DNA from: Eggerthellales bacterium
GTDB taxonomy: Bacteria > Actinomycetota > Coriobacteriia > Coriobacteriales > Eggerthellaceae
Assembly (NCBI GenBank): GCA_029219345.1
Contig: JAQXTF010000037.1
Location: forward strand, 1 to 42,147
Direction of reading: 5' to 3'
DNA: 42,147 nucleotides
Shown here: positions 1 to 42,147 of the stretch, piece by piece
Layout: each line of letters begins with the position of its first letter
How positions within the stretch are numbered: the first letter of the stretch is position 1
Translations under genes and position numbers: made by a program
The notes under the pieces: generated by a model
Told to the model about the DNA's origin: nothing
Seen by the model: the letters and a program-made list of their open reading frames with translations, nothing else
The model's database searches: none

Positions 1-46
1 CACCAAGGAAGTTGCTGATGCAGCTACCCAGCCTCTGACCAAGTAA
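1..46 (+). CDS. C-terminal end of an unidentified protein (partial)
   Basis: An open frame entering from the left edge reads TKEVADAATQPLTK and stops at TAA 44-46. It is followed 26 bases later by a strong terminator-like hairpin, which supports a real gene end on this strand. Fourteen residues are too few to identify a family, and no function is proposed. Confidence 0.5.
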   Translation, partial: TKEVADAATQPLTK

Positions 47-72
47 GTTTTCGCAACATATGGTGCAAAGAA

Positions 73-107
73 AATGCCCCGGCTCAGGTGAGTCGGGGCA
101 TTGTTTT
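73..107 (+). terminator. Rho-independent terminator after the left-edge gene
   Basis: A 14-base inverted repeat (73-86 with 89-102, one G-T wobble, core ATGCCCCG) forms a long GC-rich stem and is followed by GTTTT. It lies 26 bases past the stop codon of the truncated gene. The right-hand T tract indicates + strand termination. Confidence 0.8.
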
Positions 108-185
108 ACGCTTTGAACAGTGGGGAAGGGCTGGCTACCAACGATAGTCGTGGAAGTAATCCTCCCAGTCGCTGTAGTAGTCATC

Positions 186-305
186 CCGCCGGTTCAAATC
201 CCCTCGCTGCGCTCGGGGCGCCTTCGCGCCCTGCAACGCCCCCAGAAACAACGAAAGCACCCAATGGGTGCTTTCGGTAGTTTCATGGTGGTCGTTACAG
301 GATTT
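186..305. repeat. Tandem duplication copy 1 (contains 3' end of tRNA-Val plus its terminator)
   Basis: This 120-base block matches 414-533 at a constant 228-base offset with four mismatches (at 220, 244, 264 and 278). It contains, in order on the + strand, a T-arm-like GGTTCAAATCC, a GC-rich imperfect palindrome, a hairpin with 12-base arms at 252-276, and the last 20 bases of the minus-strand tRNA-Val including CCA (286-305). Homology stops inside the T arm, so this copy cannot encode a tRNA. The spacer 306-413 is GC-rich and contains inverted repeats (GTCAAGCC with GGCTTGAC) but no gene that I can support. Confidence 0.85.
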
Positions 306-413
306 CGCTCGCGTCAAGCCGAAGCCGGCTAGCGGAAGGTCGCCGCTATCCGCCTTCTGGGCTTGACCCTCGCCGCGGCCGCGATGACGCGAGAGCGTAT
401 CGCGGCGGTGACC

Positions 414-533
414 CCGCCGGTTCAAATCCCCTCGCTGCGCTCGGGGCACCTTCGCGCCCTGCAACGCCCCCGGAAACAACGAAAGCACCCATTGGGTGCT
501 TTCGGCAGTTTCATGGTGGTCGTTACAGGATTT
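414..533. repeat. Tandem duplication copy 2 (overlaps intact tRNA-Val)
   Basis: This is the partner of the block at 186-305, with 116 of 120 positions identical. Its right 20 bases are the 3' end of the intact minus-strand tRNA-Val, so it is probably the source copy. Both copies carry the palindrome-rich GC segment with CTCGCTGCGCTCGGGG. Short frames read through this segment give arginine-rich peptides and are not treated as genes. Confidence 0.85.
474..504 (-). terminator. Terminator of tRNA-Val
   Basis: A hairpin with 12-base arms (CGAAAGCACCCA pairing with its complement, 480-504) begins ten bases past the CCA end of the minus-strand tRNA. On the minus strand it is followed by TTGTTT. 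The same hairpin is duplicated at 252-276. Confidence 0.75.
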
Positions 534-588
534 GAACCTGTGACCCCCGCCGTGTGAAGGCGATGCTCTCCCGCTGAGCCAAACGACC
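514..588 (-). tRNA. tRNA-Val (anticodon CAC), CCA encoded
   Basis: The minus strand folds as a complete cloverleaf. Acceptor GGTCGTT pairs with AACGACC followed by discriminator A and an encoded CCA. The D arm is GCTC-AGCGGGA-GAGC. The anticodon stem around loop TTCACAC gives anticodon CAC (reads GTG, valine), and the T arm is ACAGG-TTCAAAT-CCTGT. Total length is 75 bases including CCA. It runs opposite to the neighbouring protein genes and has its own promoter-like and terminator-like sequences. Its last 20 bases are duplicated 228 bases downstream in its own orientation. Confidence 0.95.
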
Positions 589-606
589 AAAAAATTGTGC
601 CCATGT

Positions 607-635
607 ATATTACTGCAAGGTTTGCTTTGGTGCAA
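607..635 (-). promoter_or_regulatory. Probable promoter of tRNA-Val
   Basis: On the minus strand a -35-like TTGCAC (635-630) and a -10-like TAATAT (612-607) are separated by 17 bases. The predicted start lies about a dozen bases before the tRNA 5' end. The same layout (TTGTGC, 17 bases, TAATAT) occurs upstream of rpmB. Confidence 0.5.
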
Positions 636-704
636 GTACCCAATTCATAAGCTTTTTGAGGTAAAATATTAAGTTCGAGTATTAGGCAATTTTTGAGGGG
701 AATC

Positions 705-2774
705 ATGATCCTTCAACTTGAACATATCACCAAGTCATACGGTGGACGAACCCTGTTCTCCGACGCTACTTTGCGTCTGGAGTCCAATGACCGCTTGGCC
801 TTAGTTGGCCCTAACGGCGCAGGCAAAACCACCATGCTGAATATCATCAGCGGCGAAGACGACGCTGATTCCGGTAATGTGGTGCTGGCTCGCGGGGCCA
901 GCGTGGGCTACCTGAAGCAGGAAGCCATCGAGATGGAAGATCGCCCCATCTTCGATGAGGTTATCTCTTCCCAAACGGAGGTGCTTGAGGCCGAGCAGCG
1001 TTTGCATAAACTAGAGGCTGAGCTGGGCGAAAACCCCACCGATGAGCAACTGGCGGCATGTGGCCGCGCTCGAGATGCCTATGAGATCATGGGTGGCTAC
1101 ACCTTGGAGGCTAAGGTGCGCTCGGTCATGTTCGGCCTGGGCTTCAAGGAAAGCGACCTGACCCATTCCACCGCCCAGTATTCCGGCGGCTGGCAGATGC
1201 GCATTGCCCTAGCAAAACTGCTCATACGCAATCCCGAAGTGTTGTTGCTGGACGAACCTACCAATCACCTTGATCTGGAAAGCGTGCGCTGGCTGGAAAG
1301 CTTCCTGCGCAGCTACGAAGGCACTGTCATCGTGGTCAGCCACGACCGCGCTTTCATGGATAACATGGTGGACCGTGTTGCCGAAATAGATAACGGCCAG
1401 CTTTTGCTGTACAAAGGCAACTACACCAAGTATCTGAAGGCTCGCGAAGAGCGCATTGAGCTGCTAAAGCAGCAGGCTGAAAAACAGGCGGAAGAAATCG
1501 CCCATATGGAAGCCTTCGTGGAGAAGTTCCGCTACAAAGCCACCAAGGCCAAGCAGGTGCAAGATCGCGTGCGCAAGCTGGAAAAGATTGAGCGCATTGT
1601 GGTTCCTGAGCAGAAAAAGACGGTGCATTTCAACTTCGTGCAGCCCCCGCGTACGGGTGATGAAGTGGTGGCTCTGCGCGGCATTCGCAAGGCCTACGGC
1701 GATAACGTGGTGTACAACAACTTCGATTTCACCTTGTATCGTGGCGATAAGGTGGCTCTGGTTGGCCCTAATGGTGCTGGCAAGTCTACGCTGCTGAAGA
1801 TGGTCGCCGATGTGCTGAAGCCCGACGCAGGCACCTTGCGCTATGGCGTGAACGTTTCCAAAACCTATTATGCTCAGCACCAGCTTGAAGAGCTGAACAG
1901 CGGAAACACCGTTTTCGAAGAGCTGGATAAAGCTGCTCCCGGCTGGAGCATTTCTCAGGTGCGCACCCTTCTGGGCGCCTTTCTGTTCGAAGGCGACGCG
2001 GTGGAAAAGCGCGTGAGCGTGCTCTCCGGCGGCGAGAAGAGCCGTCTTGCCCTGGCCAAGATGCTGGTTGCCCCGGCTCCCTTGCTGTGCTTGGACGAAC
2101 CTACCAACCACCTGGATATTGCCAGCGCCGACATTCTGGAACAGGCCCTGAAAGCATTTGAGGGCACCATCATCTTCATTACCCACGACCGCCACCTTAT
2201 TCGCGGCGTCGCTAATCGCATTGTTGAGGTTTTGCCTGGTCAGGTAACGCTTTTTGATGGCGATTACGATTACTACCTGTATAAGACCGGCCAGGCTGAT
2301 GGTGAAAATCCTGAAGCATCCATTAAGGGTGTGGCGGGCGTCAACGCATCCACCAACGCCGTTGCAAAGAGTGGCTCCAAAGCATCGGGGCCCTTGGTGA
2401 AGGTGAACAACCATCGGGCTACGGGCACCAAGCAGGGCGCCGCACCCCTAACGGCTCCCAAGGAAAGCGCCCCCAAATCCAAGGAGCAAAAGCGCCGCGA
2501 GGCGGAGGCCCGCAACCGCGCCTACGCAGCCCTGAAGGGGCATCGCAAGCGCATTGCCGAGCTGGACAAGCTGCTGGAAAAAGACAACGCCCGCATGGCG
2601 GAAATCATGGAGCTTTTGGCCGACCCCGATTTCTACATCAACGAAACTGCCAGCACCGACGTTATTGCCGAGCACGCCCGCCTGAAGCAGCGCATTGCCG
2701 CCCAGGAAGAGGAGTGGTTCTTGCTTACGGAAGAGCTGGAAGAAGAACTGAAAAAGCAGCAGGAGAACGCATAG
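705..2774 (+). CDS. ABC-F family ATPase (translation factor / ribosome-associated)
   Basis: This 689-residue protein has two ABC ATPase domains and no membrane segments, the ABC-F layout. Walker [10 protein letters not shown] is at residues 35-43 and a second copy lies near residue 354. The signatures are YSGGWQMR and LSGGEKSR, each followed by an [11 protein letters not shown]- or [11 protein letters not shown]-type Walker B. A charged linker between the domains corresponds to the P-site tRNA-interacting arm of ABC-F proteins. The C-terminus (about residues 590-689) is a charged coiled coil, as in YdiF/YheS-like members. The start was set at ATG 705 because TTG 693 sits inside the ribosome-binding GAGGGG. 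Known ABC-F members act on the ribosome in translation or antibiotic protection; which role applies here cannot be told. It is translationally coupled to trmL by a one-base overlap. Confidence 0.9.
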
Positions 2775-3244
2775 TGGCAGCCCCTTTCAACATTGTGCTC
2801 ATTGAGCCTGAGATTCCCCAGAACACGGGTAATATCGCCCGTACCTGCGCCATCACGGGAGCCACGCTGCACCTGGTGGAGCCTATGGGCTTTCGTCTGA
2901 GCTCCAAGCAGCTGTCCCGCAGCGGCTGCGACTACTGGGACGACGTGGAAATTGTGCGCTGGGCCTGCGCGGCCGATTTTTTTGCCGCTCATGGCGACGA
3001 TGAGCTGCACCTTTTTACGGGTAAGGCATCGGACACTATGGCGGAAGTCGCTTACAACCCTGGCTGCTACCTGCTCTTCGGCCGCGAAAGCCGCGGCATT
3101 GACGAAGAGTGGCTGCAGGCCTACGCCCAACAGTGCGTGCGCATTCCCATGCGCCCTGATCAGCGCAGCCTGAATTTGAGCAACGCCGTGGCCATTGCCT
3201 CTTATGAGGCCCTGCGCCAGGCCGGATACCCTGGATTGGAGTAG
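2774..3244 (+). CDS. trmL: tRNA (cytidine(34)-2'-O)-methyltransferase, SPOUT family
   Basis: At 156 residues it matches the length of TrmL. The N-terminus has IVLIEPEIPQNTGNIARTC, typical of SpoU/TrmH-like enzymes. The C-terminal trefoil-knot motifs LLFGRESRGI and IPMRPDQRSLNLSNAVAIASYEALRQ form the SAM pocket. Family members 2'-O-methylate the wobble base of tRNA-Leu isoacceptors. The start is GTG 2774, which overlaps the preceding TAG by one base and is preceded by AGGAG at 2761-2765. An in-frame upstream start at 2714 would overlap the ABC-F gene by 60 bases and lacks homologous sequence. Confidence 0.9.
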   Translation: MAAPFNIVLIEPEIPQNTGNIARTCAITGATLHLVEPMGFRLSSKQLSRSGCDYWDDVEIVRWACAADFFAAHGDDELHLFTGKASDTMAEVAYNPGCYLLFGRESRGIDEEWLQAYAQQCVRIPMRPDQRSLNLSNAVAIASYEALRQAGYPGLE

Positions 3245-3247
3245 CGC

Positions 3248-3937
3248 GTGTTCGATATTGACATCGCATATCTCGTTTGCAGCATTCTGTGCTTTATTCC
3301 CGCTATGGTGTTCCATGAGGTTGCCCATGGCTTTGCCGCGTACAAGTTGGGAGACCCTACGGCAAAGAATATGGGCCGCCTGACCGCGAACCCTCTGAAG
3401 CACATTGACCCCTTTGGCACGGTCATTATGCCCCTTATGCTTATGGCTGTTGGCCTTCCGGTGTTTGGCTACGCCAAGCCGGTTCCATACAACCCCTTCT
3501 TCTTCAAGGACAAGCGCAAGGGTGATTTGATTGTGGGTCTGGCGGGCCCTGCGGCCAATCTGGTTATGGCCCTGCTGGGTGCCTTGGTGTATCACCTGGT
3601 GGTGATTGTCATGAGATCAATTCCTCAGACCACTGCGGCGGTTATCCTGAACAGCACCATTGGCTACAACTTTATATTCCTGCTGATCCCCCTGTTTGTG
3701 TACATCAATCTGATTTTCATGTTCTTCAACCTGATTCCCATTCCGCCGCTGGATGGCTCTTCGGTGTTGGCTGTTTTGCTTCCGCCCAAATACATGCCCC
3801 AGTACTACAAGGTGCAGCAGTGGGCGTTGCCCATTTTCATGATTGTGGTCATCATGTTGCCGCAAATCATTAGCATCAACCCCATTAGTTGGTATCTGGA
3901 CATTACGGCAGGTACCCTTTTCGCGCTGCTTTTGTAA
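3248..3937 (+). CDS. Site-2 protease-type M50 membrane metalloprotease
   Basis: This 229-residue polytopic membrane protein carries the zinc site HEVAH at residues 23-27 within the first hydrophobic helix. The second M50 motif, NLIPIPPLDG (161-170, with the third zinc ligand Asp169), lies in a later helix. Several further hydrophobic segments are visible, and no PDZ or CBS domain is present, so it belongs to the minimal S2P/SREBP-protease-like group. Such enzymes cleave within the membrane, often on anti-sigma factors, but no substrate gene is evident here. GTG 3248 is used as start, three bases after the trmL stop. M50 genes are often found next to scpAB, and the linkage may be only transcriptional. 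Confidence 0.85.
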   Translation: MFDIDIAYLVCSILCFIPAMVFHEVAHGFAAYKLGDPTAKNMGRLTANPLKHIDPFGTVIMPLMLMAVGLPVFGYAKPVPYNPFFFKDKRKGDLIVGLAGPAANLVMALLGALVYHLVVIVMRSIPQTTAAVILNSTIGYNFIFLLIPLFVYINLIFMFFNLIPIPPLDGSSVLAVLLPPKYMPQYYKVQQWALPIFMIVVIMLPQIISINPISWYLDITAGTLFALLL

Positions 3938-3948
3938 AGAGGGAAGAC

Positions 3949-4740
3949 GTGTCGTATAAGGTTCGCATCGATAGCTTTGAAGGCCCTTTTGACCTGCTGC
4001 TTTACTTGGTGAGCAGGCAAAAGGTTGATATTGGCGTCATCTCCATTTCTGAGATCATCGACCAGTATCTGGCTGAGATTTCCAATTTGAAAGACCTTGA
4101 CCTTGACGTTGCCAGCGACTTTCTGCTGGTGGCGGCAACGCTGCTGAAAATCAAGGCAGAAAGCCTGCTTCCTAAAGAAAAAGTGCAGGTGGAAGAGGAA
4201 TTTGCCGAGCTATCCCCGGGAGAGGCTCGCGATATCCTCATTGAGCGCCTGCTGTCGTACAAGACGTACAAAAATGCCGCCCATGCGTTGAATTCGCGCT
4301 TTGAGGCGGAAGGTCGCATGCATGCGCGTCCCTTTGGCCCCGATAAGGAGTTCTTGGGAGCCATGCCTGACTTCTTGGCTACCGTGAACCTGGAGACCAT
4401 TGGCCAGCTGGCCGCCAAGGCGCTGGCCCGCCGCGAGATTTTCCTGCTGGAATCAGAGCATATTGCCGCCAAACCCATTCCGGTTGAAACCTATGTGCGC
4501 ACTATCCATGAGCGCATCACCCAAGAGAAGCATCTGCGTTTCTCGCAGCTTACCAGCAACGGCGCTGAACCGCGCATTGTGGTGGTTACCTTTTTGGCGG
4601 TGCTTGAGCTGTACAAGCGCAACATGGTGACGGTGCGCCAACAGCAGGCCTTTGGCGATATTGAGATTGATTATATTGAAGGGTCGGGGGAGCTTTTACT
4701 GGACGATGATCATGCCCTGACCTCGGTTGTGGAAGGATAG
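3949..4740 (+). CDS. scpA: Segregation and condensation protein A (kleisin)
   Basis: This 263-residue kleisin subunit of the SMC-ScpA-ScpB condensin begins with the characteristic YKVRIDSFEGPFDLLLYLVSRQKVDIGVISISEI. A helical segment DVASDFLLVAATLLKIKAESLLP then contacts the SMC neck, and a winged-helix end closes the protein. Start GTG 3949 follows AGAGGG and matches where homology begins; an upstream frame to 3889 overlaps the protease gene. scpB begins four bases after its stop, and the SMC partner is encoded in the same window at 27879. Confidence 0.92.
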   Translation: MSYKVRIDSFEGPFDLLLYLVSRQKVDIGVISISEIIDQYLAEISNLKDLDLDVASDFLLVAATLLKIKAESLLPKEKVQVEEEFAELSPGEARDILIERLLSYKTYKNAAHALNSRFEAEGRMHARPFGPDKEFLGAMPDFLATVNLETIGQLAAKALARREIFLLESEHIAAKPIPVETYVRTIHERITQEKHLRFSQLTSNGAEPRIVVVTFLAVLELYKRNMVTVRQQQAFGDIEIDYIEGSGELLLDDDHALTSVVEG

Positions 4741-4744
4741 GCCT

Positions 4745-5530
4745 ATGTTTTCGGGACTGAACGAGAATCAGCTTCAAGGCGCTTTGGAGGCCATGTTGTT
4801 TGTGACCGACGAGCCGGTAAGCGTTATTGACCTTTCCGCCATGCTGGAGGTTGACGCCGCCAAGGTTGAGCAGGCTTTGATGGATCTGCGGGATGACTTT
4901 GAGCGCGACAACCGCGGCATCCAGCTGCGCGAAGTGGCGGGCGGCTGGCGTCTGTTTACCCATCCCGCCTTCCACGATCTTATTGAGCGCTACGTGATTT
5001 CCTGGGACACTCGCAAGCTGTCTCAGGCGGCTCTGGAGACTCTGGCCATTGTGGCCTATTGCCAGCCCATTACTCGTGCGGGTGTGGCGTCGGTTCGCGG
5101 TGTAAGCTCCGATAGCTCTATAAACTCCCTGGTGGAGAAGGGATTGCTGCGCGAAGCGGGTACGGCAGACGCCCCCGGCAACCCCATGCAGTACGCCACC
5201 ACCCGCGTGTTTCTGGAGCGCTTTGGCCTGCGCTCGGTAGCCGATTTACCCGATGTTTCCCAATTCGCGCCTGATGAAGAGACCCGCGCCCTTATTTGCG
5301 AGCGCCTTTCGGGAACCTCCAGCGCCACGGTTGCGGCAAAGCCCCAAACCGATGTGGCTCAGCAGATGCAGAAGCTGGCCGATATGCAGCTGAGCTTGCT
5401 GGACGAAGAGGAGCTGCCTTCTGAAAGCGTCAATTCTCGCGATCTTTTGGGTGCTGCCATGACTTCTACGTTTGGCCTGGTGGACAAGATTGATTTCAGC
5501 CAGTTGAAGTTCGAGGACGACGATGAGTAG
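4745..5530 (+). CDS. scpB: Segregation and condensation protein B
   Basis: This 261-residue winged-helix partner of ScpA opens with LQGALEAMLFVTDEPVSVIDLSAML. It then carries the family core LSQAALETLAIVAYCQPITRAGVASVRGVSSDSSINSLVEKGLLREAG and YATTRVFLERFGLRSVADLP. The C-terminal 80 residues are acidic and low in conservation. Start ATG 4745 follows GGATAGG; the in-frame upstream codon at 4727 lies in scpA. It overlaps the next gene by eight bases, so scpA-scpB-rluB are likely co-translated. Confidence 0.92.
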   Translation: MFSGLNENQLQGALEAMLFVTDEPVSVIDLSAMLEVDAAKVEQALMDLRDDFERDNRGIQLREVAGGWRLFTHPAFHDLIERYVISWDTRKLSQAALETLAIVAYCQPITRAGVASVRGVSSDSSINSLVEKGLLREAGTADAPGNPMQYATTRVFLERFGLRSVADLPDVSQFAPDEETRALICERLSGTSSATVAAKPQTDVAQQMQKLADMQLSLLDEEELPSESVNSRDLLGAAMTSTFGLVDKIDFSQLKFEDDDE

Positions 5531-6380
5531 TGTTTCCCCTGATAACAACGGGGCAGCAGAGGAGATAATACGTTTGCAGAAGTTCCTTGCGCGCAGCGGC
5601 GTAGCCAGCCGGCGTGCCAGCGAGCAGCTTATTTTGGATGGCCGTGTTGCTGTGAACGGTGCTGTTGTCACTGAGTTGGGAACCAAGGTGAACCCGGCCA
5701 CCGATACGGTGACCGTTGATGGCGCGGAGGTTTTGCTGCAAGAGGAATCTGTCACCCTCATGCTGAACAAGCCTGCGGGTTACGTGACCACCATGGACGA
5801 CCCCCAGGGTCGTGCCTGCGTGGCAAGCCTCATTCCGCTGGATGCGCACCCTAGCTTGTTCCCGGTGGGGCGTTTGGACCGCGATACCACGGGTTTGCTG
5901 CTTTTTTCCACCGATGGCGAGCTGGGCAACAAGTTGCTGCATCCCCGCCATCATGTGGCAAAAACCTATTATGCTCTTACGCAGGGAGTTCCTACCAAGG
6001 AGGCAATTTCCCAGCTCAGAGAGGGTATTGAGCTCACTGATGGTATGACTGCGCCTGCTCAGGTTGATCTTTTGGAAGGCGATGCACGAACGCAGGCTCT
6101 GAAGCTTTTCAGCTTCGACCAAAAGGGGGCAAGCGGCACCGGCAACGGGGCCAAAAAGATGCTTCGCGCGCGCAAGAACCGTGGTAAAGAGCAGGCGGTG
6201 GTGCGTCTGACCATTCGCGAGGGGCGCAATCGCCAGGTACGCCGCATGCTGGAAGCGGTGGGGTGCCCGGTTATCGCCTTGCACCGCCAGTCATTCGGCC
6301 CGCTGAATCTGGAAGGCGTGGCTCGCGGCACTTGGCGCGCGCTGACCGCCGATGAACTTTCCGTGCTTATGTCACTATAA
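5523..6380 (+). CDS. rluB: 23S rRNA pseudouridine synthase, RluB family
   Basis: This 285-residue protein has an N-terminal S4 RNA-binding domain (IIRLQKFLARSGVASRRASEQLI, then the dimension up to about residue 65). The RsuA/RluB catalytic domain contains the active-site Asp in GRLDRDTTGLLLFSTDG. The C-terminal EGRNRQVRRMLEAVGCPV is diagnostic of the group. It probably makes pseudouridine in 23S rRNA helix 89, as RluB does. An unusual basic, Gly/Lys-rich stretch of about 25 residues (roughly 198-225) interrupts the catalytic domain just before the EGRNRQ motif. The ATG at 5523 overlaps the scpB end by eight bases. Confidence 0.88.
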   Translation: MSSVSPDNNGAAEEIIRLQKFLARSGVASRRASEQLILDGRVAVNGAVVTELGTKVNPATDTVTVDGAEVLLQEESVTLMLNKPAGYVTTMDDPQGRACVASLIPLDAHPSLFPVGRLDRDTTGLLLFSTDGELGNKLLHPRHHVAKTYYALTQGVPTKEAISQLREGIELTDGMTAPAQVDLLEGDARTQALKLFSFDQKGASGTGNGAKKMLRARKNRGKEQAVVRLTIREGRNRQVRRMLEAVGCPVIALHRQSFGPLNLEGVARGTWRALTADELSVLMSL

Positions 6381-6451
6381 GTCCCGCGAGGCGGCGCGAA
6401 CCTCCCAAAATGCGGTATGCTATTGCAATCACTGCTACGAAAGGTTTCCTT

Positions 6452-7120
6452 ATGATTATTGGAATTGACGGCCCCGCAGGCGCCGGTAAATCGACCATCG
6501 CTAAGCTCATTGCCAAAGAGCTGGGCTTTTCTTGCTTGGATACGGGCGCAATGTATCGCAGCATTGCCTGGAAGGCTTTGCAGGAAGGCGTTGCTCTTGA
6601 CGACGTTGACGCGCTGGGAAAGATTGCGGTTGAAAACGAAATCGAGTTCACATTCGACGACGATGCCGATCGCGCTCAGCATGTATTCATCGGCGGTCAA
6701 GAGGTGACAACCGTCATTCGTACCCCCGAGGTTGACAAGGCCGTTTCTCCCGTTTCTGCCGCACCTTCCGTGCGCGAAGCCTTGTTGGTTCAGCAGCGTC
6801 GTATTGGCTCCAAGGGCAACTACGTGGTGGAAGGTCGCGACATCTGCACCACCGTATTCCCCAACGCCGAGGTGAAGGTATTCCTTACCGCCAGCGCTGA
6901 AGAGCGCGCTCGTCGCCGCATGGCCCAAAACGAAGCACGCGGTATGACCGATGAAACCTTCGAGGAGATTCTGGCCGATATCATTCGCCGTGATGAGGCC
7001 GACTCCACCCGTGCTGTATCCCCCTTGCGTCAGGCCGAGGATGCCACCTTGGTGGATTCTTCCGACATGACCATTGAGGAAGTGGTAAAGACTATTTGTG
7101 ACCTGGCCCGTCAGGCTTAA
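6452..7120 (+). CDS. cmk: Cytidylate kinase
   Basis: This 222-residue protein is the usual size for (d)CMP kinase, which phosphorylates CMP/dCMP with ATP. The P-loop is GIDGPAGAGKST (residues 4-15), followed by the nucleotide-binding LDTGAMYRS. The C-terminal part has VVEGRDICTTVFPNAEVKVFLTAS and a lid with RRRMAQNEARG. Start ATG 6452 follows GAAAGG; an upstream ATG at 6410 adds fourteen residues unlike the family. The order rluB-cmk-plsC-ispH-der is common in Firmicutes and some Actinobacteria. Confidence 0.93.
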   Translation: MIIGIDGPAGAGKSTIAKLIAKELGFSCLDTGAMYRSIAWKALQEGVALDDVDALGKIAVENEIEFTFDDDADRAQHVFIGGQEVTTVIRTPEVDKAVSPVSAAPSVREALLVQQRRIGSKGNYVVEGRDICTTVFPNAEVKVFLTASAEERARRRMAQNEARGMTDETFEEILADIIRRDEADSTRAVSPLRQAEDATLVDSSDMTIEEVVKTICDLARQA

Positions 7121-7134
7121 AGAAAGGCGTAGCG

Positions 7135-7971
7135 ATGTTTCTTTCCATGAAGGAGATGTGGGATCGCCCCCTGGGCGGCACCTCTTTGGAAAAAGAAATA
7201 CCTCACTGGAGCGGCAATATCATCTATGGCGTGGTTGCTGCCATCTGCAAGGTGTGCTGGCGCTATAAGGTGACCGGCCGCGAGAATCTGCGCGCCTTCC
7301 AAAAGCGCCATGGCGTGCTGGTCATTGCCAACCATACTTCCTTCTTCGACGTGGTCTTCATGTTCCTTTCGGCCCGTCCTCAGCAGTGGGTGCGCTTTTT
7401 GGGCCGCGATAACCTGTTTGGCAACGCCGGGGGCCTGTTGGGACAGATTCTGTCCCGCGTGGGCGCTTTTCCCATTGCCCGCGACACCGCCGACCGCACC
7501 GCTATCAAGCGCGCAGTGCGCCATCTGAAAAACGATGAAGTGGTGGGCATCATGCCCGAGGGCACGCGCCGCGGCAAGAGCGATCGCATTCCTGAGCTCC
7601 ATGGTGGCGCAGCGCTTATCGCTCGCATGGCCAAGGTGCCCATTCTGCCTATGACCGTGCGCGATGCCGAAAACATCAAGCACAAGGGTCAGCGCGTTCG
7701 TTTTCCCCAGGTCACCATCGAATACGGCAACCCCGTTTTGCTGGATGACTTTGACTTTTTGCCCAAGAGCGAGCGTCTGGAAGCCTGTACGTGGTATGCC
7801 ATGCGCGAGTCCTTCGCCATGTTTTACCGTATAACCCCCGATGAGGTGGACATGGTTGAGCTGTTTCCCAACAGCAAAGACTACAAGCAGACGTTCCTGG
7901 AGCATCCCATTCCGCGCCATACCCCAGAAGAGGCCATTGCCCACTTCCAGAAACATCAGGAAGAAGAATAG
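7135..7971 (+). CDS. plsC: 1-acyl-sn-glycerol-3-phosphate acyltransferase
   Basis: This 278-residue member of the lysophosphatidate acyltransferase family should convert lysophosphatidic acid to phosphatidic acid at the membrane. The catalytic HX4D motif is NHTSFFD (His67, Asp72), and the glycerol-phosphate-binding motif MPEGTRRGKS follows about 70 residues later. A hydrophobic N-terminal segment (around residues 28-42) could anchor it. ATG 7135 follows AAAGG. It is placed between cmk and ispH and within the same window as plsX and plsY, so three acyltransferase steps are encoded here. Confidence 0.88.
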   Translation: MFLSMKEMWDRPLGGTSLEKEIPHWSGNIIYGVVAAICKVCWRYKVTGRENLRAFQKRHGVLVIANHTSFFDVVFMFLSARPQQWVRFLGRDNLFGNAGGLLGQILSRVGAFPIARDTADRTAIKRAVRHLKNDEVVGIMPEGTRRGKSDRIPELHGGAALIARMAKVPILPMTVRDAENIKHKGQRVRFPQVTIEYGNPVLLDDFDFLPKSERLEACTWYAMRESFAMFYRITPDEVDMVELFPNSKDYKQTFLEHPIPRHTPEEAIAHFQKHQEEE

Positions 7972-7973
7972 AC

Positions 7974-8810
7974 ATGAAGGTTGTGCTCTCTAAGTTCGCC
8001 GGTGCCTGCTACGGCGTTCAGCGCGCTTTGGATTTAGCGGAGACCGCCATTATGGAAGGGGAGCCTGCGGTAACGTTGGGCCCTATCATCCATAACCCCA
8101 AGGTGGTAAATCACCTTGCTGAGCAGGGAATTCGTTCCGTTGAAAGCTTGGACGAGGCCGCAAACCAGATTGTCATCGTGCGAAGCCACGGCGTGACCCC
8201 CGCCGTTATGGAAGACATTGAGGCCCGTGGTCTTGAGGTCATTGACGCAACCTGCCCCCATGTTGCTCGCGCGCAGAAAGCCGCCGCCGATCTTGCCAAG
8301 CAAGGTTGCTTGGTGGTGGTTGTGGGCGAAGAGGGCCATCCTGAGGTTGAAGGCCTGACCGCCTATGCCCGCAAAGAAGGGGCTCGCGCCATTGTAGCCG
8401 CTACGCCCCAGGATTTGCCCGATGGCCTCTACGAGCCCATTGGTGTGGTGGTGCAAACCACGCAGACCCGCGAAGCTTTGGATGCCGTGGTGGTCGCTTT
8501 GGAGGAAATGGGCTTAAAACCCCAGGTGAGCAACACTATTTGCTTCGCAACACGCCAGCGTCAAGACGCTGCGGCCGCTTTGGCGGGCACCGTTGACGCC
8601 ATGATCATCATCGGCGGCAAAAACTCTTCCAACACCACGCGCTTGTTTGAGATTTGTCAGTCGGTTGCTCCTGCGGCGTATCATATCGAAGACATCGAGG
8701 ATATTGACCCCACTTGGTTCGCCGGATGCGAAACCGTGGGCGTTTCTGCGGGGGCTTCTACCCCTGAAAACCAGATTAAAGAGCTGATTACCTATCTGGA
8801 GAACTTGTGA
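7974..8810 (+). CDS. ispH: 4-hydroxy-3-methylbut-2-enyl diphosphate reductase
   Basis: This 278-residue iron-sulfur enzyme catalyses the last step of the methylerythritol phosphate route, making IPP and DMAPP. The three cluster cysteines are Cys12 in GACYGVQRAL, the Cys of DATCPHVARAQ, and the Cys of NTICFATRQRQ. The conserved VVQTTQT and the KNSSNTTRLFEI segment are also present. Its length matches the compact family members of Gram-positive bacteria. It overlaps the next gene by four bases (GTGA). Confidence 0.93.
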   Translation: MKVVLSKFAGACYGVQRALDLAETAIMEGEPAVTLGPIIHNPKVVNHLAEQGIRSVESLDEAANQIVIVRSHGVTPAVMEDIEARGLEVIDATCPHVARAQKAAADLAKQGCLVVVVGEEGHPEVEGLTAYARKEGARAIVAATPQDLPDGLYEPIGVVVQTTQTREALDAVVVALEEMGLKPQVSNTICFATRQRQDAAAALAGTVDAMIIIGGKNSSNTTRLFEICQSVAPAAYHIEDIEDIDPTWFAGCETVGVSAGASTPENQIKELITYLENL

Positions 8811-10192
8811 GTACTTACCCAACACGCGATATTGAGCAACAGAGCAAGGGAGCTTTGCCGGCGGCGGTAATTGCTTCCGTACGGGAAGATTCGCCCGCTT
8901 ATGACGCCGGTTTTGAGCCTGGTTGCAAAATCACGGCAGTTAACGGCCAGCCCCTGCGAGACATCATTGATTGGCGCTGGCAGACTTCTGATGACGAGAT
9001 CACTCTTTCCTACATCGACCTTGATGGGGAAGAGGGCATTATTGACCTAGAGCGATTCCCCGGCGAGGATTGGGGCTTTGAATTTGAGGGCGTCGTGTTT
9101 GACAAGATCAAGCTCTGTCGCAACGCCTGCACCTTCTGCTTCATGCGCCAGCTGCCTGCGGGTTTGCGCCCGTCTCTTTCTTTGCGCGACGATGATTATC
9201 GCCTGAGCTTTTTGTCGGGCACCTTCGTTACCATGACCAACGTATCCCCCGAAGATGAAGCGCGCATTGTTGACCAGCGCATTTCGCCTCTTCGCGTGTC
9301 TTTGCATGCGGTTTCGCCCGACGTGCGCCAAGAGCTTATTGGCAAGCATGCCCAGCATGGCCTTGATGTTATTGACCGTTTGCTGGCACAGGGTATTGAG
9401 ATGCATGTTCAAATTGTACTGGTGCCCAATGTCAACGATGGGGAAGAGCTAAAGCGAACCCTGGAATGGGCTTACGCACGCCCGGGCGTCGTGGAAATTG
9501 GCATTGTGCCCCTGGGCTTCACCCGCCATCAGTCAATTTTCAACAGAAGCTTCAACAAGCCCAGCCAGGCAAAAGAGGTTCTTGACCTTATTGCACCCTT
9601 TCAGAAAAAGGCTAAAAGAGAACGTGGCAGCGTATGGGTATACGCTGCAGATGAGTTTTATCGCAACGCATACACCGACCACCTGTTGGAGCATTTGCCG
9701 CGCACTTCCTTCTATGGCGACTTTGGCATGTTCGAGGATGGCGTGGGCATCATCCGCTCGGTAGTGGACGATTGGGAAGAATGCGTGGACTCGGGCTTGA
9801 CGGATAGATGCGCCCAGCATCTGCGCGAACGAGATGCTCGCGCTGTGCTTCTGGTGGGCTATGCCATGATGCCGTTTTTCGGTCAATTAGTGGAGGCCAG
9901 CGTGCTGAAAGATCTGTTGCTGGTGCTGCCGGTTGAGAATGGCTTTTTCAGCGGCAATGTGGATGTAACGGGCTTGCTTACTGCGGCGGACGTGGCTCAG
10001 GCGGTTTCTGACCCCAATCTGGATCTGTTCCCTAACGACCAGGTGATTATTCCCAACGTGGTGCTTAACGATGACGGCGTCATGCTGGATGATGGCACCT
10101 TGGAGGACGTGTTCCGCGAGACGGGTGTGGAGGTTATCCCTGTTTCGTGCAATCCTTCTGGTTTTCTTGCCGAAATCATGGAGCTTGTCTAG
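8807..10192 (+). CDS. DUF512 family protein with PDZ and radical SAM-like domains
   Basis: This 461-residue protein starts with a PDZ-like domain (about residues 12-80: AVIASVREDSPAYDAGFEPGCKITAVNGQPL). A radical SAM-like segment follows with cysteines at 104, 108 and 111 (CRNACTFC), a spacing slightly different from the classical CX3CX2C context. The motif RLSFLSGTFVTMTN and RISPLRVSLHAVSPDVR complete the barrel start. The C-terminal half is the DUF512 region. The reaction is unknown. It starts with GTG 8807 overlapping the ispH stop. A location just before der is conserved in many Gram-positive genomes, which suggests but does not prove a link to ribosome or RNA biology. Confidence 0.85.
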   Translation: MSTYPTRDIEQQSKGALPAAVIASVREDSPAYDAGFEPGCKITAVNGQPLRDIIDWRWQTSDDEITLSYIDLDGEEGIIDLERFPGEDWGFEFEGVVFDKIKLCRNACTFCFMRQLPAGLRPSLSLRDDDYRLSFLSGTFVTMTNVSPEDEARIVDQRISPLRVSLHAVSPDVRQELIGKHAQHGLDVIDRLLAQGIEMHVQIVLVPNVNDGEELKRTLEWAYARPGVVEIGIVPLGFTRHQSIFNRSFNKPSQAKEVLDLIAPFQKKAKRERGSVWVYAADEFYRNAYTDHLLEHLPRTSFYGDFGMFEDGVGIIRSVVDDWEECVDSGLTDRCAQHLRERDARAVLLVGYAMMPFFGQLVEASVLKDLLLVLPVENGFFSGNVDVTGLLTAADVAQAVSDPNLDLFPNDQVIIPNVVLNDDGVMLDDGTLEDVFRETGVEVIPVSCNPSGFLAEIMELV

Positions 10193-10240
10193 GTAAAGCC
10201 CTTCTTTATCTGCGATAATAAATCTTCATTATGGATTACT

Positions 10241-10276
10241 AGCGCAATTGTGCGCTTTGGGCCTTGAGCTCATATC
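10241..10276 (+). promoter_or_regulatory. Possible promoter/hairpin upstream of der
   Basis: A perfect six-base stem AGCGCA-ATTG-TGCGCT occupies 10241-10256. It overlaps a -35-like TTGTGC (10248-10253), which lies 17 bases before a weak -10-like CATATC (10271-10276). The hairpin lacks a T tract, so it is not a convincing terminator. The 101-base gap before der is the largest in this gene block, which fits a separate promoter. Confidence 0.3.
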
Positions 10277-10293
10277 GTAGTAGGGAGGTACCT

Positions 10294-11613
10294 ATGCCTT
10301 TGCCGATTATTGCAGTTGTGGGACGCCCCAATGTGGGTAAGTCCACCTTCGTGAACCGCATTGCCCAGGCTGACGAGGCAATCGTTCACGAGATGCGCGG
10401 TGTTACCCGCGACCGCTCCTACCATATTGCCGACTGGAACGGCGTTTCCTTCAAGCTCATTGATACCGGCGGTATTGAGATGGGTGACGATGACAAGTTC
10501 CAGGGTCATATTCGCTCTCAGGCTCTTGAGGCAACCCGTGAGGCAGATCTTATTCTGTTCCTGGTTGACGGCAAGACGGGTATTATGGCCGATGACGAGG
10601 CCGTTGCCCGCATTCTTCAGCGCACCGAAAAGCCCGTTATGCTGCTGGTGAACAAGATGGACAACCCGGGTAAGGTTGACGCCATGTGGGAGTTCTACGC
10701 CTTGGGTCTGGGCGACCCGTGGCCCATTTCCGCCACCCACGGCAACAACACCGGCGACCTGCTGGACGCCGTGGTTGACAAGCTGCGCGAGCTGGGCCTG
10801 GACAAAAACGATGATCCCGATCCCGACAGCATGAACATCGCCATCATTGGCCGACCTAACGCTGGCAAGTCCTCTCTGACCAACAAGCTCACCAATAACG
10901 AGCGCTCCATTGTTTCCGACGTGGCAGGCACCACTCGCGATGCTATCGATACTCTGGTGGAGCACGATGGCAAGCTGTACACCATCGTTGATACCGCTGG
11001 TCTGCGCAAGAAGAGCCTCATTGACGAAGACGTGGAATACTACGGCTTCGTGCGCGCCATGCGCGCTATCGACCGCGCTAATGTGGCCGTGCTGGTGGTT
11101 GACTCCGAGATTGGCCTTACTAATGAGGACCAGCGCGTGGCGGGCTTTGCCGCCGACCGCGGTTGCGCCATGGTCATCGTGCTGAATAAGTGGGACCTGG
11201 TGGATGGTCCTGAGGCTAAGCAGGAAATCCGCGAGAAGATTGAAGACCGTATGGTGTTTGTGGGCTATGCTCCGGTTGTTTCCGCCGTTGCCAAGACCGG
11301 CAAGAATGTGGATCACATCTGGAACGCCATCGACCGCGCTTATGCCAACTACAGCCAAACCATTCCCACCAGCCAGCTGAACAATTGGCTGGGCGAGATT
11401 CGTGAGACCGGTCATTCCATCTCCAAGGGCCGCAAAATTCTGCGCATGAAGTACGTCACTCAAACCGATACCTGTCCTCCGCGCTTCACGTTCTTCGTGA
11501 ACCATCCTGACCTGATCAACGACTCCTTCCAGCGCTTCCTTGAGAACCGTCTGCGCAAGTCTTTCGATCTGACCGGCACTCCCGTTTACTTCAAGTTCAA
11601 GAAGAAAGACTAG
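10294..11613 (+). CDS. der: Ribosome biogenesis GTPase Der (double Era-like)
   Basis: This 439-residue protein has two tandem Era-like GTPase domains and a C-terminal KH-like domain, which defines Der/EngA, needed for 50S subunit assembly. G1 motifs are GRPNVGKST (10-18) and, near residue 189, GRPNAGKSS. G3 motifs are DTGG and DTAG, and G4 motifs are NKMD and NKWD. The end FKFKKKD is typical. Start ATG 10294 follows GGGAGGTA; an upstream in-frame start at 10264 lacks such a site and adds ten non-conserved residues. plsY begins four bases after the stop. Confidence 0.95.
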   Translation: MPLPIIAVVGRPNVGKSTFVNRIAQADEAIVHEMRGVTRDRSYHIADWNGVSFKLIDTGGIEMGDDDKFQGHIRSQALEATREADLILFLVDGKTGIMADDEAVARILQRTEKPVMLLVNKMDNPGKVDAMWEFYALGLGDPWPISATHGNNTGDLLDAVVDKLRELGLDKNDDPDPDSMNIAIIGRPNAGKSSLTNKLTNNERSIVSDVAGTTRDAIDTLVEHDGKLYTIVDTAGLRKKSLIDEDVEYYGFVRAMRAIDRANVAVLVVDSEIGLTNEDQRVAGFAADRGCAMVIVLNKWDLVDGPEAKQEIREKIEDRMVFVGYAPVVSAVAKTGKNVDHIWNAIDRAYANYSQTIPTSQLNNWLGEIRETGHSISKGRKILRMKYVTQTDTCPPRFTFFVNHPDLINDSFQRFLENRLRKSFDLTGTPVYFKFKKKD

Positions 11614-11617
11614 TGCC

Positions 11618-12277
11618 ATGATTTCCCTTGCTGCATTGGCCATTGTGGTGGAGTCGTTCCTTTTGGGCTCCATTCCTTGGGGCGTTGTCATCTCTCACCT
11701 GGTGAAACATGATGACGTTCGCACCCATGGTAGCGGCAACATTGGCACTACCAACATGATTCGCGCTTATGGCAAAAAGCTGGGCTATATCTGCTTTGTG
11801 CTGGATTTCGCCAAGGCGGCTCTTGCCTGCGCATTGGTGTATCCCATCTGCGACTTTGCTCTAGCCACCGGCTCGGTTGACCCTGTTTTCGTTGAGTCGC
11901 GCATTTTGCTTATCACCGCTGGTATGTTCGCGATTTTGGGCCATATTTTCAGCCCTTGGCTGGGCTTCAAGGGCGGCAAGGGCGTTGCCTGCGGTGGCGG
12001 CGTTTCCCTGGTTGCCTTCGGGTGGCCCCAGTTCCTCATTTTGCTGGCCGTGTTCATCGTGTTTGTAGTTGCCACTAAGGCCGTGTCTGCCGGCTCTATT
12101 GCGGCGGCTGCCGTCTTTCCCTTCCTGGGCGTTTGGGTCTATTGGGGCAATACGGTGGGTATTCTGATGAGCATCGCCATTGGTGCGGTGGTCATTTGGT
12201 CCCATCGTTCCAATATCGAGCGTTTGGCCCACGGCACCGAGAATAAAATTGGCAGCAAAAAGACGGCGGATAAGTAG
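11618..12277 (+). CDS. plsY: Acyl-phosphate:glycerol-3-phosphate acyltransferase
   Basis: This 219-residue membrane protein has about five hydrophobic helices. It carries the PlsY motifs LGSIPWGVV, GSGNIGTTNMIRAYGKKLG and GFKGGKGVACGGG. It transfers the acyl group of acyl-phosphate (made by PlsX, encoded at 26024) to glycerol 3-phosphate. It is placed directly upstream of gpsA, which supplies glycerol 3-phosphate, so the pair forms a functional unit. Confidence 0.92.
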   Translation: MISLAALAIVVESFLLGSIPWGVVISHLVKHDDVRTHGSGNIGTTNMIRAYGKKLGYICFVLDFAKAALACALVYPICDFALATGSVDPVFVESRILLITAGMFAILGHIFSPWLGFKGGKGVACGGGVSLVAFGWPQFLILLAVFIVFVVATKAVSAGSIAAAAVFPFLGVWVYWGNTVGILMSIAIGAVVIWSHRSNIERLAHGTENKIGSKKTADK

Positions 12278-12283
12278 GCGTCT

Positions 12284-13279
12284 ATGAAGGTTGCAGTTAT
12301 TGGTGCTGGCTCTTGGGGTACCGCACTGGCTCAGTGCGTTGCGCGCAACGGCCATGAGGTATGCCTGTGGGCGCGCAAGCAGTCGGTGGCGGATGGCATC
12401 AACCAGCAGCATGCCAACCCACGCTATCTGAGCGAGGTAACCCTTTCGGAAGGCGTTACTGCCACAACTTCTTATGAAGAGGCTTTTGCGGGTGCTTCCG
12501 CTGCGGTTATCGTGACCCCTTCGGCAACTTATCGCGAAACGGCCCAGATCATTGCGCCGTTTGTGGGTGAAGACCTTCCTTTGGTTCTGTGCTCCAAAGG
12601 CGTTGAGGCGGGAACCGGCATGGTGGGCGTTGAGATTTTCGCCCAGGTGCTGGGAAATGAGAGTCGCCTGGCTGCTCTGTCGGGCCCCAATCATGCCGAA
12701 GAAGTGGTGCTGGGCATTCCTGCCGCAACGGTTATCGCAAGTTCATTGCTGGAAACGGCCCAGTTCTTCCAGAGCATTTTTGCATCTGCGTCATTCCGCA
12801 CCTATGTGAGCCACGATGTTTTAGGCGTTGAGCTGTGCGCTGCGTTCAAAAACGTCATTGCCATTGCTACGGGCGTTTCTTACGGCTATGGTTTTGGCGA
12901 CAACACTGCTGCTGCCCTGCAAACCCGCGGTTTGGCGGAAATGAGCCGCCTGGTAACCGCATGCGGCGGCGAAGCCATGACTTGCCTGGGCTTGGCGGGC
13001 ACCGGTGACCTGATTGCCACCTGCATGTCGCGCCACTCCCGTAACCGCAAGCTGGGCGAAATGCTTGCTCAGGGAAAGACCCTGGATGACTTCACGGCAG
13101 AAACCCATATGATCGCGGAAGGTTCTGTTGCCTGTGAGACTTTGAGCGAGCTGGCAGACCGCATTGGCGTTGACCTGCCCATTTGCCGGGCTATTCGAGA
13201 CCTCATGCGCGGCGATATGTCCATTGAGGCCATTGTGGCCGCTCTGGCTGACAGGCCTTTGAAACCCGAATTCTACTAA
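12284..13279 (+). CDS. gpsA: NAD(P)H-dependent glycerol-3-phosphate dehydrogenase
   Basis: This 331-residue enzyme reduces dihydroxyacetone phosphate to sn-glycerol 3-phosphate for phospholipid synthesis. The N-terminal Rossmann motif is GAGSWGTALA. The conserved LCSKGVEAGTG, LSGPNHAEEV, catalytic-Lys region ELCAAFKNVIAIATGVSYGYGFGDNT and the GLAGTGDLIATCMSRHSRNRKLG segment are all present. It begins seven bases after plsY and is the last + strand gene before a convergent minus-strand gene. Confidence 0.93.
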   Translation: MKVAVIGAGSWGTALAQCVARNGHEVCLWARKQSVADGINQQHANPRYLSEVTLSEGVTATTSYEEAFAGASAAVIVTPSATYRETAQIIAPFVGEDLPLVLCSKGVEAGTGMVGVEIFAQVLGNESRLAALSGPNHAEEVVLGIPAATVIASSLLETAQFFQSIFASASFRTYVSHDVLGVELCAAFKNVIAIATGVSYGYGFGDNTAAALQTRGLAEMSRLVTACGGEAMTCLGLAGTGDLIATCMSRHSRNRKLGEMLAQGKTLDDFTAETHMIAEGSVACETLSELADRIGVDLPICRAIRDLMRGDMSIEAIVAALADRPLKPEFY

Positions 13280-13291
13280 TCCGCCAAGCCG

Positions 13292-13316
13292 TGACAAGGT
13301 GCCGGGGGATTTGTCA
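13292..13316. other. Inverted repeat between convergent genes
   Basis: TGACAA and TTGTCA are separated by 13 mostly GC-rich bases in the 45-base gap between gpsA and the convergent alkyltransferase-like gene. It could act as a weak bidirectional stop, but there is no clear T tract on either side. Confidence 0.25.
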
Positions 13317-13324
13317 TGCGTGGA

Positions 13325-13825
13325 TTATTCCAGGCCCAGAGCGTGGCGTTCTGCTTTGAGCAAGGCTGCGTTGAAAACGTTGGCTTTGGTGGCGTTTAAC
13401 TTGCGGCCCTCAGCTGCGGAAATGCGATGGGTGGGAATAACCACCGCAAGGGGGCTGCGCTTTGCCGCGGCGCCTACTACGCGATATGATGATGCATCGC
13501 CAAGGCGTGCAGCGATGTCTGAGGTAGAGGCGCATTGCCCGTAGGGAATCTTCATGATTTCGGCCCAAACCTTCTTCTGAAAGTCGGTTCCATCAGGGTT
13601 AAGGGGCACGTCAAAAATCTGGCGCTTGCCAGCAAAATACTCCATGAGCTGGTTGGCCATAAGGTTGGTGAGCGGGTTTGGTTTGCGAGGGCCGCTTAGC
13701 TCAACTTCGCCAAATTTCACGCAAGTAACTGCAGAGTTGGTTGCCTGGATGGTCAAAAGGCCATAGGGGCTGCGGTACACAAAGTGCACCAGGCTGGCAT
13801 CAAAGCTTTTGCGGGAGTTTTGCAT
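13325..13825 (-). CDS. Alkyltransferase-like protein (MGMT/Ogt fold, active-site Cys replaced by Thr)
   Basis: This 166-residue homologue of O6-alkylguanine-DNA alkyltransferase has an N-terminal domain (1-80) and the DNA-binding domain. The latter carries FQKKVWAEIMKIPYGQ and SSYRVVGAAAKRSPLAVVIPTHRIS. The family active site is PCHRV, in which Cys accepts the alkyl group. Here the codon at 13432-13430 is ACC, so residue 132 is Thr. The Asn of the NP motif is Ser, and the GYxGG loop after the active site is lost. The putative Arg finger (Arg115) is kept. It therefore cannot act as a suicide alkyltransferase. It may bind alkylated DNA like Atl proteins, which usually carry Trp or Ala there. 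Start ATG 13825 follows AAAGGACA; an upstream frame to 13969 is non-homologous. It is convergent with gpsA and divergent from rpe. Confidence 0.8.
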   Translation of the reverse strand: MQNSRKSFDASLVHFVYRSPYGLLTIQATNSAVTCVKFGEVELSGPRKPNPLTNLMANQLMEYFAGKRQIFDVPLNPDGTDFQKKVWAEIMKIPYGQCASTSDIAARLGDASSYRVVGAAAKRSPLAVVIPTHRISAAEGRKLNATKANVFNAALLKAERHALGLE

Positions 13826-13852
13826 GGGTGTCCTTTCCCAAAGGGTGTTTTC

Positions 13853-13858
13853 ATTATA
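13853..13858 (-). promoter_or_regulatory. -10 element of the alkyltransferase-like gene
   Basis: A perfect TATAAT lies on the minus strand 28 bases before the start codon. No good -35 is visible at 16-18 bases spacing (CCGCCG at the expected place), so only the -10 is claimed. Confidence 0.4.
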
Positions 13859-13900
13859 GAACAAACGGCTATATTCGGCGGCAGCCGCCTTTGCATGCGT

Positions 13901-13906
13901 TACAAT
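13901..13906 (+). promoter_or_regulatory. -10-like element upstream of rpe
   Basis: TACAAT lies 36 bases before the rpe start in the divergent intergenic region. The -35 position has no recognisable match, so this is a tentative call. Confidence 0.3.
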
Positions 13907-13941
13907 GAGCAGGTAAATTTCGCAAAAAGCAAGGAGACCCC

Positions 13942-14634
13942 ATGTTCCAGGAACCCAAGATTGCCCCATCTATTCTTTCGGCTGACTTTATGAATCTTGA
14001 AAGCCAAATCAAGCTTATTGAAGATGCTGGTGCGGGTTATGTTCACGTGGATGTCATGGACGGTCATTTTGTGCCCAATCTGACCATTGGCGTGCCGGTG
14101 GTAAAGGGCCTGAAGAAGATTGCTCGCATCCCCCTGGATGTTCATCTGATGATCTCCAACCCTCTGGTTCAGCTGCCTTGGTATTTGGGCGCTGGTGCCG
14201 ATATGATTACCATGCATGTTGAGGCTTTCGATTCCGTGGAAGATATGCAATCCGCTATTAATCAGTGCCATGAGGCAGGCGTGAAGGCGGCCCTTTCGTT
14301 GAAGCCCAAGACCCCTGTCTCTGTCTTGGAGCCGGTAATCAAAGACCTGGATATGGTGCTCATCATGAGTGTGGAGCCTGGCTTCTCGGGCCAGTCTTAC
14401 ATCGAGGGTAGCGATCTGAAGGTTGCCCAGGTGGTGGACATGGCTAAGGCTGCTGGGGTGGCGCCCCTCATTGAGGTTGACGGCGGCATTGGTTTGAAGA
14501 CCATCGCTGGGGTTGCTAAGGCAGGTGCCGATGTGTTTGTGTGCGGTAATGCCGTGTATGCCCAGGAAGACCCTGCTCAGGCCCTGAAAGACATTGAGGA
14601 AGTTGCCCGCCAGGCCCAGGCTGACCTGCGGTAA
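13942..14634 (+). CDS. rpe: Ribulose-phosphate 3-epimerase
   Basis: This 230-residue TIM-barrel enzyme interconverts ribulose 5-phosphate and xylulose 5-phosphate. It opens with IAPSILSADFMNLESQI, followed by the metal-site motif YVHVDVMDGHFVPNLTIG (His35, Asp37). LDVHLMI, MSVEPGFSGQSYI and the second catalytic Asp in EVDGGIGLKT follow, and the phosphate-binding GADVFVCGNAVY closes the barrel. ATG 13942 follows AAGGAGA with good spacing. It starts the next + strand operon, with the cysteine desulfurase gene nine bases downstream. Confidence 0.95.
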   Translation: MFQEPKIAPSILSADFMNLESQIKLIEDAGAGYVHVDVMDGHFVPNLTIGVPVVKGLKKIARIPLDVHLMISNPLVQLPWYLGAGADMITMHVEAFDSVEDMQSAINQCHEAGVKAALSLKPKTPVSVLEPVIKDLDMVLIMSVEPGFSGQSYIEGSDLKVAQVVDMAKAAGVAPLIEVDGGIGLKTIAGVAKAGADVFVCGNAVYAQEDPAQALKDIEEVARQAQADLR

Positions 14635-14643
14635 TTTCGCATT

Positions 14644-15834
14644 ATGGCTGATTACGTATATCTTGATTACGCTGCCACGGCGCCTCTTTGCGAAGAGGCG
14701 GCGCAGGCCTTGCGCGGCTTTTTGGAGACCGGTGCCCTTCATCTTGAGGCCGGCGGCGGCAATGCCAATTCCCTTCATACACCTGGCAGGCGCGCCTTTG
14801 ACCTGATGGAAAAGGCTCGTAAAAGCATTGCCAAAGATTTGAACGCATCGCGCCCTGCGGAAATCATTTTCACGGCGGGGGCCACGGAAAGCGACAACAT
14901 GGCGCTTTTCGGCTTGACCCGGGGCGCCTTGGAACAGCGCCATAAGCAGGGAAAGCATAGTGCAGGCCATATCATTGTGTCGGCTGTTGAGCATGATGCT
15001 GTGCTGGAACCTGCTCGCAGACTGGAGCGGGAAGGGGTGGCTGTTACTGTTCTTCCCGTGAACAAAGGTGGCTTCGTGGAGCCTTTCCAGCTTGAGGCTG
15101 CATTCCGCGAGGATACGGTGCTAGTGTCTGTCATGATGGCCAATAGCGAGGTGGGTTCGGTGCAGCCAGTGCAGGAGTTGGCCGCCATTGCCCATAAGCA
15201 TGGTGCTCTCTTCCACACCGATGCTACCCAGGCTTTGGGAAAAATTCCTGTTGACCTGCAAAAACTGGGCGCTGATGCCGTATCGTTTTCGGGGCACAAG
15301 ATTGGCGCCCCCAAGGGCATTGGTCTGTTGTATCTGAAGGCACGTACGCCTTTTCAGCCGCAGCTTTTGGGCGGCGGCCAAGAGGAAGGGCGCCGCAGTG
15401 GCACGCAGAACGTGCCGGGCATGTGCGCGCTGGCGGCTGCATGTTGCGCTGCTGTGGAGATGCAGGCGGCCGAGGCGCAGCGTTTGACTGTCTTGCGGGA
15501 TTGGCTTTATGAACGTCTTGGCGCCATGAAGCGGGTTTCCCCTACGGTTCAAGTAGCTTCGGGAAACGGAGATTACCTTCCCAATATCGTTCATGTGCTG
15601 GTTTCGGGCATGGAAAGCGAAACCCTGATCATTCGTTTGGATTACGCTGGCTTTGGTGTTTCGGGCGGCTCTGCCTGCGCGTCTCATAGCTTGGAACCCA
15701 GCCATGTGCTTAAGGCCATGGGCGTTTCGGCTGACAAGGCGTATGGAGCCTTGCGCATATCTATGGGCCGCTACACCACACAAGAGCAGCTTGAGGCCTT
15801 TATTGCGGCGCTGCAAGATTGTATTCAGAAGTAA
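14644..15834 (+). CDS. Cysteine desulfurase, NifS/IscS type
   Basis: This 396-residue class V aminotransferase-fold enzyme takes sulfur from cysteine for Fe-S clusters or tRNA thiolation. The N-terminus has YLDYAATAPLCEEA, and GATESDNMAL forms part of the PLP pocket. FHTDATQALGKIPVD binds the PLP ring, and SFSGHKIGAPKGIGLLYL holds the PLP Lys (Lys219). RSGTQNVPG follows, and SGGSACASHSLEPSHVL carries the persulfide Cys near residue 345. No iscU or mnmA is adjacent, so its partner is not shown. It ends with TAA just eight bases before the PHP gene start. Confidence 0.9.
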   Translation: MADYVYLDYAATAPLCEEAAQALRGFLETGALHLEAGGGNANSLHTPGRRAFDLMEKARKSIAKDLNASRPAEIIFTAGATESDNMALFGLTRGALEQRHKQGKHSAGHIIVSAVEHDAVLEPARRLEREGVAVTVLPVNKGGFVEPFQLEAAFREDTVLVSVMMANSEVGSVQPVQELAAIAHKHGALFHTDATQALGKIPVDLQKLGADAVSFSGHKIGAPKGIGLLYLKARTPFQPQLLGGGQEEGRRSGTQNVPGMCALAAACCAAVEMQAAEAQRLTVLRDWLYERLGAMKRVSPTVQVASGNGDYLPNIVHVLVSGMESETLIIRLDYAGFGVSGGSACASHSLEPSHVLKAMGVSADKAYGALRISMGRYTTQEQLEAFIAALQDCIQK

Positions 15835-15842
15835 GGACTGCT

Positions 15843-16652
15843 GTGGAACTAGTCAATTGTCATTCCCATACGGTTTATTCGGGGCACGGTGAGGGCACCG
15901 TTGACCAGCTGGTGAGCGCTGCCCGCAAGGCGGGCATCTCAACTTTGGCGGTAACGGAGCACTATCCGCTTCCGGCAGAGCTTGATCCTCTGAAGGAAAA
16001 CGCCATCACCTGGGATTTGCTGCCCCAGTACTTGCTTGAACTTGCTCAGGCCCAAGAGGCTTACCGCGATATCGACGTGGTTACTGGTGCGGAATTCGAC
16101 TGGCTGGGAAAGTGCGAGACCCGCGACATCTCCGATGCATCTTTCGAGCCCTTTGCCTATTCGCTGCTGTCGGTGCACTTCTTAGATGGCTGGTGCTTCG
16201 ATGACCCCGCCCTTATGAGCCGCTGGGACGAGCTGGGCTACGATGCCGTGTGGCGTCGCTATGTGGAGCTGTGGATTGAGGCCGTTACGTCAAACTGGCC
16301 TTGCACCGCCATGGCTCACCCCGACTTGGCCAAGAAATTTGGCTATTACCCCAGCTTCGACCTGGGTAAAGTCTATTCTGAGATGGTTGATGCCATTGCA
16401 TCCACCGAGCGCATCATTGAGTTGAACGCCGCTGGTGCGTATTACGGCTGCAAGGAGATGTATCCGGCCCCCGAGCTTTTGCGCATGTTTTGTCGTGCGG
16501 GCATCCCTTGTTCGGTGGGTACCGATTCCCATGCCCCTGAGCAGGTTGACAGGGGCTTGAAAGACGCTTACCGCGCTCTGTTTGAGGCGGGCTATCGCTG
16601 CATTACCGTTCTCACCGCAACGGGCGATCGCCGTTGCATCCCCTTTGATTAG
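15843..16652 (+). CDS. PHP-domain phosphoesterase (histidinol-phosphatase-like)
   Basis: This 269-residue protein has metal-binding motifs of the PHP superfamily. NCHSHTVYSGHGEG comes first, then TEHYPLP, the Glu of VVTGAEFDW, SVHFLDGW, TAMAHPDLAKKFG, and GTDSHAPEQV near the end. The pattern fits HisJ-type histidinol phosphatases, but no his gene is nearby, so another phosphate monoester is possible. Start GTG 15843 follows AAGGA at 15833-15837. It is preceded by the desulfurase and followed nine bases later by the Nif3-like gene. Confidence 0.8.
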   Translation: MELVNCHSHTVYSGHGEGTVDQLVSAARKAGISTLAVTEHYPLPAELDPLKENAITWDLLPQYLLELAQAQEAYRDIDVVTGAEFDWLGKCETRDISDASFEPFAYSLLSVHFLDGWCFDDPALMSRWDELGYDAVWRRYVELWIEAVTSNWPCTAMAHPDLAKKFGYYPSFDLGKVYSEMVDAIASTERIIELNAAGAYYGCKEMYPAPELLRMFCRAGIPCSVGTDSHAPEQVDRGLKDAYRALFEAGYRCITVLTATGDRRCIPFD

Positions 16653-16661
16653 GAGCCCTCG

Positions 16662-17474
16662 ATGATGATGAACATGACCGTTGGTGAGTTGGAAGAGATG
16701 CTCTTGAGCAAATACCCTGCTCAAGATGCTGAGCCATGGGATCGTACTGGTCTTTTGGTGGGCAATCCTGACGCTTTGGTGGAAGGCGTCGCCGTTGCTC
16801 TTGACCCTACTGTTCCTGCGGTTCTTGCCGCTAAAAAGGCTGGCTGCAACGTGCTGCTTACCCATCATCCCGCTTTTCTGGAAGCCCCGGAAAGCTTTTT
16901 GCCGGGGCCATCTGTGGCCGCTCAACCAGGTGCTTTGGTGGTCGCCGCTTTGCAAAATGATGTAGCGCTCATCAATTTCCATACCGCTTTGGACCTGAAT
17001 GAAGAGGGACTTATGGCCATGCCTTCCGCTTTGGGTCTGGAATACGTGCGTACCGTGCAGCCCTTGAGCGGAGCTTCTGCCACGGGTCGCGGATACGGCG
17101 CGCTGTGCACCCTTCCCGCTGATAGGGAGTTGGCGTCGGTGGGGGATGTGGCCGCGTGGTGCAAGAGCGCTTTTGGCACCAGCCCGCGCATTTGGGGAGA
17201 CCCCTGCGCTACCGTCTGCCACGTGGTTACCGCCCAAGGAAGCGCTGGATGCATTGCCGCCGATGCTTTGGCGGCGGGTGCCGATTGCCTGGTGTGCGGC
17301 GAATTCAAATATCACGACGCGTTGGCATATTCTCAGGCGGGAATGGCCATTATCGAATTGGGGCATGACAAATCTGAGCTGCCCCTCGCTCGCGTCTTGT
17401 ATAAAGCTGTTAAGCGCTTAGGCGTTGAAAAGGTTGTAGAATTTGAGCAAACGCAAAATTGGGTTTGCCTGTAA
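16662..17474 (+). CDS. Nif3-like dinuclear metal centre protein (DUF34)
   Basis: This 270-residue member of the Nif3/YqfO/YbgI family binds a di-metal site. The visible ligands are LLTHHPAF, NFHTALDLNEEG, and the C-terminal CGEFKYHDALAYSQAGMAIIELGHDKSELP. No full PII-like insertion is apparent at this length. Family members have been annotated as type 2 GTP cyclohydrolase I, but the general function is unsettled. AGGAG at 16651-16655 supports the first of several clustered ATG codons (16662; also 16665, 16668 and 16674). Together with the zinc-ribbon gene downstream it forms a pair widely conserved in Actinobacteria. Confidence 0.85.
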   Translation: MMMNMTVGELEEMLLSKYPAQDAEPWDRTGLLVGNPDALVEGVAVALDPTVPAVLAAKKAGCNVLLTHHPAFLEAPESFLPGPSVAAQPGALVVAALQNDVALINFHTALDLNEEGLMAMPSALGLEYVRTVQPLSGASATGRGYGALCTLPADRELASVGDVAAWCKSAFGTSPRIWGDPCATVCHVVTAQGSAGCIAADALAAGADCLVCGEFKYHDALAYSQAGMAIIELGHDKSELPLARVLYKAVKRLGVEKVVEFEQTQNWVCL

Positions 17475-17503
17475 TGCGCCCTGGCGCTGATTCGGAGGAA
17501 ATT

Positions 17504-18220
17504 ATGTACGCATCGCCCGAAGCCATTGAAGATTTGTTTGATCTGCAGCAGCTTATTCTGGAGCGCACCAAGGCCGAGAAGCAGTTTAAGGAGCTTCCGC
17601 AGCGCGTGGCCATCTTGCAGCTGCGTGAAAAGAAAACGCAAATTCAGGCAAAGGCACAGCAAGTTGAAGAATTGCTGAAGCAAGCCCAGCAGGCGCTGCG
17701 TCGCATTATGGATGAAGATGAAAGCATGGCAAATCGCCAGAAGGCCAAGCAGGAAGAGATTGAAAAGGGCGCGGGCAACTTCCGAGCTGTGGAAAATCTT
17801 TCCAAGGAGCTGGATACCATAGCCAAGAAGCGCGCTGCTCTTTCTGAGAAAAACGATGCCGCAGTGGCTCAACTTGAGAAGGTAAAGCAGGTTCAGGCCC
17901 AGGTTGTAGCCGCGCTGAACCAGCTTGAGGCCAAAGAGACTCAAGAGATCAAATCTTTCCAGGCTCAAGGCGGCGCGCTGCAAAAACAGCTCGCTCAGCT
18001 GGAAGCCCAGATCAAAGAGGTGAGCGCCAATATTCCCGCTGATGTCCTGAGAGAGTTCAACAAGATTGCCTCCCATAATGGAGGCGTTGCCGTGGGCAAG
18101 TACGCAGATGGCCGTTGCGGTTGCTGCCGCTCTGTTATTGATGCGGCCCATCTTGCTCAGCTGAAGACCCAGGCTCCTTTGGGCGTGTGCCCTTCCTGTA
18201 AGCGCCTGCTCATTGTGTAA
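17504..18220 (+). CDS. Coiled-coil protein with C-terminal C4 zinc ribbon
   Basis: Most of this 238-residue protein is a charged coiled coil (about 10-180, EKQFKELPQRVAILQLREKK onward). It ends in a zinc ribbon: GRCGCCRSVIDAAHL and, about 20 residues later, VCPSCKRLLIV. This is the C4-type zinc ribbon domain family (homologue of the Rv2229c type in Mycobacterium), of unknown biochemical role, possibly nucleic-acid or ring-related. Start ATG 17504 follows GGAGGAA; the frame to 17459 overlaps the Nif3-like gene. A terminator lies 30 bases past the stop. Confidence 0.85.
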   Translation: MYASPEAIEDLFDLQQLILERTKAEKQFKELPQRVAILQLREKKTQIQAKAQQVEELLKQAQQALRRIMDEDESMANRQKAKQEEIEKGAGNFRAVENLSKELDTIAKKRAALSEKNDAAVAQLEKVKQVQAQVVAALNQLEAKETQEIKSFQAQGGALQKQLAQLEAQIKEVSANIPADVLREFNKIASHNGGVAVGKYADGRCGCCRSVIDAAHLAQLKTQAPLGVCPSCKRLLIV

Positions 18221-18250
18221 GGCGTTTACGACAAGCGTCTGTGCTGCTAT

Positions 18251-18281
18251 TGGCCGTCAGCGTAAGTTGGCGGCCATTTTT
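18251..18281 (+). terminator. Terminator after the zinc-ribbon gene
   Basis: TGGCCGTCA pairs with TGGCGGCCA across a short loop, with one G-T wobble, and is followed by TTTTTG. It lies about 30 bases after the stop of the rpe-to-zinc-ribbon gene run and closes that operon. Confidence 0.75.
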
Positions 18282-18315
18282 GTCTCGATGCCCTGTTCCC
18301 CTTTTTCCTGAAAAT

Positions 18316-18410
18316 GCGGTTGTGCCTAGGCATAAGTGTATTTCGAGCGCTTATGCGCAGGTGAAACTTGGGCACAAGCGTCATTTGGGCGGTTGTGCCT
18401 AGGCATAAGC
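18316..18410. repeat. Palindromic direct-repeat cluster in a gene-free region
   Basis: An exact 21-base direct repeat occurs at 18316-18336 and 18389-18409. Each holds the imperfect palindrome TTGTGCCTAGGCATAA (one mismatch pair) with core TGCCTAGGCA. Between them lie inverted half sites: CGCTTATGC (about 18348) and GGGCACAAGCG (about 18370-18380), each complementary to part of the repeat. Only one more partial match, GGGCACAA near 18446, is seen nearby. The cluster is in the 326-base gap 18221-18546, which holds no gene I can support. It could be a regulatory binding site cluster or an interspersed palindromic element. Confidence 0.7.
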
Positions 18411-18451
18411 GGAAATTGGGGGAATAGGAGGGCGGCGAAAGCATCGGGCAC

Positions 18452-18479
18452 AAAAAAAGCCCGCCACGGCGAGCTTTTT
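18452..18479. terminator. Terminator-like hairpin, bidirectional
   Basis: AGCCCGCC and GGCGAGCT form a short stem with one mismatch, flanked by seven A on the left and five T on the right. It could stop transcription from either strand. It lies in the same gap and may back up the rpmB terminator on the minus strand. Confidence 0.5.
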
Positions 18480-18494
18480 AATACGGCGCAACGC

Positions 18495-18516
18495 AAAAAA
18501 GCCCGCGCGAGCGGGC
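18495..18516 (-). terminator. Terminator of rpmB
   Basis: On the minus strand GCCCGC-TCGC-GCGGGC is followed directly by TTTTTT. It lies about 30 bases past the rpmB stop codon (gene on minus strand ending at 18547). Confidence 0.8.
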
Positions 18517-18546
18517 TTATGCATGCGTTAGACGCAATTCCGCGAA

Positions 18547-18735
18547 TTAAGCGCGAACGACCTTACCGGCCTTCAGGCACTTGGTGCAGATGTTAGCCTT
18601 GCGAACAGCACCATTGTCATTGATGGTGACCTTCTGCACATTGGGGCGGAAAGTGCGGTTGGAAACGCGATGAGAGTGGCTGATGCTGCGACCAGCAACA
18701 GGAGCCTTACCGCAAACTTCGCAAACCTTAGACAT
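18547..18735 (-). CDS. rpmB: Ribosomal protein L28, zinc-binding type
   Basis: This 62-residue protein of the large ribosomal subunit opens with MSKVCEVCGKAPVAGRSISH. SHSHRVSNRTFRPNVQKV follows, and then ICTKCLKAGKV. The CX2C pairs (CEVC and CTKC) identify the zinc-containing form; the Zn-free paralogue lacks these. Start ATG 18735 is preceded by GGAG nine bases earlier; an in-frame start at 18750 would add five residues and overlap the ribosome-binding site. It is transcribed opposite to the asp23-fakA operon. Confidence 0.95.
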   Translation of the reverse strand: MSKVCEVCGKAPVAGRSISHSHRVSNRTFRPNVQKVTINDNGAVRKANICTKCLKAGKVVRA

Positions 18736-18755
18736 TTCTATCAACTCCAAGTTCT

Positions 18756-18818
18756 ATTATAAACAAAATCTAAATAAAACAGCCTGAGTATATTATCACG
18801 TGAGTACTGCTGGCACAA
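18756..18818 (-). promoter_or_regulatory. Promoter region of rpmB
   Basis: On the minus strand TTGTGC (18818-18813) and TAATAT (18795-18790) are 17 bases apart, giving a leader of about 50 bases. A second -10-like TATAAT (18761-18756) lies closer to the start but has no matching -35. The first pair copies the layout of the tRNA-Val promoter. Confidence 0.5.
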
Positions 18819-18869
18819 GAAAAATCTTTCGATAATCTTTTCCAATTGTGCAGTTGTGACGCTTTCCGA

Positions 18870-18906
18870 TTGTAAGGGTGTTCATACGCGTAGTATAGGG
18901 TATACT
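18870..18906 (+). promoter_or_regulatory. Promoter and operator-like palindrome upstream of asp23
   Basis: TTGTAA (18870-18875) lies 18 bases before TATAGG (18894-18899). The -10 region falls inside a perfect inverted repeat AGTATA-GGG-TATACT at 18892-18906. Such overlap of a -10 with a palindrome is typical of repressor sites, but no cognate regulator is visible. asp23 starts 54 bases downstream. Confidence 0.4.
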
Positions 18907-18960
18907 TCTGACGTTTAAATATTGAAGTTTTTTACTGGCAATAAATTGAAGGGAAGACCT

Positions 18961-19305
18961 ATGGCTGAAATGATTCCTGGAGATCTGCACGTATCCAATG
19001 ATGTTCTGGCTGACGTTGTGGGCAATGCCGCAATGGAATGCTATGGCGTTGTGGGCATGACTGCTCCTAACGCCGCTGATGGTATTGCAAAAATCCTGCC
19101 TGCCTCCCGCCTGCGCCGTGGTGTCACGGTTACCCAGACACCTGAGGGCGTTCGCGTTGACCTGTACATCGTGGTTGAGTACGGCATTCCCGTTTCCACG
19201 GTAACTCGCAACCTGACCGATGCGGTGAGGTTCGCTCTCACCGAGTACACGCGCATTCCTCTGGCCGACATTGAGGTTCACGTTCAGGGAATCAAGGTTA
19301 AGTAA
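18961..19305 (+). CDS. Asp23/Gls24 family (DUF322) protein, YloU-like
   Basis: This 114-residue protein is typical of the small Asp23/Gls24 family. The N-terminus DLHVSNDVLADVVGNAAMECYGVVGM is conserved, followed by RRGVTVTQTPEGVRVDLYIVVEYGIPVSTVTRNLTDAVRFALTEY. Start ATG 18961 follows GAAGGGAAGACCT; the upstream frame to 18922 lies in the leader. In Firmicutes and Actinobacteria the yloU gene sits next to rpmB and upstream of the fakA-like gene, exactly as here. Members may link envelope or fatty-acid status to other proteins, but the role is not settled. Confidence 0.88.
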   Translation: MAEMIPGDLHVSNDVLADVVGNAAMECYGVVGMTAPNAADGIAKILPASRLRRGVTVTQTPEGVRVDLYIVVEYGIPVSTVTRNLTDAVRFALTEYTRIPLADIEVHVQGIKVK

Positions 19306-19344
19306 CAAGCATATCCATCTATCGAATTGGAAATTGAGGTTTTC

Positions 19345-20976
19345 ATGTCTGGATACTATTCACGCAACGACATTGTGAACGCTGTTGCGGCTGCCAGCAA
19401 GGTTCTGTCGGAGCGCAAGGAAGAAGTAAACCGTCTTAACGTTTTCCCTGTTCCTGATGGCGATACTGGCACTAACATGTCTCTTACCATCGAGAGCGTG
19501 GTCTCCAATCTTGCGGCGATGCCCATTGGCTACACCCAAAACGACATTCGCAAGGCAATCACTCAGGGCGCATTGATGGGCGCCCGCGGCAACTCGGGTG
19601 TTATCACCTCTCAGATTCTGCGCGGCTTCTGCGAAGGTGCTCAGACCTGCGAGCAGTTTGATACCAATATGATCAATGCAGGCTTCCAGAAGGCTGTGGA
19701 CGTTGCTTTCAAGGCCGTTCGCAAGCCCGTTGAAGGCACCATCCTGACCGTTTTGAAGGATACTGCCGCTGCAGCTAAGAAGGCTGCCAAAGCTAAGCTT
19801 TCCACTGAAGAAGCCATGGATGCTGTTGCAGCTGAGGCTCTGGCTTCCGTTCAGCGCACTCCTGATCTGCTGCCCGTCCTAAAGGAAAACGGCGTTGTTG
19901 ACGCAGGCGGTTTTGGTCTGTTCATCTTCATTAGCGCATTTGTTGCTGCACTGACCGGCAAGGAAGGCGCTTTGGTTGACGCTTTGGCCTTTGCGCGCAC
20001 CGCGGCTCCCAAGGTAGAAATTGAGCAGATCAATGACTGGGAAGGCTCTGCATATCGCTACTGCAACGAGTTCTTGGTTGACTCCGATGTGCTGGATTGC
20101 GATGAGGCTCTGGAATTTTTGGCAACCATGGGCGACTGCGAGCTGTGCGTAGGCGCAACTCCCAAGTTCAAGGTGCATGTACACTCCAATACCCCCGATA
20201 AGGTTTTGGCCTACTTCTTGGAGCGCGGTCAGATTTCTGAGGTATTCATCCACAACATGCAGCTGCAGAGCGCTGAGCGCACTGAGAAGCTGGCTGCCGA
20301 AGAGCGGGGCGAGCACAAGGCTCTGGGCTTCGTTGCCGTTGCCGCAGGCGAGGGCAACGCTCAGATTCTGAAGAGCCTGGGTGTTGACGTGGTTGTCTCC
20401 GGCGGACAGACCATGAATCCTTCCACCAAGGACCTGCTTGATGCCGTGAACAAGGTAAATGCAGACGCAGTCATTATTCTGCCCAACAACAGCAACATCG
20501 TTATGGCTGCCAACAGCGCTGCTTCCATTTCCGAGAAGCCTTGCGGCGTTGTTCCCACCAAGAGCGTCCCCGCTGCTTTCTCCGCCCTGTTCGGCGTTGA
20601 CCCCGAGGCTGATCTGGAAGCCAACATCGAGAGCATGACCGATGCCTTTGCCGAGGTGAAGACCGGCGAGATTACCACTGCCATCAAGGACTCCAAGGAC
20701 GCTCATGATAACCCCATCCACGATGGCGACGTCATCGGCATCGCTGATGGCTCAATTGAGGCTGTGGGCCAGTCCCTGGAGCAGGTTTTCTTGGACCTGC
20801 TGGAAACCATGGAGGCCGATGATATGGATAACCTGACCATCCTGGCCGGCGCTGATCTTTCTCAGGAAGATTTTGATGCGCTGGTTGAGAAGGTTGAGGA
20901 GGCCTACGAGGACCTGGAGATTGACGCCCAGCGTGGCGAGCAGCCTCTGTATCCCATTATCTTCTCCCTTGAGTAA
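19345..20976 (+). CDS. fakA: DAK2-domain kinase, fatty acid kinase FakA / YloV-like
   Basis: This 543-residue protein has an N-terminal DhaL/DAK2 ATP-binding domain. VFPVPDGDTGTNMSLT (residues 33-47) carries the Asp residues that bind Mg-ATP, and GARGNSGVITSQILRG follows. The C-terminal half contains a DegV-like domain region. FakA phosphorylates fatty acids bound to FakB proteins to form acyl-phosphate, feeding PlsX/PlsY-type synthesis; no fakB is in the window. Start ATG 19345 follows GAGG. The gene is followed by recG after a 27-base gap. Confidence 0.85.
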   Translation: MSGYYSRNDIVNAVAAASKVLSERKEEVNRLNVFPVPDGDTGTNMSLTIESVVSNLAAMPIGYTQNDIRKAITQGALMGARGNSGVITSQILRGFCEGAQTCEQFDTNMINAGFQKAVDVAFKAVRKPVEGTILTVLKDTAAAAKKAAKAKLSTEEAMDAVAAEALASVQRTPDLLPVLKENGVVDAGGFGLFIFISAFVAALTGKEGALVDALAFARTAAPKVEIEQINDWEGSAYRYCNEFLVDSDVLDCDEALEFLATMGDCELCVGATPKFKVHVHSNTPDKVLAYFLERGQISEVFIHNMQLQSAERTEKLAAEERGEHKALGFVAVAAGEGNAQILKSLGVDVVVSGGQTMNPSTKDLLDAVNKVNADAVIILPNNSNIVMAANSAASISEKPCGVVPTKSVPAAFSALFGVDPEADLEANIESMTDAFAEVKTGEITTAIKDSKDAHDNPIHDGDVIGIADGSIEAVGQSLEQVFLDLLETMEADDMDNLTILAGADLSQEDFDALVEKVEEAYEDLEIDAQRGEQPLYPIIFSLE

Positions 20977-21003
20977 AGTGCTGTCATAGGCGCACAGAGG
21001 CCC

Positions 21004-23226
21004 ATGGACCAGCTTTCATCTACAGATACTACTTTGAGTGCGGTCGGCAGCGTCGACCGCACTTCTGCAACTATGTGCCTTGAAGGCCGCGTCACGGCAG
21101 TGAGCGGCGTGAGTCCCAAGCGCGCCAAAGCTTTGGGTGGCATGGGCATCAGCACGGTAAAAGACCTGGTGAGCACCTTCCCTCGTCGCTACATTGACCT
21201 TTCCAAGGTGGAAACCATACGCAGTGCAACCATTGGGGAGAGCTGCACCATTCGCGGGCGGGTGCACGAGCTGAAGCTGAAGCGCCCTAAGCCGAAATTG
21301 GTGCTGGTGGAAATCACCCTGGTTGATGAGACGGGAGTCATGATGATTACGGCCTTCCGTCAGCCGTGGCTTATGGATTCCCTTGCCAAAGACATGCAAA
21401 TTGCGGTGGCCGGCAAGGTGGAGTTTGATTACGGCTTCAAGCGCATGACCAACCCCTTCATTGAACCCTTGGCAGAGGCGGGGGAGTCCTTTGAAGGCAT
21501 GATCATTCCCGTGCATCCCGCCTGCGCTGATATTTCAGCGGCCTGGATGCGGCGTCTGATTGGCAACGGCTTGAACCTTTGCCAAGGCATGGATGACTTT
21601 TTGCCTTTGGAGCTGCGTACCAAGTATCGCCTGATGTCACGCCGCAACGCCTTGCGCACCATCCATTTCCCTCATGCTATGGAAGACGTGGCGGATGCCC
21701 GCCGGCGCCTTGTGTACGAGGAGATTCTCCTGCTGGAGCTGGCTCTGATGCAGGAGGGGGCCCGCCAGGGAGAAGAGGGGCGCGCGCCGGTAAGCCATTG
21801 CGTTGACGGTCCTGCCTTGATGAAGCTCTTTGAAGTGATGCCCTTCGCCTTAACGGAAGACCAGTTGAAGGCGGTCTCTGAGATTCTTGCCAACATGCAT
21901 GAACCCCGCTGTGCGAATCATCTGCTGCTGGGTGATGTGGGCACGGGCAAAACCGCTGTGACGGCCTTTGCCCTTGCCGCTGCGGTTGATACGGGCAACC
22001 AGGCGGTTATGATGGCGCCCACCGAGGTGCTGGCGCGTCAATACGCCCAGAGCCTAGGTTCGCTGTTCGATAAAATTGGCGTCTCTTGGGCTATTCTTAC
22101 CGGCGCTACCCAGGCGGCTGATCGCCAGGACATCTTGGCGCGATTGGCCGACGGCAGCCTGCAAGTGCTTTTTGGCACCCATGCGGTCATAGAACCCGAT
22201 GTGCTCTTTGCCCGCTGCAGCTTGTGCGTCATTGACGAGCAACAGCGCTTCGGCGTTGATCAGCGCGCCCGCCTGCTAGCCAAGGGCGATGCCCCCGATG
22301 CGCTGTATTTGACCGCTACGCCCATTCCCCGTTCGCTGGCCTTGGCGCTTTTTGGCAACTTGTCCCTTTCGTACTTGCGCCAGCGCCCTCATGCCGGGGC
22401 TCAGCGCACCACTAAAGTTTTGACCAGGGAAGATAAGCAAACGGCCTATGAAGCCGCTCGTGATGCCCTGGATAGGGGTGAGCAGGTATACGTGGTGTGC
22501 CCCTTGGTGGGTCTTGACTCCGAGGAGCGTAACAAGCGCGCCAAGCGCACCAAAGAAGACGAGGAAGACCATTACGAATTTGCTTGCATCGCCATTGAAG
22601 ACGATGGCGATTTTGCCAGCGAAAACGTTGCCGCCGCAAAGCAGCAGGCTCAGATTTTGCAGGAAACCATCTTCCATGACTACAACGTTGCCCTGCTTCA
22701 CGGCAAGCTGCCCAACGCCGAAAAGCAAAAGACTATGGAGGCCTTCCGCGCCGGCGATATCCAGGTGCTGGTGGCAACCACGGTTATTGAGGTGGGCGTT
22801 GACGTGCCTAACGCCACGGTGATTATTGTGGAGGACGCCGATCGCTTTGGTTTGTCTCAGCTGCATCAGCTGCGCGGACGCGTTGGCCGCGGCGAAAAGC
22901 CCGCCCAGGTGTTTTTGATTTCCAACTCCCGCACTGAGACGGCTCTTGACCGTCTGAGTGCCATGGAGCGCACCGATGACGGCTTTGAGCTGGCAACGTA
23001 TGACTTGAGTCTGCGTCGCGAAGGCGACCTTTTGGGTAACAGGCAGCACGGTGCATCGTCTTTGAAGCTAGTAAATGTCATTCGCGACGGCGCCATTATT
23101 GAGGCCGCTCACGCAGATGCGCTGAAACTGCTTGCCAGCGACCCCCAGCTAGAGCAGCTGGACCATAAAGCTCTTGCCCGCGAAGTACGTCTTCTGCGGG
23201 GAAACCATGAGGTAATGGGAGGTTAA
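21004..23226 (+). CDS. recG: ATP-dependent DNA helicase RecG
   Basis: This 740-residue protein has the RecG wedge domain near the N-terminus (VSGVSPKRAKALGGMGISTVKDLVSTFPRRYIDLSKVETI). The helicase motif I is GDVGTGKT near residue 310, the Walker B region DEQQRFGVDQR starts near 411, TATPIPRS follows, and QLRGRVGRG is near the C-terminus. It drives branch migration at stalled forks. Two oddities are visible. The conserved DEQHRFG is DEQQRFG. A charged stretch of about 40 residues lies in helicase domain 2 (about residues 503-550, EERNKRAKRTKEDEEDHYEF...). ATG 21004 follows CAGAGG. Confidence 0.92.
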   Translation: MDQLSSTDTTLSAVGSVDRTSATMCLEGRVTAVSGVSPKRAKALGGMGISTVKDLVSTFPRRYIDLSKVETIRSATIGESCTIRGRVHELKLKRPKPKLVLVEITLVDETGVMMITAFRQPWLMDSLAKDMQIAVAGKVEFDYGFKRMTNPFIEPLAEAGESFEGMIIPVHPACADISAAWMRRLIGNGLNLCQGMDDFLPLELRTKYRLMSRRNALRTIHFPHAMEDVADARRRLVYEEILLLELALMQEGARQGEEGRAPVSHCVDGPALMKLFEVMPFALTEDQLKAVSEILANMHEPRCANHLLLGDVGTGKTAVTAFALAAAVDTGNQAVMMAPTEVLARQYAQSLGSLFDKIGVSWAILTGATQAADRQDILARLADGSLQVLFGTHAVIEPDVLFARCSLCVIDEQQRFGVDQRARLLAKGDAPDALYLTATPIPRSLALALFGNLSLSYLRQRPHAGAQRTTKVLTREDKQTAYEAARDALDRGEQVYVVCPLVGLDSEERNKRAKRTKEDEEDHYEFACIAIEDDGDFASENVAAAKQQAQILQETIFHDYNVALLHGKLPNAEKQKTMEAFRAGDIQVLVATTVIEVGVDVPNATVIIVEDADRFGLSQLHQLRGRVGRGEKPAQVFLISNSRTETALDRLSAMERTDDGFELATYDLSLRREGDLLGNRQHGASSLKLVNVIRDGAIIEAAHADALKLLASDPQLEQLDHKALAREVRLLRGNHEVMGG

Positions 23227-23228
23227 CC

Positions 23229-23810
23229 ATGCGTATTATCGCAGGTGAATGGAGGGGCTGTGCAATTGCCGCCCCCAAGGGTGATGCCACACGCCCAACC
23301 ATCGATCGAATCAGGGAGTCGCTCATGAGCTCCTTGTATTTCATTTTGGATTCCTTCGATGACGTTACGGTGCTTGACGCCTTCGCCGGTTCGGGGGCTT
23401 TGGGCCTTGAGGCACTTTCCCGCGGTGCGAAGCAGGCATGGTTTTATGAGATGAATCCTCAATCTCACGCTACCCTGACCGGCAATATCCAAAAGGTACA
23501 CTGCCAAGAGGGCCGTGCGGTGGTACGCAAGACCGACGTGCTGGCGCATCCGCCCCTGGGGGGCCATGAACCCTTTGGGCTGGTCATGCTGGATCCGCCT
23601 TACGCCATGGACCCGGCACAGGTTTTCGGCCTGCTTGAGGCCCTGGATGAGGCGGGAGCCTTGGCGTCCTACGTTACGATTTCCTACGAGCATTCACGAG
23701 ATACGGATTTGACTCCCTTTTTCGCTGCGTCGTCGGTGAAATGGGATAGTATGCAAACGAAAACCTATGGCGAGATTGCCATTGATATCTTTGGGAAGGC
23801 GGAAGAATGA
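23229..23810 (+). CDS. rsmD: 16S rRNA (guanine(966)-N2)-methyltransferase
   Basis: This 193-residue SAM-dependent methyltransferase begins with MRIIAGEWRG and RPTIDRIRESLMSSL. It has the SAM-binding VLDAFAGSGALGLEALSRGA and the catalytic LVMLDPPYAMD. It matches RsmD in length and motifs. The start follows the recG stop by two bases (GGGAGG upstream). The stop overlaps the coaD start in ATGA, so the two are translationally coupled, which is common in Firmicutes and Actinobacteria. Confidence 0.92.
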   Translation: MRIIAGEWRGCAIAAPKGDATRPTIDRIRESLMSSLYFILDSFDDVTVLDAFAGSGALGLEALSRGAKQAWFYEMNPQSHATLTGNIQKVHCQEGRAVVRKTDVLAHPPLGGHEPFGLVMLDPPYAMDPAQVFGLLEALDEAGALASYVTISYEHSRDTDLTPFFAASSVKWDSMQTKTYGEIAIDIFGKAEE

Positions 23811-24283
23811 AACGAGCACTGACTCCGGGTACTTTTGATCCTATTACTGCAGGTCACATTGAGATTATCACTCGAGCCTCCCGAACTTTTGACGAAGTTA
23901 TCGTGGCAGTTGCCGCTTCTCCCAAGAAAAACCCGCTGTTCTCTTTGGACGAGCGCGTTGCTTTGGCCCGCGAGGCGTTGAAGGATGTTCCCAATGTTCG
24001 CGTTGAGCCCTTTACGGGTCTTTTGGTTGATTTTGCCCGCGAGATGGAAGCCACTGTTGCGGTTAAGGGATTGCGTGCCATCACCGACTTCGAATACGAG
24101 TTCCAGCAGACGGCCCTGAACTATCAGCTGGACCCTCAGCTGGAGACCATTTTCATCATGTCTTCCCCCGAGTACATGTACCTTTCCTCCTCGGTGGTAC
24201 GCGAGATTGCCAGCTATCACGGAAGCGTGGAGCAATTCGTTCCTGCCTGCGTTAATGAGGCGCTGCAGAAGAAATTCGCCTAG
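23807..24283 (+). CDS. coaD: Phosphopantetheine adenylyltransferase
   Basis: This 158-residue enzyme makes dephospho-CoA from 4'-phosphopantetheine and ATP. The N-terminal TPGTFDPITAGHIEII holds the TxGH nucleotidyltransferase motif. VKGLRAITDFEYEFQQTALN and YLSSSVVREIASYHGSVEQFVP follow. Its length is normal for the family. The start codon overlaps the rsmD stop by four bases. Confidence 0.95.
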   Translation: MKRALTPGTFDPITAGHIEIITRASRTFDEVIVAVAASPKKNPLFSLDERVALAREALKDVPNVRVEPFTGLLVDFAREMEATVAVKGLRAITDFEYEFQQTALNYQLDPQLETIFIMSSPEYMYLSSSVVREIASYHGSVEQFVPACVNEALQKKFA

Positions 24284-24434
24284 ATTTCTCTCAAAATTGT
24301 AGGGGTTACGTGCTGTTTTACCCTGTCAAGGGGTGATTCCCTCTAAACTTGCGCCAAAACAATGGTAAAATTCACCAGTTACGTATGTCTGTGAGGGGCA
24401 CTATGCCCTTTAACCTATATGAGAAAGGCTCATC

Positions 24435-24905
24435 ATGGATGAAGTAAATGTCCTTGAACTGCTTGAGGATCTGTCCATTCTCCTGGAAGATGCCAAGCCT
24501 GTTTTTGGTAAGCAGAACCTGCGTCAGGTTGATGTAGGCGAGGCTCTTGACATCATTGACGAGATTCGCGATCGCTTCCCGGGCGAGTTTGCTCAGGCTC
24601 GCGCCATTGTTCGCGAGCGCCAGAACCTGCTGGACGATGCAGAGGCAGAGGCAAACCGCATGATCGGCGACGCTCAGCGCGAGGTTATGACCATTTCCAG
24701 CGACACCGAGGTTGTGCGCATTGCCCATCAGCAGGCTGACAAGCTGATTGCTGATGCCCGCGAGTTCGATTATCAGACCCGCGCTGGCGCACAGGGTTAT
24801 GCCGAGGAAGTGTTCAACCATGTTGAGCAGAGCCTGGACACCATGCTGAACAACGTTCGCCGTTGCCGCGAGCGCATGAACACCCCTACGACCCAGATTC
24901 GCTAA
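24435..24905 (+). CDS. SepIVA-like (DivIVA-related) coiled-coil protein
   Basis: This 156-residue, mostly helical, charged protein opens with MDEVNVLELLEDLSILLEDAKPVFGKQNLRQVDVGEALDIIDEIRDRFP. A long coiled coil AQARAIVRERQNLLDDAEAEANRMIGDAQREV follows. It has no membrane segments. Its location between coaD and yceD matches the mycobacterial septation protein SepIVA (Rv2927c position), and the small-size coiled-coil design agrees. The identification rests mainly on context, so I rate it moderate. Its leader (24284-24434) holds a small hairpin GGGGCA-CTA-TGCCCT at 24395-24408; no consensus promoter is clear. GAAAGG precedes ATG 24435. Confidence 0.65.
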   Translation: MDEVNVLELLEDLSILLEDAKPVFGKQNLRQVDVGEALDIIDEIRDRFPGEFAQARAIVRERQNLLDDAEAEANRMIGDAQREVMTISSDTEVVRIAHQQADKLIADAREFDYQTRAGAQGYAEEVFNHVEQSLDTMLNNVRRCRERMNTPTTQIR

Positions 24906-24908
24906 TCA

Positions 24909-25457
24909 ATGGAAAACGCAATCATTGACATTCCCGTAGAGCTGCTGAATCCGGCCGAGACTGCTCATTACGAGGGAGAGGTAAATCTTCCCGTTATGAA
25001 GTTCGGTCCAGATTTGTACACCTTTGAACAGGCTCTGACCTGGGACGTTGAGGTCACCAATACGGGTGAGGCCCTGCTGGTTGAGGGTACCTGCGACGTG
25101 GTGGGCACCACCGCTTGCGCCCGCTGCGGAGAAGCCGCAGAAGTTCCTCTGTTTGGCGAGATTGAAGGTTACTTCCTTCTGGATGCCGAAGGCGCCAGCG
25201 AGGAAGATCTGGAAGACGACGAGTTCGACGTTCTTCCCGATGATCGCAAGCTGGATTTGCTGCCGCTTATTCAGTCGGCGATCACCCTGGATATCCCGGT
25301 AATCCCCCTGTGCGACGATGACTGCAAGGGCCTGTGCACTCAGTGCGGCGCCAACTTGAATGAAGGCCCCTGCGATTGCGCCCAAGAGGATGACGGCATC
25401 AATCCCAATAACCCCTTTGCTGCTCTGAAAGACTTCAAGATTGAGGAGTGGCAATAA
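24909..25457 (+). CDS. yceD: DUF177 / YceD-family protein
   Basis: This 182-residue protein has the DUF177 profile, with a beta-rich N-terminus. A first Cys pair lies in ACARCGEAAEVPL, followed by an acidic loop (EGASEEDLEDDEFDVLPDD). A C-terminal Cys cluster in LCDDDCKGLCTQCGANLNEGPCDC probably binds metal. The gene is regularly upstream of rpmF and has been linked to 23S rRNA processing. It starts four bases after the SepIVA-like stop and is followed by the rpmF promoter. Confidence 0.9.
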   Translation: MENAIIDIPVELLNPAETAHYEGEVNLPVMKFGPDLYTFEQALTWDVEVTNTGEALLVEGTCDVVGTTACARCGEAAEVPLFGEIEGYFLLDAEGASEEDLEDDEFDVLPDDRKLDLLPLIQSAITLDIPVIPLCDDDCKGLCTQCGANLNEGPCDCAQEDDGINPNNPFAALKDFKIEEWQ

Positions 25458-25481
25458 TTTTGGCAGAGCTGAGATTTGCCC

Positions 25482-25510
25482 TTGAATAGCGGTGTCAACT
25501 TTGCTAGAAT
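25482..25510 (+). promoter_or_regulatory. Promoter of rpmF
   Basis: TTGAAT (25482-25487) and TAGAAT (25505-25510) are separated by exactly 17 bases, the best consensus match in this part of the window. The rpmF start codon lies about 70 bases downstream. The site is just past the yceD stop, so rpmF can be transcribed alone. Confidence 0.6.
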
Positions 25511-25582
25511 GCTTTTTTGCGTGTTTATCTAGAGATACTCGAGACATTTAGGTCTCGGTTTGTTAAAGAAGGAGAATAGGTC

Positions 25583-25762
25583 ATGGCAGTACCTAAGCAA
25601 CGAACCGGTCGCGCTAGCACTCACTCTCGTCGTAGCGCCAACGATCGCATCAGCACCCCCTCTCGTTCCGTATGCCCTCAGTGTGGCGAGGCTAAGCTGC
25701 CTCATCGCGTATGCCCCAGCTGCGGCTACTACAAGAACCGTGAGGTTATCGAAGCCGAATAA
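25583..25762 (+). CDS. rpmF: Ribosomal protein L32, zinc-binding type
   Basis: This 59-residue protein begins MAVPKQRTGRASTHSRRS. It contains CPQCGEAKLPHRVCPSCGYYKNREV, whose two CX2C pairs form the zinc site. A strong AAGGAGAATAGG precedes ATG 25583. A terminator follows its stop, so it is likely a single-gene transcript or the end of the yceD run. L28 in the window is also the zinc type. Confidence 0.95.
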   Translation: MAVPKQRTGRASTHSRRSANDRISTPSRSVCPQCGEAKLPHRVCPSCGYYKNREVIEAE

Positions 25763-25786
25763 TTCGGTTTTTATAGCTTTGTGCGA

Positions 25787-25819
25787 GCCTTCTCTCTTTG
25801 CGAAGAGGGAAGGCTTTTT
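25787..25819 (+). terminator. Terminator after rpmF
   Basis: GCCTTCTCTCTT pairs with AAGAGGGAAGGC (one wobble) across a four-base loop and is followed by TTTTT. It begins 25 bases past the rpmF stop. Confidence 0.85.
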
Positions 25820-25922
25820 GGGTTTGCAGACAAGATTTTTTATCTGCAAAAGCTTCTTGAAATAATTGTGCCGAACCCCTGAAAAGTGGCTCCTGAATAG
25901 GGAATTTGACGAATAAATCTCC

Positions 25923-25928
25923 TATAAT
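25923..25928 (+). promoter_or_regulatory. -10 element of the plsX-rnc-smc-ftsY-ffh operon
   Basis: A perfect TATAAT lies 95 bases before plsX, after the rpmF terminator. The expected -35 place has GGGAAT, and TTGACG at 25906-25911 is too close (11 bases). Only the -10 is claimed. Confidence 0.35.
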
Positions 25929-25953
25929 TCATCCTGTATAGAAGTCGGCAAAT

Positions 25954-25987
25954 GCTGCTGTGTTCTCTTTCAGAAGGGCAGCTTTTT
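25954..25987 (+). terminator. Terminator-like hairpin in the plsX leader (possible attenuator)
   Basis: GCTGC (25954-25958) and GCAGC (25978-25982) pair, with a second inner stem TTCT/AGAA around a five-base loop. The hairpin is followed directly by TTTTT at 25983-25987. It lies between the predicted promoter and the plsX ribosome-binding site AAGGAGA. The stem is short, so terminator activity is uncertain. Confidence 0.4.
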
Positions 25988-26023
25988 CCGTCTTAGGACA
26001 AACGCTTTTCAAGGAGATATTCA

Positions 26024-27040
26024 ATGTCTGAACACGTCACTATTGCCGTTGACGCCATGGGCGGCGACAACGCGCCTTCGGTGGTTTTGGCAGGTTGCGA
26101 ACTTGCTTTGGCCCAAGACCCCGATCTGGACATCATTCTGTGCGGACCCGCCGACGTGGTTGAGCCTTTTGCAGCTGCCCACGAGCGCTGTGAGGCCGCT
26201 GTGGCCACTCAGGTTATTGGCATGGGAGAACATCCCGCCGAGGCCGTGCGCAAGAAGAAGGATTCTTCCATTGCCGTTGCCTGCCGCTTGGTGAAAGAGG
26301 GTCGCGCCCAGGGTTTCTACTCCGCTGGTTCTACGGGCGCTTGCCTTGCCGCGGCAACCCTGATCATGGGCCGCATCAAGGGCATTTCCCGCCCTGCTTT
26401 GGCCACGGTCATTCCTTCTCCCATCCGCCCCGTTCTCATGTGCGATGTAGGCGCAAACGCCGATTGCAAGCCCCAGTACTTGGTGCAGTTTGCCCAGATG
26501 GCGTCCGTATACGCCAAGAACCTGCTGGGCATGGAGAACCCCCGTGTCGCCCTGCTGAACATCGGTTCCGAAGAGACCAAGGGCTCGCAGCTTGCCCAGG
26601 AATGCCATCAGATGCTGAAGGAGCAGATCCCCAATTTCGCCGGCAATGCCGAGGGCGGCGATGTCATGGCTGCCAATTTTGACGTTTTTGTATGCGACGG
26701 CTTTACGGGCAACGTATGCCTGAAGACCATCGAGGGCACTGCTAAGCAGATCTTCAAGGCAATCAAGGGCATTATGACCCAAAGCTTGGTGACCAAACTG
26801 GGTGCCGCAACCCTTATGGGCGGCTTCAAGGACCTGAAAGACTCCATTGACCCCGACAAGTTCGGCGGCGCTCCTTTGCTGGGCGTTAAGGGTGCCTGCA
26901 TCATCGGTCACGGTTCCTCCTCTGACGAGGGCATTCTGAACGGCGTGGCCATCTCTGCCCGCGTGGTGCGCTCTGGTCTGATCCAGGAAATTGCCGACTG
27001 GGCCTTAGCACAAAAAGCTGCGGAGGAAAGCCATGAGTGA
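26024..27040 (+). CDS. plsX: Phosphate acyltransferase
   Basis: This 338-residue protein converts acyl-ACP to acyl-phosphate for PlsY. It begins with IAVDAMGGDNAPSVVLAGCELALAQDP, typical of PlsX. FYSAGSTGACLAAATLIMGRIKGISRPALATVIPS, LLNIGSEETKGSQLAQECHQML and VCDGFTGNVCLKTIEG follow. AAGGAGATATTCA places a near-ideal ribosome-binding site before ATG 26024. The stop overlaps rnc by eight bases. The frequent neighbour acpP is absent between plsX and rnc. Confidence 0.95.
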   Translation: MSEHVTIAVDAMGGDNAPSVVLAGCELALAQDPDLDIILCGPADVVEPFAAAHERCEAAVATQVIGMGEHPAEAVRKKKDSSIAVACRLVKEGRAQGFYSAGSTGACLAAATLIMGRIKGISRPALATVIPSPIRPVLMCDVGANADCKPQYLVQFAQMASVYAKNLLGMENPRVALLNIGSEETKGSQLAQECHQMLKEQIPNFAGNAEGGDVMAANFDVFVCDGFTGNVCLKTIEGTAKQIFKAIKGIMTQSLVTKLGAATLMGGFKDLKDSIDPDKFGGAPLLGVKGACIIGHGSSSDEGILNGVAISARVVRSGLIQEIADWALAQKAAEESHE

Positions 27041-27875
27041 TTTTCCCGAGCTGTTAGACATCACTGACGAGCAGAGGGAAAAGCTTGACTTGATGCAGGA
27101 GATCATTCAGTACCGTTTCAATAGCGAATCCTTGCTGCTTGCGGCAATTACTCACCCTTCCGCCACTGAGGGCTGCTCCGTTAAGTACTCCTACGAGCGC
27201 TTGGAGTTTTTGGGCGATAGCATTCTGGGAGCCATTGTGGCCACCTTGGCCTTCCACGAATATCACGACCTTGACGAAGGCGGCCTGACCCGTATCAAAG
27301 TTGCTTTGGTTTCGGGCGCCAGCCTGTCTGAGGTTGCCATGAACCTGGGCTTTGCCGACTGCATCGTGTTTGGCCTATCTGAGGCCGGCACGGGTCGCCG
27401 CGGTTTGCATTCCGCCCTGGAAAACGTTTATGAGGCCACCGTTGCCGCCCTGTTTTTGGATGGCGGCATGGATGCTGCCGTTGCTTTCGTGAAGCGCACG
27501 CTTATTCCTCGCATGAGCATCGATATGGCTCGCGAGCCCGATAATCCCAAGAGCGCCCTTCAGGAAAAGCTGCAAGAAGACGGCATTACGCCCACGTATA
27601 AGCTTATTGAAACCCAGGGACCGCCCCATGACCGCACTTTTGTTGCGCAGGTTTTCGCCGGCGAGCAGGGTCTTGCTCAGGGTACTGGCCGCACCAAGAA
27701 AGAGGCCGAAAGCCAGGCTGCTCGTAGCACCTTGGCCCGCCTGAGCGAGTTTTTTGGTCTGGGCCTCACTCCCGAGCAGAAGGCCGAGAAGCAGGCTGCT
27801 GCTGCGAAGGCAAAGGCAGAGAAGCAGGCTCGCAAGCATGCTCATGCCTCTGAAGAGATCCATCACCAAGGATAG
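27033..27875 (+). CDS. rnc: Ribonuclease III
   Basis: This 280-residue double-strand RNA endonuclease processes rRNA and mRNA. The nuclease signature is YERLEFLGDSILGAIVATLAFHEY, with the acidic residues Glu58 and Asp62. A second acidic region lies in ENVYEATVAALFLDGG. The double-strand RNA-binding domain spans about residues 170-240 (NPKSALQEKLQEDGITPTYKLIETQGPPHDRTFVAQVF). An extra Lys/Ala-rich tail of about 30 residues (AEKQAAAAKAKAEKQARKHAH) follows. Start ATG 27033 follows GGAGG and overlaps plsX by eight bases; smc follows after three bases. Confidence 0.93.
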   Translation: MSDFPELLDITDEQREKLDLMQEIIQYRFNSESLLLAAITHPSATEGCSVKYSYERLEFLGDSILGAIVATLAFHEYHDLDEGGLTRIKVALVSGASLSEVAMNLGFADCIVFGLSEAGTGRRGLHSALENVYEATVAALFLDGGMDAAVAFVKRTLIPRMSIDMAREPDNPKSALQEKLQEDGITPTYKLIETQGPPHDRTFVAQVFAGEQGLAQGTGRTKKEAESQAARSTLARLSEFFGLGLTPEQKAEKQAAAAKAKAEKQARKHAHASEEIHHQG

Positions 27876-27878
27876 AGC

Positions 27879-30800
27879 ATGTACCTGAAACAGTTGTCGC
27901 TGAAGGGATTTAAGTCGTTTGCCGACCGCAGCGTGTTGTCGCTGGAGCCGGGCGTTACGGCTATCGTGGGTCCCAACGGCTCGGGTAAATCGAATATCTC
28001 CGACTCCGTTTTGTGGGTATTGGGCGAACGCAACGCCAAGAATTTGCGCGGCCAGGTAATGGAAGACGTTATCTTCGCAGGTTCTTCTGCCCGTAAATCG
28101 GTGGGTGTTGCCGAGGTTGACCTGGTTCTTGACAACTCCGATGGGTCTCTTCCCGTTGACTATACAGAAGTTTCGGTGACCCGTCGCATGTTCCGCAGCG
28201 GCGAAAGCGAGTACCTCATCAACGGCTCACCGGCCCGCCGCATGGACGTTTTGGACATCTTGCATGATTCGGGCCTGGGCACGGGCACCTATTCCATCAT
28301 CTCCCAGGGCAACTTGGATTCTATTTTGCAGTCCAAGCCTGAAGACCGCCGTGCTCTGATTGAAGAAGCCGCAGGCGTTTTGAAGCACAAGCAGCGCAAG
28401 GCGAAAAGCGAGCGACGCATTGAGCAGATGGAGCAACATCTGGAGCGCGTGCAGGACATTGTGAACGAGGTGTCACGCCAGCTGGGTCCTTTGGAGCGCA
28501 AGGCGAAGAAGGCCGCAGCCTATGAAGACCTTTCCGCCCAGCTTACCGACTTGAGTTTGAGCTTGGCCGTTGATGACGTGCGCGTTTTGCGCGGCAAGTG
28601 GAACAATATTTGCGCCAAGCTTGCCTCCATGGAAGAGATGTTGGAGCAGCGTAAGGCTGCCATCGCCCAGGCGGAGGAAGAATCTGCCCGCTGCCAGGAT
28701 ATGGTTCGCAACGGCAGCGAGAGCCTTACTGAGCTGGCTCGCCAGCATCGCAACGTGTCTGAGCAGGTGGAGCGCTTTGATTCTCAAATTATGCTGTTCA
28801 AGGAGAAGCTTCGCTCTGCGCGTCTTCGTTCATCGGAGCTGGAAGCTTTGGTTGAATCCAACGCCGAGCGCCGCCAGCAATTGGCCGAAGAGGATGCCCA
28901 GCTGAGACAAGAGCTTACTGAGCTTCTTGAGAAGCTTGCTGCGGCTCAGGCTGAAACTACCGATCTTGAGCTCAAGCATTCTGCCAGCTCTCAGCAGTTG
29001 GGTGCCCTGGAGCGCGAGGTTTTCTCTCACCAGCAGCTTCGTCGTGACGCAGAAAAGGAAGAGCAAACCATTCGCGGCAACTATGCTCGCACTAAGGAAA
29101 AGCTGGATATGGCGGTAAGCCGCGCCGGCTTGTATGACGAGCGCATGGCAAGCTTGCAAGACGCTTTTGACCAGGCGCAAAAGGACCAGCAGGACAGTGC
29201 TCAGTCCTTGCAAGATCTGGATGCGCAACTGCAAGAGGCCACTTCTGCCGAGGCTTTGTCTCGCACCAGTCTCAACCAGGCCAAAGAAGCTGAAAAGCAA
29301 GCCGTCTTCGCCCATGACGCAGCTATTCGTCAAGAGCGTTCCCTGGCCGCCCAAATGATTGCCTTGGAGGAAATGGAGCGACAGGCTCTTTCCTCTGCCA
29401 GCGAGGCTCGTGCCTGGCTTGATGGCGCTGAAGCTCAAAGCAAGTTCGACTTTTCTCCGCTGCTTCACCAGATGAAGGTGGAGCAGGGATATGACCTGCT
29501 GGTGGAGCGTTTGCTTGAAACAAGCGTATCCGCTCTGCTGGTTGAGGATGGTCAAGCCGCAATTCAGCTGGCCGGGCATCTGCAGAAAGAATCGCTGAGG
29601 GGTGTTGTGACCCTGCTTCTGCGCAAGGACGCGGCATCTCGCAAGGCGGCTCTTCCTAAGCTGAGCGGCGGCCAATACCCCCTCATGGACCATGTGCACC
29701 TGCCCGCAGATGCAAAAGAAGCCGTAGAGGCCCTTTTGGGTAACGTGGTTGTCTGCGAAAGCTTCCAGGATGCATTGAAGCTGCACGAATCTTCTCAGGG
29801 GGCCGTGTGCGCGTGCACCCTTAATGCTGATATTGTTTACCCTGATGGACGCCTGGTGTTCGGCAAGCCCGCCGATGAAAGCGCCGAAGGCGCTTTGGCC
29901 CGCGCCCGTCGCCTGGATGCCCTGCGCGAAAATCATCGTGAAAGCTCCTGCAAGGTTGAGCAGCTGGCGCAAGAAGCGGAAAAGGCTGCGGCGCAGGTGA
30001 AATCTGCCCAGGACGAACTTCTGGAAAAGGGTCAGCAATTGGCTCGCGTTCGCGGCTTGGTATCTGCTGCCAAAAACGAACAAAACGCCGCTGCGAAACG
30101 ATTTGCCCAGGCGAAAAACGAACTTGAAAATGCCCAGCGACAGCGCCAGGAGGTGCAGCGCGTCATCGATTCCGCCACCCCTCAGGTGCAGCAGTTCGGC
30201 GATATGCTGCAGGCTGCCACGGAAAAGGTTGCCCAGGAAAAACTCCTGGTGGCTCAAAGCCAGGACGCCGTTGCCCCCGCTCGCGAGCAGGAGGGCAAGC
30301 TGGCCCGCTCCTTGGCTGATGCTAAGCTGAAAGAGGCCATGTTCAAAGAGCGCCAGGTATACCTTGATCGCGTGCTGAAAGCCCGTGGGGAAGAGGTGGC
30401 CAAACTTGCCGCCTCTGACGAAAACGCCGCGGCGCACCTGCAGGTGCAACAGCGCGTCATCCGCCGCGCGGTGCCGCTTATTGAAACCCTGGGGCTTTTG
30501 GGCGATTCCGCCCGCTTGCGAGCCCGCAGACTGGAGGAAACCTCCCTGCGTGAGCAAGATGCCGCCACGGGCATGCATCAGCAGGCGCAGAAGGCTCGTG
30601 AGGCGGTTAAGGTTGCTCGCGATGCTTACGACCAGCTCAATGAGGAACTGGGCCAGATGCGCGTTGAAAAGGGACGCCTGGAGATTCAGGTAGAGTCGTG
30701 CGTTGCCCTTATTGCGAAAGATTACGCAATGCCGGTTGAGCGCGCCTTGGAGCTGCCTGAGCTGGATGATAGGGCCCAGGTGGAAGAGGAAGTGTTCCGC

Positions 30801-31436
30801 CTGAAGCGCCGCATTGCCAACATGGGCACCATCAACCCCGACGCTGCCAAAGAATATGAGCAGCTGAAGGTTCGCTATGATTATCTGTCGTCCCAGCTTG
30901 CCGACTTGCGCGGCGCCCGCGCGGCACTTCGCAAGATCAACGCTGTCATCGACGAGCGCATGAAGGACGATTTTGCACGCACTTTTGAGGCCGCTAACGC
31001 CAACTTCAAGGAGATATTTGCCGCGTTGTTCCCCGGTGGTTCAGCCGAGCTTTTGCTGGTTGACCCCGAAGACATGGAGCACACGGGCGTTGAAGTGGTG
31101 GCGCAGCCCCGCGGTAAGAAGATTTCCAAGATGACCCTGATGTCCGGCGGCGAAAAATCGCTGGTGGCATTGGCGTTGCTCTTTGCGGTATATCGCATTC
31201 GCAACACGCCGTTCTACATTCTGGACGAGGTTGAGGCCGCTTTGGACGATAGCAACTTGCGTCGTTTGCTTGCATACCTGAACGAGTTGCGTGAAACTAC
31301 CCAGCTCATCATGATCACCCATCAGCGCCGCACCATGGAAATGGCGGATGTGCTCTTTGGCGTATCTATGCAAGCAGATGGCGTTACCAAGGTTATTAGC
31401 CAGCGATTGGAGCACGCGCTCCAATACGCCGAGTAG
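27879..31436 (+). CDS. smc: Chromosome segregation ATPase SMC
   Basis: This 1185-residue SMC protein works with ScpA and ScpB in the bacterial condensin. Walker A is GPNGSGKSN (31-39). A long coiled coil, rich in Gln/Glu/Ala, runs to about residue 520. A hinge domain follows at about 530-650 (MKVEQGYDLLVERLLETSVSALLVEDGQAAIQLA). A return coiled coil then leads to the signature motif LMSGGEKSLVALALLFAVY and the Walker B region FYILDEVEAALDDSNL. Its length is standard. It is co-oriented with rnc and ftsY, the usual order in Gram-positive bacteria. No mutM gene lies between rnc and smc. Confidence 0.95.
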   Translation: MYLKQLSLKGFKSFADRSVLSLEPGVTAIVGPNGSGKSNISDSVLWVLGERNAKNLRGQVMEDVIFAGSSARKSVGVAEVDLVLDNSDGSLPVDYTEVSVTRRMFRSGESEYLINGSPARRMDVLDILHDSGLGTGTYSIISQGNLDSILQSKPEDRRALIEEAAGVLKHKQRKAKSERRIEQMEQHLERVQDIVNEVSRQLGPLERKAKKAAAYEDLSAQLTDLSLSLAVDDVRVLRGKWNNICAKLASMEEMLEQRKAAIAQAEEESARCQDMVRNGSESLTELARQHRNVSEQVERFDSQIMLFKEKLRSARLRSSELEALVESNAERRQQLAEEDAQLRQELTELLEKLAAAQAETTDLELKHSASSQQLGALEREVFSHQQLRRDAEKEEQTIRGNYARTKEKLDMAVSRAGLYDERMASLQDAFDQAQKDQQDSAQSLQDLDAQLQEATSAEALSRTSLNQAKEAEKQAVFAHDAAIRQERSLAAQMIALEEMERQALSSASEARAWLDGAEAQSKFDFSPLLHQMKVEQGYDLLVERLLETSVSALLVEDGQAAIQLAGHLQKESLRGVVTLLLRKDAASRKAALPKLSGGQYPLMDHVHLPADAKEAVEALLGNVVVCESFQDALKLHESSQGAVCACTLNADIVYPDGRLVFGKPADESAEGALARARRLDALRENHRESSCKVEQLAQEAEKAAAQVKSAQDELLEKGQQLARVRGLVSAAKNEQNAAAKRFAQAKNELENAQRQRQEVQRVIDSATPQVQQFGDMLQAATEKVAQEKLLVAQSQDAVAPAREQEGKLARSLADAKLKEAMFKERQVYLDRVLKARGEEVAKLAASDENAAAHLQVQQRVIRRAVPLIETLGLLGDSARLRARRLEETSLREQDAATGMHQQAQKAREAVKVARDAYDQLNEELGQMRVEKGRLEIQVESCVALIAKDYAMPVERALELPELDDRAQVEEEVFRLKRRIANMGTINPDAAKEYEQLKVRYDYLSSQLADLRGARAALRKINAVIDERMKDDFARTFEAANANFKEIFAALFPGGSAELLLVDPEDMEHTGVEVVAQPRGKKISKMTLMSGGEKSLVALALLFAVYRIRNTPFYILDEVEAALDDSNLRRLLAYLNELRETTQLIMITHQRRTMEMADVLFGVSMQADGVTKVISQRLEHALQYAE

Positions 31437-31444
31437 GAGGATAA

Positions 31445-32377
31445 ATGGGCTTTTTCGATCGCTTGACCGAAGGCATGGAGCGCTCGCGCAACAAGTTCAA
31501 GGAGCAGATGAACGTTCTGCTCAAGCGCGGCCCCAAGCTTGACGATGATTTCTGGGATGACCTGGAGGAAGCATTGATTCTGGCTGATGTGGGCGGCTCT
31601 GCAGCATGCCAGATTGTGGAAAACCTGCGCGACCGTGCAACCCGCTTGGCTCTGCCCGATGCGGCTTCGGTTCTCGCTCTGCTAAAAGAGCAGATGAGCG
31701 ACTTCTTCGTGGCTGACGAGAAAGGCATCTTAGCGGGGGAGCCTGCCGTTGTGCTGTTCGTCGGCGTAAATGGCTCCGGCAAAACTACCACCTGCGGCAA
31801 GCTGGCCAAGCAAGCTACCGAGGCGGGTCGCAAAGTGCTGCTGGGCAGCGCCGACACCTTCCGCGCCGCCGCCATCGAGCAGCTGGAGGTATGGGCCAAG
31901 CGTGCCGATGTGCCCATTTGCATGCGCGAGCGCGGTAGCGATCCTGCCAGCGTGTGCTACGATACCATCGAGCGCGCCGAGCGCGAAGGCTCCGATTTGG
32001 TGCTTATTGACACTGCAGGCCGCCTGCACACCTCTGCCGACCTTATGCGCGAGCTGCAAAAGGTTGTTTCGGTAGTGCGCAAGCGTTCCAAGCTGCCGGT
32101 GTATACCGTTTTGGTCATTGACTCCACCACGGGTCAAAATGGCCTGTCTCAGGCGCGAGAATTCCACAAGGCATTGACCCTTGATGGTATTATCATGACA
32201 AAGCTGGACGGCACCGCTAAGGGAGGTATCGCCTTGGCCGTCTCCCATGAGCTGAATCTTCCTATTTTGAAGATCGGTGTGGGCGAGGGTCTTGATGACC
32301 TGCGTGAATTTGATGCTGCTGATTTTGTGTCCGCCCTGGTGGGCGGTGTAGGAACCGACGAAGAGGAAGAGCAATAG
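31445..32377 (+). CDS. ftsY: Signal recognition particle receptor FtsY
   Basis: This 310-residue GTPase docks the signal recognition particle to the membrane. It consists of the NG domains only; the N-terminal acidic A domain of longer family members is lacking, and a short GFFDRLTEGMERSRNKFKEQMN helix precedes the N domain. G1 is GVNGSGKTT (107-115), DTFRAAAIEQL follows, G3 is DTAGRLHT and the G4 TKLDGTAKGG lies near residue 252. Its stop is followed after one base by ffh, so both targeting GTPases are produced together. Confidence 0.93.
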   Translation: MGFFDRLTEGMERSRNKFKEQMNVLLKRGPKLDDDFWDDLEEALILADVGGSAACQIVENLRDRATRLALPDAASVLALLKEQMSDFFVADEKGILAGEPAVVLFVGVNGSGKTTTCGKLAKQATEAGRKVLLGSADTFRAAAIEQLEVWAKRADVPICMRERGSDPASVCYDTIERAEREGSDLVLIDTAGRLHTSADLMRELQKVVSVVRKRSKLPVYTVLVIDSTTGQNGLSQAREFHKALTLDGIIMTKLDGTAKGGIALAVSHELNLPILKIGVGEGLDDLREFDAADFVSALVGGVGTDEEEEQ

Positions 32378-32378
32378 T

Positions 32379-33806
32379 ATGCTTGAATCGCTTTCCGATC
32401 GATTACAAGGCGTCTTTGGCCGCTTGAAGGGCAAAGGCCGCCTGACTGAAGAAGACATCAATGAGGCTATGCGCGAAATTCGCATGGCGCTGCTTGAGGC
32501 GGACGTTAACTTCAAGGTGGTCAAGGGCTTTATCGCCCGCACCAAGGAGCGCTGCCTGGAAACAGACGTGCTTGACTCTCTGACCCCTGCTCAGAATGTG
32601 GTGAAGGTGGTGCTGGACGAGCTCACCAACTTGCTGGGCACCTCTGACAGCCGCCTGGTGATGGGCAGCCGCATTCCCAACGTTATCATGCTGGTGGGCC
32701 TTCAGGGCTCTGGTAAGACCACCGCAGCGGTTAAGCTGGCATATTTGCTGAAGGAACAGAAGCATAACCCCTTGGTGGTTGCCTGCGACGTGTATCGCCC
32801 CGCTGCAGCTGATCAGCTGGAAACTTTGGCCAACGAGATTGGCGTGCGTTGCTATCGTGGCGCTGGTGTTGACCCTGTTCAGATTGCCAAGGAAGGCGTC
32901 CAGGACGCTATTGACTCCATGCGCGACGTGGTTATCGTTGACACCGCGGGCCGTTTGCATGTTGACGAAGAGATGATGGCTGAGGCCGAGAACATCAAAG
33001 AGGCTGTTAAGCCTGACCAGATTCTGATGGTCGTTGACGCCATGACCGGCCAAGACGTGGTGAACGTTGCGGCGTCCTTTGCCGAGCGCGTTGACTTTGA
33101 CGGCGTCATCATGTCCAAGATGGACGGCGATGCTCGCGGCGGTGGCGCTTTGTCCATCCGCGAAGTCACGGGCAAACCCATCAAGTTCATCTCCCAGGGC
33201 GAAAAGCCCGACTCTTTGGAGGTCTTCCATCCCGACCGCATGGCCAAGCGCATCTTGGGCATGGGCGACATGGTCTCCCTTATTGAAAGCGCCGTTAAGC
33301 TGCAGGAAGAAGAGATCAAAGAGGAAGAGGCGAAGCGCCTGGCCAAGGCTCAGCTCACCTTTGACGACTTCCTGGAGATGAACAAGAAGGTCAATAAGAT
33401 CGGCGGCTTGAGCAAGCTCATCTCCGCACTTCCTGGTGGCGACAAGGCCATGAGCAAGGGCGAGGTTGACGAGGGTGTTTTCGAGCGCATGGCGGTTATT
33501 ATTGGCTCCATGACCAAGGCTGAGCGCCAGAAGCCCGATCTGATCAACGGCAGCCGCCGCGCGCGCATTGCCAAGGGCGCTGGCGTTACGGTGACCGACG
33601 TAAACCAGCTCATCAAGAAGTTCAACGAGACCCGCAAGATGGTCAAGAAGATGTATACGGCTCAGGAGCAGATGATGCAAAAGGGCGGCAAGAAGGGAAA
33701 GAAGGGCAAGAAGCGCGGTTTCCGCGGCGGTTTTGGCGGCAATCCGGCTTTGGGCGGCATGAGCATGTCTGACCTGAAAAAGATTCAGCAGATGATGGAC
33801 GAGTAA
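32379..33806 (+). CDS. ffh: Signal recognition particle protein Ffh
   Basis: This 475-residue SRP54 homologue binds signal peptides and 4.5S RNA. The NG domain starts LESLSDRLQGVFGRLKGKGRLTEEDINEAMREIRMALLEADVNFKVV. G1 is GLQGSGKTT (near residue 108), and DVYRPAAADQL, DTAGRLHVDEEMM and SKMDGDARGG follow. The Met-rich M domain (about 330-430) contains FLEMNKKVNKIGGLSKL and the RNA-binding SRRARIAKGAGVTVTDVNQLIKKF. The tail is rich in Gly, Lys and Met (MMQKGGKKGKKGKK...). Confidence 0.95.
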   Translation: MLESLSDRLQGVFGRLKGKGRLTEEDINEAMREIRMALLEADVNFKVVKGFIARTKERCLETDVLDSLTPAQNVVKVVLDELTNLLGTSDSRLVMGSRIPNVIMLVGLQGSGKTTAAVKLAYLLKEQKHNPLVVACDVYRPAAADQLETLANEIGVRCYRGAGVDPVQIAKEGVQDAIDSMRDVVIVDTAGRLHVDEEMMAEAENIKEAVKPDQILMVVDAMTGQDVVNVAASFAERVDFDGVIMSKMDGDARGGGALSIREVTGKPIKFISQGEKPDSLEVFHPDRMAKRILGMGDMVSLIESAVKLQEEEIKEEEAKRLAKAQLTFDDFLEMNKKVNKIGGLSKLISALPGGDKAMSKGEVDEGVFERMAVIIGSMTKAERQKPDLINGSRRARIAKGAGVTVTDVNQLIKKFNETRKMVKKMYTAQEQMMQKGGKKGKKGKKRGFRGGFGGNPALGGMSMSDLKKIQQMMDE

Positions 33807-33836
33807 TCGGATTCTGGTTGAATTATTAGTTTGTGC

Positions 33837-33865
33837 TTGTCAAAAGTACAATTTAGATATAGTAT
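33837..33865 (+). promoter_or_regulatory. Promoter of the rpsP-khpA-rimM-trmD operon
   Basis: TTGTCA (33837-33842) and TAGTAT (33860-33865) lie 17 bases apart in the 129-base gap after ffh. The region is AT-rich and the gene start is about 70 bases on. An imperfect AGGG/CCCT inverted repeat is found between the promoter and rpsP. Confidence 0.55.
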
Positions 33866-33935
33866 ATACAATCGCTGTTTTCTAGGGTAATTATGCCCTG
33901 CTTATAGATTTTGAGATAAAAAGGAGTTCATCTTC

Positions 33936-34181
33936 ATGGCAGTTAAGATTCGCCTTGCACGTCACGGTTCCAAGAAGCGTCCGTACTATCGTATTGTTGT
34001 TGCTAACTCTGCTTGCCGTCGCGACGGTCGTTTCATCGACCAGGTTGGTACCTACAACCCCCTGACCGAGCCTGCAACCGTTAAGATTGACTTGGCTAAG
34101 GTTGACGAGTGGGTCGCTAAGGGTGCTCAGCCTACCGATACCGCTAAGCGTCTGATTGACAACGCTCGCAAGGAAGCATAA
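33936..34181 (+). CDS. rpsP: Ribosomal protein S16
   Basis: This 81-residue small-subunit protein has the S16 pattern [41 protein letters not shown], followed by [20 protein letters not shown]. Its length is normal. AAGGAG precedes ATG 33936. It heads the conserved rpsP-khpA-rimM-trmD run. Confidence 0.97.
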
Positions 34182-34183
34182 AA

Positions 34184-34438
34184 ATGCCTGAACTGACCGA
34201 GAAAATTTCCGGTCTTGTTGAGACGGTTGTTCGTCCCCTCATTGAGTTTGAGGACGATTTCGAGATTTCTGCTTTTGAGGAATCGGGAAACACGATCGTC
34301 GTGGAGCTGCGCGTGAACGAAGCCGATGCAGGCAAGGTCATCGGTCGTCAGGGCCGCATTATTAAAGCGGTTCGCACGATTGCGCGCGCTGCTGCTTCCC
34401 AAGAAAATGCTCATGTCGAAGTAGAGCTTATTGACTAA
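34184..34438 (+). CDS. khpA: KH-domain RNA-binding protein KhpA
   Basis: This 84-residue single KH-domain protein carries the RNA-binding GxxG loop in VIGRQGRIIKAVRTIARAAASQENAHVEVELID. It opens with LTEKISGLVETVVRPLIEFEDDFEISAFEESGN. Known KhpA proteins pair with KhpB and affect cell length and mRNA. It starts two bases after the rpsP stop and precedes rimM by two bases, matching the conserved order. Confidence 0.9.
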   Translation: MPELTEKISGLVETVVRPLIEFEDDFEISAFEESGNTIVVELRVNEADAGKVIGRQGRIIKAVRTIARAAASQENAHVEVELID

Positions 34439-34440
34439 CA

Positions 34441-34962
34441 ATGAGCGCTTGGGTTGACGTTGCCGTCTTAACGGGAACTAAAACGCTAGATGGAAGGCTC
34501 GTGGTGCGAAATGCACCGGGCCTTCCATTTTTGTTGTCTGAGGGCCTTACGGTTCATTTTGTGCCCCCGGTAACTGATGTTCCCCGAAACGGAATTATTG
34601 AAGAAATACAAGAAGGCGCCGGCGGCGATTACATTGTTCGCTTTAACACGGTGAAGGATAAAACGGCAGCTGGCAAGCTGCTGGGTTGCCATGTGCTTAT
34701 GAGCAGGGAAGACCTGGACGCCATTCAGGCTGCTTTGGCTGATCAATCTTTCATTGGCTATGACGTGGTTGATGAGGAAATGGGCCTTTTGGGCACCGTT
34801 GAGGCCCTTGAGCAGATGCCTGCTCAGTTCTTGCTTTCGGTGAAGCCGGCAGATGATGGCCCTAGCTTCTACATTCCCTTTGTGGAGGAGTTCATCCTAG
34901 AGGTGAACGTTGATGACAAGGTCATCAACGTAGATATTCCCGTGGGTCTTTTGGAACTGTAA
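34441..34962 (+). CDS. rimM: Ribosome maturation factor RimM
   Basis: This 173-residue protein helps mature the 30S head and binds S19. The N-terminal region includes VAVLTGTKTLDGRLVVRNAPGLPFLL. The PRC-barrel half includes MSREDLDAIQAAL, SFIGYDVVDEEMGLLGTVEALEQMP and YIPFVEEFILEVNVDDKVINVDIPVGLLEL. The family N-terminal G-[RK]-[IV]-x-x-x-x-G is partly changed here. Context between khpA and trmD makes the call firm. Confidence 0.88.
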   Translation: MSAWVDVAVLTGTKTLDGRLVVRNAPGLPFLLSEGLTVHFVPPVTDVPRNGIIEEIQEGAGGDYIVRFNTVKDKTAAGKLLGCHVLMSREDLDAIQAALADQSFIGYDVVDEEMGLLGTVEALEQMPAQFLLSVKPADDGPSFYIPFVEEFILEVNVDDKVINVDIPVGLLEL

Positions 34963-34971
34963 GGGGCACTA

Positions 34972-35703
34972 ATGCGCATTGATACTCTGTCAACGTTCCC
35001 CGATATGTTTAGCTCCGTCATGGGCTGCTCCATCATGAAGCGCGCCCAAGATAAGGGCTTTTTGGAGTTTCACGCCCATGACCTGAGGGACTGGACCCAC
35101 GACAGGCATCGCACTACCGATGATGACCCTTTTGGCGGCGGTCATGGCCTGGTTATGAAGTGCGAGCCTATTTTCGAGGCCTATGATGACTTAAGCGCAG
35201 TTGGCGACCATAAGCCTTACACCATTCTGCTCTCTCCCACGGGCGTTCCCTTCAATGATGCTCTGGCAACCGAGCTTTCCACCAAAGACCATATGCTGTT
35301 TATCTGCGGCCACTACGAGGGCATTGATGAGCGCGTGTATTCATTGGCCGATGCCACCATTTCTTTGGGTGATTATGTTCTGACCAGCGGCGAGCTTGCT
35401 TCCATGGTGATAATTGATGCTGTGGTGCGCAAGATCCCCGGCGTGCTGGGCGCTGAGTTGGGCGCGGTGGATGAGAGCTTCTGCGGCAATTTGCTGGAGT
35501 ATCCTCAGTACACACGGCCCGCAAGCTATCGCGGCATGGATGTCCCCGCCGAGCTGCTTTCGGGCAATCATGCGCTCATTGCCAAATGGCGTCGCCAGCA
35601 AAGCTTGGAGCGCACTTATCGTTGGCGTCCCGATTTACTGGATGATGCTGATTTAAGCGCCGATGATAGGCGTTTTTTGCAATCTTTAGAGGCTGCCGAA
35701 TAA
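34972..35703 (+). CDS. trmD: tRNA (guanine(37)-N1)-methyltransferase
   Basis: This 243-residue SPOUT methyltransferase methylates G37 next to the anticodon. The motifs are MRIDTLSTFPDMF, HRTTDDDPFGGGHGLVMKCEPIFEA, LLSPTGVPFN and ICGHYEGIDERVYSLADATISLGDYVLTSGELASMVIIDAVVRKIPGVLG (knot and SAM site). It begins nine bases after rimM. The usual follower, rplS, is not present; lepB comes next. Confidence 0.95.
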   Translation: MRIDTLSTFPDMFSSVMGCSIMKRAQDKGFLEFHAHDLRDWTHDRHRTTDDDPFGGGHGLVMKCEPIFEAYDDLSAVGDHKPYTILLSPTGVPFNDALATELSTKDHMLFICGHYEGIDERVYSLADATISLGDYVLTSGELASMVIIDAVVRKIPGVLGAELGAVDESFCGNLLEYPQYTRPASYRGMDVPAELLSGNHALIAKWRRQQSLERTYRWRPDLLDDADLSADDRRFLQSLEAAE

Positions 35704-35763
35704 AGGCCTGGGCCTAAGCGGTAGAATAATTTTTTACGATTTTTGAGGAATGAAGGAGGGAGC

Positions 35764-36354
35764 ATGGCTGAGACCGCAATTGCTTTAGATGGCAATGAGC
35801 AAACGCCTAAGCGAAACCCTGGACAATCCCTCTTGAGTTTCTTTGGGCTGCTTGCTTTAGTGCTGCTGTTTGCTTTCTTGCTGCGCACCTTTGTGTTCCA
35901 GCCTTATGAGATTCCTTCTGGCTCAATGGAGGAAACCATCATGCCGGGCGATATGGTGTTTTCTGAGAAGATCTCATATCACCTGCGCGATATTGAAGCG
36001 GGGGATATTGTGACTTTCCAAGAACCCAACCCCGCCAATCCCGAGAAGCCCCGCGTGCTGATCAAGCGCTGTATTGCTTTGGAGGGGCAGACGGTCAATC
36101 TTGTTGAAGGGGTGGTTTACGTAGACAACCAGCCCTTGAATGAGCCTTACACGGGCGGAAAAGCCACCAAGCCCCTGAATTCCACCACGGTGCAGTATCC
36201 CTACACCGTTCCCGATGGACATATTTGGGTGATGGGCGATAATCGCACGTCATCGCTGGATTCCCGCTATTTTGGCGCCGTGCCCGTAAGCAGTGTGAAT
36301 GGCCGCGCATTCTTCACCTATTGGCCCATTGGAAGCATCGGGCTGCTTGAATAA
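35764..36354 (+). CDS. lepB: Signal peptidase I
   Basis: This 196-residue type I signal peptidase removes signal peptides at the outer face of the membrane. A single membrane anchor lies at about residues 22-42. The Ser/Lys dyad is Ser54 in PSGSMEETIMPGD and Lys100 in VLIKRCIALEG. GDNRTSSLDSRYFGAVP is the conserved C-terminal box. ATG 35764 follows GAAGGAGGGAGC; the in-frame ATG 35743 lies upstream of this site and is less likely. It sits where lepB follows trmD and rplS in other genomes. Confidence 0.92.
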   Translation: MAETAIALDGNEQTPKRNPGQSLLSFFGLLALVLLFAFLLRTFVFQPYEIPSGSMEETIMPGDMVFSEKISYHLRDIEAGDIVTFQEPNPANPEKPRVLIKRCIALEGQTVNLVEGVVYVDNQPLNEPYTGGKATKPLNSTTVQYPYTVPDGHIWVMGDNRTSSLDSRYFGAVPVSSVNGRAFFTYWPIGSIGLLE

Positions 36355-36405
36355 AGGAACAACGACCGCGAAAACGGTCTGGCAATTTTAAGATTGAGGA
36401 GAATT

Positions 36406-37341
36406 ATGGCAACGCAAGATATCGAGGAAACGGCAAAACCGTTACCTCCCACCTTCCAAGACGTCATCATGAACTTGCAGCGCTTCTGGGCAAAGCAGGG
36501 TTGCGTGGTGCTGCAGCCTTACGATAACGAGGTTGGCGCCGGCACCTTCCATACCGCCACCACTCTGCGTGCGTTGGGTCCCAGCGTATGGCGCACCGCT
36601 TACGTGCAGCCTTGCCGCCGTCCTACTGACGGTCGCTACGGTGAGAACCCCAACCGCATGCAGCACTACTATCAGTTCCAGGTGCTTATCAAGCCTTCTC
36701 CCGAGCGTTCTCAGGAACTGTATCTGGAAAGCCTGGAGGCCATTGGCATCAACGTGGCTGAGCATGACGTTCGCTTCGTTGAGGACGACTGGGAAAGCCC
36801 CACGTTGGGCGCCTGGGGTCTGGGCTGGGAAGTATGGATTGACGGCATGGAGTGCACCCAGTTCACCTACTTCCAGCAGGTGGGCGGCTTTGAGTGCAGC
36901 CCTGTTCCCGTTGAAATTACCTACGGCCTGGAACGCCTGACCATGTACATTCAGGGCGTCGATTCCGTATACGACATCATCTGGAGCCGCTCCGATGACG
37001 GCACCGTGTTCACCTACGGCGACGTTTTCCTGGAGAACGAGAAGGAATTCTCTGCTTACAACTTTGAAGTTGCCGATACCGAGCTTTTGTTCGGCGAGTT
37101 CGACCGCTACGAGGCTGAATGCAACCGCGTTTTGGCCGAGGGTCTGCCGCTGCCCGCATACGACTACGTGCTGAAGTGCTCACACGCTTTCAACCTGCTT
37201 GACGCGCGCGGCGTTATTTCCGCAACCGAGCGCATGGGCTACATTCTGCGTGTTCGTACCATTGCCAAGGCTTGCTGCGCCAGCTATCTGGAGCATGTGG
37301 TGGGCCAGGCACCGGTTGAAGATGACGGAAAGGAGGCCTAA
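36406..37341 (+). CDS. glyQ: Glycyl-tRNA synthetase alpha subunit
   Basis: This 311-residue subunit of the heterotetrameric class II glycyl-tRNA synthetase carries [49 protein letters not shown]. The core motifs [35 protein letters not shown] and [36 protein letters not shown] follow. ATG 36406 follows GAGGAG. glyS starts two bases past the stop. A small hairpin GACCG-CGAAAA-CGGTC at 36364-36379 precedes the gene, but no T-box features are seen. Confidence 0.95.
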
Positions 37342-37343
37342 TC

Positions 37344-39431
37344 ATGGCAACTCAGACTTTGGCTTTTGAGATTGGCACCGAAGAGCTGCCTGCATTCGAC
37401 CTGCATAATGCCACCCTTCAGATGGAGAAGCTGGCCAAGACCGCTTTCGAATCTGCTGGTATTGCCTATGGTGAGATTTCTGTTTACTCCACGCCTCGCC
37501 GCATTATTTTGATTGCTACCGAAGTCCCCGAGGAAACCGAGGCTTTGGAGGAAGTTTTCAAGGGTCCTGCTGTCAAGATCGCCTTTGACGCTGAGGGCAA
37601 CCCCACCAAGGCTGCTTTGGGCTTTGCCCGCGGTAAGGGCGTTGACGCTGCCGATTTGGAGCGTCGCGTGGATAATGGCGTTGAATACGTGTACGCCACC
37701 AAGCGCACCCCCGCAAAGCGCATTGCGGACCTTCTGCCCGAGCTGCTGCGCGGCCTGATCACGGGCCTGTCTTGGCCCCGTCCCCAGCGTTGGGGCTCTC
37801 TGACCGACCAGTTTCGTCGCCCGGTACGTTGGCTGGTTGCCCTGCTGGGCACTGAGGTTGTTGACGTGCAGTTCGCTGGCCTGACCGCCGGCACCACCAC
37901 TCGCGGCCATCGCTTTCTGGCCCCTGGCCCCTTTGAGGTTCCCTGCGCTGATGAGCTGCTGAATGTGCTGCGCGGTGCTTACGTGGTTACCTCCGAGGCA
38001 GAGCGCGAGGCTGAAATTCGCAAGCAGATCAAGGCCATTGAAGAGAAGACCGGCCTGGTGGCCGAACTTCCTGCCAAGGTTATGGCAGAGGTTGTGAACC
38101 TAGTTGAGTATCCTACCGCCATGGTGGGCACCTTCGATGAGCTGTTCTTGGCCGTTCCTAAGGAAATCATCGTTGACGCAATGCTGGTGCATCAGCGCTA
38201 CTTCCCGCTGTTCACCGCCGATGGTGCCCTGACCAACAAGTTCATTGTTACCTCTAATGGCGATCCCAAGTTTGAAGCCAACATCATCGACGGCAACCAG
38301 CGCGTTGTGGCTGCTCGTCTGTATGACGCAAAGTTCTTTTACGACGAAGACCTGAAGAAGCCCTTAGAGGCTTACGTGGACGATCTGGAGAATGTGGTCT
38401 TCCAGGAGTCTTTGGGCACCACCCGCGCCAAGGTTTCCCGCATTGAGGCCCTTGCCGGTCAGCTTGCCAGCCAAGCTGGTCTGTGCGAGAGCGACATCGC
38501 AGAGGCAAAGCGCGCTGCCTTCTTGGCAAAGGCCGACCTGGTTTCGGGCGCCGTTGTTGAGTTCACCAGCGTTCAGGGCATTATGGGCTCTTATTACGCA
38601 AAGGCTGCAGGCGAAACCGATCAGGTTGCTCAGGCCATTGCCGATCATTACCGTCCTCGCTTCTCCGGCGACGACCTGCCCGAATCTTTGGTGGGCAAGT
38701 GCGTGGCAGCTGCCGACAAGCTGGATACCATCTGCGGCCTGTTTGCTGTGAATCAGGGTCCTACGGGCTCTTCCGACCCCTTTGCTCTGCGCCGTCAATC
38801 CATCGGCATCATTGCTATGCTGCAGGCTGGTTTGAACATCTCTTTGGCCGATGCAATTGATTTTGCCCTCGATTCCTACGAGAAGCAGGGTATTGCATTC
38901 GAACGCGGTCCTGTGCGCCAGCAGGTTATCGAATTCTTCGTCACCCGCACCAAGGTGAGCTTGAAGGATGGCGGCTGCTCTCCTGACACCATTGAGGCAG
39001 TGCTCTCCACGGGCGTTTGCGAGCCTGCAGTGATCATCACCCGCGCAAAGGCTCTGGAGGCTGCACGTAAGGATAACGCTGAGACCTTTGATGATCTTGC
39101 CACTGCTTTTGCCCGCGCCAACAACCTGCGCGACGCAGAGGTCGGCGTTGAATACGACGAAGCGGCTCTGTCTGAGGTTCAGGCTGCATTGAGCTGTGCT
39201 ATTTGTGAGGCTGAGACCAAGGTAGCCAAGGCGCTGGGCGAAGACGACTACGAGGCAGCACTGGCAAGCCTGGCTGCTCTGCGTAACCCCGTTGACCTGT
39301 TCTTCGAGAAGGTCATGGTCAAGGACGAAGACCTGGCTGTGCGCGCCAACAACATGAAATTGCTGAATCGCTTCGTTGCGGTGTTCGCTCACGTGGCTGA
39401 TTTCGGCCTTATGGCGAGGGCATCTAAGTAA
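37344..39431 (+). CDS. glyS: Glycyl-tRNA synthetase beta subunit
   Basis: This 695-residue beta subunit binds tRNA-Gly and completes the alpha2beta2 enzyme. It begins with TLAFEIGTEELPAFDLHNATLQMEKLAK. VVNLVEYPTAMVGTFDELFLAVPKEIIVDAMLVHQRYFPL, SNGDPKFEANIIDGNQRVVAARLYDAKFFYDEDLK and the HD-like GIMGSYYAKAAGE follow. A helical C-terminus (residues 590-690) is the anticodon-binding region. Its length is normal, and a strong terminator follows. Confidence 0.95.
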   Translation: MATQTLAFEIGTEELPAFDLHNATLQMEKLAKTAFESAGIAYGEISVYSTPRRIILIATEVPEETEALEEVFKGPAVKIAFDAEGNPTKAALGFARGKGVDAADLERRVDNGVEYVYATKRTPAKRIADLLPELLRGLITGLSWPRPQRWGSLTDQFRRPVRWLVALLGTEVVDVQFAGLTAGTTTRGHRFLAPGPFEVPCADELLNVLRGAYVVTSEAEREAEIRKQIKAIEEKTGLVAELPAKVMAEVVNLVEYPTAMVGTFDELFLAVPKEIIVDAMLVHQRYFPLFTADGALTNKFIVTSNGDPKFEANIIDGNQRVVAARLYDAKFFYDEDLKKPLEAYVDDLENVVFQESLGTTRAKVSRIEALAGQLASQAGLCESDIAEAKRAAFLAKADLVSGAVVEFTSVQGIMGSYYAKAAGETDQVAQAIADHYRPRFSGDDLPESLVGKCVAAADKLDTICGLFAVNQGPTGSSDPFALRRQSIGIIAMLQAGLNISLADAIDFALDSYEKQGIAFERGPVRQQVIEFFVTRTKVSLKDGGCSPDTIEAVLSTGVCEPAVIITRAKALEAARKDNAETFDDLATAFARANNLRDAEVGVEYDEAALSEVQAALSCAICEAETKVAKALGEDDYEAALASLAALRNPVDLFFEKVMVKDEDLAVRANNMKLLNRFVAVFAHVADFGLMARASK

Positions 39432-39454
39432 TTAGGCTCTGAACTGGTAAAACG

Positions 39455-39488
39455 AAGGCTGTCATGTAAACGCATGACAGCCTTTTTT
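39455..39488 (+). terminator. Terminator after glyQS
   Basis: AAGGCTGTCATG and CATGACAGCCTT form a perfect 12-base stem around a six-base loop, followed by TTTTC. It lies 23 bases after the glyS stop. Confidence 0.9.
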
Positions 39489-39497
39489 CTTCAAATT

Positions 39498-39526
39498 TTG
39501 AAAAATACCCTATTTTGCGTGATAGA
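39498..39526 (+). promoter_or_regulatory. Possible promoter of tatA
   Basis: TTGAAA (39498-39503) is 17 bases from a weak -10 GATAGA (39521-39526). An inverted repeat around GTCCCATAGTGGG (about 39540-39560) lies between this and the gene, and could be a binding site or hairpin. Confidence 0.3.
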
Positions 39527-39593
39527 CGATTTGCCCGACATGTCCCATAGTGGGCACTGTCAAGAACAAATCAGTCCGTCGAAAGGAACGAAC

Positions 39594-39845
39594 ATGCCTT
39601 TGCCTAAGGGTTTTGAATGGGTCATCATTCTTATTGTTGCTCTGCTGATCTTTGGTCCCAAGAACCTTCCCAAGCTGGGTGCCGCTTTTGGTAAGACCGT
39701 CAAGAACCTGCGCGAGGGCCTGAGCGACGGCAAGGACGAAGAGAAGTCCGAAGAGGCTGAGGTAGTTGAAGAAGCTCCCAAGAAGCGCGTAGTTAAGAAG
39801 GTCGTCGAAGTAGAAGTTGACGCGGACGAAGAAGAGAAGAAGTAA
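39594..39845 (+). CDS. tatA: Twin-arginine translocase subunit TatA/TatE family
   Basis: This 83-residue protein has one N-terminal membrane helix (EWVIILIVALLIFGPKNLP) followed by the amphipathic helix KLGAAFGKTVKNLREGLSDGKDEEK. The tail is charged (EEAEVVEEAPKKRVVKK...). The FGPxxLP motif is diagnostic for TatA/B. TatA versus TatB cannot be told with certainty, and no tatC is nearby. ATG 39594 follows GAAAGGAAC; an upstream frame at 39474 runs through the glyS terminator and is rejected. Confidence 0.9.
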   Translation: MPLPKGFEWVIILIVALLIFGPKNLPKLGAAFGKTVKNLREGLSDGKDEEKSEEAEVVEEAPKKRVVKKVVEVEVDADEEEKK

Positions 39846-39869
39846 AAACCTTCATTTCTCAACACTCGC

Positions 39870-39901
39870 AAGGAAGGTCGGTTCGCCGGCCTTCCTTTTT
39901 T
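39870..39901 (+). terminator. Terminator after tatA
   Basis: AAGGAAGGTCGG and CCGGCCTTCCTT form a stable stem with a TTCG loop, followed by TTTTT. It lies 25 bases past the tatA stop and separates it from the LuxR-type gene. Confidence 0.9.
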
Positions 39902-39976
39902 GTGTTTGAAGAGCATCAGAAAAGGTGCAAACTGGTAACATAAGAAAGTTGAAGAATCGCGTTAAGGAGGTGACCT

Positions 39977-41425
39977 ATGGGGGCCAAAATGAAGCAACTT
40001 TTTGCTGAGTTGTTCGGCTTTGCTTGCTTCCAGGGTTTCCTTTTTGCGCTTTTCGTGATGGGACCCAACGTGCCCTTGAGCATTGGCTCTCTGGAGTTTC
40101 ATCGTGGAAGCCTTTTTGTGGTGCTCATATCTGCCGCCATCATGCTAGCGCTTCTGCGATGCCTTCCCAGCGCCGCCTTGCGCGATCGCATGAAACCTGC
40201 GCTCACGTATCTGTATGCCCTCTTGCTTATTGCTGCTTCGTTTTTACTGCTGTTTTTGGGCGAGACCTATCAGATTCTTGGCTTGGTTGCCGCATCTGTG
40301 CAGGGCTTGGCCTTGGCCCCCTTGCTATGCTGCTGGGGCAGATTACTGGGCTCTTTGAATCTTGATGATGCGTCCTTTATTGTTATTCTGGGATCGGTTG
40401 TGGGTGCCGTGGTGGCTGCCTTGTGCTGCTTGGCTCCTGAATACCTGGGCCATGTGCTTATTGACCTGCTTCCCCTGGGTGCGGCTTCTACCTTGCAGAT
40501 TCGCTTGAAGGAGCCGCTGGAATATGCGGAGGCTCAGGCTCCTTCGGCAAAAGCGATTGACCTTTCAGGGCGCATTATGGCCGGCGCTTTGGTTTTTGGC
40601 GTTGGCTGCGGCTTTGCCCATTCTTACGTGGGTGTTTTCGCAGGTGCTGAAGTTTCGTTTATGGCCTCGCTGCTAATTTTCATTATGCTGGGCGTTGCTG
40701 CCTTGCAGATATTTTTCAGGCCGGTGGCAATTGCGTCTGCGCCCAAAGAGAATCAGCCTCAGTTTGCGGCGCGCCAAGGATCGCTGACCTATGTATACCG
40801 CCTTGCAGTGCTTATGATGGTGGCGGGCTTTTTGTTCGCTCCGGCGTTACAGCACTTTACCTTCAACGGGCAGTCCATAGTATTCGCGGGCTTTCTAGGC
40901 CTTCTGATGGTGCTGCTGGTGGTGTTCCTCATTAATGCTTTGACCACTTCCCGAGACCCGGTTTTGACCTTTTCCGCCGGTTTTGCATTGCTGCTCACCG
41001 GACAGGCCTTGGGTCTTGCCCTGGGCGGTTTGTGCAATGGCCTTATGGCGCCGGGATCTTTTGAAACCTGGGCTTTTGCCATTGCGGGTCTTTTCGTGCT
41101 TATTGCTTATCTGTTCCTTTTCACCGAAAACGATTTGGGCGAATTGGGTACGGTTGTTGATGCTATTGACAGCTTCGATGAAGCTTGCGAACGCTTGGTG
41201 AAGGAATGCGGCTTGTCCAAGCGTGAGGCTGAAATTCTGCCTTTGGCCTTGAAGGGCCGCACGGGCGAGCGCATAGCTGAGCAGTTTGTCATTTCCAAGA
41301 GCACGGTGGACACCCATCTGCGCCGCATTTACGGCAAATGCGGCGTGCACAGCAGGCAAGAGCTTATTGACCTGGGCGAGCGTACCGCAGAAGAAGTTGC
41401 CCGTCAGCAACGGAATAGCCAATAG
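39977..41425 (+). CDS. Membrane-anchored LuxR-type transcription regulator
   Basis: This 482-residue protein has about twelve hydrophobic membrane segments in its N-terminal 390 residues, much like a transporter. It ends in a LuxR/FixJ helix-turn-helix at about 412-475: LVKECGLSKREAEILPLALKGRTGERIAEQFVISKSTVDTHLRRIYGKCGVHSRQELIDL. No receiver or kinase domain is present. Such MFS-like/LuxR fusions are abundant in Eggerthellaceae, are often near enzymes they control, and their signals are mostly unknown. ATG 39977 follows AAGGAGGTGA, a perfect match to the 16S anti-Shine-Dalgarno. It is downstream of a terminator, and the dGTPase-like gene starts 15 bases past its stop. Confidence 0.88.
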   Translation: MGAKMKQLFAELFGFACFQGFLFALFVMGPNVPLSIGSLEFHRGSLFVVLISAAIMLALLRCLPSAALRDRMKPALTYLYALLLIAASFLLLFLGETYQILGLVAASVQGLALAPLLCCWGRLLGSLNLDDASFIVILGSVVGAVVAALCCLAPEYLGHVLIDLLPLGAASTLQIRLKEPLEYAEAQAPSAKAIDLSGRIMAGALVFGVGCGFAHSYVGVFAGAEVSFMASLLIFIMLGVAALQIFFRPVAIASAPKENQPQFAARQGSLTYVYRLAVLMMVAGFLFAPALQHFTFNGQSIVFAGFLGLLMVLLVVFLINALTTSRDPVLTFSAGFALLLTGQALGLALGGLCNGLMAPGSFETWAFAIAGLFVLIAYLFLFTENDLGELGTVVDAIDSFDEACERLVKECGLSKREAEILPLALKGRTGERIAEQFVISKSTVDTHLRRIYGKCGVHSRQELIDLGERTAEEVARQQRNSQ

Positions 41426-41440
41426 GTAAGGAGCCAGATT

Positions 41441-42147
41441 TTGCCTCGAATTCCATATTTGACCCTTGACCCCCAGGTTGAGCAGGCGATTCGCGATGAT
41501 CGCGCCGCTGGCAGACTGCATCCCTTTAGGACGCCCGATGAGGTGGTGACCCGTCGCGAAGATAAGCCTCATGACCGTGCGACCTTGGCGCGCCCTGCTT
41601 TTGCCCGCGACATTGAGAAGATCATCAACGTTCCGGCTTACAACCGTTACGCCGACAAAACCCAGGTGTTCTCTTTCGTGGAAAACGACGACATCTGCCG
41701 CCGCGGCTTGCATGTGCAGCTGGTGAATCGCGTGGCTCAAGGTATTGGACGCTTGCTGGGCCTGAACGGAGACCTGATTGAGGCCATCGCTTTGGGCCAT
41801 GACGTGGGCCATACTCCCTTTGGCCACGCCGGCGAACGCTACTTGAGCAAGATTTACAATGGCTACACGGGCCGCTACTTCAATCACAACGTGCATTCCG
41901 TACGTGTCTTGGACAAACTGTACAGGCGCAATATCAGCCTGCAGACTCTTAATGGCGCCTTGTGCCACAACGGCGAGTTCGCCCAGCAAACCTTGCGCTT
42001 GGGCGAAATGACCACCTTTGAGCAGCTAGATGCAATGGTTGAGGCATGCAACCAAGATGAGCAAAACATTGCCACGCTGCGCCCCACCACTTTGGAAGGT
42101 TGCGTGGTTCGCGTCAGCGATATGATTGCCTATCTGGGTAAAGACCG
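41441..42147 (+). CDS. dGTPase-like HD-domain phosphohydrolase (partial)
   Basis: This open frame runs off the right edge (235 codons seen). TTG 41441 is the chosen start because TAAGGAG at 41427-41433 precedes it; no ATG or GTG is in a better position. The conserved HD motifs are RRGLHVQLVNRVAQGIGRLLGLNGDLIEAIALGHDVGHTPFGHAGERYL (His91, His120-Asp121, His124), typical of Dgt-family deoxyguanosine triphosphate triphosphohydrolases. The end of the protein is not visible. It is 15 bases from the LuxR-type regulator and may be co-transcribed with it. Confidence 0.85.
   Translation, partial: MPRIPYLTLDPQVEQAIRDDRAAGRLHPFRTPDEVVTRREDKPHDRATLARPAFARDIEKIINVPAYNRYADKTQVFSFVENDDICRRGLHVQLVNRVAQGIGRLLGLNGDLIEAIALGHDVGHTPFGHAGERYLSKIYNGYTGRYFNHNVHSVRVLDKLYRRNISLQTLNGALCHNGEFAQQTLRLGEMTTFEQLDAMVEACNQDEQNIATLRPTTLEGCVVRVSDMIAYLGKD

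Follow-up and report, generated by a model that had tools for sequence, protein, structure and literature searches.

The Eggerthellaceae contain a clade of full-length Ogt proteins that lack the suicide cysteine and whose genes are under selective constraint. One member is encoded in the window, by which we mean the whole stretch of 42,147 nucleotides that was analyzed. Our best explanation, read from the sequence and in our judgment as probably right as wrong, is that this protein is a transferase-dead Ogt that has been kept as a non-catalytic, Arg-finger-bearing binder of DNA or of DNA lesions. Vertical inheritance of the family-wide Cys-less clade forms part of the same proposal, and here, too, the chances appear evenly balanced.

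A two-domain Ogt with threonine at the cysteine position

The open reading frame at 13325-13825 on the minus strand is intact and encodes a two-domain Ogt of 166 amino acids (ORF list, translation and Pfam). It matches PF01035 (E 1.2e-18, 67.1 bits) and PF02870 (E 9.8e-7, 29.7 bits) above the curated cut-offs, and also TIGR00589 ogt (61.6 bits; cut-off 46.4). Having both Pfam domains, it is by its sequence a homologue of the AGT/Ogt superfamily. The AlphaFold model of the protein (mean pLDDT 92.3) includes both domains, and structures of M. tuberculosis OGT are its best match in the structure comparison (TM 0.80). Atl1 matches the model over one domain only. The features of the gene are as follows.

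13325-13825, minus strand: Cys-less full-length Ogt, 166 aa (ORF and translation, PF02870 and PF01035, AlphaFold model)
13598-13789, minus strand: N-terminal ribonuclease-like domain, PF02870, residues about 13-76 (Pfam)
13346-13585, minus strand: C-terminal DNA-binding/active-site domain, PF01035, residues 81-160 (Pfam)
13523-13525, minus strand: Thr101 at the position of the base-flipping Tyr, human Y114 (orthologue alignment, gene tree)
13481-13483, minus strand: Arg115, the Arg finger, human R128 (orthologue conservation)
13454-13456, minus strand: Ser124 at the Asn hinge, human N137 (orthologue alignment)
13430-13432, minus strand: Thr132, codon ACC, at the position of the alkyl-acceptor Cys, human C145 (sequence, phmmer, orthologue alignment)
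13424-13429, minus strand: His133-Arg134 of the PxHR motif, human H146 and R147 (orthologue conservation)
13376-13414, minus strand: region of the former GY-x-GG active-site loop, residues 138-150 (alignment, model confidence)
13349-13351, minus strand: Glu159, human E172 of the Glu-His-Cys relay (orthologue conservation)

An earlier note on this DNA had read the codon ACC at 13432-13430 as a threonine at the site of the suicide cysteine. This reading is exact, as are the ORF and its coordinates: Thr132 lies in the motif VVIPTHRIS and is aligned by phmmer to the catalytic cysteine of M. tuberculosis OGT. The alignment also bears out the loss of the GYxGG loop, where the window protein has AEGRKLNATKANV / ISAAEGRKLNATKANV, and the change of Asn to Ser at residue 124. 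The confidence of the model is lowest at residues 138-150, the first residues aside, and the protein ends 7 residues past Glu159. Absent from the earlier list of changes is the loss of the tyrosine at residue 101, whose human equivalent Y114 aids base flipping (PMC10779285).

Like the Ogt/AGT proteins of the MGMT family (M. tuberculosis OGT, 4bhb/4wx9; E. coli Ogt), the window protein has two domains, the same fold, a helix-turn-helix with an Arg finger, the P-x-H-R motif and the relay Glu, so that the Arg finger, His, Arg and Glu are all retained. Unlike them, it lacks the suicide cysteine, the base-flipping tyrosine and the GY-x-GG loop. Since these three elements are missing, the protein should be incapable of the known transfer chemistry, and the absence of the cysteine in itself would preclude the known SN2 transfer. 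That transferase activity has been lost, as the earlier note proposed, is very probable from these residues.

Most orthologues in the family lack the cysteine

We searched the genome of the window (G000; 1.94 Mb, 92% complete), the sole representative of its genus in the sample, together with 137 further genomes of the family. Orthologues were retrieved with their flanks and could be read in 117 family genomes. The cysteine is kept in 44 of these and missing in 73 (62%), which rules out a unique mutation or a sequencing error. Its place is taken by nine different residues, namely Thr (19 genomes), Asp (16, spanning several genera), Ala (16), Ser (10), Val (6), Ile (2), Leu (2), Gly (1) and Glu (1); Trp is found in none of the 117 genomes. 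Threonine had been called unusual at this site, yet it is the commonest of the 73 replacements, and the outcome in which relatives carry Cys and the threonine is unique did not materialize. Thr132 itself is not conserved among relatives. The identity of the acceptor residue changes at least 25 times on the gene tree, which rules out threonine as a conserved special residue.

The same variability bears on a reading that we consider very improbable, in which the protein is still an active enzyme with another acceptor, either the replacing residue (Asp, Thr or Ser) or a water bound by His and Glu, which takes or hydrolyzes the alkyl group. The relay His and Glu are nearly invariant, and 45 of the 73 replacements are Asp, Thr or Ser. 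However, Ala, Val, Ile, Leu and Gly account for 27/73, so that no nucleophile is common to the group, and the loop and the tyrosine that would place the substrate are missing.

Among the 64 proteins that lack both Cys and Tyr, the PxHR Arg, the Glu (human E172) and the Pro preceding the acceptor site are present in all, and the Arg finger and the His in 63 each. The Asn hinge, which is Ser in the window protein, is Asn in 40 of the 64. The GY-x-GG loop is lost in this group, and Ala often replaces Pro140. At position 122 (human R135), Arg or Lys occurs in 48/67 Cys-less proteins versus 1/41 of the Cys group. The N-terminal domain is as well conserved in Cys-less proteins as in Cys orthologues; the loop is less conserved in the former.

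The alignment supports the earlier view that the DNA-binding helix and the Arg finger are retained, and from these we infer that the protein would still bind DNA. Recognition of lesions may also have been lost, given that the tyrosine and several pocket residues are gone. An alternative that we regard as unlikely, if worth weighing, goes further and sees a DNA binder blind to lesions, which would act as a structural, cooperative or regulatory minor-groove protein. It would fit the erosion of the lesion pocket (Tyr, Cys, Pro140 and loop) alongside retained DNA-binding residues and the enrichment of a basic residue. Both AGT and ATL assemble on DNA in cooperative clusters, and DNA binding by M. 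tuberculosis OGT is weakened in variants of its N-terminal domain (PMC10779285), a domain that is fully conserved here. On the other hand, such a protein would have no need of an Arg finger, which occupies the space vacated by a flipped base, and the contacts of the AGT helix-turn-helix are not sequence-specific (PMC10779285).

The most divergent orthologues are those at L143 (G053) and L144 (G008), which have Glu or Asp at the Cys position and Pro at the Tyr position; the motif of L144 is PDYR. Outside the family, residues were read for the best matches in the phylum sample and for the order-level matches that were retrieved, and 17/17 of the best phylum matches read are canonical PCHR. A scan of the genome contigs returned one distant Cys-bearing relative. 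Our literature search found no paper combining Eggerthella with methylated-DNA.

The gene sits at an old locus next to rpe

The retrieved neighborhood contains rpe in 102/110 family orthologues of the main set and often der, plsY, gpsA and nifS as well, and we therefore regard it as one old locus. Canonical rpe-linked Ogt proteins of the family (e.g., L041, L060, L066) are orthologous to the window protein and share its locus and fold, and differ from it in that they keep Cys, Tyr and the GY loop and are mostly the sole full-length Ogt of their genome. Cys-less genes are divergent from rpe in 57 of the 61 cases that have rpe; for Cys genes, 25 are divergent and 16 co-directional. The surroundings of the gene in the window are as follows.

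12284-13279, plus strand: gpsA, convergent neighbor (ORF list, neighborhood reading)
13831-13836, minus strand: AAAGGA ribosome-binding site, 5 nt from the ATG (by eye)
13853-13858, minus strand: TATAAT, a -10-like hexamer (by eye)
13942-14634, plus strand: rpe, divergent neighbor and synteny anchor (ORF list, neighborhood reading)

The claim that the gene has its own promoter and ribosome-binding site stands in part: AAAGGA and TATAAT are there by eye, but the -35 region has no consensus match and the TATAAT site is missing from the output of the promoter scan. A perfect 6-bp inverted repeat with a 1-nt spacer (GGCGGC-T-GCCGCC, 13877-13889) lies upstream of the TATAAT and overlaps the expected -35 position; it could be an operator or could have arisen by chance. 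At 8807-17474 the window holds a conserved run comprising a DUF512-like radical SAM protein, der, plsY, gpsA, (ogt), rpe and nifS-like, PHP-like and Nif3-like genes, named by eye except for the synteny anchors. Linkage to uvr genes, which had been suggested as a check, is not seen among the neighbors of ogt, these being der, plsY, gpsA, rpe and nifS; G000 encodes uvrA on another contig.

Loss of the cysteine and a second Ogt

On a gene tree that was built without the active-site columns, and whose deep branches are weakly supported, the loss of Tyr maps as one change and the loss of Cys as five. Tyr is lost throughout the clade of the window protein, and a test on the tree did not reject a common clade of Cys-less, Tyr-less proteins (p 0.448). 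Two kinds of intermediates occur: L035, L042 and L116 have kept Cys and lost Tyr and loop, and L068 and L129 have kept Tyr with Ser in place of Cys.

Of the Cys-less genomes, 54/73 carry a second canonical full-length Ogt, versus 8/44 of the Cys genomes; its absence is uncertain in several family genomes that are incomplete. The Fisher p of 4e-9 for this association ignores kinship, with few independent events on the tree, and a tree-aware test had too few independent pairs. The eight Cys genomes with a second Ogt include the three intermediates that have kept Cys (L035, L042 and L116). Of the 19 Cys-less genomes without a second canonical Ogt, 18 have another PF01035 protein; those that are readable carry PCHR and are mostly single-domain.

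G000 has its own second Ogt, a canonical PCHR and GYAGG protein at G000:C30, which rules out that this genome is without an active AGT. Adjoining it is a single-domain Atl/COG3695-like protein (G000:C30:12237-12497, minus strand, in L001) with the motif PYHRV, and hence Tyr at the Cys position; the single-domain relatives read in other family genomes have PCHRV instead. Tandem pairs of canonical full-length Ogt genes occur at G006:C2, G131:C1, G147:C1 and G149:C1.

The Cys-less genes are constrained

We estimated dN/dS for pairs of genes by the simple Nei-Gojobori method, the values being partly near saturation. Across 21 close pairs of Cys-less genes dN/dS ranges from 0.08 to 0.50, with a median of 0.24, and dN<dS holds at p<=0.021 for all 21. 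The median is 0.135 for pairs of Cys orthologues, and rpe of the same genomes gives 0.083 and 0.089. The Cys-less ogt is thus under constraint, which is weaker than that on Cys orthologues or on rpe, and the range and median of its dN/dS argue against plain decay. A frameshift or pseudogene is ruled out for the window ORF, in agreement with the earlier note, and its relatives are intact and constrained.

These values have to be weighed against a slowly eroding remnant, a reading that we find unlikely, in which function was lost once a second Ogt was present and a weak constraint acts, for example, against toxic binding or misfolding. Consistent with erosion, dN/dS exceeds that of Cys orthologues about 1.8-fold and that of rpe 3-fold, the active site has degraded stepwise (Tyr, loop, Cys), the Cys position varies freely, and in 13 genomes with a second Ogt no rpe-linked copy is readable in the data set. 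Against it, full-length intact ORFs are found in many genera, dN/dS is well below 1 in 21/21 pairs, and the Arg finger (63/64) and clade-specific residues are conserved.

Discussion

For a transferase-dead Ogt retained as a binder, we propose the following course. Comparison of the orthologues shows that the ancestral rpe-adjacent gene lost the base-flipping tyrosine and the active-site loop, and that its suicide cysteine gave way to residues of small or medium size (Thr, Asp, Ala, Ser, Val and others). This loss was probably tolerated because most such genomes own another Cys-bearing alkyltransferase, as their co-occurrence suggests. Going by conservation, the protein would still bind DNA through its minor-groove helix-turn-helix and insert the Arg finger. 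Finally, and this is a guess, it might hold alkylated or odd bases in the manner of ATLs, and so flag them for nucleotide excision repair or hand them to the second Ogt. A hand-off is conceivable because G000 has uvrA, albeit unlinked.

ATLs (S. pombe Atl1, E. coli YbaZ/eAtl, V. parahaemolyticus 2kif) resemble the window protein in their Cys-less PxHR motif, in the Arg finger and, presumably, in the lack of transfer. They differ in being single-domain, in keeping Tyr and in mostly having Trp, whereas the window protein has kept the N-terminal domain, has lost Tyr and belongs to a group with a variable acceptor residue, here Thr. It should therefore not be filed as an ATL, a membership at odds with the published ATL features, even if its mode of action should prove similar. 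ATLs are further characterized by loss of the Asn hinge, a capping loop and a C-terminal extension loop, and by binding to O6-alkylguanine DNA and to UvrA. By its description, T. thermophilus TTHA1564 is comparable to the window protein: it is an AGT homologue annotated as ATL and is reported to interact with an excision-repair protein (cited in PMC7216122).

In this family active Ogt grades, by way of the intermediates, into wholly Cys-less proteins, a natural series in which the order of losses and the retained function are directly testable. Automatic annotation would label such proteins methylated-DNA--cysteine methyltransferases, and most orthologues in the family would be unable to carry out that reaction by the known mechanism. 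We tentatively suggest, at slightly less than an even chance, that they represent a third kind within the alkyltransferase family beside AGT and ATL: full-length, Cys-less and Tyr-less Ogts that originated within one bacterial family, probably once an extra Ogt had been gained. In these proteins the former catalytic position could change freely, whereas the Arg finger and the PxHR frame would be retained for a role on DNA other than catalysis.
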